From positions 1-38,307 of the forward strand of contig PKXF01000004.1 in the NCBI GenBank assembly GCA_003133385.1: a DNA stretch of 38,307 bases, in the 5' to 3' direction. Position 1 is the first letter of the stretch, and each line of letters begins with the position of its first letter. The stretch comes from Candidatus Saccharimonadota bacterium (lineage in GTDB: Bacteria > Patescibacteriota > Saccharimonadia > Saccharimonadales > UBA4665). This document shows positions 1 through 38,307 of this stretch, piece after piece. The position numbers and the translations under genes were made by a program. The notes under the pieces were generated by a model. The model worked only from the letters and a program-made list of their open reading frames with translations, did not search any database and had not been told where the DNA came from.

Positions 1-27
1 GCTCATGTAGTGAACCTCCACATGGCG

Positions 28-56
28 TTGCATAAATAGCGCCGAAGTAGTACAAT
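28..56 (+). promoter_or_regulatory. Sigma70-type promoter of rplJ-rplL
   Basis: TTGCAT (28-33), a 17-nt spacer and TACAAT (51-56) form a near-consensus housekeeping promoter. The start of transcription would fall near 63, leaving a leader of about 200 nt before rplJ, which is where the L10-type leader RNA and the hairpin at 166-198 lie. Confidence 0.75.
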
Positions 57-60
57 TATG

Positions 61-140
61 GGTAAGTTGCCAGAGACAGCGACGGTTTTTAAAAAGCCTA
101 AGTGCTTTTAAAAAAACTTGATAAGGTCGCCGAGGTACAA
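61..140 (+). ncRNA. Ribosomal protein L10 leader (autoregulatory mRNA leader)
   Basis: The leader contains the AGAGACAGCGACGG block (72-85) and the GTCGCCGAGGT block (126-136), which resemble the conserved AGACAG and CCGAGGT elements of Rfam-type L10 leaders. GCGAC (79-83) can pair with GTCGC (126-130), closing the arm. In the known family the L10-L12 complex binds this kinked structure and represses its own operon. Position directly upstream of rplJ fits. The exact boundaries are estimated; a covariance-model search was not possible. Confidence 0.72.
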
Positions 141-165
141 ACAATTTCTATTATTAGATAGTTTG

Positions 166-205
166 AACGTCTTTGGTCTAACAAGATCTAAAGACGTTTT
201 TGTTT
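166..205 (+). terminator. Hairpin with U-tract in the rplJ leader, probable attenuator
   Basis: AACGTCTTT (166-174) pairs perfectly with AAAGACGTT (190-198). The inner GGTCT/AGATC segments extend the stem with one bulge. TTTTTGTTT (197-205) follows. It sits between the L10 leader and rplJ, so it is best read as a transcription attenuator governed by the leader rather than the end of an upstream gene, because the promoter at 28-56 lies before it. Confidence 0.7.
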
Positions 206-270
206 GGCAACGAAGCTAGGACTAGCGGTCGATAGTCTAGCCTTGAAACATATAACATGGAGTAAAGCTC

Positions 271-795
271 ATGGCTCTAACTAAAGAAGAGAAGAATAAG
301 GTAGTCAGCGACGTCGCTGAGCTGCTTAGCACTTCAAAAATGACAGTTGTGGCAAAGTACCAGGGGATAGATGTAAAATCCCTGCAAGGTTTACGGAAAG
401 ACGCCCGATCAAACGGTACAAAGGTCAAAGTGATCAAGAACCGTTTGGTTATCCAGGCGTTGAAGTCGGCAACCGAGTTTAAAGGCCTTGATACCGGCTT
501 CTTGGAAGGCATGCTTCTGTATGCTTTTAATAGTGAAGACGAGGTCGCTGCAGCCCAGATACTCAACACCTTTGCCAAGCAGCACCCGACACTAGAATTT
601 GTCGGAGCGATTAGCAGCGATGGCACGTTTGTCGATGCAGCAAACGTCAAAGCCTTGGCAAGTTTGCCAGGCAAGAACCAGCTTATTGCCGGTCTCATTA
701 ACATGCTCAACGCGCCGACACAAGGTGTTGTCAGCAGCCTGTCCGGTAATCTACACGCTTTACTGCAAGGCCTGGAAGCCAAAGCCGCCAATTAA
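271..795 (+). CDS. rplJ: 50S ribosomal protein L10
   Basis: L10 anchors the L12 dimers of the ribosomal stalk, where translation GTPases are recruited. The 174-residue length is usual for the family. The N-terminus (KEEKNKVVSDVAELL) and the following segment with VAKYQGIDVKSLQGLRK are typical of L10, and the C-terminal helix that binds L12 (around residues 135-170) is present and ends in LLQGLEAKAAN. A GGAG at 259-262 sits 8 nt before ATG and fixes the start. It is the first gene of a two-gene operon with rplL 21 nt downstream and is preceded by an L10-type leader and attenuator hairpin, so feedback control by L10-L12 is likely. A frame on the opposite strand is only a shadow. Confidence 0.97.
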   Translation: MALTKEEKNKVVSDVAELLSTSKMTVVAKYQGIDVKSLQGLRKDARSNGTKVKVIKNRLVIQALKSATEFKGLDTGFLEGMLLYAFNSEDEVAAAQILNTFAKQHPTLEFVGAISSDGTFVDAANVKALASLPGKNQLIAGLINMLNAPTQGVVSSLSGNLHALLQGLEAKAAN

Positions 796-816
796 GAATT
801 AATTAAGGAGATAATA

Positions 817-1197
817 ATGGCAGATTTAAAGAAGATCGCAAAAGAACTCGTGGGACTTACCGTATTGGAAGTTAACGAACTCGGAACTATTTTAAAAGAC
901 GAATATGGTATTGAGCCAGCCGCTGCAGCTGTAGCTGTTGCCGCTGCACCTGCCGGTGGAGAAGCCGCTCCAGCCGCTGAGGAAAAAAGCGAATACGATG
1001 TCATACTCAAAGACGCCGGCGCCCAAAAGGTAGCCGTTATTAAGGCAGTTAAAGACATTACCAACCTTGGTCTTGGCGAAGCCAAAGCTATAGTCGATGG
1101 TGTCCCTAAGCCCGTCCTTGAGAAGGCTAAGAAAGACGATGCTGAAGCAGCCAAAAAGACTTTGGAAGAAGCCGGCGCTACAGTAGAACTAGCTTAG
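817..1197 (+). CDS. rplL: 50S ribosomal protein L7/L12
   Basis: This is the stalk protein L12, which binds L10 and stimulates factor-dependent GTP hydrolysis. Its N-terminal dimerisation domain (about residues 1-33), the Ala/Pro/Glu-rich hinge (about 36-57) and the C-terminal globular domain beginning [10 protein letters not shown] are all visible. The factor-binding helix region ([20 protein letters not shown]) is conserved. At 126 residues it matches the family. A strong AAGGAG (805-810) lies 6 nt before ATG, stronger than the rplJ site, which agrees with the several-fold excess of L12 over L10 in ribosomes. A bidirectional terminator follows at once. Confidence 0.98.
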
Positions 1198-1208
1198 TTT
1201 ACAAGCAT

Positions 1209-1256
1209 AAAAATAGAATCGCCAGGCACATAACCTAGGCGGTTCTATTTTTATTT
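1209..1256. terminator. Bidirectional intrinsic terminator between rplL and the C39-like gene
   Basis: AAAAATAGAATCGCC (1209-1223) pairs with GGCGGTTCTATTTTT (1238-1252) over 15 bp with one G-U. Runs of T follow on the plus strand and runs of A precede the stem, so it can stop transcription from both sides. The stop codon of the minus-strand gene lies inside its 3' arm. Confidence 0.85.
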
Positions 1257-1715
1257 CACAGCCATTAACCAGCCTTTGATAGTTTTATCTGAGCCATACC
1301 AGTATTTTTTCAAATATTCTTTCCTCAAACGCAAGAATCCTAATGAGCAGTCGCGAAAGTAAAAAGCATCTTTGTCATATTCGCTCACGAGGCCATAGTG
1401 TCCCGCTTGTGCAAAAGCATGGAAGTAGCATATGACTACAAAGTCGCCGTTATCAATGTGCCGCTCAATATCTGCAAGCGTGGCGTCACGTTTTTCTTCT
1501 ATTATTTGTAAGCCGAGCTGCCGTGCAGACTTGACCATATTTTCCTCTGTTGTGCCGATTACTGGCTTGGCTTCACATAACTGAGACAGCTCGTTCTCGG
1601 TATGCGAAAAGTCTCCCTTTAAATGGAGGATATTCAGGAGTGTAACTGGACCACAGTTAAATCCACCCTCCTGAAACACTAGGTGCTCGTCAGAGAATAT
1701 CTTTTTAATGTGCAT
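1251..1715 (-). CDS. C39-like papain-fold peptidase/cysteine protein
   Basis: A 154-residue protein with the triad layout of C39-like peptidases: Cys21 in FNCGPVTLLNIL, His106 in AGHYGLV and Asp122 in YFRDCS. C39 domains cut double-glycine leader peptides when joined to exporters, but stand-alone C39-like proteins also occur with unknown substrates. There is no signal peptide, ABC transporter or precursor peptide next to it, so its substrate cannot be guessed. No Shine-Dalgarno precedes ATG; a weak -10 (TAAGAT, minus strand, 1722-1727) ends 6 nt upstream, suggesting a leaderless mRNA. Its last codons overlap the rplL terminator. It could alternatively be a non-peptidase transglutaminase-like protein, but the motif order favours C39. 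Confidence 0.72.
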   Translation of the reverse strand: MHIKKIFSDEHLVFQEGGFNCGPVTLLNILHLKGDFSHTENELSQLCEAKPVIGTTEENMVKSARQLGLQIIEEKRDATLADIERHIDNGDFVVICYFHAFAQAGHYGLVSEYDKDAFYFRDCSLGFLRLRKEYLKKYWYGSDKTIKGWLMAVK

Positions 1716-1749
1716 ATATTAATCTTAACATCCTGCCGATAAAAGTCAC

Positions 1750-1777
1750 TTGTCTTGATTACAAACACGCCGTCTTG
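1750..1777 (+). repeat. Dispersed intergenic repeat, diverged copy A
   Basis: TTGTCTTGATTACAAACACG followed by CCGTCTTG resembles the two identical 29-bp copies at 2584-2612 and 3655-3683 (shared core TGTCTTGAxTACAxACxCG). It lies between the C39-like and TSUP genes. Confidence 0.55.
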
Positions 1778-1805
1778 CCTCAATATTCATTAATCGCAGT
1801 ATGCG

Positions 1806-2534
1806 TTAAAACAGAAGCTTAAAGCTCGCAACAACCACAAAAGTGGCAAACAACCGCTTAACCCAGATATCACCTTTCCTTAGGGCTGTGTTTGCTCCTA
1901 TATAGCCGCCAATAGCCATACCGACCAATAAAACAGTGCCTGTTTTGTAATAGATAATATGATGCAGTCCGAATATTATTACTGAAGCTATTGATAAAAC
2001 AGACCAAGGTATTTCGTTGGTTGCTAGAACCTCAATTACGGTAAGGCCAAGAAAGGAAGACAACACGAAAATTATTAAAGGGCCCGATCCTTGGCCAAAG
2101 AAGCCGCCAAAAATTGCAATAAAAAAGTAACAAACGAGTCCTATTATTTGTTGTGGGCGTCTCTTGTTTTTTCTATTAATACCCAAATCACGTTTTAGCA
2201 ATAAGATGGCAAGAAGAACGAGTAACAAGATGCCGATAACTTTTTGCAGAATTGCCGGGTTAGTTTTTATCAGTATGTTCGCTCCTATAACCGAGCCTAT
2301 AAGGCTCAACGATGCAAGAACAAGCACATATTTCCAGACTATTTTTTTAGCTTTCCAAAACTTATAGGTAGCTGTTAGAGATCCCCCAAAAGTGCCAAAT
2401 CTATCGGTTGCAATTGCTACCTGCGGCGGTAAACCTAAGAATATGAGCGATGGCACGGCAATCAGACCGCCGGCTCCAATCGTTGCATCGAAGAATCCAG
2501 TTACCAGACCGACAAGAAAGACTAGTAGCAGCAT
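1806..2534 (-). CDS. Sulfite exporter TauE/SafE (TSUP) family permease
   Basis: A 242-residue integral membrane protein with about eight hydrophobic segments. The N-terminal repeat GFFDATIGAGGLIAVPSL is the hallmark of TSUP permeases, and the second-half repeat GFFGQGSGPLIIFVLSS mirrors it, as expected of this internally duplicated family. Members export sulfite, organosulfonates or other small anions; the substrate here is not readable from sequence. The start ATG at 2534 has no Shine-Dalgarno, but TATAAT on the minus strand (2541-2546) ends 6 nt upstream, pointing to a leaderless transcript. It stands alone between repeat copies A and B. Confidence 0.88.
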   Translation of the reverse strand: MLLLVFLVGLVTGFFDATIGAGGLIAVPSLIFLGLPPQVAIATDRFGTFGGSLTATYKFWKAKKIVWKYVLVLASLSLIGSVIGANILIKTNPAILQKVIGILLLVLLAILLLKRDLGINRKNKRRPQQIIGLVCYFFIAIFGGFFGQGSGPLIIFVLSSFLGLTVIEVLATNEIPWSVLSIASVIIFGLHHIIYYKTGTVLLVGMAIGGYIGANTALRKGDIWVKRLFATFVVVASFKLLF

Positions 2535-2540
2535 GCCTAC

Positions 2541-2546
2541 ATTATA
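2541..2546 (-). promoter_or_regulatory. -10 element of the TSUP gene
   Basis: TATAAT on the minus strand with 6 nt to the ATG at 2534. No convincing -35 is seen. Transcription would begin at or next to the start codon. Confidence 0.55.
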
Positions 2547-2583
2547 GCCTCAAACACTTATACTTCGCCTTCTTCAACCTACA

Positions 2584-2636
2584 TGTCTTGACTACACACT
2601 CGTCTTTTATCCCGCGAGTATGTAGCCAAGACAAGG
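2584..2636. repeat. 29-bp intergenic repeat (copy B) with an inverted partner, hairpin
   Basis: The 29-bp unit begins TGTCTTGACTACACACTCG (2584-2602) and is identical to copy C at 3655-3683. A reversed copy, CGAGTATGTAGCCAAGACA, occupies 2616-2634. On the minus strand the two 19-nt arms pair completely with two G-U pairs; on the plus strand the same positions are A-C mismatches. It lies upstream of the TSUP gene's promoter. Confidence 0.7.
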
Positions 2637-2758
2637 AATATAAGCGGACACTTGAGGGAAGAGTTTATAGATGGATGCTTACTGGTTATGAAGATAGCCC
2701 ACATCTTAGCATAAACTTACGATTATTAATTACTTCTAGTAAAACTATGTAGCGCCTC

Positions 2759-2786
2759 TTGCAAATACATGATACTGAGTTATAGT
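2759..2786 (+). promoter_or_regulatory. Promoter of the gene at 2820
   Basis: TTGCAA (2759-2764), a 16-nt spacer and TATAGT (2781-2786). Transcription would start near 2793, just ahead of the Shine-Dalgarno at 2806-2811. Confidence 0.5.
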
Positions 2787-2819
2787 TAGAAGCATACTAT
2801 TTAGTAGGAGGAATGTAAG

Positions 2820-3542
2820 ATGCCCAGTCAACTAATTGGCGAAAATGTAGGCGCGGAATCATTAGCGCCGCTTAATCCTGCTGATCTATGGCCGGTAACC
2901 GCAATAAACGACTGGAGTCAAGGAGATGATGAGGGTAGCCGCACAGACATCGATATTGTTTGGAGCGGAGAAGAGACTTTCGCAGCTTTAGGTGTTAACG
3001 GTGGAGTACATAACGGTACCCAGGGTTATCCGGAGCACGCAGAGCGCGATCCCGAAGATGTTTTCAGACGCAGAATAAAACTAACCCGACTTGCCGTATG
3101 GAGCCGCACAGATTCTTTTGGTGACGGCCGTGAATTCATTAGCAGCATCAGGGGCATTAATGAAGTCGAAGACTCAATGGAAAAGATAAGTGAACCGGAA
3201 GTGGTTGCGGCAGCTAAGGCTTTAGGTGCAATCATAAGAGAGCGCCGCCAAATTAGTTACGAGCAACAAGTAGAGTTCTTCAACGATCTTGTGCAGCAGG
3301 AGGAAGGGGTAATGCTCAAGCTTGAATCCGGATTTGCAAGTAAAGGCACTAAGCTGGCACGCCTGGAAGGTTTCTCTCTTATGACACCCGAGGCGGTCGA
3401 CGAAAGCAAAGAGGAGCAAGATTTCAGTATCGGAGTAATCTTGGGTAACCGGAAAGGTCAGCTTGGAGTTGAGCCGAAGAGCTATACTGCAATGGGAGTT
3501 TACATTCCTTCCAAACCAGCTTCTTGGCTATCTCGTGAATAG
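2820..3542 (+). CDS. Protein of unknown function, acidic, soluble
   Basis: A 240-residue protein that I do not recognise. It is acidic and has no signal peptide or membrane segment. It opens with a Pro/Leu-rich stretch (NPADLWPVTAINDW), followed by an Asp/Glu-rich part and two likely helices around residues 120-165 (EPEVVAAAKALGAIIRERR and EQQVEFFNDLVQQEEG), then a C-terminal part rich in short hydrophobic strands. AGGAGG at 2806-2811, 8 nt before ATG, is one of the strongest Shine-Dalgarno sites in the window and supports the start. It is a single-gene unit with its own promoter, flanked by repeat copies B and C. Function unknown; composition similar to its neighbours, so no strong sign of recent transfer. 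Confidence 0.8.
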   Translation: MPSQLIGENVGAESLAPLNPADLWPVTAINDWSQGDDEGSRTDIDIVWSGEETFAALGVNGGVHNGTQGYPEHAERDPEDVFRRRIKLTRLAVWSRTDSFGDGREFISSIRGINEVEDSMEKISEPEVVAAAKALGAIIRERRQISYEQQVEFFNDLVQQEEGVMLKLESGFASKGTKLARLEGFSLMTPEAVDESKEEQDFSIGVILGNRKGQLGVEPKSYTAMGVYIPSKPASWLSRE

Positions 3543-3654
3543 TTAAGTGCATCTGATAAATCACCACTTACTCTTTTAAAAAGCATTCATAAGCTTCTTT
3601 CATTCGGCCTCGTAATCATTAAATAACGGGTTATTTACTCTAAATAAAGTTCCT

Positions 3655-3683
3655 TGTCTTGACTACACACTCGTCTTTTATCC
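3655..3683 (+). repeat. Dispersed intergenic repeat, copy C
   Basis: Identical over 29 bp to copy B at 2584-2612 (starts TGTCTTGACTACACACTCG, ends TCTTTTATCC). No inverted partner is visible here, unlike copy B. It lies 20 nt upstream of the -35 element of the next gene. Confidence 0.7.
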
Positions 3684-3702
3684 ACAGCCTTGTTAGATGT
3701 TT

Positions 3703-3731
3703 TTGACTTGTTTTCACAAACATGGTAATTT
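3703..3731 (+). promoter_or_regulatory. Promoter of the gene at 3779
   Basis: TTGACT (3703-3708), a 17-nt spacer and TAATTT (3726-3731) with an upstream TG. It overlaps the earlier in-frame ATG at 3722, which therefore cannot be the translation start. Confidence 0.65.
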
Positions 3732-3778
3732 GGAGAGGAAAGTGTACCAATAAACACTTGCGAAGAGAGACAGACACA

Positions 3779-4288
3779 ATGCCAGATATACCAGATAAGC
3801 AGGTGAAGCGTCTTAGGGCTTTAATAGAGGAAGCCGAAACAAGCCTAGCTGCAGCAAAAGAACTGTTAATCAGTCTCGTTGGTGACGATGAAAAAATGGC
3901 TCCAGTAGCCAGAGTGGAAACACTCGGTAAGGTTATTGAGGGTGTATTTGACGGCCAGAATATGGTTGGTGCTGACAGCAAAACCTATCCCGTGCCAGCA
4001 AACTATGCCAGCAAGTCAAAGCTTGTTCAAGGCGACATCTTAAAACTCACCATCGCTGAAGACGGTGCCTTTTTGTACAAACAAATCGGGCCAATCCCGC
4101 GCAAACAAGTTGTCGGCACGCTCACATTGGAAAACGGCCACTATTTTGTTGATGTTAACAGCAAAAAATTCAGGGTATTGCTTGCCAGCGTAACCTACTT
4201 CAAAGCCAAGCCTGGAGACCAAGTCAGCGTCAACGTTCCTGAAGATGACAGCACTTCGGAATGGGCTGCTTTAGAAGCCGCTCTTTAG
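3779..4288 (+). CDS. Conserved hypothetical protein, Patescibacteria type
   Basis: A 169-residue soluble protein. Residues 1-35 form a probable coiled coil (KQVKRLRALIEEAETSLAAA). The rest is rich in strands, with the blocks GQNMVGADSKTYPVPANYAS, KLVQGDILKLTI and VTYFKAKPGDQVSVNVPED, which suggest a small beta-barrel of the OB or SH3 kind. From memory, similar proteins are widespread in CPR genomes without an assigned role; this is unverified. The start at 3779 is preferred over 3722 because the promoter at 3703-3731 overlaps the earlier ATG. It lies just upstream of dnaX, but dnaX has its own -10. A nucleic-acid or translation link is only a guess. Confidence 0.75.
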   Translation: MPDIPDKQVKRLRALIEEAETSLAAAKELLISLVGDDEKMAPVARVETLGKVIEGVFDGQNMVGADSKTYPVPANYASKSKLVQGDILKLTIAEDGAFLYKQIGPIPRKQVVGTLTLENGHYFVDVNSKKFRVLLASVTYFKAKPGDQVSVNVPEDDSTSEWAALEAAL

Positions 4289-4345
4289 ACACTTGCAGCA
4301 ACTCCGGTAGCAATAAGCACAACAGCCGGCTGCTTGTGTTGGGCG

Positions 4346-4351
4346 TATAAT
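4346..4351 (+). promoter_or_regulatory. -10 element of dnaX
   Basis: TATAAT ends 11 nt before the dnaX ATG. No clear -35 or Shine-Dalgarno; a 4-5 nt leader or none is predicted. Confidence 0.6.
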
Positions 4352-4362
4352 GAATTGTACTT

Positions 4363-5820
4363 ATGGGGCAAGCATTATATAGAAAGTACCGTTCGAAGTC
4401 CCTTAAAGACGTCGTCGGCCAAGAACACGTTACCAAAACCCTGGAGCAGGCGCTAAAACTGCAGCAAATAAGCCATGCCTACCTGTTCACCGGCCCGCGC
4501 GGTGTAGGTAAGACCTCAGTAGCCCGTATTTTGGCCCATGAAATCAACAACTTGCCGTATACCGACGATAAAGCCGATATAGACATTATTGAAATTGACG
4601 CCGCCAGCAACCGGCGCATTGATGAGATAAGGGAACTCCGCGACAAAGTCTATATCGCTCCTACAAGTGCCAAGTATAAGGTCTACATTATTGATGAAGT
4701 CCACATGCTGACGAGAGAAGCCTTTAACGCCCTCCTTAAAACGCTTGAGGAACCGCCCGAGCACGTCGTCTTTATATTAGCTACCACTGATGCCCACAAG
4801 CTACCGGAAACTATTGTCAGCCGAACCCAACGTTTTCACTTTAAACCGGCTGAATCAAGCGACCTTATTGCGTTATTGCAAAAAATTGCCAAGGCCGAAA
4901 AAATCTCCATAACGCCAGAGGCCATAACCTTGCTGGCTGAACATAGCGACGGCAGCTTCCGCGACGCCTTGAGTTTGCTTGACCAAGCCCGAAGCCATGC
5001 TAAAGCCGTTGAAGTTAAGACTATTACCGAGTTACTGGGCCTACCGCCTGCCGAAGCCTTGCAGAACCTGCTGGCAGCGCTTAACAAGGGCGATGCGACT
5101 AAGCTCGTCCGTCTTCTCAGCGAGCTATATAACCAGGGCTTTCAAGCCACTACCATTGCCAAGCAACTTGGCGAACTGCTCAGGGCAGACATTGTGAGCC
5201 GTTCATCAAGCGATGATCAACTTAATAAGCTGGATCTCCTTGGCAAGCTGATTGAAGTACCGCCAGCCTATGATCCGGAACGCTACCTTGAGATTGTCCT
5301 ATTGCAGGCCGCTTCCACGCAGGCAGTACAAACCACCGAACCAGTCACGGTTTATGACTCGGAAGTGATGGCTGAGATTACGCCCGTTGTAGATGAAGTC
5401 CTCTTAGATGAGACAAGCCCCGCTCAGGCCGTCAAAGCTGCAGCCATCGTTAAAACAACTCCTAAGAAACCGACTAACAACGAAGAGCTATGGGCGGCAC
5501 TGCTGCAAGCCTTGAAGCAAAAACACAATACCCTCTACGGCATAGTGCGGATGGCTAAGCCAAGTTTTGCTGATGAAAACACCCTGCAACTGACATTTGC
5601 CTTTGCATTTCATCAAAAACGGCTCAACGAAACAGCCAACCGACAATTACTGGCTGACGCTATTAATCAACTATCCGGCCGGCAATTCGTGATTGAGTGC
5701 CTGCTGGATACCGATGGTTCCGCAGCGCGGCAAACTCCCCAAAAGACCACCGCACCACCCGACAGCAGCTTCTCAACCATAAACAATATTTTTAGCGGAG
5801 CCGAACTGTTAGAATCATAA
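4363..5820 (+). CDS. dnaX: DNA polymerase III subunit gamma/tau (clamp loader ATPase)
   Basis: DnaX is the ATPase of the clamp loader that opens and places the sliding clamp. The 485-residue protein has Walker A GPRGVGKT (44-51), Walker B VYIIDEVH (107-114) and the sensor/arginine-finger loop IVSRTQRF, where the usual SRC is SRT. The four-cysteine zinc module that normally lies between Walker A and the DIIEIDAASN block is missing: residues 60-76 read INNLPYTDDKADID and contain no Cys. A variable linker near residues 330-380 precedes a C-terminal domain of about 100 residues that resembles the tau tail. No programmed frameshift signal stood out. dnaB follows 42 nt later, so this begins a replication run. 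Translation probably starts on a leaderless mRNA. Confidence 0.95.
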   Translation: MGQALYRKYRSKSLKDVVGQEHVTKTLEQALKLQQISHAYLFTGPRGVGKTSVARILAHEINNLPYTDDKADIDIIEIDAASNRRIDEIRELRDKVYIAPTSAKYKVYIIDEVHMLTREAFNALLKTLEEPPEHVVFILATTDAHKLPETIVSRTQRFHFKPAESSDLIALLQKIAKAEKISITPEAITLLAEHSDGSFRDALSLLDQARSHAKAVEVKTITELLGLPPAEALQNLLAALNKGDATKLVRLLSELYNQGFQATTIAKQLGELLRADIVSRSSSDDQLNKLDLLGKLIEVPPAYDPERYLEIVLLQAASTQAVQTTEPVTVYDSEVMAEITPVVDEVLLDETSPAQAVKAAAIVKTTPKKPTNNEELWAALLQALKQKHNTLYGIVRMAKPSFADENTLQLTFAFAFHQKRLNETANRQLLADAINQLSGRQFVIECLLDTDGSAARQTPQKTTAPPDSSFSTINNIFSGAELLES

Positions 5821-5862
5821 GTAACTCTAAGGTATCGAAGCAGGGCAACAAGGAAAAGCAGC

Positions 5863-7233
5863 ATGGAACCAACAACTACAGGAGCAGCGGGATCACCGCC
5901 ACAAAACGCCGAAGCCGAAGCCAGCTTGCTTGGGGCTCTGCTCATTGATAGCGACGCCATAGTTAAAATTGCCGACACCGTATCTGCTTTCGACTTCTAC
6001 GATAAGCGCCACGAACGCATTTATGCCGCCATTAATGAATTGTACGAGCAGCATAAAGCCATTGACGTATTAACTCTCGCCGACCAGCTTAAAAATACCG
6101 GTTATCTAGATAGCATAGGCGGGCCGGCATACTTAACAGAACTGACTAATTTCGTACCGACTGCCGCCCATGTAGAACAATACGCCGAGATTGTAGCCCA
6201 AAAGTCCCTGCGGCGGCGTTTAATTGCCGCTTCCAAGGAAATTACGGGCTTGGGTTATGACGAGTCAAAAGGCTTGCGCGAGCTAATTGAAGACGCTGAA
6301 TCCCGCTTATTTGAAGTTAGCCAGCATCATGTGTCCCAAGATGTCATCAGCCTTGAAGCGATCCTGGCAGAAAGCTTCGACCGTCTGGACGATTTGCATA
6401 AGGACAAAGATAAAATTCGTGGTGTGCCGACAGGCTTTAAAGATTTAGATAACACACTAGCTGGTTTCCAAAAATCCGACCTTATTATCCTGGCGGCAAG
6501 GCCATCAATGGGAAAAACGGCAATGGCCCTAAATTTTGCCCATAATATCGCCGTTAAGTCCCACGAGGCGGTACTCATGTTTAGCCTGGAAATGAGCAAG
6601 GAACAGCTTGTCGACCGTTTACTTTCTATGGAGTCGGGAGTCGATGCTTGGGCCCTCAGAACCGGCAATCTTACAGACAGCGATTTTGAAAAAATTGGCC
6701 AGGCCATGGGAACACTAAGCGAAGCCCAGATATTTATTGACGACAGTCCCGGCATCACGATTAGCGATTTACGCACTAAAGCCCGGCGTGAGGCCCATAA
6801 ACGCCCCTTAGGACTGATTATTGTCGACTACTTGCAGCTGATGAGTGGCGCCAACCGCTATGGTAGCGACGGCAACCGGGTGCAAGAAATATCGGAAATT
6901 TCCAGAGGCTTAAAAGGCGTCGCCAGGGAATTGAACGTACCGGTACTGGCGCTTAGCCAGCTTAGCCGTTCAGTTGAAAGCCGAAATCCACAGATTCCCC
7001 AGTTGGCAGACTTGCGTGAAAGCGGTAGCATCGAACAAGACTCGGATGTAGTGGCCTTCATTTACAGAGAGGAGTACTACAACCCGGACACCGATCGTAA
7101 AGGCCTGGCCGACATCTTCATCAAAAAGCATAGAAATGGCCCTACCGGTGGTATTGAGCTTCGTTTTGAAAGCGAAAAACAGCGTTTCCACTCCGTAGAT
7201 AAACGGCATCAAGTCGATCCCTTCCAGAACTAG
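5863..7233 (+). CDS. dnaB: Replicative DNA helicase DnaB
   Basis: The hexameric helicase that unwinds the fork ahead of the polymerase. The 456 residues cover an N-terminal collar domain (about 14-115, opening PPQNAEAEASLLGALL), a linker helix, and a RecA-like motor with Walker A AARPSMGKTA (211-220), Walker B LIIVDYLQLM and the motif QLSRSVESR. The C-terminal loop with GSIEQDSDVV and KHRNGPTG is standard, and no intein is present. AAGGAAA (5850-5856) lies 6 nt before ATG. It directly follows dnaX, an arrangement that couples helicase and clamp-loader expression. Confidence 0.97.
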   Translation: MEPTTTGAAGSPPQNAEAEASLLGALLIDSDAIVKIADTVSAFDFYDKRHERIYAAINELYEQHKAIDVLTLADQLKNTGYLDSIGGPAYLTELTNFVPTAAHVEQYAEIVAQKSLRRRLIAASKEITGLGYDESKGLRELIEDAESRLFEVSQHHVSQDVISLEAILAESFDRLDDLHKDKDKIRGVPTGFKDLDNTLAGFQKSDLIILAARPSMGKTAMALNFAHNIAVKSHEAVLMFSLEMSKEQLVDRLLSMESGVDAWALRTGNLTDSDFEKIGQAMGTLSEAQIFIDDSPGITISDLRTKARREAHKRPLGLIIVDYLQLMSGANRYGSDGNRVQEISEISRGLKGVARELNVPVLALSQLSRSVESRNPQIPQLADLRESGSIEQDSDVVAFIYREEYYNPDTDRKGLADIFIKKHRNGPTGGIELRFESEKQRFHSVDKRHQVDPFQN

Positions 7234-7253
7234 GGAACTGCCCATCAAGCCGT

Positions 7254-7259
7254 TATAAT
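7254..7259 (+). promoter_or_regulatory. -10 element before the GT-C-like gene
   Basis: TATAAT located 15 nt before the ATG at 7275, at the end of dnaB. A leader of about 8 nt is predicted. No convincing -35. Confidence 0.5.
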
Positions 7260-7274
7260 ACAAGCCAGAACCTC

Positions 7275-8471
7275 ATGAAAAAATTGAAGAAGTCGAAGTC
7301 GAAGGACAGGTCTAACTCCAGAGTAATAGGCTGGTTTGTAGTGTCTTTGCTGGCCCTTAGCGCCTTACTACTGTACCGCTTAGGCTCACTAACTCATGGG
7401 CTCAGCCAGCAAGAGATACAAACTTCAACCGCAGCCGTCGGCTGGCACGGCATATACCACTCACCACTTGATTTACCCCTAAAAGCCATCCGCAGCGTTG
7501 TATTTTACGTTTTCCCAAGCCACGGCCAAACCCTGACCCGTTTACCGAACGCCGCTATCGGCGCCTTGAGTATTATCAGCTTTAGCTGGCTGGCTTATCT
7601 GTGGCATGGCCGCCGGACGGCTATATTCGCATCGGTTCTATTTGCCAGCAGCGCCTGGGTACTTCATGTCAGCCGTTACGCCAGCTACGATGTCGTATAC
7701 CTCTGGGCAATGACGACGCTGCTGTTGACACATGCCTTACTACACCACTACAAAAAGCAAGCCTTTGTCTGGTATTTGACCCTGCTTCTATGGGGGCTGC
7801 TGCTTACCATACCCGGCATGATCTGGTTTTTACTGCCGAGCCTGTATCTGCAGCGTACACTCATCAAAAACAGCTTGCAGACTTTTGGCAGGTGGTGGCA
7901 ACGCATACTAGCCGTAATTATATTGCTGCTTTGGGTGCCGCTGCTGGGCGTTGACTTAAGCCGCAAGGGACAGCTACTGGCATGGCTAGGATTACCGAAT
8001 CACTTAGCAGGGCCGGCAACGCTTGTGAAACAGTTCGCAGGAGTATTCGTCCATCTTTTCATACGCGGTCCGCAGTACCCGACTTTGTGGCTGGGGCGCG
8101 AGCCGCTGCTTGACGCCTTTACGCTGGCCATGTGCGCCCTTGGTGTGTATTTCTACGGTAGCCGCTGGCGAACAGGCCGCAGCCGCTTACTAGTAAGAAC
8201 ATTCGTCATAGGTGTTATTCTTGTGGCTTTGCAAGGCCCAGTCAGCCTCAGTATATTGGTGCCGATAGTCTATGCCGTGGCAGTTATGGGCATTGCGTAT
8301 CTGATCCACGAATGGCTCCGGGTTTTTCCGTTGAACCCGCTGGCCCGCAGCTTAGGTATAGGTTTAGTGGCCATAGTCGTGTCAGTTAGTTGCATCTACA
8401 ATCTCCGCGCCTATTTTATAGCCTGGCCTCATAATACCGACACCCAGGCCACCTTTCGCTACCACCTGTGA
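7275..8471 (+). CDS. GT-C superfamily membrane glycosyltransferase-like protein (GT39-like)
   Basis: A 398-residue polytopic membrane protein with roughly ten hydrophobic segments. A basic N-terminus (KKLKKSKSKDR) precedes the first helix. The segment RLPNAAIGALSIISFSWLAY followed by LFASSAWVLHVSRYASYDV resembles the region after the acidic first loop in ArnT/PMT-type GT-C enzymes, which move sugars from polyprenyl-phosphate donors to lipid or protein on the outer face. The first outside loop has LSQQEIQTS, with Glu but without the usual Asp-Glu pair, so the catalytic residue is uncertain. It is shorter than typical GT39 (450-550) and its soluble C-terminal domain is missing. Its place between dnaB and ybaB looks unrelated to function. 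Confidence 0.65.
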   Translation: MKKLKKSKSKDRSNSRVIGWFVVSLLALSALLLYRLGSLTHGLSQQEIQTSTAAVGWHGIYHSPLDLPLKAIRSVVFYVFPSHGQTLTRLPNAAIGALSIISFSWLAYLWHGRRTAIFASVLFASSAWVLHVSRYASYDVVYLWAMTTLLLTHALLHHYKKQAFVWYLTLLLWGLLLTIPGMIWFLLPSLYLQRTLIKNSLQTFGRWWQRILAVIILLLWVPLLGVDLSRKGQLLAWLGLPNHLAGPATLVKQFAGVFVHLFIRGPQYPTLWLGREPLLDAFTLAMCALGVYFYGSRWRTGRSRLLVRTFVIGVILVALQGPVSLSILVPIVYAVAVMGIAYLIHEWLRVFPLNPLARSLGIGLVAIVVSVSCIYNLRAYFIAWPHNTDTQATFRYHL

Positions 8472-8505
8472 AGCTGTATACTAGTTAATATAAGAAGGAG
8501 AGTTT

Positions 8506-8799
8506 ATGAGCCGATTTGATCAAGCCAAGATGCTCTTAAAGGTGAAGAAAATCCAGGGTGAGCTTCAAAAAATGGTTATTACCATCGACAAGGGCGATGG
8601 AGCAGTCAGCGTTGAAATGAACGGTGAGCAGAAGCTGAAACGGGTACGCATTGATCCTAAGTATGTTGACCTAGATGATATTGGCCAGCTGGAACGCTGG
8701 ATCGAAGACGCCGTCAAGGATGCCATTGGTGAAAGCCAACGCGTCGCCGCCGAGAAAATGCAGCCTATGATGGGCGCGCTCGGTAACTTAGGACTATAA
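8506..8799 (+). CDS. ybaB: YbaB/EbfC family nucleoid-associated protein
   Basis: A 97-residue dimeric DNA-binding protein. The family shape is clear: an N-terminal helix (AKMLLKVKKIQGELQKM), the strand pair with VSVEMNGEQKLKRVRIDP, and a C-terminal helix carrying KDAIGESQRVAAEKM. TATACT at 8476-8481 and AAGGAGAG at 8492-8499 precede ATG. It stands directly upstream of recR, the ancient dnaX-ybaB-recR order, here interrupted by dnaB and a membrane gene. That order suggests a link to recombination repair. Confidence 0.93.
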   Translation: MSRFDQAKMLLKVKKIQGELQKMVITIDKGDGAVSVEMNGEQKLKRVRIDPKYVDLDDIGQLERWIEDAVKDAIGESQRVAAEKMQPMMGALGNLGL

Positions 8800-8821
8800 C
8801 AAGCGCCAGACCGCTAACTCT

Positions 8822-9427
8822 ATGCCAATTATTCCGCCCGCTCTGAGTGATTTAATAGACGCCTTCGGCCTTTTGCCGGGCGTTGGGCCGCGTACGGCCG
8901 AGCGCTACGCCTATTACATGCTCAAACACGACGGTGATACACCTGAAAAGCTGGCGTCAGCCTTGCAAAAGTTACATGCCGGAGTAGGGCAGTGCTCCAA
9001 AACGTTTGCCCTGGTGCCTGCCGGGCAGGACATATCCGATCTATACAGCGACCCTAGCCGTGATAAAACTATTGTGGCAGTCGTTGCCGAACCGTTTGAT
9101 GTCGTCGCCTTGGAGAAAACCGCCCAGTTTCACGGCACCTACCATGTGCTCGGCGGACTGGTATCGCCGATTGACGGCATCAGCCCTGACCAGCTGCACA
9201 TTGCTGAGCTTATTAAACGCATTGATAGCGACAAGGTCAAAGAAATTATCTTAGCTACCAATGCTTCGGTTGAGGGCGAATCAACCGCACTATATATACG
9301 CCAGGAACTTGGCGCGCGCAAAGTAAAAGTCAGCCGCTTGGCCCGGGGCCTGTCGGTGGGCGTGGACCTGGAATATGCCGACCAGCTGACGCTAGCCCGG
9401 GCCTTGGAAGGCCGAACCTACTTATGA
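8822..9427 (+). CDS. recR: Recombination mediator protein RecR, zinc finger degenerated
   Basis: RecR works with RecO/RecF to load RecA at gaps. The 201-residue protein has the N-terminal helix-hairpin-helix (LPGVGPRTAER, 18-28) and the Toprim domain with VVAEPFDVVALE, LGGLVSPIDGI and ATNASVEGEST. Between them the four-cysteine zinc finger has decayed: only Cys58 remains, and the positions of the other three cysteines appear as Thr61, Ser72 and Tyr75 in CSKTF and DISDLYSDPSRD. The length is normal, so the fold is probably kept without metal. ATG at 8822 lies 23 nt after ybaB; no Shine-Dalgarno is visible, suggesting coupling within the operon. Confidence 0.93.
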   Translation: MPIIPPALSDLIDAFGLLPGVGPRTAERYAYYMLKHDGDTPEKLASALQKLHAGVGQCSKTFALVPAGQDISDLYSDPSRDKTIVAVVAEPFDVVALEKTAQFHGTYHVLGGLVSPIDGISPDQLHIAELIKRIDSDKVKEIILATNASVEGESTALYIRQELGARKVKVSRLARGLSVGVDLEYADQLTLARALEGRTYL

Positions 9428-9472
9428 GAATGTCTCAATAAAAGTAAACCAACGCAGCAGCCCGTAATCAGT

Positions 9473-9478
9473 TATACT
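9473..9478 (+). promoter_or_regulatory. -10 element of the DHH gene
   Basis: TATACT ends 8 nt before the ATG at 9487; no Shine-Dalgarno. A leaderless transcript is predicted. Confidence 0.55.
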
Positions 9479-9486
9479 TAAACCAT

Positions 9487-10512
9487 ATGACCTACCCAGA
9501 AGCGACCAAGATTAAAGAGTTAGTCGACGCCGCAACTAAAATTATTATTATCCAAGCCGATAACCCAGACGCCGACAGCCTGGGCAGCGCCCTGGCATTA
9601 GAGCATATACTGGGCGACCTTGGCAAAGAACCGCTGCTTTACTCAGCCGTAGATATGCCAGGCTATTTGCGCTACATGAGCGGCTGGGACCGGGTAAGCA
9701 AAGATTTGCCGCCTAAGTTTGACCTGAGCATTATCGTTGACGCCTCGACTATGACGCTGCTGGAACGTATCAAGGATTCGGCCGAGGCCGGCTGGCTGGC
9801 TTCCAAACCATGCATAGTGCTTGATCATCATAAGGTCGTAGATAACCCCATAACCTTTGCCAGCCTAATTATTAACGATCCAAAAAGGGCTTCGGCCGGC
9901 GAGCTTATATATGTGCTGTCACAGGAATTAAACTGGCCGATGTCTAAGTCCGCCCAAGAATTTTTAATGAACTCTATACTTGGTGACACTCAAGGGCTCA
10001 GCAATGACCTGGCATCAGCTACAACATACCGGATTATGGCCGACATGGTTGAAGCCGGCGTTGACCGGCCGATGCTAGAAGAACTTAGGCGCAGCTACAG
10101 CAAAATGCCTCCGGAAATCTACAGTTATAAAGCAACGCTAATTCAGCGTACTGAATTTAGCAGCAATGGCGAGGTAGCCAGTGTTACGGTACCCCAAGCC
10201 GAGATAAAACGCTATAGCCCCCTCTACAACCCGGGCCCGCTTATTCAGGGCGATATGCTGCAAACCAGCAGCGTGAGAGTCGCTATTGTCTTCAAAAGCT
10301 ACGATGACGGCAAAATAACGGCTGCTATCCGCTGCAACTCTGGAGCCGGTATAGCTGCTGAGTTAGCCGGACACTTTGGCGGCGGGGGCCATCCCTACGC
10401 CGGCGGCTTTAAAGTCACTGACGGACGGGCCTTCAGCGAAGTAAAATCCGAGTGTCTGCAAAGGGCCGGAGAGCTTTTAAACCAAGTGGCGGTCGGATCA
10501 GACGAAAGATAA
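9487..10512 (+). CDS. DHH/DHHA1 family phosphoesterase (NrnA-like oligoribonuclease)
   Basis: A 341-residue manganese-dependent phosphoesterase of the NrnA type, which degrades 2-5 nt RNA fragments and may hydrolyse pAp or cyclic dinucleotides. The metal-binding motifs are in order: DNPDADSLGSA (25-35), the DASTM segment and LDHHKV (the DHH signature). The C-terminal DHHA1 domain ends with GGGGHPYAGGF, the substrate-binding glycine loop. The length suits the family. The next gene, cysS, starts 8 nt after the stop, so the two are probably co-transcribed. Confidence 0.9.
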   Translation: MTYPEATKIKELVDAATKIIIIQADNPDADSLGSALALEHILGDLGKEPLLYSAVDMPGYLRYMSGWDRVSKDLPPKFDLSIIVDASTMTLLERIKDSAEAGWLASKPCIVLDHHKVVDNPITFASLIINDPKRASAGELIYVLSQELNWPMSKSAQEFLMNSILGDTQGLSNDLASATTYRIMADMVEAGVDRPMLEELRRSYSKMPPEIYSYKATLIQRTEFSSNGEVASVTVPQAEIKRYSPLYNPGPLIQGDMLQTSSVRVAIVFKSYDDGKITAAIRCNSGAGIAAELAGHFGGGGHPYAGGFKVTDGRAFSEVKSECLQRAGELLNQVAVGSDER

Positions 10513-10520
10513 TTAATACT

Positions 10521-11927
10521 ATGCAGCTATATAACACCCTTACCAGACGCATCGACGAAATAGAGCCCTTGCAGCCGCCGAAAGTAACTGTCTATACCTG
10601 CGGGCCGACTGTCTACGATTACGCCCACATCGGGCACTGGTTTAACTATGTCAGGATGGACATGCTTATCCGCGCCCTCAAAGCCAGCGGCCTAACGCCA
10701 ATGTGGGTTATGAATATCACAGATGTCGGGCACTTGGTCAGTGACGCTGACGAGGGTGAGGATAAATTAGAAAAGGGCGCCCGGCGCGAAGGCAAAACAG
10801 CTTGGGAGATAGCCGAGTTTTACACCAAGGATTTCTTGGATGGCATGCAAGAATTAAACATGCTTCAGCCGACTCATATTGTTAAGGCGACTGACCATAT
10901 CACCGAACAGATCGATTTAATCAAACAACTGGAAGCCAAAGATTTTACCTACGTAATTGATGACGGTGTCTACTATGACACCTCGCATTTCCCGGGTTAT
11001 GCGGCTTTTGCGCGTCTGGACCTCGACGAACAGCAGGCCGGAGCCCGTGTTAACTTTAACCCCCAAAAACGCAATGCCTCAGATTTTGCCTTATGGAAAT
11101 TTTCGCCTGGCAGCGTCAAGCGTGACATGGAGTGGGATAGTCCCTGGGGCAAAGGCTTTCCTGGCTGGCACATTGAGTGTTCGGCCATGAGTATGCACTA
11201 CCTTGGTCCGACCTTGGATATACACACCGGCGGCATTGATCATATACCGACCCATCACACCAACGAAATTGCCCAAAGTGAGGCCGCTACCGGCAAACGT
11301 TTCGCCAACTACTGGCTGCACAGCAACCATGTCCTCATTGACGGCGAGAAGGTTTCTAAAAGCCAGAGTAACGGCATACGTCTGCAAGACATAATTGAGA
11401 AGGGGATTGCACCTCAGGCCGTGCGCTTGCACATCTTAGAATCACACTACCGCAACCAGTCTAAATTTACTTGGGAAAGTCTGCAGGCAGCCAGTAACCG
11501 CCTGCAGGATCTAAAGGCTATGGCCGCCTTACGTTGGCAGCCACTACCAACAGTCCAAGATGCAGCCACATTTTCCCTCGAAGACGTAGCGCTGGAAGTA
11601 ACGAAATTTTTAGTCCATGACATTGACACTCCGGGCGCGCTGGCATTCTTAAGCCAAGTGACTACCCAGATGCTGAGCGTCCTTATTGAGAATGACATGC
11701 TTGATCATTTTGAGACAATGCTGAGTAGCATTGACGAGCTGCTTGGGCTGCAACTGTTATCCGTAAAGGATATCAGTGGTGAGCAGAAGCAGCTCATAGC
11801 TGAGCGGCAAGCCGCACGAGACGCCCAGGACTGGGCAAAATCTGACGCTATCCGTGATCAGCTGGCCAGCCAAGGTGTCGGTCTTAGGGATACGCCCAGC
11901 GGCCCTATTTGGTTCCCGTTGACGTAA
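10521..11927 (+). CDS. cysS: Cysteinyl-tRNA synthetase
   Basis: CysRS charges tRNA-Cys with cysteine. The 468-residue class Ia enzyme has TCGPTVYDYAHIGH with the HIGH signature (36-39), the second signature as KVSKSQSN in place of KMSKS, and zinc ligands kept: Cys27, the Cys of WHIECSAMS, and the His and Glu of HHTNEIAQSE. The DALR and C-terminal anticodon domains follow, the latter holding QLIAERQAARDAQDWAKSDA. The start at 10521 is chosen over an in-frame upstream ATG at 10452 because homologues start shortly before the YTCGPTVY motif and the longer form would overlap the DHH gene by 61 nt. Its 3' end overlaps the convergent gene by 23 nt. The matching tRNA-Cys is at 18208-18282. Confidence 0.96.
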   Translation: MQLYNTLTRRIDEIEPLQPPKVTVYTCGPTVYDYAHIGHWFNYVRMDMLIRALKASGLTPMWVMNITDVGHLVSDADEGEDKLEKGARREGKTAWEIAEFYTKDFLDGMQELNMLQPTHIVKATDHITEQIDLIKQLEAKDFTYVIDDGVYYDTSHFPGYAAFARLDLDEQQAGARVNFNPQKRNASDFALWKFSPGSVKRDMEWDSPWGKGFPGWHIECSAMSMHYLGPTLDIHTGGIDHIPTHHTNEIAQSEAATGKRFANYWLHSNHVLIDGEKVSKSQSNGIRLQDIIEKGIAPQAVRLHILESHYRNQSKFTWESLQAASNRLQDLKAMAALRWQPLPTVQDAATFSLEDVALEVTKFLVHDIDTPGALAFLSQVTTQMLSVLIENDMLDHFETMLSSIDELLGLQLLSVKDISGEQKQLIAERQAARDAQDWAKSDAIRDQLASQGVGLRDTPSGPIWFPLT

Positions 11928-13026
11928 CCCGTGCAAACTCGGGGTCATTAATGATCTTGTGGCTTCTTAAGTATTCTAGTAAGGCGATGCGTAGACAGCC
12001 GGCCACCGGAATAGCGACCAGGCCTCCGAAAATTCCTCCGAAGCTGACACCGACTATAACCGACATAAAGACCAGCAGCGGTGACATATTCGTCGAATTG
12101 GCCTGGATCTTGGGTTGAATGAGATAGGTTTCAATCTGCTGGTACAGAATATAGTAGATCAAAATAATAGCCGCTGAGGACGTGGAGTGGAACAGCGCTA
12201 CAAGCGTGACAAGCACCGCTCCTATCGTATGGCCGAATAAAGGGATGAGGCCGCAGACGAAGATCACCACCAGCAAGGCGGCAGGATAGCCAATGTGTAG
12301 CAGTAAAACGGCAGGTATGATCAGTACCGACGCCAGGGCCGCCAAGGTAACCTGGCCGTTAACATAGCCTTTGACCACCTGGTACATTTCACCCGTTAAA
12401 CGGTCAACGACTTTATGATGCCTGTCGGGTATAATCTCGCGCATGAACCCCATCCAGCGGGGACCCTCGACTAACATCATAAAGGTCAGCACTAATATCG
12501 TCAGCAGAGAAAAAATACTGCTGCCGACATGCTCAACCGATAGTAAGGCTGTGCCGCCGGAATTCTTCAACCGGTCTGCTAACTGCGTAGAAAGCGTGCC
12601 GACTTCTTTTTGCAAGTGATATTTCCGGATAATCTTACCGACTGGACTGTTTTGATCACGAAAATCCCGTACAAGATGCGGGGCAGCGTTAATAAGGTTG
12701 TCCGTCTGGCGCACCAAAGGCGGAACAACGCTGGCAATAAACAGGCCTAGTAGAACAATGACGACCAAGAAAGACAAGGTGGTGGCCAGCGCCCGGCTGC
12801 CACGGCGTTTACCGGGTATACGTTTGCTCAGCCAGTAGACCGGCGCATTTAGGGCTAACGTTAAGAAAAAAGCGCTGAAAATAAGCAATAAGGCGTGCTC
12901 GGCCTTTCGTACAAACAGCAGCAACAACGCCAGTCCGACGCTCAAAATGGCGATTCGCACGAAAGTTCCATTAGAGACTGTTACCGCGAGCTCAGGCTTA
13001 TCGTCAGATTGGCGGACTCTAAACAT
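11905..13026 (-). CDS. AI-2E family transporter (PF01594-type permease)
   Basis: A 373-residue membrane protein. After a short cytosolic head come two pairs of hydrophobic helices (about 25-55 and 75-105), an extracytosolic amphipathic middle part (PPLVRQTDNLINAAPHLVRD), and the conserved second half with GYVNGQVTLAALASVLII, FVCGLIPLFGHTIGAVLVTL and the C-terminal PVAGCLRIALLEYL. The family exports diverse small molecules and in some cases ions; the name comes from TqsA and does not prove autoinducer export. GATACT (minus, 13034-13039) ends 7 nt before the ATG, inside the stop region of the upstream glycosyltransferase gene, so the gene may be read both from its own leaderless start and from the envelope cluster. 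Confidence 0.88.
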   Translation of the reverse strand: MFRVRQSDDKPELAVTVSNGTFVRIAILSVGLALLLLFVRKAEHALLLIFSAFFLTLALNAPVYWLSKRIPGKRRGSRALATTLSFLVVIVLLGLFIASVVPPLVRQTDNLINAAPHLVRDFRDQNSPVGKIIRKYHLQKEVGTLSTQLADRLKNSGGTALLSVEHVGSSIFSLLTILVLTFMMLVEGPRWMGFMREIIPDRHHKVVDRLTGEMYQVVKGYVNGQVTLAALASVLIIPAVLLLHIGYPAALLVVIFVCGLIPLFGHTIGAVLVTLVALFHSTSSAAIILIYYILYQQIETYLIQPKIQANSTNMSPLLVFMSVIVGVSFGGIFGGLVAIPVAGCLRIALLEYLRSHKIINDPEFARVTSTGTK

Positions 13027-13033
13027 AGCTCTT

Positions 13034-13039
13034 AGTATC
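13034..13039 (-). promoter_or_regulatory. -10 element of the AI-2E-type gene
   Basis: GATACT on the minus strand, 7 nt before ATG at 13026, no Shine-Dalgarno. It overlaps the end of the preceding coding region. Confidence 0.4.
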
Positions 13040-14190
13040 TACTGCCCTGACCGTTTTCGCAATGCCTTATTGTAGACATCGACTAGCTTTGGGCCAACAA
13101 CGTTTATGTCAAACTGCCGGGCATAGCCCTTACCCCAAGCCGCCATTTGCTCTCGTTGCTTAGAATTAAGCAGATATTGGGCTAGGCGGTCTGCCAAAAC
13201 CACGGCATCACGTGGGTCAAATAACAGATCCGGCTGCGGTGCCATAACCGAAGCATAGCCAGGGTTATTGCCGGCCAGTACCGCAGCGTGCCCGCCGGCC
13301 ATTGCCTCAATCAGTACGATACCGAAGCTCTCACCGCCGCTGCTGGGGAAAACTGCTATATCGGCCGACGCATAGTAACGGGTTTTGGCTTCTTCGCCTA
13401 CGAAGCCGGCAAACTCCACCATATCGTTAAGCCCGTGCTTTTGGACGATACGCCGCAGCTGGTTCTCCAGCGGTCCGTGGCCGCAAATAACCAGACGGAA
13501 TTTCGGCAAATCAGTTCTACCTTTTAATATTGCCAAGGCCTCCAGCAGCACCTGGCAGCCTTTACGCGGTACGAGCCTCCCTAAAAATAAAATAGTCAGC
13601 CTATCGTCGTCATATTGGGGAAGCGGTTGCGCCTCCTTAAAACGGTCATAGTCTATAACGTTTGGAGAGATCTCGCTACGAACGCGAAATGTTTTTAGGG
13701 CAAACTGGGCGGCCGCCGATGAGACGCTCAGCATGGCGTCAAACCGTTTCAGCGTACGGCGGCACCATAACCCCAGCAGCCAGTTACCCAAACTATACAG
13801 GGGAGAATTTGGCAGTATGTGAAAGGTGCCGACAACGGCCGTACGAGGGCCGGCCAGAGCAACCAGACGGCCGCCCATGAAGGGGCTATAGGGAGTTTGG
13901 ACATGAAGCACGTCGAATTGTTGTGACCGCAATATTTGTCGCAATTTCCGGCGGCTGGTCGGCAAGGGTATGGTCAGACGGTTACCATTAGAACTCACCC
14001 GGACGTTCCGGCTTAAGCTATGAACGTTAGCAATGTCAGTGCGCGAAGTCTGCCCGACCAAATAGTGAACCTCGTGGCCACGGCTAGTAAGCCAGCTGCC
14101 GACCGACAATATATACTGCTGTACGCCGTCTGGTTTGTCGAGTCCATCGTCAAGCACCAGCGCGACTTTCAGCTTTGACGCCTTAGCCAT
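13039..14190 (-). CDS. GT4 family glycosyltransferase, PimA-like
   Basis: A 383-residue GT-B enzyme that transfers a sugar from a nucleotide donor with retention. The N-terminal domain opens KVALVLDDGLDKPDGVQQYI, as in phosphatidylinositol mannosyltransferases; the donor domain has ILFLGRLVPRKGCQVLLEAL and the EX7E motif in ESFGIVLIEAMAGG. No membrane segment is present, so it acts at the inner face. The ATG at 14190 is preferred to one at 14211, since it begins at the conserved core and overlaps the previous gene by only 8 nt. It follows a related GT4 gene, giving a tandem pair of likely successive sugar additions to one lipid. Sugar and acceptor are not readable. Confidence 0.88.
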   Translation of the reverse strand: MAKASKLKVALVLDDGLDKPDGVQQYILSVGSWLTSRGHEVHYLVGQTSRTDIANVHSLSRNVRVSSNGNRLTIPLPTSRRKLRQILRSQQFDVLHVQTPYSPFMGGRLVALAGPRTAVVGTFHILPNSPLYSLGNWLLGLWCRRTLKRFDAMLSVSSAAAQFALKTFRVRSEISPNVIDYDRFKEAQPLPQYDDDRLTILFLGRLVPRKGCQVLLEALAILKGRTDLPKFRLVICGHGPLENQLRRIVQKHGLNDMVEFAGFVGEEAKTRYYASADIAVFPSSGGESFGIVLIEAMAGGHAAVLAGNNPGYASVMAPQPDLLFDPRDAVVLADRLAQYLLNSKQREQMAAWGKGYARQFDINVVGPKLVDVYNKALRKRSGQ

Positions 14191-15310
14191 ACTGCTTGAG
14201 TGAGTCTTCATACAAAGCTTCGTATTGGTCGACTATAATCGGGTAGCTGAATTGCTTCACGTATTTCTTGGCCCAGGCCTGCCAGATTTTTCGCATCTGC
14301 TCATCATGCAATAGAAGCTCCATGCGCCTGGCAAACTCCGTAGTATCTTCAGGGTTAACAATCGAAATGGCTCCGGTTCCTTGCATAAGATCAGCGTAGC
14401 CGGAGTTGTTACCGGCTATGATAACCGTACCGGTAGCCATAGCTTCCAGCAAAACTATACCGAAACTTTCGCCGAAGAGAGCCGGCGAGCAAAACAGGTC
14501 GGCCTCAGCCAGTAGCTTAAGTTTCAATTTCTCGCTGATATAACCTAAGAAACTGATATTTTTTATTTTGAGGTCTTCGGCCAGTAGCTCTAGTTTTTGC
14601 CGGTCAGGTCCGTCGCCGGCAATAAGTAACTTCACGCCCGGATTATCTTGGGCAAGCACCTGAAAAGCCTGAAGCAGGTATTTAGCGCCCTTACGTCGTT
14701 CTAGGCGGCCAATGTAAAGAATGGTTTTAGTTTTGCCGCCGGACTTCTTCTTCACGGCTTTGTTACTGTATTTAACGAGATCAATGCCATTGGGAATAAT
14801 AGTGATTGGCAGATCGGTCAGAGTGGCGGCGTACTGAGCGCCGGAATCCGACACGGCCGTCAAGACATTCAAATATTTCATGACGGATTTTAGGTAGGGT
14901 GTTACCACCTTAATATATGTACGACTCATAAATGTTTCAGGTATCTTGGAATGGAACGTTCCAATGTTAATGGCTTTGGAGCGCTGTAACAATTGACGGC
15001 TTAGCAGAGGCACCCACGGTTCATGAAAGTGAAGGATATCGAAATGCTCTGACGCTAATATGGCATCGACGCTTTCGTTATCGGTAATACTGGAGACCTG
15101 GCCGGTAGTGTGTGATGGTGTACGAAAGTCGGTTGAGCTGCCAATGAAGATGGCCTCGGGGTGATCTGACTCCTCAGTACCGCGGGGCATCGGGGTAATT
15201 ACCTTGACTTCGTGGCCCCGCTCCACAAGCCCGGCTTGTAAAGCCAGTATAACCTCTAAAACACCGCCGTGTTTATTAATGCTATACGGGCAAACTAGAC
15301 CTATTTTCAT
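14183..15310 (-). CDS. GT4 family glycosyltransferase, PimA-like
   Basis: A 375-residue GT-B glycosyltransferase. MKIGLVCPYSINKHGGVLEV is the GT4 opening with its glycine loop; the donor-binding domain has ILYIGRLERRKGAKYLLQAF and ESFGIVLLEAMATG. It closely parallels the downstream GT4 (13039-14190). The ATG at 15310 is chosen because the family start motif follows at once and TATACT on the minus strand (15318-15323) ends 7 nt upstream, so the mRNA is probably leaderless; an in-frame start at 15427 would add a non-conserved 39-residue head overlapping the previous gene. An acceptor such as an inositol lipid is plausible, given the synthase at 36031, but unproven. Confidence 0.88.
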   Translation of the reverse strand: MKIGLVCPYSINKHGGVLEVILALQAGLVERGHEVKVITPMPRGTEESDHPEAIFIGSSTDFRTPSHTTGQVSSITDNESVDAILASEHFDILHFHEPWVPLLSRQLLQRSKAINIGTFHSKIPETFMSRTYIKVVTPYLKSVMKYLNVLTAVSDSGAQYAATLTDLPITIIPNGIDLVKYSNKAVKKKSGGKTKTILYIGRLERRKGAKYLLQAFQVLAQDNPGVKLLIAGDGPDRQKLELLAEDLKIKNISFLGYISEKLKLKLLAEADLFCSPALFGESFGIVLLEAMATGTVIIAGNNSGYADLMQGTGAISIVNPEDTTEFARRMELLLHDEQMRKIWQAWAKKYVKQFSYPIIVDQYEALYEDSLKQYG

Positions 15311-15317
15311 CTTATTA

Positions 15318-15323
15318 AGTATA
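15318..15323 (-). promoter_or_regulatory. -10 element of the GT4 gene
   Basis: TATACT on the minus strand, 7 nt before ATG at 15310. No Shine-Dalgarno and no clear -35. Confidence 0.55.
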
Positions 15324-15326
15324 CCA

Positions 15327-16262
15327 TTACTGTAGTTTATGCAGCGCCCGGCGTAATTTCGGCGGCAGCAGGATTGATGCCGCTTTGGGATCGGCAATGA
15401 CACTCGGCGCGTGACTTTTAACGTCAATAGGCACTCCGTGAAAGCTCGAAAAGATAATACGCATATGCTGTTCGATTAGATGGTTGTCAAAATAATTGTC
15501 AGCTTCAACCGAAACGTGCCACACGGGCAAATCGACCTGCACCTGACAGTTGTCAAAGGTTAAAAACTGTGTCGATGTATACGCCCAGGTACGGACGTCA
15601 TTATCGTGCCATAAGCTTACTTCCATATTCATGAGGCGCTGGTAGTCTTCCTTGGATTTTGCCTCAGCGAATTTGTGCTTGGCATTGTGCGTCCTTCCAT
15701 AAAAAGCCCTAAGCGCCAACGTATTTACGGCTGTGTAACGAAATATGGTTGATGACAGACGGTAGGATATAGAGCGTGCGCCGTACAAATAAGAATAGTA
15801 GCGCGGCTTACTAAACGTAAAGTCGTCTTTGTGGGCAAAACCAACAATACTTACCAGCAGTGTAACTTTCTTCACCAACTCCGGATAACGTTGCAGCATA
15901 CGGGTTACGATCGTAAACCCAAAACTCATTCCGGCAATAGCGACTTTTTTACGGCGGTAGCGGAGTTTTATGAAGGCAGCGAGATAATCAGCTAGGTTAT
16001 CAATAGTCGGCTTCTTGCCAATTTTGTAAAAACTATCCATACCCCCGAAGCCAGGCAGATCCGGCATAGTGACCGCGCCGTAACGATTCATAGCTTGCGC
16101 CAGACCCCACCAACGCTCAAGGCTGGAATGATGCCCATATACGAATAGCAGCTCGGCAGATTTGCCTTTGGGCGCAGGTAGTCGGAGCATGCGCCCATCC
16201 ATCCCGTTGATATTTAAGGGCGCAATATAGTCGGCTATGTCTTTGGGTGCATTGTGAGGCAT
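15327..16262 (-). CDS. Alpha/beta hydrolase
   Basis: A 311-residue alpha/beta-fold hydrolase. The oxyanion loop is VYGHHSSLERWW (41-52), the nucleophile elbow is AGMSFG with Ser113, and candidates for the acid and base are the Asp of VEADNYFD and the His of VKSHAPSV near the C-terminus. PDLPGFGGMD is typical of the MhpC/lipase branch. An inserted cap of about 90 residues lies between residues 140 and 230 and is rich in Tyr and Arg. No signal peptide. It heads the minus-strand glycosyltransferase cluster, so action on a glycolipid or its precursor is possible. A TG-extended -10 (TGCTAAAAT, minus, 16289-16297) lies 26 nt upstream. Confidence 0.8.
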   Translation of the reverse strand: MPHNAPKDIADYIAPLNINGMDGRMLRLPAPKGKSAELLFVYGHHSSLERWWGLAQAMNRYGAVTMPDLPGFGGMDSFYKIGKKPTIDNLADYLAAFIKLRYRRKKVAIAGMSFGFTIVTRMLQRYPELVKKVTLLVSIVGFAHKDDFTFSKPRYYSYLYGARSISYRLSSTIFRYTAVNTLALRAFYGRTHNAKHKFAEAKSKEDYQRLMNMEVSLWHDNDVRTWAYTSTQFLTFDNCQVQVDLPVWHVSVEADNYFDNHLIEQHMRIIFSSFHGVPIDVKSHAPSVIADPKAASILLPPKLRRALHKLQ

Positions 16263-16338
16263 TGATTTAGACTTACTAATTGTTGCTCATTTTAGCAAAA
16301 TATTGTCAACCTGTCGAATATAAGATGACTGCTATGAT

Positions 16339-16367
16339 TTGTACATAACCAATAACTAAGTTAAAAT
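16339..16367 (+). promoter_or_regulatory. Promoter of tRNA-Gln
   Basis: TTGTAC (16339-16344), a 17-nt spacer and TAAAAT (16362-16367). The predicted start near 16374 is 7 nt before the tRNA, so only a very short 5' leader is removed by RNase P. Confidence 0.65.
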
Positions 16368-16380
16368 CAATCTGTTGCAT

Positions 16381-16455
16381 TGGGGCGTGGCCAAGTGGTA
16401 AGGCACCAGTTTTTGGTACTGGCATTCGCAGGTTCGAATCCTGCCGCCCCAGCCA
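16381..16455 (+). tRNA. tRNA-Gln (anticodon TTG)
   Basis: Acceptor TGGGGCG pairs with CGCCCCA over 7 bp. The anticodon stem CCAGT/ACTGG closes the loop TTTTGGT with anticodon TTG. The T-arm is GCAGG-TTCGAAT-CCTGC, the discriminator is G and CCA is encoded (16453-16455). D-loop and T-loop are canonical. Confidence 0.97.
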
Positions 16456-16460
16456 TTATT

Positions 16461-17165
16461 ATGAAATATAACATTGATGTCGCCGCTGAGGTTTCAGCTA
16501 ACGGTTATGGGTGGCTAAATGGTGCCGGGCTTGATCCAACTTCCGAAGAATTAAAAGGATTAGAAGATTTGGCCCCTCTATGGGACGATCTGGTGCTAGA
16601 CCCGTATCTAAAAGTTGAAGGCACGACAAGGTTAAGGAAGTATTCCAGATACGACTTGGATGTTGCGTCCGGCGATGTCGCACGTTTGTCGCACGAACTA
16701 TTCAGTCAAGGAGAAGAACACAATCCGCTATTTGGAGGCCAGGAACGCAAGTTTGAGCCCTGTCCTCCGGAACTGGATGAAAACCCTTATTTCTTAGGCT
16801 TGGCGGGGTTGATACGCCAGGCACTCCCAGACATCTATGGTCACTGGCAAATGCGTACACATATGGTTAGGATCCAGGTTACAGGCGGTGAATCCGCTCA
16901 ACCGGTTCCTGAAGGCCCCCATAGGGATGGTTATGACTACATTTGTATAAGTATGATCGGCAGAACCGGAGTATCCGGCGGAGAAACTACAATATATAAA
17001 AAAGGAGAGGAAGCGGGGACGCGTACGCTCATCAACCCGGGCGACGGACTTATATTAGACGACCGCCGTTATACCCATGACACCACCCCGCTATCACTGA
17101 TTGAAGGCAACGATAGCGGGTCAAGGGATGTGTTTTTATTCGGTTTTGAACCGATAACCGTATAA
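16461..17165 (+). CDS. 2OG-Fe(II) dioxygenase (BsmA / amino-acid hydroxylase-like)
   Basis: A 234-residue protein like the PF10014 family, whose known members hydroxylate free amino acids such as isoleucine using 2-oxoglutarate, oxygen and iron. The facial triad is His154 and Asp156 in EGPHRDGYDY and His206 in RRYTHDTTP; Arg222 (SRDVFLFGF) is a likely 2OG anchor. The strand motif RTGVSGGETTIY matches the family. ATG lies only 5 nt after the encoded CCA of tRNA-Gln, with no Shine-Dalgarno or separate promoter, so the gene is probably transcribed with the tRNA and freed by tRNA 3' processing. An in-frame start inside the tRNA is rejected. This looks like an accessory gene in a tRNA-linked island; the substrate is unknown. 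Confidence 0.83.
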   Translation: MKYNIDVAAEVSANGYGWLNGAGLDPTSEELKGLEDLAPLWDDLVLDPYLKVEGTTRLRKYSRYDLDVASGDVARLSHELFSQGEEHNPLFGGQERKFEPCPPELDENPYFLGLAGLIRQALPDIYGHWQMRTHMVRIQVTGGESAQPVPEGPHRDGYDYICISMIGRTGVSGGETTIYKKGEEAGTRTLINPGDGLILDDRRYTHDTTPLSLIEGNDSGSRDVFLFGFEPITV

Positions 17166-17182
17166 AGCCTTAAATTATATTA

Positions 17183-17228
17183 TATTTTGGTCCCGTGATC
17201 GGGGGTTCGAATCCCTCATCCCCAGCCA
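17183..17228 (+). pseudogene. 3' half of a tRNA (probably Gln), remnant
   Basis: TTTTGGT (17184-17190) looks like a Gln anticodon loop, followed by CCCGT, GATC, a complete T-arm GGGGG-TTCGAAT-CCCTC (17201-17217), the acceptor strand ATCCCCA and GCCA (17225-17228). Upstream AT-rich sequence offers no D-arm, 5' anticodon strand or TGGGGAT. So only the part from the anticodon loop to CCA survives. It differs from tRNA-Gln at 16381 in the stems, so it is not a simple duplicate of that gene. Confidence 0.6.
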
Positions 17229-17255
17229 CAAGAGACTAACAGTCCCATTTATGCA

Positions 17256-17603
17256 TTAACTCTGTTGACTCAAAATTTGCAATAATAATTTGCGGAACGA
17301 GGCAAAGTCGTCGCCTGTTACAACTTCCCAGACAATTTCATAATCCAAGTTGCCGTATTCGTGAGCAACAATGTTTCGCATTGCAATTGTCTGATGCCAT
17401 GGTAATTCGGGGTGCTTTTCTCGAAATTCATTGCTCAGTGAGCGCATATGCTCACCAATCGCTTGCACTCGCAAAGCAGTAGCATCCCTGGCGTTAAGGT
17501 CGGCCATGAACACACTTTTTTCCTTAGGGGCCTTGTCAATGCTAAGGTCCACAAGATCCAGGACTTCTTTTAGTAATACGAGGTCCCGTTCGTGGTTTTT
17601 CAT
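17256..17603 (-). CDS. hepT: HepT-like toxin (HEPN domain ribonuclease)
   Basis: A 115-residue HEPN-domain protein. The RX4HXY motif is present as RNIVAHEY (Arg76, His81, Tyr83), the site used by HepT toxins as RNase or as target for modification. The mostly helical sequence and length agree with the DUF86 family. The gene overlaps the upstream mntA by 4 nt (ATGA), the standard antitoxin-first order of MntA-HepT systems, in which MntA AMPylates the toxin's Tyr to silence it. Its 3' end lies 27 nt from a tRNA remnant. Confidence 0.9.
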   Translation of the reverse strand: MKNHERDLVLLKEVLDLVDLSIDKAPKEKSVFMADLNARDATALRVQAIGEHMRSLSNEFREKHPELPWHQTIAMRNIVAHEYGNLDYEIVWEVVTGDDFASFRKLLLQILSQQS

Positions 17604-17896
17604 AGGATGGTGACTTTGTCTTTCTCAATGTATGGCCGGAGATGCTTCGATACGGCTCGAGAAGACAGCAAGTCAACCTGTTTGCCACTAGTTTTTGCTA
17701 ATATGTCCTTCAGCTCCAAATGATCAAATAGCGACACCCCATCCTCATAATCTACCAACAAATCTAAATCGCTATTAGGATTTTCGTCTCCTCGGGCATA
17801 TGAGCCAAAGACACTCGCTTTAATGACCCCATGCTCATGCAAAATGTGTCGCAATTCTTCCAATGTTATTGGTAAGTTCAAAGTATCGGCTTTCAT
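17600..17896 (-). CDS. mntA: MntA-like antitoxin (minimal nucleotidyltransferase)
   Basis: A 98-residue MNT-fold nucleotidyltransferase with GSYARGDENPNSDLDLLVDY: GS and ARGD at 31-37 and the metal-binding Asp pair DLD at 43-45. MntA antitoxins add AMP to the HepT Tyr of the RX4HXY motif. The gene leads the pair and overlaps hepT by ATGA, so the two are translationally coupled. A TG-extended -10, TGTTATAAT (minus, 17904-17912), ends 7 nt before ATG without Shine-Dalgarno. Two palindromes at 17914-17939 cover the region just upstream and probably serve autoregulation. Confidence 0.9.
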   Translation of the reverse strand: MKADTLNLPITLEELRHILHEHGVIKASVFGSYARGDENPNSDLDLLVDYEDGVSLFDHLELKDILAKTSGKQVDLLSSRAVSKHLRPYIEKDKVTIL

Positions 17897-17903
17897 AATG
17901 CTT

Positions 17904-17939
17904 ATTATAACAGTTGACCGAAGTCAAGTATATACTTGA
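17904..17939 (-). promoter_or_regulatory. Extended -10 promoter and double palindromic operator of mntA-hepT
   Basis: TGTTATAAT on the minus strand (17904-17912) is followed upstream by TTGACCGAAGTCAA (17914-17927, 5-bp arms) and the perfect 16-bp palindrome TCAAGTATATACTTGA (17924-17939). The palindromes share TCAA and lie where the -35 region would be, a typical place for a repressor. Confidence 0.6.
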
Positions 17940-17950
17940 GCGGATTACCG

Positions 17951-17959
17951 TGGTATACT
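17951..17959 (+). promoter_or_regulatory. Extended -10 promoter for the Trp-His-Cys tRNA cluster
   Basis: TGGTATACT is a TG-extended -10, 59 nt before tRNA-Trp. It is divergent from the mntA promoter, and the 16-bp palindrome (17924-17939) falls in its -35 zone. Confidence 0.45.
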
Positions 17960-18017
17960 TAGTTTAATGAAATACTGGCTTTGTCAGCTGAATCACTGTC
18001 ATAACTCTCATATTTGA

Positions 18018-18091
18018 GGGGGCTTAGTGTAATGGTAGCGCGTTAGATTCCAAACCTAAAAGTAAACGTTCGATTCGTTTAGCCCCTGCCA
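18018..18091 (+). tRNA. tRNA-Trp (anticodon CCA)
   Basis: Acceptor GGGGGCT/AGCCCCT (one G-U at 1:72), D-loop AATGGTA with canonical GG, anticodon loop TTCCAAA, T-arm AAACG-TTCGATT-CGTTT, discriminator G and encoded CCA. One A-C mismatch occurs at 31:39. The CCA anticodon reads UGG only, in keeping with TGA as stop. Confidence 0.95.
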
Positions 18092-18119
18092 CTCTAAAGC
18101 AAGAGGGCTTTTTTAATAT

Positions 18120-18194
18120 GTTGGCCGTAGTTTAACAGTAAAACGTTAGCCTGTGACGCTAAAGACGCGGGGGCAGCACCCGTCGGTCACCCCA
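18120..18194 (+). tRNA. tRNA-His (anticodon GTG), unusual D- and T-loops
   Basis: G-1 (18120) pairs with C73 (18191), the histidine identity element, and CCA is encoded (18192-18194). The acceptor pairs well except U1-C72. Anticodon stem TTAGC/GCTAA closes CTGTGAC. The D-loop is AACAGTA (A18-G19 in place of G18-G19). The T-arm GCGGG/CCCGT closes GGCAGCA, lacking T54 and T55 but keeping C56. Confidence 0.88.
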
Positions 18195-18207
18195 TAAACT
18201 AAAGCAC

Positions 18208-18282
18208 GCGACCGTGGCGGAATAGCTACGCAGCTGTTTGCAAAACAGTTTTAAGCAGGTGCAAGTCCTGTCGGTCGCTCCA
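18208..18282 (+). tRNA. tRNA-Cys (anticodon GCA), unusual D- and T-loops
   Basis: Acceptor GCGACCG/CGGTCGC, discriminator U73 (the cysteine identity base) and encoded CCA. Anticodon stem GCTGT/ACAGT closes TTGCAAA. The three-pair D-stem closes GAATAGCTA (A18-G19), and the T-loop is TGCAAGT with G55. The 18/55 change matches that of tRNA-His next door. Confidence 0.93.
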
Positions 18283-18374
18283 ATATTGACTTGTTACTTA
18301 AGATTTAGATATTAGATATATGAGTTTTAGTCCTTTCTGCCCAGCCAAGCATAAACACTATAATCGTATAAATT

Positions 18375-18406
18375 AAACAGCACCGCTTGAAAAGGCGGTG
18401 CTGTTT
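18375..18406 (-). terminator. Intrinsic terminator of the small gene at 18421-18591
   Basis: AAACAGCACCGC (18375-18386) and GCGGTGCTGTTT (18395-18406) form a perfect 12-bp stem with an 8-nt loop. On the minus strand it ends in TTTAATTT. It may also stop plus-strand read-through from the tRNA cluster. Confidence 0.8.
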
Positions 18407-18420
18407 GCTGTTGGGAAGCG

Positions 18421-18591
18421 TTACTTCCAGCCGAAGGCCTGGCTCAAAATCCAGAGCGTTGCCGCAATGGACATGAAGAATAAGCCAAGTCCAACTGGTG
18501 AACCCCAGCTAAACCATGAACCCCAGGAACGCCAGTGCTTGTGCGACTGCTCGTACCAGTTCATCTGCTCTTCTTTTGTCATTTTTGACAT
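18421..18591 (-). CDS. Small single-pass membrane protein
   Basis: A 56-residue product beginning MSKMTKEEQMNWYEQSHKHW. A charged, Trp-rich N-terminal half is followed by one hydrophobic helix (about residues 32-52, VGLGLFFMSIAATLWILS) and the end QAFGWK. AAGGAG lies 7 nt before ATG, and the gene has its own terminator (18375-18406) and a TGCTATAAT promoter about 110 nt upstream, so it is a complete transcription unit despite its size. Function unknown. A plus-strand frame over the same bases is a shadow without those signals. Confidence 0.8.
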   Translation of the reverse strand: MSKMTKEEQMNWYEQSHKHWRSWGSWFSWGSPVGLGLFFMSIAATLWILSQAFGWK

Positions 18592-18700
18592 TCGATGACT
18601 CCTTATTATTAATAATGAGCCTCAGTCAGAATGTCTGCCAGCAAGTAGTTGTTCCCATGAGACAAGGGCTACGTTGAAATCTGGACTTATTGACATTTCG

Positions 18701-18709
18701 ATTATAGCA
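18701..18709 (-). promoter_or_regulatory. Extended -10 promoter of the small gene at 18421-18591
   Basis: TGCTATAAT on the minus strand. The leader to the ATG at 18591 would be about 100 nt. The rest of 18592-18859 shows no gene that I can support. Confidence 0.5.
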
Positions 18710-18859
18710 AACTTTTTGCGCTTGAGTATCTAGGTCATGAGAGTTTGGGCTTTGTCCTTATCTCCAGCCACGTCAGTACTAAACCTTAAGTGGCTCATAG
18801 CATTTGCCCTGCGATTTATCTATACTTTTATAAGTGCAACACGAGCCATTTGACTGCCG

Positions 18860-19087
18860 TTACTTCTCTGATTTTGGAGGCAATGGCCCGTAAATCTTTT
18901 TGCTGACTAGAATAAATTTTATAGTTGCCGATAGCCAGCCTATAAAGTACCCGAGGAAAACTAAAGCTACATCTTTTAGGTCCGGCGTTCCTTTAAGTCT
19001 CCACCTTATAAGTAGTACGATAGCCCAAACAATAAATATTCCGGCGCTATATATAATCCACGATTTGGATGATTTACTCATAAACAT
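18860..19087 (-). CDS. Small two-helix membrane protein
   Basis: A 75-residue protein with two hydrophobic helices (about residues 10-27 and 39-60) separated by a basic loop, RWRLKGTPDLK, and a Lys/Pro-rich tail (VSKKIYGPLPPKSEK). AAGGAG sits 7 nt before the ATG at 19087, favouring this start over the internal ATG at 19081. It is divergent from the small membrane gene at 19149. I do not recognise the family. Confidence 0.72.
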   Translation of the reverse strand: MFMSKSSKSWIIYSAGIFIVWAIVLLIRWRLKGTPDLKDVALVFLGYFIGWLSATIKFILVSKKIYGPLPPKSEK

Positions 19088-19148
19088 AATTATACTCCTT
19101 AAATGGCTAAACGTTCATGGTTGTGCTTTAATGCTGGCAGGAGGATAT

Positions 19149-19367
19149 ATGATCAACGAAAACTCACGCAAGCACGTACGTAAAACAAAACACGCCGCCA
19201 AAGCCGGCGGGGGCGGCGGTATCTGGTTCTTCGGGTTTATCGGTGCTCTAACGTATTTTCTGCACGTCCACTCGGGAACATTTTGGCTGGTTATACTGGC
19301 CATATTAAAAGCCGTAGTCTGGCCGGCTATTCTTATATACCACCTATTACTTTTTTTAAGGGTATAA
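19149..19367 (+). CDS. Small membrane protein, two hydrophobic segments
   Basis: A 72-residue protein: a basic N-terminus (SRKHVRKTKHAAKAGGGGG), then a hydrophobic hairpin with IWFFGFIGALTYFLHVHSG and LAILKAVVWPAILIYHLLLFL. From memory, similar short proteins are common in actinobacteria and other bacteria as uncharacterised membrane proteins. AGGAGGATAT just before ATG at 19149 gives a strong Shine-Dalgarno and rules out a longer frame beginning upstream, which would run through the divergent gene. Function unknown. Confidence 0.75.
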   Translation: MINENSRKHVRKTKHAAKAGGGGGIWFFGFIGALTYFLHVHSGTFWLVILAILKAVVWPAILIYHLLLFLRV

Positions 19368-19385
19368 GTCGTTATAAACTGGTAG

Positions 19386-19411
19386 AGATCTAACACTGAT
19401 CAGTGAGATCT
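19386..19411. promoter_or_regulatory. Palindromic element upstream of the VOC gene
   Basis: AGATCT (19386-19391), the perfect 12-bp palindrome CACTGATCAGTG (19394-19405) and AGATCT (19406-19411) form a 26-bp near-symmetric site with a 2-nt insertion in the left half. It precedes TATATT (about 19437) and the VOC gene, so it may be an operator or a hairpin. Confidence 0.5.
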
Positions 19412-19471
19412 TAAGGCGGAAAATATCCGTGCTACTATATTATTTACAAGCTAATTATGAAGGAGGCATCT

Positions 19472-19861
19472 ATGTTTAAAGCACTGGCAGCATTTAGCGG
19501 ATTATCGGTGAATGACCTGGATAAAGCTAAAGAATTTTATACTGGGACTTTGGGACTAGAACTTAATGATGAAAAAATGGGCCTGCAGCTGCAGCTACCT
19601 GGTGGCGGTAAACTATTTATCTATCCAAAAGACGACCACCAGCCGGCATCGTACACGGTTCTAAACTTCGTGGTCGAGAACATCGATGAAGCTGTAGATG
19701 AGCTTACAAGCTCGGGGGTTAGTTTTGAGCACTATGACAATATGGAAGGGAACCAAGACGAAAAAGGCGTGATGCGTGGCATCCAAGCCAGCCAAGGCCC
19801 AGATATAGCCTGGTTTAAGGACCCGGCCGGTAACATTATCTCCGTACTTCAAGATAAATAA
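19472..19861 (+). CDS. VOC superfamily (glyoxalase/dioxygenase-fold) protein
   Basis: A 129-residue single-domain VOC protein. The paired beta-alpha-beta modules are visible: SGLSVNDLDKAKEFYTGTLG at the start and AWFKDPAGNIISVLQDK at the end, where the DPAGN turn and adjacent strands usually carry metal ligands. The first-strand His of glyoxalase I is absent (FSGLSV), so metal binding and activity are uncertain. The ATG at 19472 is used because AAGGAGG lies just before it; the ATG at 19457 overlaps that site. A palindrome lies upstream. It may bind or detoxify a small molecule, but no substrate can be named. Confidence 0.85.
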   Translation: MFKALAAFSGLSVNDLDKAKEFYTGTLGLELNDEKMGLQLQLPGGGKLFIYPKDDHQPASYTVLNFVVENIDEAVDELTSSGVSFEHYDNMEGNQDEKGVMRGIQASQGPDIAWFKDPAGNIISVLQDK

Positions 19862-19879
19862 CTAGCCCTCGCGCGTTTT

Positions 19880-21181
19880 TTACTCTTCGCTGTCTTTGTT
19901 TTGCTTGATCGCCACTACCTCAACGACATCTTTACCTCCCGAGGAGGCATCGTGAGTCACGGCTAACGCCGAGGGGAATAAGACGGCAGGAATAATCCCA
20001 GCCAGCCGTACTAACGGCTGCCTTATACGGCTGGAGCTTAGTCCTTTTTCCATCCTCATCACATCTTCAACCAATATGTCCTTCACAAGTTGCAGGTAGC
20101 GCTTTTTCTGTTCGTCAGCGTTATCATGGGCTGCTAATATATCGGTCAGCCGGTCCTGACGTTCAATCAATAAACGGGCGGCGTAGCCAAGCGCCTGGTC
20201 GCCGGTATATGGCTTACCGCCCGGATCGTTATTAAGATGCCTGAACTGATCGTCCAACGTTCTGAAGCGCCGCATATTCTCATCCCTATCGTCGGTGCCG
20301 AAACGGTCAGTGACGACACCTGTAACCGATGAACTGCCGTAACGGGTTGAACTGTAGGTTGCCCTCAGCGCTAAGTCGCTAAGACGCTTGCTCTCGGCCA
20401 GATGCTCATGTAATGTTTTGCTCCGCCTGCCGTGAATGAAATCTAAGTATCTCCAACGGACTTCTTCAGGTACTTCAAGCCCGAAAATACTTGCCGATAT
20501 GACCCGAAGCGTTACGTCAATGTCACCGGCAATTGCCTGGCTATCTACGGGTATAACATGGAGCTCCGGCGAAAGCGTGGCTGCGAATACGCCACCGGCT
20601 AAAGCCATACGTACCACGCGGTGTCCAAAAAATCTAACCAGACGGGTGTGGCTGTGATGCTCATCGATCAAACTACGCCGGGCGGCATGCTCCTGCAGCG
20701 CGGTATCGATCAAAACGTAAAGGTGATTTGCTGAAAAATCTTCCATCGAAAGATCGTTGCCGGTTTCGAAGGACGTATTTTTTATAAGCGTCGGCATTTG
20801 CATTAAACTCAATGCTTCTTCTGACGTCTGGGCGTCGACTATTCGTTCTGTTTTGCCAACGACAGCATCGACATAGTCGTCACGTAAACCTAGGCTTGTC
20901 CGTTTATGGCTGGGAAGCGCCCTCCTGACGGTACCCTCAAGCAGTGAACCAACGTAATCGGTCCTGGTTTGGTCAAGTTGCTTCTCGCCCTCACCTTTTT
21001 CAGCCAGCTGTCCTATTTCCTGCAAACACAAGCGCAGACTGCCGCCACTTTGCACGTAGAGCATTGTATCCGGCTGCAACGATTCACCGTCAGCTATGTC
21101 GGTGAAGTACTCGCCCAGCTGTTCTAAGCGCTCGTGCTGGTCCGGATTGCTTGGTTGTAAGCTTAAATTTTCGTGCTTCAC
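19880..21181 (-). CDS. Protein of unknown function, possibly membrane-associated
   Basis: A 433-residue protein I cannot place in a family. The N-terminal 180 residues are acidic and helical. Moderately hydrophobic stretches occur around residues 205-220 (VVRMALAGGVFAATLSPEL) and 400-415 (RLAGIIPAVLFPSALAVTHD). Between them is a charged, arginine-rich helical region with RRSKTLHEHLAESKRLSDLA and RYGSSS. The start is GTG at 21181, with no clear Shine-Dalgarno. It is convergent with the VOC gene (18 nt apart) and divergent from the SDR gene. No catalytic motif seen. Coding potential is good: a long uninterrupted frame with normal composition. Confidence 0.72.
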   Translation of the reverse strand: MKHENLSLQPSNPDQHERLEQLGEYFTDIADGESLQPDTMLYVQSGGSLRLCLQEIGQLAEKGEGEKQLDQTRTDYVGSLLEGTVRRALPSHKRTSLGLRDDYVDAVVGKTERIVDAQTSEEALSLMQMPTLIKNTSFETGNDLSMEDFSANHLYVLIDTALQEHAARRSLIDEHHSHTRLVRFFGHRVVRMALAGGVFAATLSPELHVIPVDSQAIAGDIDVTLRVISASIFGLEVPEEVRWRYLDFIHGRRSKTLHEHLAESKRLSDLALRATYSSTRYGSSSVTGVVTDRFGTDDRDENMRRFRTLDDQFRHLNNDPGGKPYTGDQALGYAARLLIERQDRLTDILAAHDNADEQKKRYLQLVKDILVEDVMRMEKGLSSSRIRQPLVRLAGIIPAVLFPSALAVTHDASSGGKDVVEVVAIKQNKDSEE

Positions 21182-21321
21182 ATCTATAGCCCTACGCTTG
21201 CTTAATTAGTAATTGAATTATCCCATTAGTTTTCTGCCTAAGCAAAAGCGTCTCTAGGCCTAACAATTTGCTAGATCAATATATTTATGATAAATTAATG
21301 CGGTTTACTGGAGTAGGAATA

Positions 21322-22098
21322 ATGCCCGAACAAATTATGGAAAGACCTGTGGCAGTCGTAACCGGTGCTTCTAGCGGCTTTGGCGAGCAGATAGTCCGTA
21401 ACTTATCGGCTGAAGGCTGGTTGACAATCGGCGTAGCCAGGCGTGAGGACCGTCTGCGGTCTTTGGCCGAAGAAGTTGGGGGTGAATACGAGGTCTGCGA
21501 CGTCAGTTATCAGACCGACGTAGAAGAAATGGCCGGTACGATCCTAAGCCGGCACCCGGCGATCAATTTGCTAGTCAATAATGCCGGCGAGGCAATGCGG
21601 GACCGTTTTATTGAAGCGGGGGATTGCATGGATACTGAAGACGTCATGAAGACGAACTATCTTGGTTCTGTCTGGATGGCCCATGCGCTTTTAGGCGGCC
21701 TTATCGACGCCGCGCCCTCTGCCGATATCATCAATATGGTTTCGGCAGGCGCCACGATAACCAACCCCCATTCCGGGCCGTATGCCGCATCTAAAAGCGC
21801 TCAGCTGGCCTTCTCCAGATCTCTGGCTGCCGATTTACGGCCTCATGGCGTACGCGTCCATTCAATCCTGCCCGGCAAAGCCGATACTGAGGGGCATCCC
21901 CAGAAGACTAGCAGCTCGTTTTTCTCCCTGTCTAAGGTCATGGGAACCGATGTTGAGACAGTAGCCGATGCCGCGCTCAGCCGGGTTGGTAAAAAGTCCA
22001 GCGAGATTTATGTACCTAAAATATTACGTGCCGTAGCAGTCCTGAATACGGCTATTCCGGTAACCGCCGGACGGGCAGTAGATAAACTGTTTAGCTAA
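21322..22098 (+). CDS. SDR family NAD(P)-dependent oxidoreductase
   Basis: A 258-residue short-chain dehydrogenase. The Rossmann motif is TGASSGFG, then NNAG in LLVNNAGEAM, the catalytic Ser in NMVSAGA, and Tyr and Lys in YAASK. ARRE after the second strand (GVARREDRL) puts basic residues where NADP(H) is preferred. The start is set at 21322, where GGAGTAGGA (21310-21318) precedes ATG; an upstream in-frame start at 21268 would add a non-conserved head. Substrate unknown. The ICMT-like gene follows after 40 nt with its own -10. Confidence 0.93.
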   Translation: MPEQIMERPVAVVTGASSGFGEQIVRNLSAEGWLTIGVARREDRLRSLAEEVGGEYEVCDVSYQTDVEEMAGTILSRHPAINLLVNNAGEAMRDRFIEAGDCMDTEDVMKTNYLGSVWMAHALLGGLIDAAPSADIINMVSAGATITNPHSGPYAASKSAQLAFSRSLAADLRPHGVRVHSILPGKADTEGHPQKTSSSFFSLSKVMGTDVETVADAALSRVGKKSSEIYVPKILRAVAVLNTAIPVTAGRAVDKLFS

Positions 22099-22123
22099 CG
22101 CCGTCTATACGCAGTAGCCATAG

Positions 22124-22132
22124 TGCTAAAAT
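22124..22132 (+). promoter_or_regulatory. Extended -10 promoter of the ICMT-like gene
   Basis: TGCTAAAAT ends 6 nt before the ATG at 22139, predicting a leaderless transcript; no Shine-Dalgarno. Confidence 0.5.
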
Positions 22133-22138
22133 ATACCC

Positions 22139-22708
22139 ATGCCCGTATTGAGTATTGTTATCCTTTGGGGTTGGCCCGTTTTTTGGTTATATTGGTTCAT
22201 TTCGGCGATCGGCGCCAAGAAAAATATCAGCTCCGGCCTGCATAGGTTTGCAGGCATACGTCTTATGTTTTTTGCGCTGGCGATTGTGTTCGTCCGTTTC
22301 TCTTCGCCCAACACAAATATTTTGGGGAGTCGCGGGCTAGTAGGCGGCGGGGAAGCTGCACAAGTCATAGGCTTCGTCTTGTTTTTAGCGGGATTAGCCT
22401 TAGCTATATGGGCTAGGCTGCATTTAGGCAAGAACTGGGGTATGCCCATGACTAAAAAACAAAACCCGGAACTTGTTGTCAGTGGGCCGTATAGTTTTAT
22501 CCGCCACCCCATTTACACCGGCCTGCTGCTCGCCATACTTGGTTCGGCCCTAACAGTCAATGGCTATTTTCTGGTCCTTTTGGTCCTCATTTCAGCCTAT
22601 TTTATATATAGCGCAACCGTGGAAGAGAAGATTATGGCAGCAGAGTTTCCCAAAACATACCCGGATTACAAGAAGAAGACCAAGATGCTTCTACCGTTTG
22701 TATTCTAG
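22139..22708 (+). CDS. Isoprenylcysteine carboxyl methyltransferase-like membrane protein
   Basis: A 189-residue membrane protein with four to five helices. The C-terminal half has the ICMT/PEMT signature: LVVSGPYSFIRHPIYTGLLL, where RHP contacts the methyl donor, then VEEKIMAAEFPKTYPDYKKK with its Glu and Tyr residues. The family methylates lipids or terminal cysteines at the membrane with S-adenosylmethionine; bacterial members mostly have unknown substrates. Protein prenylation is not expected here, so a lipid or quinone-like acceptor is more likely. Confidence 0.88.
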   Translation: MPVLSIVILWGWPVFWLYWFISAIGAKKNISSGLHRFAGIRLMFFALAIVFVRFSSPNTNILGSRGLVGGGEAAQVIGFVLFLAGLALAIWARLHLGKNWGMPMTKKQNPELVVSGPYSFIRHPIYTGLLLAILGSALTVNGYFLVLLVLISAYFIYSATVEEKIMAAEFPKTYPDYKKKTKMLLPFVF

Positions 22709-22763
22709 CCCACGCCTGTCTATAAAAACATAAGCGCTATTGTGTTATACACGACCATAGGGT

Positions 22764-22769
22764 TATGCT
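22764..22769 (+). promoter_or_regulatory. -10 element of the DoxX-like gene
   Basis: TATGCT ends 9 nt before ATG at 22779; no Shine-Dalgarno. Confidence 0.4.
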
Positions 22770-22778
22770 TTAAAAGTA

Positions 22779-23297
22779 ATGGCACTTAATAAAAAATCCG
22801 CGGCATATCTATCAAAGCACGTTGCTGCTTTACGTATTATTTTTGGACTGATATGGGGGATAGACGCTGCTTTCAAGTGGCAGCCGGCCTTCAAAAGCGG
22901 GTTCTTAGACCAGATCCAAGGTGCGGCTGTTGGACAACCTAGCTGGTTGCAGGGCTGGTTTAACTTCTGGATTCACTTGCTTGGGCATAACCCTCACTTA
23001 TTCGCATTCATTGTGGCCGTCGTAGAAAGCCTGATCGCCTTGGCCCTCATTTTCGGGATCGCCCGACGGGCTACTTACTTGTGGGCGGCGTTGTTTAGTC
23101 TGCTTATCTGGTCAATAGCTGAAGGTTTCGGCGGACCATATAGCGCTACATCAACCGACATCGGCACGGGCATTATCTATGCCATAGTATTCTTATCGCT
23201 ATATGGACTAGACCGGCTGGCAGGCCAGAGCAAATTGTCGTTGGATAACTACTTAAGCAAAAAGTTATCTTGGTGGCCAATCGTAGCTGAGCCTTAA
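22779..23297 (+). CDS. DoxX/DoxD-like membrane protein
   Basis: A 172-residue protein with four hydrophobic helices. The opening AALRIIFGLIWGIDAAFKWQ, the loop with WLQGWFNFWIHLLGHNP, and VVESLIALALIFGIARRATY fit the DoxX/TQO small-subunit family. Members take part in membrane redox or respond to thiol stress in some bacteria, though most are unassigned. It is convergent with the membrane gene at 23294, and the two stop codons share the bases TTAA. The nearby flavin operon makes a redox role possible but not shown. Confidence 0.75.
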   Translation: MALNKKSAAYLSKHVAALRIIFGLIWGIDAAFKWQPAFKSGFLDQIQGAAVGQPSWLQGWFNFWIHLLGHNPHLFAFIVAVVESLIALALIFGIARRATYLWAALFSLLIWSIAEGFGGPYSATSTDIGTGIIYAIVFLSLYGLDRLAGQSKLSLDNYLSKKLSWWPIVAEP

Positions 23298-23962
23298 AGG
23301 AGTTTACGAAAGGCCGGCAGTGACTGGTTGTTGACGCTGCAGCGCCAAGCTTGTTGCATGTGCGTCACTAAATGCGTAGGCGTTTGCACCCAACACTGTA
23401 CGCTATCGTGAAAAGCTATAATGAATAGTATGCCAAGGGCTATAACCGCCGGTATAATCACCGGCCATGAGTGTTTTACGTCTAAAACCCGCTTGAGCCA
23501 CGATGTTCTCCTATGCCTGATCAGATACAGCAAGTAGCTCGCACCGGCCAGCAGGAACGCTGTTAGCGGTAAGTATAGGACCCACAGCCCTAAAACAGGC
23601 CTTCGCCATAGCCAAGAGTTATACAAAGTATGGTTATTTATTGCCTTATCCAAGCCGTTAGCGGCGAGCGCAATGAAAAAAGGCAGCAGCAGCAAACCGC
23701 TAATAACGCTGGTGGTCTTTATATACGACGGGGTATCCTTCATATACACTCCGGAATATTGAATTTGTTGTTTGGCTATATTGAGCGGTAAATCAACCGC
23801 CACTTTGAGCCATATACGCGCCTTTGAACCGCTGCTTACGGAGTTGTCGAGCATGTCGGCGGTAGTTTGCAGTATTTGCCGGCCATACTCTTTACGGTAG
23901 CCGGCAGGGTAGAGACCGATCATCTTTGAATATATGGGAAACCTTTTATTCAACTTATCCAT
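23294..23962 (-). CDS. PadR-associated membrane protein
   Basis: A 222-residue protein. The soluble head with IGLYPAGYRKEYGRQILQTT resembles the permease-prefix domain that often accompanies PadR regulators. Three to four membrane helices follow (GLLLLPFFIALAA, GLWVLYLPLTAFLLAGASYL, WPVIIPAVIALGILFIIAFH). The ATG overlaps the end of the PadR gene by 13 nt, so the two are coupled. A His/Gln-rich tail contains two cysteines. Such pairs are thought to sense envelope stress, but the direct role is unknown. Confidence 0.7.
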   Translation of the reverse strand: MDKLNKRFPIYSKMIGLYPAGYRKEYGRQILQTTADMLDNSVSSGSKARIWLKVAVDLPLNIAKQQIQYSGVYMKDTPSYIKTTSVISGLLLLPFFIALAANGLDKAINNHTLYNSWLWRRPVLGLWVLYLPLTAFLLAGASYLLYLIRHRRTSWLKRVLDVKHSWPVIIPAVIALGILFIIAFHDSVQCWVQTPTHLVTHMQQAWRCSVNNQSLPAFRKLL

Positions 23963-24300
23963 GTCAGATCGCTCCCTAAGAACGCTTCAAATACTTTGCG
24001 CTGCCTAGCTATCTTCATGGTTTTATCAAAATATTCAAGTTCACCGTTGAGCCTGTCCCAACCTTTTTTGCTCAGCCGGTAGTATCGCCGCCTAATGTCA
24101 CTATCTGGGACTTCTTCTATATAATCATCTTCTTTCAGCTGTTTAATGGCGGTATACAGTGAGCCGGGGCCAAGCTTGATCTTACCTAACGAGTCGTCTT
24201 GCACTTGCTGCATTATTTCATAGCCATGGCGGGGCTTGAGGCTTAGGGCCATCAATATACTGAATGAGACCTGGGGCAATAAATTCATAGTCCGTTTCAT
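23950..24300 (-). CDS. PadR family transcriptional regulator
   Basis: A 116-residue winged-helix repressor. MALSLKPRHGYEIMQQVQDD is the PadR recognition region, GPGSLYTAIKQLKEDDYIEE the second helix and wing, and a short C-terminal helix serves dimerisation. The promoter's spacer holds a perfect 9-bp inverted repeat (24311-24331), so negative autoregulation is very likely. ATG comes 7 nt after the -10, giving a leaderless mRNA. It is transcribed in the same direction as the flavin operon ending at 24354 and overlaps the membrane gene downstream. Confidence 0.92.
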   Translation of the reverse strand: MKRTMNLLPQVSFSILMALSLKPRHGYEIMQQVQDDSLGKIKLGPGSLYTAIKQLKEDDYIEEVPDSDIRRRYYRLSKKGWDRLNGELEYFDKTMKIARQRKVFEAFLGSDLTWIS

Positions 24301-24307
24301 AGTACTT

Positions 24308-24337
24308 AATATATATCGTGTTACGATATATTGTCAA
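24308..24337 (-). promoter_or_regulatory. padR promoter with embedded palindromic operator
   Basis: On the minus strand TTGACA (24332-24337) and TATATT (24308-24313) are 18 nt apart. ATATATCGT-GTT-ACGATATAT (24311-24331) fills the spacer: 9-bp arms, 3-nt centre. A dimer bound there would block RNA polymerase. Confidence 0.8.
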
Positions 24338-24353
24338 CAGATATATATAAATT

Positions 24354-25880
24354 TCAGGCGTAACCGGGGAAAAAGTCTACCTTAATATTGTGGTGGCTGA
24401 CGCCTAATTCTCTAAGAATGTGCCGCATGGCGCTTACCATTGAGTGGGTTCCGGATATATAAAAGACCCGGTCGGCATAATCTGGTACGGCCTGTTTTAT
24501 TAAACCGCCGTTTATATAGCCGGCAATAGTATGGGAGCCGTCGCTAATTGTGGCATCGCGGTCAGTTACGTTATAGATGGTATTGACGCCAATAGCATTC
24601 CTAGCCTCCTCAAAAATATTTTTGTAGGCTATATCGGCTTCATTGCGCACCGAGTACAGCAAGGTGACCGCTCGACTATCGTTTTTGTCGGTTAAGTATT
24701 TGACCATGCTCCTAAAAGGCGTTATACCGATGCCGCCGGCAATAAAAACCAGTTTCTTGGCAGGATCCTTCGGCATAACAAAATCGCCCGCCAGCTGCGA
24801 GGCAACTATGTAGGTGTCCTTATCCATATCAAGCAGGGCATTTTTGTAACTGCTGCTTTTATCGTAAAACTTAACGCCGATTCTAAGATCGGGCTCAGTT
24901 GGCGATGAAGCTAGTGTGAAGTAGCGTCGGCTGCCGCGCGAGTCGTTTTTTTGATGCGCCAAGGTCCATTCCATGTATTGTCCCGGCCGATATTTGAATT
25001 TACGTTGCGGGCTGAAAACGAAATCTGCGCTATAGGTGGCAGTCTTGGACTTTTGCTTCAACCTCATGAAAAGCTTGGTTTTAGGGCTTACTAGATATGA
25101 AAAAACGTTGCCGGCGACCAATGCAAGTTCCGGCGAAGAGTAGAAGTTTAATACGTGTACCTGCGGGGGCAGCAGGCAGCCGACCAATACCGCGTACCAG
25201 GTTTGTTTTTTGGCGGTTGTCGGTGATGTAAGCGGCTCTGTCAACATTACAAATCCCAGGAAGAAAACCGCTGAGCTCAGAATCATATTGTGCAAGTTGG
25301 ACATAACACTAGCTTTAGTAAGCACAGAATATAAAATAGTCGAAAAGAACACGGCGCCAAAAAAACTTAGCACCATTTGCTCATGCCGTATTTTTCTCAT
25401 AATAAGAATACCGCCAGCCAGTACGAAGGGCAGCATGTAGGCTGTACCGATCCACCAGCTTGCCGTCTGTCTGGGGCCGAAAGCGGTCAGCACGACGGCA
25501 ATTGCCGCCGGGTTAAAGATATGTTTTTCCCGTATAGTCAATAAATACTTCGACCCCATAGCCAATCCTGACGCTGCCAGCAAAAACAAAATTCCGTATC
25601 CGGTGGGGTTTGGCGTAATAATTAGCGCCAGGATGAGGGCAGTGATAAGCGAAGATTCCGGGTTAGTCGGTGCATCGAAAATATATGAAAATACCTTATT
25701 AATAATCCAACAGGCACCGACTAATATAAGCGAGGAGATTACGATATAAAGCGGCTTATAATGAAGATCGCCAAAAGCACTAAGCGTAGCAGCTATAGCC
25801 AGCAAGGCTATTAAGTAGTACAGCAACAGCCGGTACATAGTGATACTGTCTATCAACTTGTCTAACGCTTTAAGCATCAT
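24354..25880 (-). CDS. NqrB/RnfD-like membrane domain fused to ferredoxin-NAD(P)+ reductase domain
   Basis: A fusion of about 508 residues. The first 270 or so hold about nine hydrophobic helices of the NqrB/RnfD type, with NPESSLITALILALII, FNPAAIAVVLTAFG and MLTEPLTSPTTAKKQ, the SPxT-bearing loop. The C-terminal 230 residues are an FNR module: RRYFTLASSP binds FAD, FIAGGIGITPFRSM binds NAD(P)H, and the protein ends VDFFPGYA. The design carries electrons from cytosolic NAD(P)H through FAD into the membrane. The start is set at ATG 25880 (GTG 25904 or ATG 25877 are possible); it overlaps apbE by 11 nt. With apbE and the FMN-binding gene it forms one operon. Confidence 0.87.
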   Translation of the reverse strand: MMLKALDKLIDSITMYRLLLYYLIALLAIAATLSAFGDLHYKPLYIVISSLILVGACWIINKVFSYIFDAPTNPESSLITALILALIITPNPTGYGILFLLAASGLAMGSKYLLTIREKHIFNPAAIAVVLTAFGPRQTASWWIGTAYMLPFVLAGGILIMRKIRHEQMVLSFFGAVFFSTILYSVLTKASVMSNLHNMILSSAVFFLGFVMLTEPLTSPTTAKKQTWYAVLVGCLLPPQVHVLNFYSSPELALVAGNVFSYLVSPKTKLFMRLKQKSKTATYSADFVFSPQRKFKYRPGQYMEWTLAHQKNDSRGSRRYFTLASSPTEPDLRIGVKFYDKSSSYKNALLDMDKDTYIVASQLAGDFVMPKDPAKKLVFIAGGIGITPFRSMVKYLTDKNDSRAVTLLYSVRNEADIAYKNIFEEARNAIGVNTIYNVTDRDATISDGSHTIAGYINGGLIKQAVPDYADRVFYISGTHSMVSAMRHILRELGVSHHNIKVDFFPGYA

Positions 25881-26613
25881 TCTCAACATAGCCTTCAAAA
25901 CCACTGGTATAGGTGGCTATTTTTTCTGAATTTACCATATAACCCTCTAGCCCGGGCGTCGCTTCGATGAAAGAAATACCGTTGTCGCCCATCGCGAAAG
26001 CAGCCGTAGCGTAACGGTCGGCTTCGTAGACATTATCAGCTATAACGCTCAGACTTTTTACGTTCGTTATCTCTTGGGCTATATTATGGGGGTTATAGAT
26101 ATGCTGCCCGCGAATATACGTCCCCGAGGTGGCCATGCCCTGATTATTGAGACGGACAGCTTTAATAATTTCATGTATGTCAAACGGGTTTCTTATGCCC
26201 ACGGCCCAAGGTTGCCCCCCGGGGTTCATGCCTTGGGCCTGGATGTCGCCGCCGGCCTCTATATAAAAATTCTTTAGGCCTTTGTCCAGAAGCATCTGTG
26301 CGGCATTATTGACAGACCAGCCTTTGACTAAACCCGAAGGATCGAGTTTGCCTTGGTAGTGAATATCAAAGTAGCCTTTAGTCAGCCTTTTGGTCTCCTC
26401 GCATAAGTCCAAAACAGCCTTCATTTGCGGGCTCCATTGTTTTTTAGGCAAACCCTTGTTAATTTTAGAGATTTCACTGGTCGTCTTATAGGTACTGAAT
26501 CGCTCATCGACACTTTTGAAGTATTTAAAAACGCTATCAAGATCACTGCCGGAAATTGTATCTACAACCTCTACGGTTATTGGCATGCCCATTATTATTT
26601 TGGTTTTTTTCAT
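25870..26613 (-). CDS. apbE: FAD:protein FMN transferase, ApbE family
   Basis: ApbE attaches FMN from FAD to a threonine of target proteins. The 247 residues begin straight at MKKTKIIMGMPITVEVV, at the catalytic domain, without the lipoprotein or Tat/Sec signal of typical ApbE (about 330 residues). Family blocks are KLDPSGLVKGWSVNNA, FYIEAGGDIQAQG, SGTYIRGQHIYNPHN and YEADRYATAAFAMG. The gene sits between the likely acceptor (26626-27138, 12 nt upstream) and the NqrB-FNR fusion. The missing signal suggests work in the cytosol before export, or an unrecognised route out. Confidence 0.92.
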   Translation of the reverse strand: MKKTKIIMGMPITVEVVDTISGSDLDSVFKYFKSVDERFSTYKTTSEISKINKGLPKKQWSPQMKAVLDLCEETKRLTKGYFDIHYQGKLDPSGLVKGWSVNNAAQMLLDKGLKNFYIEAGGDIQAQGMNPGGQPWAVGIRNPFDIHEIIKAVRLNNQGMATSGTYIRGQHIYNPHNIAQEITNVKSLSVIADNVYEADRYATAAFAMGDNGISFIEATPGLEGYMVNSEKIATYTSGFEGYVENDA

Positions 26614-26625
26614 TAACTCCTCTTT

Positions 26626-27138
26626 TTATGCCTGGGACAATGCCGAAGTGAGTGACTGGACAAAGGCCTGGGAAGTAAAGGTCGCTCCTGAAATTAACTG
26701 GACGTTTGGACTTTGGGCCTGGATGGCTTCCTGCTGCAAGTAGGGCATGGCTTGCTGGTTAATAGCTACTGAAGTTGAGTGCGTATTCGGGTATTGCAGG
26801 AACTTAACGTTAGTTATCTTGCCGCCGGATACAGTGACAGAGACCTGAACGTTACCGTAATAGGCATCGGCTACACTGCCGGTATACGTGCCGTCTTTGT
26901 ACTTGCCGCTAGTCGAAGTTGACGTTGGAGGTGGGCTAGCAGTAGTCGAGCTGCCCGTATTGCCGGATGGGGTGGTAGAGCTGCTGCCCGAAGGCGGCGT
27001 AGAACTACTGGGCGTCGAGCCGCTGGCAACCAGCGATGACGGCTTCGCGAGAACAGGGGATTGGTGGCGGATGCCGGCGCTGTAAATTAGGAAAATACCC
27101 AGTACGGCCAGGCTAAGCATAAATTTTTTTATGAGCAT
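26626..27138 (-). CDS. Extracytosolic FMN-binding domain protein
   Basis: A 170-residue protein with a membrane anchor or signal (KKFMLSLAVLGIFLIYSAG, 4-22), a Ser/Thr/Pro/Gly linker of about 55 residues (33-77, rich in SSSTPP repeats) and an FMN-binding domain (79-170). The domain has YKDGTYTGSVADAYYGNVQV and the flavinylation site LISGATFTSQAF, with Thr153 as the probable FMN acceptor. It resembles the RnfG/NqrC domain. AAGGA lies 11 nt before ATG. As first gene of the operon it should be the extracytosolic flavin carrier that accepts electrons from the NqrB-FNR protein and passes them to an unknown partner. Confidence 0.92.
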   Translation of the reverse strand: MLIKKFMLSLAVLGIFLIYSAGIRHQSPVLAKPSSLVASGSTPSSSTPPSGSSSTTPSGNTGSSTTASPPPTSTSTSGKYKDGTYTGSVADAYYGNVQVSVTVSGGKITNVKFLQYPNTHSTSVAINQQAMPYLQQEAIQAQSPNVQLISGATFTSQAFVQSLTSALSQA

Positions 27139-27292
27139 AACTACTTATCCTTTTTAACTCGCTGCCATTTTCGCACTTTTTGCTGTGAATTTTCTGATTT
27201 AGGCAAACTAAACTTAGTCCGCGCAAACAGGGTAGCAAAGGTAATGAACAGCAAGCGCTCGAGTGGCTAAGCTACTAGATAATTCAACCCCG

Positions 27293-28018
27293 TTATGCTT
27301 GTTTCCTCTTCCTGGCGTCAATATGAACTTTTTGGGCTAAACTATCGTCCAGCGGGGCCAATTTCTCTGAATCTTCACCTCTGTTAATAAGGGCGTGGCT
27401 AATAAGAGCATCGGCCAGAACCGGATTCTTTGGCAAGAGCGCGCCGTGCAAGTAAGTACCGTAAATATTCTTGGTAACCGCTCCTTCGTTATGGCCCGAC
27501 GGGTCATTGCCATAGCCTAACTTGACTTTGCCAAATGGTGTCTGGGAAGGCTCAAGAACCGTCTTCCCGCTATGGTTTTCAAAACCGATTAGCTCGCCAA
27601 ATTCGGTCTCGGTGATAATATTGCCAATCATGCGTTTGCCAATTCCTATAGTCTCGGCATCAAAAATACCAATACCGGCCAGCTCTTGGTTATCGGCCGT
27701 AACAAAGCGCTTGCCGAATAACTGGTAAAGGCCGCAGACCATGAGCATAGGCACGTTATTATCTGCCAGCTGGTGTAGGCCGCCGCCGATGCGAAGCAAA
27801 TCGGCGTGTATAGTAAGTTGCCCGGTATCTTGCCCCCCTCCGCCGACAATGATGTCGACATTCTTTGGCAGACTATCGCCAATTTTGTGATAGAGCACAT
27901 TAGCCTCAAGACCGCGCCATTCCAGGCGTCGCACCAAGGCTAAAACATTGCCATAGTCACCATAAAAATTCATCTCATCAGGATATAAATACAATATTTT
28001 CAGCGGGCTTTTTTTCAT
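27293..28018 (-). CDS. gatD: Lipid II isoglutaminyl synthase, glutaminase subunit GatD
   Basis: GatD supplies ammonia from glutamine to MurT for amidating the D-glutamate of lipid II. The 241-residue class I glutaminase domain has GGGGQDTGQ (59-67), the catalytic Cys95 in MVCGLYQLFG and His191 in GTYLHGALL. The start overlaps the end of murT by 4 nt (ATGA). Amidated peptidoglycan is typical of Gram-positive-type walls; here it fits the single-membrane envelope of Saccharibacteria. No promoter of its own. Confidence 0.93.
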   Translation of the reverse strand: MKKSPLKILYLYPDEMNFYGDYGNVLALVRRLEWRGLEANVLYHKIGDSLPKNVDIIVGGGGQDTGQLTIHADLLRIGGGLHQLADNNVPMLMVCGLYQLFGKRFVTADNQELAGIGIFDAETIGIGKRMIGNIITETEFGELIGFENHSGKTVLEPSQTPFGKVKLGYGNDPSGHNEGAVTKNIYGTYLHGALLPKNPVLADALISHALINRGEDSEKLAPLDDSLAQKVHIDARKRKQA

Positions 28019-29295
28019 AAGCCGGGCCCCATAACGGCAGTCTTCTTAAGGATAGCCCGGATGGCGAGCATAGCTGTATAGGTACAAAATACGCGGCGTG
28101 GCAAGGATGAGCTCGCGTTAAGTAAACTTGCGAGCGCCAGTTCCAGGTTAATCTCGGTCTTGCTAAGCTCGATGTTGTCATACTTTAAACGAAGTGCCAT
28201 ATCATTAGCCCGGATGCCGGATGCCACATAAATATGCGGACTGTAGCCCGAGAAGTCAACGTCCCATAGCCACGATACGTCCCGGCCGTCAGCATGATTA
28301 TCATTAATTGCAATCATGGTTAACGCTTCGCTAGCGTGGGAAGCCAAACCTTGCCGGAAGCTGCTGGGATTTTTGACCAGTATAAGCTCCAGCCAGTGCT
28401 CGCCAACTTTGATCGATTCACCGCGTCCAAACGCCGGCTCGATATGTTTAAGGGACTCTAGCCAACCCGCAACACTGACTTTAGGCATTACCATATTGGC
28501 GATGGTGAGTGCGGCAGCCGCATTGTGAAAATTATATTGTCCTTTCAGCTTCAAACGCACCTCGTGGATGTGTCCGCCTATCCTATAACTAACTTGTTGG
28601 TCTTGAAAGTCATTCAGCATGACCGTCAGCTGGGTACGGTGGGACTTTGGCGGAGTGGCAGTAAAAACTTTCATAAGCTCGGCGTCTGTAGGGAAAAGCT
28701 GACGCAAATTAGGCTTGACGCCGTAATAGGCGACGGGAACCTTTAAACCGTAGCCGATAGCCACAAGCTCCGGCTCGTCGCCGTTAATTACACAGCCATT
28801 GGTCGCAGATTGCAGTATGGAAGCAAGCATCTTTGTGGTTACCGCTAGTTCGCCAAAACGGTCTAATTGATCCCGCATAACGTTAAGGGCTACGACGTAT
28901 TGCGGCTTGACACGCTCAACAAATAACCGGCCGTAGGCTTCATCAAGCTCTAAAACCGCAATGTCCTTATGTAGAGCCCTGTCCTTCAGCTTATAATCGC
29001 TGACGATGGTAGCAATAATGCCCCGCATAAAGTTGCTGCCTGACGCGTTGGTGAGCACACGCTTACCCTGCGAAGTTAGTAGTTCGCTAATGATCTTGGT
29101 AGTCGTAGTTTTGCCATTGGTACCGACAACTACGATAACCCCGTCGTCTAAACTGCCTAGCACCTCATTTATAAACTGCGGCATAATTTTCTCAATAACC
29201 AGGCCAGGCAGTGCTGAGCCGCCATGACCGACTAGCCGACTTAGGCCCCTAACAAGCTTTCCGATAAGTATTGCGACTAAAACACGCCTTTTCAT
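28015..29295 (-). CDS. murT: Lipid II isoglutaminyl synthase, Mur ligase-like subunit MurT
   Basis: MurT activates the alpha-carboxyl of D-iGlu in lipid II with ATP and uses ammonia from GatD. The 426 residues contain the P-loop VVVGTNGKTTTTK (55-67), ELDEAYG, NVMRDQLDRFGE and the C-terminal block NDNHADGRDVSWLWDVDFSG, which carries the catalytic Asp in known MurT. The Cys4 zinc ribbon usually inserted in the middle domain is absent: the stretch after VINGDEPELVAIG has no cysteine pair. ATG 29295 is chosen over the in-frame TTG at 29301; TATACT on the minus strand (29304-29309) ends 8 nt upstream with no Shine-Dalgarno. Confidence 0.93.
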   Translation of the reverse strand: MKRRVLVAILIGKLVRGLSRLVGHGGSALPGLVIEKIMPQFINEVLGSLDDGVIVVVGTNGKTTTTKIISELLTSQGKRVLTNASGSNFMRGIIATIVSDYKLKDRALHKDIAVLELDEAYGRLFVERVKPQYVVALNVMRDQLDRFGELAVTTKMLASILQSATNGCVINGDEPELVAIGYGLKVPVAYYGVKPNLRQLFPTDAELMKVFTATPPKSHRTQLTVMLNDFQDQQVSYRIGGHIHEVRLKLKGQYNFHNAAAALTIANMVMPKVSVAGWLESLKHIEPAFGRGESIKVGEHWLELILVKNPSSFRQGLASHASEALTMIAINDNHADGRDVSWLWDVDFSGYSPHIYVASGIRANDMALRLKYDNIELSKTEINLELALASLLNASSSLPRRVFCTYTAMLAIRAILKKTAVMGPGL

Positions 29296-29303
29296 ATGCA
29301 ACC

Positions 29304-29309
29304 AGTATA
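29304..29309 (-). promoter_or_regulatory. -10 element of murT-gatD
   Basis: TATACT on the minus strand, 8 nt before ATG at 29295; predicts a leaderless operon transcript. Confidence 0.55.
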
Positions 29310-29387
29310 CCTAAAATTGTTAATCACATAAGTTACTATTTAATCCCCGGTGGCTACTTTAGTTCTCGGAGACCGCCATAAAAGGCC

Positions 29388-30377
29388 TCAGGACAAGGGC
29401 AGTTTAATATGAACTGAAGTGCCCTTACGCTCCTTGCTGTGCACTACGATAGAGCCGCCGTGCCGCTCGACTATCTCTTGGGCTAGAGGCAAGCCCAGGC
29501 CATACCCCGTGGCTTTTTTCTGATTAGCGCTGACGTTTTTGGACCTGTAGAAACGTTCAAAGATATGCGGTAGGTCGCTGGCTGGTATACCAAGGCCCTC
29601 ATCTTTAATAACTATAATGGCTTGCCGGTTTTTCTTGGACAGCGACAGCTGGATCTTGCTTTTGGGCTTGCTATATTTAATAGCGTTATCAAGGACTATG
29701 GTTATGAGTTGGTGCAGTCCCTGGAATTCGCCCCTAACCCGAACCGGGCTGGTTTTTGCCTCAAGTTTAAGCTTGTTATCATCCATTCTTTTTTCGAAGC
29801 TGGTTAGGACTTCTTGGGTAAGACTTTGAAGCTCAATGACTTCTACTTTACTTACTGAGCGGCTGTCATGGCGCGATATTTCAAGCAGGTGGCTAGTCAA
29901 TTTATCCAATTTGGCTATATCCGTTAGATTGTCTTGCAATGTCTTGCGCAAGGACACCGCATCATTGGGTGCCTTCATCAATGAAGCTTCGGTAGCAGCC
30001 TTCATAGCCGTTAGGGGAGTACGAAGTTCGTGGCTGGCATCGGCCGTAAAACGAATCTGCGTCTGATGAGCCTCCTGTATAGGCCGCAGGGTTCTTTTGG
30101 CTAGCAGGTAACTTGTCAAGGTGGAGCCAATTAACACAAACACGTTAAAGTAAATAAGATTTTCTAACAAATGCCGTGAATGTATATCAAGCTCGTGTGA
30201 TGAAATATTACTGCGATCATCTCTATCATTGTCGCGCAGTAACTGATATTGAGTATGTAGAGCCTCGCCGAGTTCTTCGGTACTAAAGTGATAAAGTATG
30301 CCGCTAAAAAGCAAGCTCAGACCCATAACGAGCAGGACGTACCACAGCGTTAGCTTAACCGTGGCGGACTTAAACAT
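29388..30377 (-). CDS. Sensor histidine kinase
   Basis: A 329-residue membrane kinase. Two hydrophobic helices (about 9-30 and 74-93) enclose a small extracytosolic loop of about 43 residues, rich in Asp and Arg (RDNDRDDRSN). The phosphoacceptor is His116 in TADASHELRTPLTAM, and the N, G1, F and G2 boxes read VLDNAIKYS, IKDEGLGIP, FERFYR and GYGLGLPLA. The stop/start overlap with the response regulator is TGATG, so the two are translated together. The small sensor loop suggests a membrane or envelope signal. Regulated genes cannot be named; the next genes downstream are murT-gatD. Confidence 0.95.
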   Translation of the reverse strand: MFKSATVKLTLWYVLLVMGLSLLFSGILYHFSTEELGEALHTQYQLLRDNDRDDRSNISSHELDIHSRHLLENLIYFNVFVLIGSTLTSYLLAKRTLRPIQEAHQTQIRFTADASHELRTPLTAMKAATEASLMKAPNDAVSLRKTLQDNLTDIAKLDKLTSHLLEISRHDSRSVSKVEVIELQSLTQEVLTSFEKRMDDNKLKLEAKTSPVRVRGEFQGLHQLITIVLDNAIKYSKPKSKIQLSLSKKNRQAIIVIKDEGLGIPASDLPHIFERFYRSKNVSANQKKATGYGLGLPLAQEIVERHGGSIVVHSKERKGTSVHIKLPLS

Positions 30378-31060
30378 CAGCCGGTTTTCCCCAATCTATA
30401 GCCAAAGCCATGTACTGTCTGAACTAAAGCAGGCTTATCCGGAAAAGCCTTGTCGATTTTCTTCCTTAGGTAACCCATATATACTTCTACGGTATTCGGA
30501 ACGACCAGGCTGTCTCCGTCCCATACGTGGCTAATAATCTTGTCCTTGGAAAGCGTCTGTCCCTTGTTGTATAAAAGATAAACCAACAGCTTAAATTCGC
30601 GGGCCGATAATTTAAGGTTTTTGCCGCCGCGCCGAACCACGAATTGCTCGACATCCACTTCCAGATCCTCCAGCTTTATAATCGGGCCAAGCGACAGCGG
30701 GGAACGGCGCAGTAAGACTTGAACGCGTACTATTAGCTCCTTCATTGAAAAAGGCTTGACCAGATAATCATCGGCACCTGAGCGAAGGCCGTGTACTTTA
30801 TCATCGACCTCGCCGCGGGCCGTCAACATAAGTATCGGCGTATGGACACCGGCTTCTCGCACTTTGATGCAGACCTCATCACCCTCCATGCTACCTGGCA
30901 ACATTCTATCTAAGATTACAATGTCATAATCCGGGTCGATTGCGGCCGCCAGGCCACTGTCGGCATCGCCCACTATATCGACAGCAAAGTTGTGCATCTC
31001 CATGGCAGTCTTAATAGCCCCAGCAATCCGCGTCTCATCTTCTACAATAAGCAGTCTCAT
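30377..31060 (-). CDS. OmpR/PhoB family response regulator
   Basis: A 227-residue regulator with an N-terminal receiver and C-terminal winged helix. The acidic pocket is VEDE, the phosphoacceptor is Asp51 in VILDRMLPG, and the switch Thr and Lys are in MLTARG and VKPFS. The DNA-binding part has REFKLLVYLL and VEVYMGYLRKKID. ATTGTA on the plus strand (31068-31073) is TACAAT on the minus, 7 nt before ATG, without Shine-Dalgarno. It leads the kinase gene. Confidence 0.96.
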   Translation of the reverse strand: MRLLIVEDETRIAGAIKTAMEMHNFAVDIVGDADSGLAAAIDPDYDIVILDRMLPGSMEGDEVCIKVREAGVHTPILMLTARGEVDDKVHGLRSGADDYLVKPFSMKELIVRVQVLLRRSPLSLGPIIKLEDLEVDVEQFVVRRGGKNLKLSAREFKLLVYLLYNKGQTLSKDKIISHVWDGDSLVVPNTVEVYMGYLRKKIDKAFPDKPALVQTVHGFGYRLGKTG

Positions 31061-31067
31061 CCTAGTT

Positions 31068-31073
31068 ATTGTA
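31068..31073 (-). promoter_or_regulatory. -10 element of the two-component operon
   Basis: TACAAT on the minus strand, 7 nt before ATG at 31060; leaderless transcript predicted. Confidence 0.45.
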
Positions 31074-31166
31074 GCTTACAAATACCTATTAGCCTTTCCT
31101 TTATATCGGGCATCTGTAGTTAGTTCAAGCTTGCATACCGTAAAGGCGTAAGGGAGAATACATAAC

Positions 31167-31805
31167 ATGCACCAAGTGCCACAACACGTACCGTCAGTTA
31201 TCCATGCCTTAATACCAGTTGTTAACAAGTACGGTTATCTGGCCGTATTCAGCTTTCTGTTCCTTGAGGACTTCGGCCTGTTAGTACCTGGGGAGACCGT
31301 CCTTATAACAGCGGCTGTTTTTGCCGGCCTGGGCGATCTGAATATAGTCTTGGTGTTTTTGGTTGGATTCGCTGGCGCCGTTTTAGGTGATAACCTAAGT
31401 TTCGCGATAGGCGAATATGGCGGCCACCCTCTTGCCGCGCGGTTTGGCAAATATATATTCTTAACGCCAAAACGAATTGCTGATGCCGAAGCCTTTTATA
31501 ACCGTAATGGCGGCAAAGTCGTGGCTGTCGCCAGATTTATTAACGGATTACGGCAATTGAACGGTTTTGCGGCCGGTTTAAGCGAAATGAAATGGCCTAA
31601 GTTTTTAACCTTCAATGCCATTGGTGCAGCGTTATGGGTGGGCGTTTGGTCGGCTGTCGGCTACGAGGGCGGCAACCATATCTCAACGTTCTTGCGCTAT
31701 CAACTGTACCTAAGCATAGTCACCGTAAGCGCACTTATAATATTTGTAATTATCAAGGTCGTGAAGAAAAAAAGAGCCAAGCCTGCCCCTAAAGTAAAGT
31801 TATGA
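31167..31805 (+). CDS. DedA family (VTT domain) membrane protein
   Basis: A 212-residue membrane protein of the DedA/VTT family, linked to undecaprenyl-phosphate or phospholipid flipping. The family features are VFSFLFLEDFGLLVPGETVL, with Glu and Pro in the first re-entrant loop, the Gly-rich GFAGAVLGDNLSFAIGEYGG, and VVAVARFINGLRQLNGFAAG, the conserved Arg-containing second re-entrant segment. The tail is basic (KVVKKKRAKPAPKVKL). AAGGGAGA lies 10-17 nt before ATG. It may recycle lipid carriers for the wall and glycan enzymes nearby, but the substrate is unproved. Confidence 0.93.
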   Translation: MHQVPQHVPSVIHALIPVVNKYGYLAVFSFLFLEDFGLLVPGETVLITAAVFAGLGDLNIVLVFLVGFAGAVLGDNLSFAIGEYGGHPLAARFGKYIFLTPKRIADAEAFYNRNGGKVVAVARFINGLRQLNGFAAGLSEMKWPKFLTFNAIGAALWVGVWSAVGYEGGNHISTFLRYQLYLSIVTVSALIIFVIIKVVKKKRAKPAPKVKL

Positions 31806-31807
31806 AT

Positions 31808-31975
31808 TTACGGTGCGCCAGGAGAGCGCTGGCTGGCTATGGCCGTTGCCGTCGCGCCATCATTACTATAAGTCTGTTTTAACGATTGAAGCTCAGGCAT
31901 TACGACCTTATTTAATACATACATAGGTGCGATGACGAAAATAACTACAAATACCCCAAGAGATAACAAGCGCAT
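31808..31975 (-). CDS. Small membrane-anchored protein, tentative
   Basis: A 55-residue frame in an otherwise empty 320-bp gap. The N-terminal hydrophobic helix (LLSLGVFVVIFVIAPMYVL, 3-21) is followed by a polar tail with NKVVMPELQSLKQTYSN and a short Ala/Thr part. On the minus strand TTTACA, 17 nt and TAGCAT precede it, the -10 ending 7 nt before ATG as in other leaderless genes here. Its stop lies 3 nt after the end of the convergent DedA gene. No Shine-Dalgarno; I do not recognise it. Confidence 0.5.
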   Translation of the reverse strand: MRLLSLGVFVVIFVIAPMYVLNKVVMPELQSLKQTYSNDGATATAIASQRSPGAP

Positions 31976-32114
31976 AATTCGTATGCTATCAGCTATCTAG
32001 TGGCATGTAAATTGCTCATGCTGACTATTTTTGTCACTAGTCATCCAAGCTTATTGTTTACCCAAAATATATTATTATTGAGGCTCTACTAATTAAAAAC
32101 ACCGAAGAGTACAA

Positions 32115-32120
32115 TAAAAT
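32115..32120 (+). promoter_or_regulatory. -10 element of the PIG-V-like gene
   Basis: TAAAAT ends 8 nt before ATG at 32129 (an overlapping TACAAT, 32110-32115, is an alternative). No Shine-Dalgarno. Confidence 0.45.
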
Positions 32121-32128
32121 AAACAGTT

Positions 32129-33265
32129 ATGTTCAGTAAAGTCCCAGTATTACAGTATATACATCTATTAATGATAAAGGCCCGACAGGCGCTGTCTAAA
32201 GGCATGGCCACTAATGAGCTGCTGCTGGCGGTAGCATTGTCGCTCATGATAATAATACTTGGCGTCGGCCTGGGTTGGGAGGGCAACAAAGTTACGCCGG
32301 TTAACCCGGCAACATCAGCCCACTATAACCTGGAACCTAATAACCGCTTAAGCTTCATGTCCAATTGGGATGGCCCTAATTATCTTGATATCGCCCAGCA
32401 TGGATACGCCAACAAGGACGAAGCCAACTTTTTCCCTCTATACCCTTTAACTGTGCGGTTCGTCCATACTTTCGTTAAATCATTGCTCGATAGCGGACTT
32501 ATCGTAGCCTGGCTAAGCCTTGTCGGAGCGGTCTATTTTTATTTAAAAATAGTCAAGCAGCTATACCACATCAAGGACAACCTGGAAGCTATGCGCGGAG
32601 TCTTATTTTTTATACTGTTCCCGACGGCCGTGTTTCTAATGGCCACCTACACCGAAGGTCTTTTTGCATTTCTGGCGCTAGGGGCGATATATTACGCACT
32701 GCGCAAAAAATATATAGCGGCTGGCCTGTTCGCCATGTTATCTACGGCGACGCACGTCGACGGAATGTTTGTCGTGCTTCTTGTTGGCATGCTAATGCTG
32801 GAAGACCGTGTAAGACCCCTAAAAATCGCTGCCTCTGTGGCAATCGGAACCTTGGGACTGGCAGCTTTCATGACGTGGCAAAAGATTAAGTTTAATAATC
32901 CTTTGGAATTTATTACCGCTCAAAAGGGCCATAGCTGGCTGAATTTGAGCGATGCTCACTTCTTAAGGCTAATTGTTAGCCTTAACGGAATTTTTGTACT
33001 ACTGCTTCTAGTGTCAGCTCTGTATTGGTGGCCGCGCCGGAAAAGTTTCTCCATATTCTCACTGATGTATGCCAGCACCTTCTTCTTCGTCGGTAAAGAT
33101 CTTGGCGGACTAGGACGTTATTCACTTGTAGCTTTTCCGCTTCAGCTCATGTTCTACGACTACTTCCGGAATAAAAAAGCGATTTATCCGCTTGTTATAG
33201 CCCTGAGCGCCATACTCTGGACGTTCTTCACGCTTCACTATGCCGGCGGTTACACCGGCGGCTAG
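32129..33265 (+). CDS. GT-C mannosyltransferase-like membrane protein (PIG-V family-like)
   Basis: A 378-residue membrane protein with about nine helices. The first outside loop has FMSNWDGPNYLDIAQHGY and NFFPLYPLTVRFVH, the WDxxxY and FFPLYP motifs of PIG-V-type mannosyltransferases; the Asp of NWDG is the likely catalytic residue. Such enzymes take mannose from polyprenyl-phosphate-mannose outside the membrane. Conserved ALRKKYIAAGLFAMLSTATH and DLGGLGRYSLVAFPLQ follow. The gene converges with dipZ and their stop codons share CTAG. A role in surface glycan or glycolipid decoration is likely. Confidence 0.82.
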   Translation: MFSKVPVLQYIHLLMIKARQALSKGMATNELLLAVALSLMIIILGVGLGWEGNKVTPVNPATSAHYNLEPNNRLSFMSNWDGPNYLDIAQHGYANKDEANFFPLYPLTVRFVHTFVKSLLDSGLIVAWLSLVGAVYFYLKIVKQLYHIKDNLEAMRGVLFFILFPTAVFLMATYTEGLFAFLALGAIYYALRKKYIAAGLFAMLSTATHVDGMFVVLLVGMLMLEDRVRPLKIAASVAIGTLGLAAFMTWQKIKFNNPLEFITAQKGHSWLNLSDAHFLRLIVSLNGIFVLLLLVSALYWWPRRKSFSIFSLMYASTFFFVGKDLGGLGRYSLVAFPLQLMFYDYFRNKKAIYPLVIALSAILWTFFTLHYAGGYTGG

Positions 33266-34959
33266 CTGCCAAACGTAAAGGTATATAGCGACACGCCGCT
33301 TGGCAAGTGCAAGGTAACGGTTGTGCTGCCTAACTCTTTAAGTGAAACAATGTGGTAAAGCCGGGCACTGTTGACCATGACAGTCCCGCCCGGCGCATCG
33401 CTGCCGTACTCACCAGCAACGCTGGCGGGTAAGCTGACAGTTACAGGATCACTGGCGCCGTTGGCATTAGTGGCAACCATATAAACATCTTTGGCGCTTA
33501 CGTTGAAGCTGAGCGTGTTATTGCCAGAAACCGTCGTGATAGGCTGGGCAGCGATGTTCCAGGTACCGCCCAGCGTCCACTGATTTTGGGCAAGACCAGC
33601 AGCCGGCATAAAGCTGGCGGTTCCATCGTTCAAAGCCGGCGAACCGGTATAATTTTGGGTCCGGTCGGTACCGAAATAGGTTTCCGGAGTCTGCTCCTGG
33701 GTAATAGGCACGGCACCGGCCGGCGTCTTTAGCGGCTGGTTGATGCCGAGCAGTTGCTGGATAGCCTGCTCAGTCTTGCCATAATCTCCCTCGCCCAGGC
33801 TGACGTAGCGGATATTGCCGGATTTATCTATAAGGTAATCTGCCGGCCAGGAATCGTTTTGGAAGGCATTCCAGGTATCGTAGTTATTATCCAGGGCCAC
33901 CGGGTATTTTATTCCATGGCTTGCTACAGCCGCCGCTACGTTATTCGGGTCATGTTCAAAGGCAAATTCCGGCGTGTTGATGCCGAGTATGACGAAGCCC
34001 TTATTGTTATAGGCTGAGTACCACTTTTCAAGGTATGGCAAGGTCCTGAGGCAGTTAATGCAAGAATAGGTCCAAAAATCCACCAAAACTACCTTGCCGC
34101 GTAATTGGGGAAGCGTCAGCGGCGGGCTGTTAATCCAGCTGGTGAGCCCTTGGAGCTGCGGTGCCGGAACAGGCTGGACATTTAAGACGCTGCTATTGCC
34201 TAAGTTATGCGTAAGAGCGTGGTGCTGTTGTTGTTTCTCCAGTAAAACCCGCTCAATCTTAGTTTCATCGAAGGGCAGGTGATTGGCGACCCACAGCTCG
34301 GCCCTGATTTGGTATCCGGCTATAAAGGCTAGGCCGATTACAATAAACACCACGCCTAGAGACCTGCGGAACAGGCTATGTGTATTAATCGCCCAAGGGA
34401 AGCGGGTTATATACTTCCTGCCCGTTACCAGGATAATTAGCAGGATTGCTACCAGCCCGAGAGTGTAGGCGACTAGGTATATGAGCCCTGCTGCCAGGCT
34501 GCTTGGTAATATTGAGGCAAGGATGAAGGCGTAGGTCGGGCTGCAGCTCGAGAATACCGGGCCGAGGGCAATACCGGTTAATACCGGCGCTACGAGCTGG
34601 TTCTGGCTTTTTTCGCTTCTTCCAAGCCAGCGCAGTGAAGCCGCTTCCAGATTCATGGACACAACCAGTTTTTCCCATAGTTCAGGTACGGCGGACGCCA
34701 GGCCTAGGGCAATCAGCAGACCGCCCGAAAAGTCGCTCAGAACATTCGGCGAAAGGTTCACAAGTACCGTACTGACTTTCAGCAAAAGCGTGAAAAATAC
34801 GATCGAGAAAGCCAGCGACGCTACAATAACGTACGGCCGGGCCCGGTCCTTGGTCTTACCGCTCAGCGTACCGCCCACCATAACCGGTAAAACCGGCAGC
34901 ACGCAAGGCGCTAGGATAGTTAATACTCCCGCTAAGAAACTTATAAGCAAAAGAAGCAT
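33262..34959 (-). CDS. DipZ-like protein: CcdA, thioredoxin-like and C-terminal domain
   Basis: A 565-residue protein that passes electrons to the outside for thiol redox. The CcdA domain (1-220) has six helices, with Cys19 in LAPCVLPVLP and Cys139 in SSCSPTYAF as its reactive pair. A TlpA/thioredoxin-like domain follows (about 280-410) with WTYSCINCLRTL (CxxC at 300 and 303), the cis-Pro in WPADYLID, and then a C-terminal beta-rich domain typical of DipZ (about 420-565). Fusions of this kind are known from mycobacteria. A thioredoxin would donate electrons on the inside. It offers a second electron route out of the cell besides the flavin operon. Confidence 0.93.
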   Translation of the reverse strand: MLLLLISFLAGVLTILAPCVLPVLPVMVGGTLSGKTKDRARPYVIVASLAFSIVFFTLLLKVSTVLVNLSPNVLSDFSGGLLIALGLASAVPELWEKLVVSMNLEAASLRWLGRSEKSQNQLVAPVLTGIALGPVFSSCSPTYAFILASILPSSLAAGLIYLVAYTLGLVAILLIILVTGRKYITRFPWAINTHSLFRRSLGVVFIVIGLAFIAGYQIRAELWVANHLPFDETKIERVLLEKQQQHHALTHNLGNSSVLNVQPVPAPQLQGLTSWINSPPLTLPQLRGKVVLVDFWTYSCINCLRTLPYLEKWYSAYNNKGFVILGINTPEFAFEHDPNNVAAAVASHGIKYPVALDNNYDTWNAFQNDSWPADYLIDKSGNIRYVSLGEGDYGKTEQAIQQLLGINQPLKTPAGAVPITQEQTPETYFGTDRTQNYTGSPALNDGTASFMPAAGLAQNQWTLGGTWNIAAQPITTVSGNNTLSFNVSAKDVYMVATNANGASDPVTVSLPASVAGEYGSDAPGGTVMVNSARLYHIVSLKELGSTTVTLHLPSGVSLYTFTFGS

Positions 34960-35087
34960 AGCTTTAGTATAGAGTAGTGAAGCTGTTATTCAACTGAAAA
35001 CCCGGGCTAGCAATCGCCGAGACTTGTATGTAATAATATTTGTCTTAGTATGGTCTTAAAATCACTTAAAAGAAGCAAAGGAATAGC

Positions 35088-35963
35088 TTGGCTAAGCGTT
35101 TAGGCATTGTCGGTAACGGGCGGATTGGCGCGGCACTCGGCGGGGCACTCTCGAGAGATAACTGGCGCGTCAAATATTTTGATGCCCGTAAGGAAGTAAG
35201 CGGCGTCAAAAGTCTGGATGAGTTGGGCAAGACTAGCGACGTCATTATTATCGCCGCACCGTCCTGGACTAACCGAGATATTGCCACTGAGCTAAAGCCC
35301 CATGCCAAAGATAAGCTTATAGTAACCGTTGCTAAAGGGGTGGAGCCGGGCTTCCTAACCATGGAGGACATGCTCACGGAGGTAAGCGGCGGCCATTTCG
35401 ACCACGGGGTGTTATACGGCCCGATGTTAGCCAGCGAAATAGCTAACCAGAAACCCGCCACTATTTTGCTGGCCACCGCCTCAAGCAAGTGGTCAAACAG
35501 CTTCTCAGGTAATTCGAAGCTCAAAATTATATATAGTGACGACCCAACGAGTATCGCGCTCTGCGGGGTGTTGAAGAATATTTTTGCCATATCATTAGGA
35601 ATCAATGACGGCCTGGAACTTGGACATAACAGCAAAGGCGCGCTGGCCGTCAGTATTATTGATGAGTTCCAACGTCTACTAAGTGACCTGGGCGGTGATC
35701 CTAAGCAGGCCAACAGTTTAGCCGGGCTTGGAGACTTATTGGCTACCGGTTGGAGCAATTTATCATTTAACCACCGCATGGGCACGCTGCTAGTTAAGGA
35801 CCCCGGAAACCACCCTCCAAAAGGCGAAGGCGTTGCCGCCCTAAAGGAGATTAAGGCAAAAGTCGATTTCACGGATTACCCGGTTCTCGGCGCAACCTAC
35901 CGTATAGTCTTTGAATCCGCTAAGCCCATATCAATTACCGGCCATATCCAAGCGCCGGCCTAA
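35088..35963 (+). CDS. gpsA: NAD(P)H-dependent glycerol-3-phosphate dehydrogenase (GpsA-like)
   Basis: GpsA reduces dihydroxyacetone phosphate to sn-glycerol-3-phosphate for lipid synthesis. The 291-residue protein has the Rossmann loop GIVGNGRIGAALGGAL, then VTVAKGVEP with the catalytic Lys, GLELGHNSKGALAVSIIDEF and GLGDLLATGWSNLSFNHRMG, the last two matching the C-terminal helical domain of GpsA. It is about 40 residues shorter than E. coli GpsA. The start is TTG at 35088, with AAAGGAA 5 nt before it. The inositol-3-phosphate synthase gene follows 67 nt downstream, so lipid head-group precursors are made from neighbouring genes. Confidence 0.83.
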   Translation: MAKRLGIVGNGRIGAALGGALSRDNWRVKYFDARKEVSGVKSLDELGKTSDVIIIAAPSWTNRDIATELKPHAKDKLIVTVAKGVEPGFLTMEDMLTEVSGGHFDHGVLYGPMLASEIANQKPATILLATASSKWSNSFSGNSKLKIIYSDDPTSIALCGVLKNIFAISLGINDGLELGHNSKGALAVSIIDEFQRLLSDLGGDPKQANSLAGLGDLLATGWSNLSFNHRMGTLLVKDPGNHPPKGEGVAALKEIKAKVDFTDYPVLGATYRIVFESAKPISITGHIQAPA

Positions 35964-35986
35964 CCAGCCCGATTACCGGTAAAGTC

Positions 35987-35995
35987 TGGTATAAT
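35987..35995 (+). promoter_or_regulatory. Extended -10 promoter of the inositol-3-phosphate synthase gene
   Basis: TGGTATAAT, with a leader of about 29 nt to ATG at 36031. The leader has no Shine-Dalgarno. Confidence 0.6.
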
Positions 35996-36030
35996 CATAT
36001 TCACCATTTAACTTTCGACAATTCACTCAT

Positions 36031-37182
36031 ATGGCTACCGCCCGTCCCAAAAAAATTAGAATAGCAGTTGCTGGTATCGGCAACTGTTTCTCAGCCCTTT
36101 ACCAGGGGTTTGCTTACTATAAGGAACACTCCGACGAAAACGTGCCAGGTCTGATGTTCGATGACATTGGCGGTTACGCTGCTACTGACATTGAAGTCGT
36201 GGCCGCTTTCGATGTCGACAAGCGAAAAGTCGGCAAACCGATTGGTAAGGCCATCTTTGCCAAGCCCAATTGCGCCCGGGTATTTATGGAAAAAGTGCCG
36301 GCCGGTTGCATCGTCCAGATGGGACCGGTTCTTGACGGCGTTTCCGACTATATGTTGGATCAGCCGGAAGAGTTAGGTTTTCGTATTGCTAAGGCTAAAC
36401 CGGTTGACGTAGCACGCGTCTTAAAAGACACCAAAGCCGATATTCTACTCAACTACCTGCCAGTGGGCTCCCAAGCTGCCACAGAATACTACGCCCAGGC
36501 CGCCATAGACGCCAAGGTTGCCTTTTTAAACTGTATACCGGTATTCATCGCCAGCGTTCCTAAGTGGGAACAGAAATTTATTGACGCCGGCTTGCCGCTT
36601 ATAGGCGACGATATGCGCAGTGCTTTCGGGGCTAGTATTTTGTCACAGGTATTACAGGAGCTGGCTTTTGACCGCGGTTTCCAGGTTGATTTCCACCAGC
36701 AGATAAACATTGGCGGCAACACCGACTTTAACAATATGATGGTCCAGTCTAGGCTGGCATCAAAGAAAGAGTCCAAAGAGAACGTAATAAGGGCCCAAAA
36801 CGACCTACGGGGCATACCGGTACCAAAATACAGCTTGTTTGCCGGCCCGAGCACCCATTTGCCTTACTTAGAGGACAATAAAGTGGCTTACTTTAACTTG
36901 CGCCTACGCGGCTTCGGTAACGCCCCCGTTAACGTTGATATAAAACTATCGGTGCAAGACTCTGAAAATAGCGCCGGCGTTGTCATAGACGCTATCCGTT
37001 ATTTGCAAGTAGCCCGTGAACTTGGAGTAGTCGGAGCCTTGCGTGGTCCTAGTGCTTGGACCCAGAAAACGCCGCCCGTGCAAATGCAGTACGCTGATGC
37101 CAAAGAAGCTTGTGAGCAGCTTGCCAAGCGTCAGCTGGATGCCCGTCACCACAATCAAAAACCGGCAACTGCACGCTCCTAA
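36031..37182 (+). CDS. Inositol-3-phosphate synthase
   Basis: The enzyme turns glucose-6-phosphate into myo-inositol-3-phosphate with bound NAD. The 383 residues match the short actinobacterial/archaeal type: Rossmann motif VAGIGNCFSALYQG (near 11-24), AAFDVDKRKVGK, LNYLPVGSQAATEYY, FLNCIPVFIAS, IGDDMRSAFGASI and INIGGNTDFNNM. The catalytic lysines lie in the region SRLASKKESKENV and in SVQDSENSAG and after. No Shine-Dalgarno; TG-extended -10 upstream. The product could feed inositol phospholipids and, with the PimA-like GT4s, mannosylated forms. It ends 1 nt from the convergent pgl. Confidence 0.93.
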   Translation: MATARPKKIRIAVAGIGNCFSALYQGFAYYKEHSDENVPGLMFDDIGGYAATDIEVVAAFDVDKRKVGKPIGKAIFAKPNCARVFMEKVPAGCIVQMGPVLDGVSDYMLDQPEELGFRIAKAKPVDVARVLKDTKADILLNYLPVGSQAATEYYAQAAIDAKVAFLNCIPVFIASVPKWEQKFIDAGLPLIGDDMRSAFGASILSQVLQELAFDRGFQVDFHQQINIGGNTDFNNMMVQSRLASKKESKENVIRAQNDLRGIPVPKYSLFAGPSTHLPYLEDNKVAYFNLRLRGFGNAPVNVDIKLSVQDSENSAGVVIDAIRYLQVARELGVVGALRGPSAWTQKTPPVQMQYADAKEACEQLAKRQLDARHHNQKPATARS

Positions 37183-37183
37183 A

Positions 37184-37921
37184 CTAATCTTCAAGCCGGC
37201 TTGCGGCTGACTCGTCAATTAGCCAGGTAACCTGGCCGCCGCCAGCTTCAATAGCACTAACAGCTTGGTTAATAGGCAGGGAGCCATCGCCCCCGAAGAC
37301 CTTAGCTATGATTTCCGACTTGCCATCGCCAGCCGCCATAATCAGGCAATTGCTGGACTTGCTAAGCGCCTTCAGTGTCAGGCTGATGCGCTCAGATGGC
37401 GGCTTCGGGGAATTATGCACGGGGATAACCAGCGGCCCCGTAATATGCAAGGCCGGATGGCCAGGGAACAGCGACAGAGTATGCCCGTCTTCGCCCATAC
37501 CGAGCCAGACTATGTCAAAGCTAGGAACGATATCACCTTCGGTCATTAAACTGGACAATTGCTGAATATAATCTTCCGCCGCAGCTTCCGGGCTTTGCTC
37601 GCTCTTTGGCTTCAGCTGATGTTCCACAGGCAAGCCGACAGCTTCAAGCAAGGCCTGGTTAATAAGAGGCCAATTGGCGTCGGGGCTGGTTAGTGGCACG
37701 CAGCGTTCGTCACCAATAGCTACAATAACCTTGCTCCAGTCAACTTTGTCAGCATAACTACTCGCTAGCAAACGGTAAGCCCCCATTGGCGCGCTACCGC
37801 CAGCTAGCAACCAGTTCGCCTGGCCGCGGCTAGCAACCGCCTTATTTAACACCTCCGCCGTTAATTCGGCGGCATTTGCAGCTATCGCCTCAAGATTGGA
37901 TTCTATTTGCACCTTGGCCAT
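37184..37921 (-). CDS. pgl: 6-phosphogluconolactonase
   Basis: Pgl hydrolyses 6-phosphogluconolactone in the oxidative pentose phosphate pathway. The 245-residue DevB/SOL-type protein has LLAGGSAPMGAYRLL, IVAIGDERCVPLTSPDANW (with the substrate Arg) and the signature WLGMGEDGHTLSLFPGHP, with the catalytic His. The length is right for the family. It is divergent from gnd, the next step in the pathway, over a 52-bp gap holding back-to-back -10 elements. Confidence 0.95.
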   Translation of the reverse strand: MAKVQIESNLEAIAANAAELTAEVLNKAVASRGQANWLLAGGSAPMGAYRLLASSYADKVDWSKVIVAIGDERCVPLTSPDANWPLINQALLEAVGLPVEHQLKPKSEQSPEAAAEDYIQQLSSLMTEGDIVPSFDIVWLGMGEDGHTLSLFPGHPALHITGPLVIPVHNSPKPPSERISLTLKALSKSSNCLIMAAGDGKSEIIAKVFGGDGSLPINQAVSAIEAGGGQVTWLIDESAASRLED

Positions 37922-37950
37922 TACTATATTTTCTACCCTCGTTGACTCAA

Positions 37951-37963
37951 ATTATACTATACT
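37951..37963. promoter_or_regulatory. Back-to-back -10 elements of pgl and gnd
   Basis: ATTATA-C-TATACT: TATAAT for pgl on the minus strand (37951-37956) and TATACT for gnd on the plus strand (37958-37963), 1 bp apart. The gnd ATG is 10 nt from its -10, that of pgl 29 nt. No good -35 on either side. Confidence 0.4.
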
Positions 37964-37973
37964 GGTTGTGAAC

Positions 37974-38307
37974 ATGGATGAAACACAGCCTACTGCAGAT
38001 ATTGCCGTAATCGGACTGGCGGTCATGGGCCAGAACCTGATCCTCAATATGAATGACCACGGTTTTACCGTGGTTGCTTTTAACCGCACACTCAGTAAAG
38101 TCGATGACTTCCTAGCCAATGAAGCCAAAGACACTAAAGTCATTGGCGCCCACTCCGTAGAGGAAATGGTAGCAAACCTAAAGAAGCCCCGCCGGATAAT
38201 GATGATGGTTAAAGCCGGCGATCCCGTTGATGAAACTATCACCCACGTCCTGCCGCACCTGGAACCAGGCGACATCATTATAGATGGCGGCAACTCGCTG
38301 TTTACCG
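37974..38307 (+). CDS. gnd: 6-phosphogluconate dehydrogenase, N-terminal part (cut by window end)
   Basis: Gnd decarboxylates 6-phosphogluconate to ribulose-5-phosphate with NAD(P)+. The visible 111 codons are the Rossmann domain: IAVIGLAVMGQNLILNMNDH with the GxAxxG loop, FNRTLSKVDDF with the NRT segment that selects NADP+, MMMVKAGDPVDETI and IIIDGGNSLF. The frame is open to the last base, so the gene continues beyond the window. ATG at 37974 is used; an in-frame GTG lies 6 nt earlier. No Shine-Dalgarno; TATACT lies 10 nt upstream. With pgl it supports an oxidative pentose phosphate branch. Confidence 0.93.
   Translation, partial: MDETQPTADIAVIGLAVMGQNLILNMNDHGFTVVAFNRTLSKVDDFLANEAKDTKVIGAHSVEEMVANLKKPRRIMMMVKAGDPVDETITHVLPHLEPGDIIIDGGNSLFT

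Follow-up and report, generated by a model that had tools for sequence, protein, structure and literature searches.

A three-gene cassette on the minus strand, at 24354-27138 of the window (the whole 38,307-nucleotide stretch of DNA analysed, G000:C3:1-38307), almost certainly belongs to the published NQR/RNF-like class. It probably encodes a two-component transmembrane module with its own flavin transferase, by which electrons would be exported to a covalently bound FMN on the outer face. The cassette type is already published, and the electron-export mechanism is the one proposed for it in print; this locus adds a member. The source genome, one of the Saccharibacteria, is 1.09 Mb and 95.85% complete.

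Cassette layout and gene identities

The order along the minus strand is FMN_bind, ApbE, fusion. The FMN_bind protein gene (26626..27138) encodes 170 aa and matches Pfam PF04205 (E=1.6e-11). It is followed by the gene for ApbE, a FAD:protein FMN transferase (25870..26613; 247 aa; PF02424, E=2.8e-42), and by the NQR/RNF-like fusion gene (24354..25904; 516 aa), with matches to PF03116 NQR2_RnfD_RnfE (E=1.9e-11) and PF00175 NAD_binding_1 (E=3e-15). These three identities are as good as certain, and the positions of the open reading frames and their Pfam matches agree with the preliminary description, which had placed genes of these kinds here. It had also described one overlapping operon. This holds for ApbE and the fusion gene, the only pair that overlaps, and not for FMN_bind and ApbE, which are separated by a gap of 12 nt. 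The sequence GAGGAG, which resembles a ribosome binding site, lies in front of the ApbE ATG. Orthologous cassettes are found in many relatives, with fusion proteins 52-64% identical to that of the window, and the cassette is therefore not a chance arrangement.

Members of the NQR/RNF-like class have an N-terminal PF03116 domain and a C-terminal PF00175 domain in one protein, encoded within five genes of an ApbE or FMN_bind gene. In the window, both domains are above the Pfam cut-offs and in the right order, and the fusion gene shares its cassette with both an ApbE and an FMN_bind gene.

The fusion protein

The NqrB/RnfD-like membrane domain occupies approximately residues 1-272 of the fusion protein and the FAD/NAD(P)H reductase domain approximately residues 275-515. 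The NCBIfam matches are to rnfD (1e-7) and nqrF (9e-14). The GTG start is uncertain, as many orthologs begin about 9 codons further in, and the true start may lie up to about 10 codons downstream.

In the structural model (pLDDT 84) the reductase domain resembles NqrF and flavohemoprotein reductases, with a Z of 26.4 to NqrF 4u9u (rmsd 2.5, 237 aligned). It carries the FAD- and NAD-binding motifs GQYMEW (308), RRYFTLAS (326) and GGIGITPFRS (390), whose core residues vary little or not at all among 23 sequences. The matches listed in the fold search were all to the reductase domain, which crowded out the NqrB half, and the search therefore has no bearing on the fold of that half. By sequence the membrane domain is a weak match to RnfD and NqrB chains in profile comparison (E 3.3e-5 and 0.005, respectively), and it has the NPA (131) and T-[DE]-P (222-224) motifs common to NqrB/RnfD; the stretch of NqrB that runs from NPA to the second half has a shorter counterpart in the window protein.

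A motif scan of the window fusion protein did not find the covalent-FMN motif [SDT]GA[TS], and the available text of a 2024 mSystems study (PMC11334425) describes the NqrB/RnfD flavin site as missing from the NQR/RNF-like membrane domain. There are only two cysteines in the fusion protein, too few for an FeS cluster domain with cysteine ligands to be expected. PF02508 (NqrD/E, RnfA/E) was unmatched in the 95.85% complete genome by a search that detects it in four control genomes, which makes a full NQR or RNF complex unlikely.

The FMN_bind protein

The FMN_bind gene is the sole copy found in the genome. Its product has a hydrophobic N-terminal segment at about residues 6-23 (KD mean 2.2 over 17 residues), a stalk at about residues 33-80 that is 75% Ser/Thr/Pro, and a C-terminal FMN-binding domain at residues 84-170 (E 1.2e-14 to the FMN-binding domain of PDB 8p2a). 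The SGAT sequence at residues 150-153 gives Thr153 as the predicted flavinylation site; motif position and composition agree with the acceptor and the stalk as originally described. Acceptors of the [ST]GA[ST] type are present in nearly all of the clusters examined, with SGSS, AGAS and AGSS as variants in some relatives. By eye, neither a cysteine lipobox nor a twin-arginine motif was seen in the protein.

Proposed electron path and neighbouring genes

In the proposed mechanism, the reductase domain would oxidise cytosolic NAD(P)H and pass the electrons to FAD, and they would then cross the NqrB-like membrane domain via a non-covalently held flavin. ApbE would link FMN covalently to the stalked FMN_bind protein, at Thr153. 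This covalent FMN on the outer face would be reduced and would in turn reduce an external acceptor, for example Fe(III), a quinone, or a radical or oxidant; confidence in any particular acceptor is low. The corresponding published reading, in the available portions of PMC8238504 and PMC11334425, is one of unidirectional electron export.

A specific version of this explanation, and one not exclusive of it, is that the main job of the cassette is assimilatory ferric reduction. A VIT1 iron transporter is present in six published NQR/RNF-like clusters, according to the portion of PMC8238504 available, and the flanks of the relatives include one VIT1 and two FUR-family regulators. These are, however, just 1 and 2 of the 65 flanking proteins scanned, and no iron gene adjoins the window cassette. 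A primary role in ferric reduction is thus conceivable and on balance unlikely.

Among the same 65 flanking proteins no family occurs more than three times, and they offered no candidate for a partner or acceptor protein. The suggestion that the module acts on a host found no support, there being no neighbouring gene that is conserved in the relatives. In the window, GatD/MurT-like lipid II amidation genes are directly upstream of the cassette (27293-29301; GatD matches NCBIfam at 1e-47, under the family cut-off). Downstream, on the same strand, are a PadR-family regulator and then a membrane protein that falls in no Pfam family (23294-24300). A strong promoter-like site (11/12) lies between the cassette and the PadR regulator, at 24337-24308. 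At the start of the window, at 52-211, there is a ribosomal protein L10 leader RNA with a score barely over the Rfam gathering score.

ApbE and the site of flavinylation

The window ApbE is the only one found in the genome. Its model (pLDDT 92.5) matches solved ApbE structures over its whole length, including T. maritima ApbE 1vrm (Z 29.3, rmsd 1.9, 242 aligned) and FmnB 7esa (Z 27.5). Residues H171, D199 and T203 are invariant in 19 orthologs and align with the His, Asp and Thr of known ApbEs. The fold and active-site motifs are those of the ApbE FMN transferase type, and transfer of FMN is predicted on this basis. The protein is a short form, lacking roughly Pfam profile positions 76-125, a shortening common to the orthologs, and it has no signal peptide: it opens directly at the first strand of the fold, with an in-frame stop 5 codons upstream of the ATG. 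The ApbE N-termini in the other cassettes examined are likewise not hydrophobic.

The absence of a signal peptide is not peculiar to this cassette within the Saccharibacteria: 14 other ApbEs of relatives, whose genes lie in different clusters, have no hydrophobic N-terminus either. Many Saccharibacteria (L146-L159) have a second kind of ApbE, of about 300-330 aa and also without a signal peptide. At the five loci examined it adjoins a reductase-like ORF of 344-395 aa and an ORF of 209-253 aa; no clear FMN_bind gene adjoins the loci of this kind.

The path from NAD(P)H through FAD and the NqrB-like domain to an external covalent FMN, as given in the preliminary description, fits the sequence, the conservation and the published proposal; its simple form is complicated by an ApbE without an export signal. 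FMN might be attached in the cytosol, ahead of export or while it is under way; alternatively, the FMN domain might face inward.

In the second case the FMN domain would be cytosolic, within reach of the signal-less ApbE found in the cassettes examined, and the cassette would be an NAD(P)H-dependent reductase at the inner membrane face. The charge bias at the hydrophobic segment favours neither orientation: just 23 of 45 FMN proteins have the more positive charge on the N-flank, and the flank charges around the single segment of the window protein are equal. This bias being weak, the outward topology rests on homology to NqrC and RnfG, which bear FMN on the outer face. Long Ser/Thr/Pro stalks are likewise typical of exterior proteins. 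A cytosolic ApbE with a cytosolic substrate is described for Klebsiella in a review. Against this, in the available part of PMC11334425, the model of a Ktedonobacter pair has the FMN domain outside. An inward-facing domain is accordingly improbable.

As to the first case, ApbE labels tags as short as seven residues, according to a review, which makes modification before or during export possible. An older growth assay cited in that review, however, found that a truncated cytosolic ApbE could not replace periplasmic ApbE. Tentatively, a dedicated cytosolic ApbE might flavinylate the carrier before or during translocation, so that the carrier leaves the cell already flavinylated; this might apply to NQR/RNF-like systems in general, some of them in organisms that perhaps depend on FAD import. 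If true, it would differ from the flavinylation outside the cell known for NqrC, RnfG and PplA. The location of ApbE in the class is not discussed in the available text of PMC8238504 and PMC11334425, and no prior statement of a signal-less cassette ApbE paired with an exported-looking substrate was found in the available literature. The signal-less ApbE makes the membrane side and the timing of flavinylation of an exported flavoprotein testable.

Respiratory chain and flavin supply

The preliminary description had expected the organism to lack a respiratory chain and offered a compact redox outlet as one possible role of the cassette. The premise is wrong for the present genome, and a role as outlet in place of respiration can be ruled out for it. 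The contig that carries the cassette also encodes CyoA, CyoB, CyoC, CyoD and heme o synthase (cyoABCDE-type, a cytochrome bo quinol oxidase), an NDH-2-like protein, whose best curated family is the general pyridine nucleotide-disulfide oxidoreductase, below its cut-off, and F-type ATPase subunits recognised by eye from the translations. Cytochrome bo oxidases of soil Saccharibacteria have already been published. With ordinary oxygen-using respiratory genes present, the cassette should be seen as an additional outlet rather than a substitute. In 59 relatives no link between the cassette and a heme-copper oxidase was shown, the oxidase being present in 19 of 23 with the cassette and 24 of 36 without it (Fisher p=0.24). 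In two nearly complete relatives with the cassette, G035 (97%) and G053 (99%), no heme-copper oxidase was detected, so the cassette is not dependent on the oxidase.

An alternative is that the cassette is an ion pump, a reduced form of Na+-NQR that feeds the quinone pool. The oxidase needs quinol, and for a related Saccharibacteria protein with NqrB and NqrF domains, that of Ca. T. rhizospherense, Starr et al. 2018 (PMC6031116) proposed Na+ translocation. This reading is improbable, given the lack of a detected NqrD/E-type subunit, the absent NqrB/RnfD covalent flavin motif, the published reading of unidirectional export and the two cassette-bearing genomes with no oxidase detected.

A stand-alone flavokinase domain (PF01687) is encoded elsewhere in the genome (C2:97982-98335), and the FAD synthetase domain (PF06574) was not detected there. 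Among the 59 relatives there are just two sub-threshold matches to FAD synthetase, and PF01687 and PF06574 are both lacking in most. This suggests import of FMN and FAD, or their synthesis by an enzyme that escaped recognition.

Distribution of the cassette

Homologs of the membrane domain, whole or in part, are present in 23 of the 59 relatives. The three-gene order was surveyed in these relatives, and it recurs in loci from the same taxonomic family and order: FMN_bind, ApbE and fusion keep their arrangement in nearly all complete loci, the exceptions being one copy (L042) and a few loci cut by contig ends. The genome with that copy, G008, has two cassette copies, and L042 consists of FMN_bind and the fusion with no ApbE detected alongside.

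Within a sample of 287 Patescibacteria genomes, 58 have the membrane domain. Of these, 44 have it in a frame of 480 aa or more, taken to be the fused form, and the other 14 in one of 254-323 aa, taken to be a membrane protein on its own. NqrB/RnfD-like membrane proteins without a fused reductase are also found at L091 and L092, the latter in an alphaproteobacterial MAG, where the protein adjoins ApbE and an FMN_bind-like ORF. The cassette is also present in other Patescibacteria, in Chloroflexota (Dictyobacter and Ktedonospora of the Ktedonobacteria, and an Anaerolineaceae MAG), in a Mesorhizobium, and in the Actinomycetota Agreia, Schumannella, Aeromicrobium and Nocardioides.

The tree places the window protein, with good support, in a Saccharibacteria group that is itself nested among sequences of other Patescibacteria and of Chloroflexota. 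Outside this group fall five copies from Saccharibacteria, with longer ApbEs (286-300 aa) and the Ser acceptors AGAS, SGAS and SGSS. There are therefore at least two cassette lineages in the Saccharibacteria, and one genome (G017) carries both. In the available text of a 2021 survey (Meheust 2021 eLife, PMC8238504), Actinobacteria and the candidate phyla radiation (CPR) are the two groups that chiefly hold the system, and the cassette is not unexpected here. Its spread in 44 of the 287 sampled genomes marks it as a common part of the Patescibacteria toolkit, and it illustrates, in compact form, a way in which very small bacteria of the symbiotic type may export electrons.

Comparison with known systems

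With Na+-NQR and RNF the cassette shares a homologous NqrB/RnfD membrane domain, an NqrC/RnfG-like FMN domain and an NqrF-like reductase; the differences are that the genome yielded no NqrD/E-type subunit and that the membrane domain lacks a covalent FMN site. An ApbE-family enzyme of the same fold likewise serves an exported FMN carrier in Listeria extracellular electron transfer (FmnB/PplA). FmnB works outside the cell, according to the available part of a report in mBio 2023, whereas the window ApbE has no export signal.

The fused protein described by Starr et al. 2018 comes from a soil Saccharibacterium, Ca. Teamsevenus rhizospherense, and has NqrB-like and NqrF-like parts in one chain, in a genome that also has Ndh and cyo. 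The 2018 description gives that protein an FeS domain and interprets it as a Na+ channel; the window protein has just its two cysteines. The closest likeness is with the NQR/RNF-like system, with which the cassette shares the FMN_bind protein, ApbE, the PF03116-PF00175 fusion and a membrane domain lacking the covalent flavin motif. The window ApbE is short and signal-less, and nothing in the cassette breaks the definition of the class.
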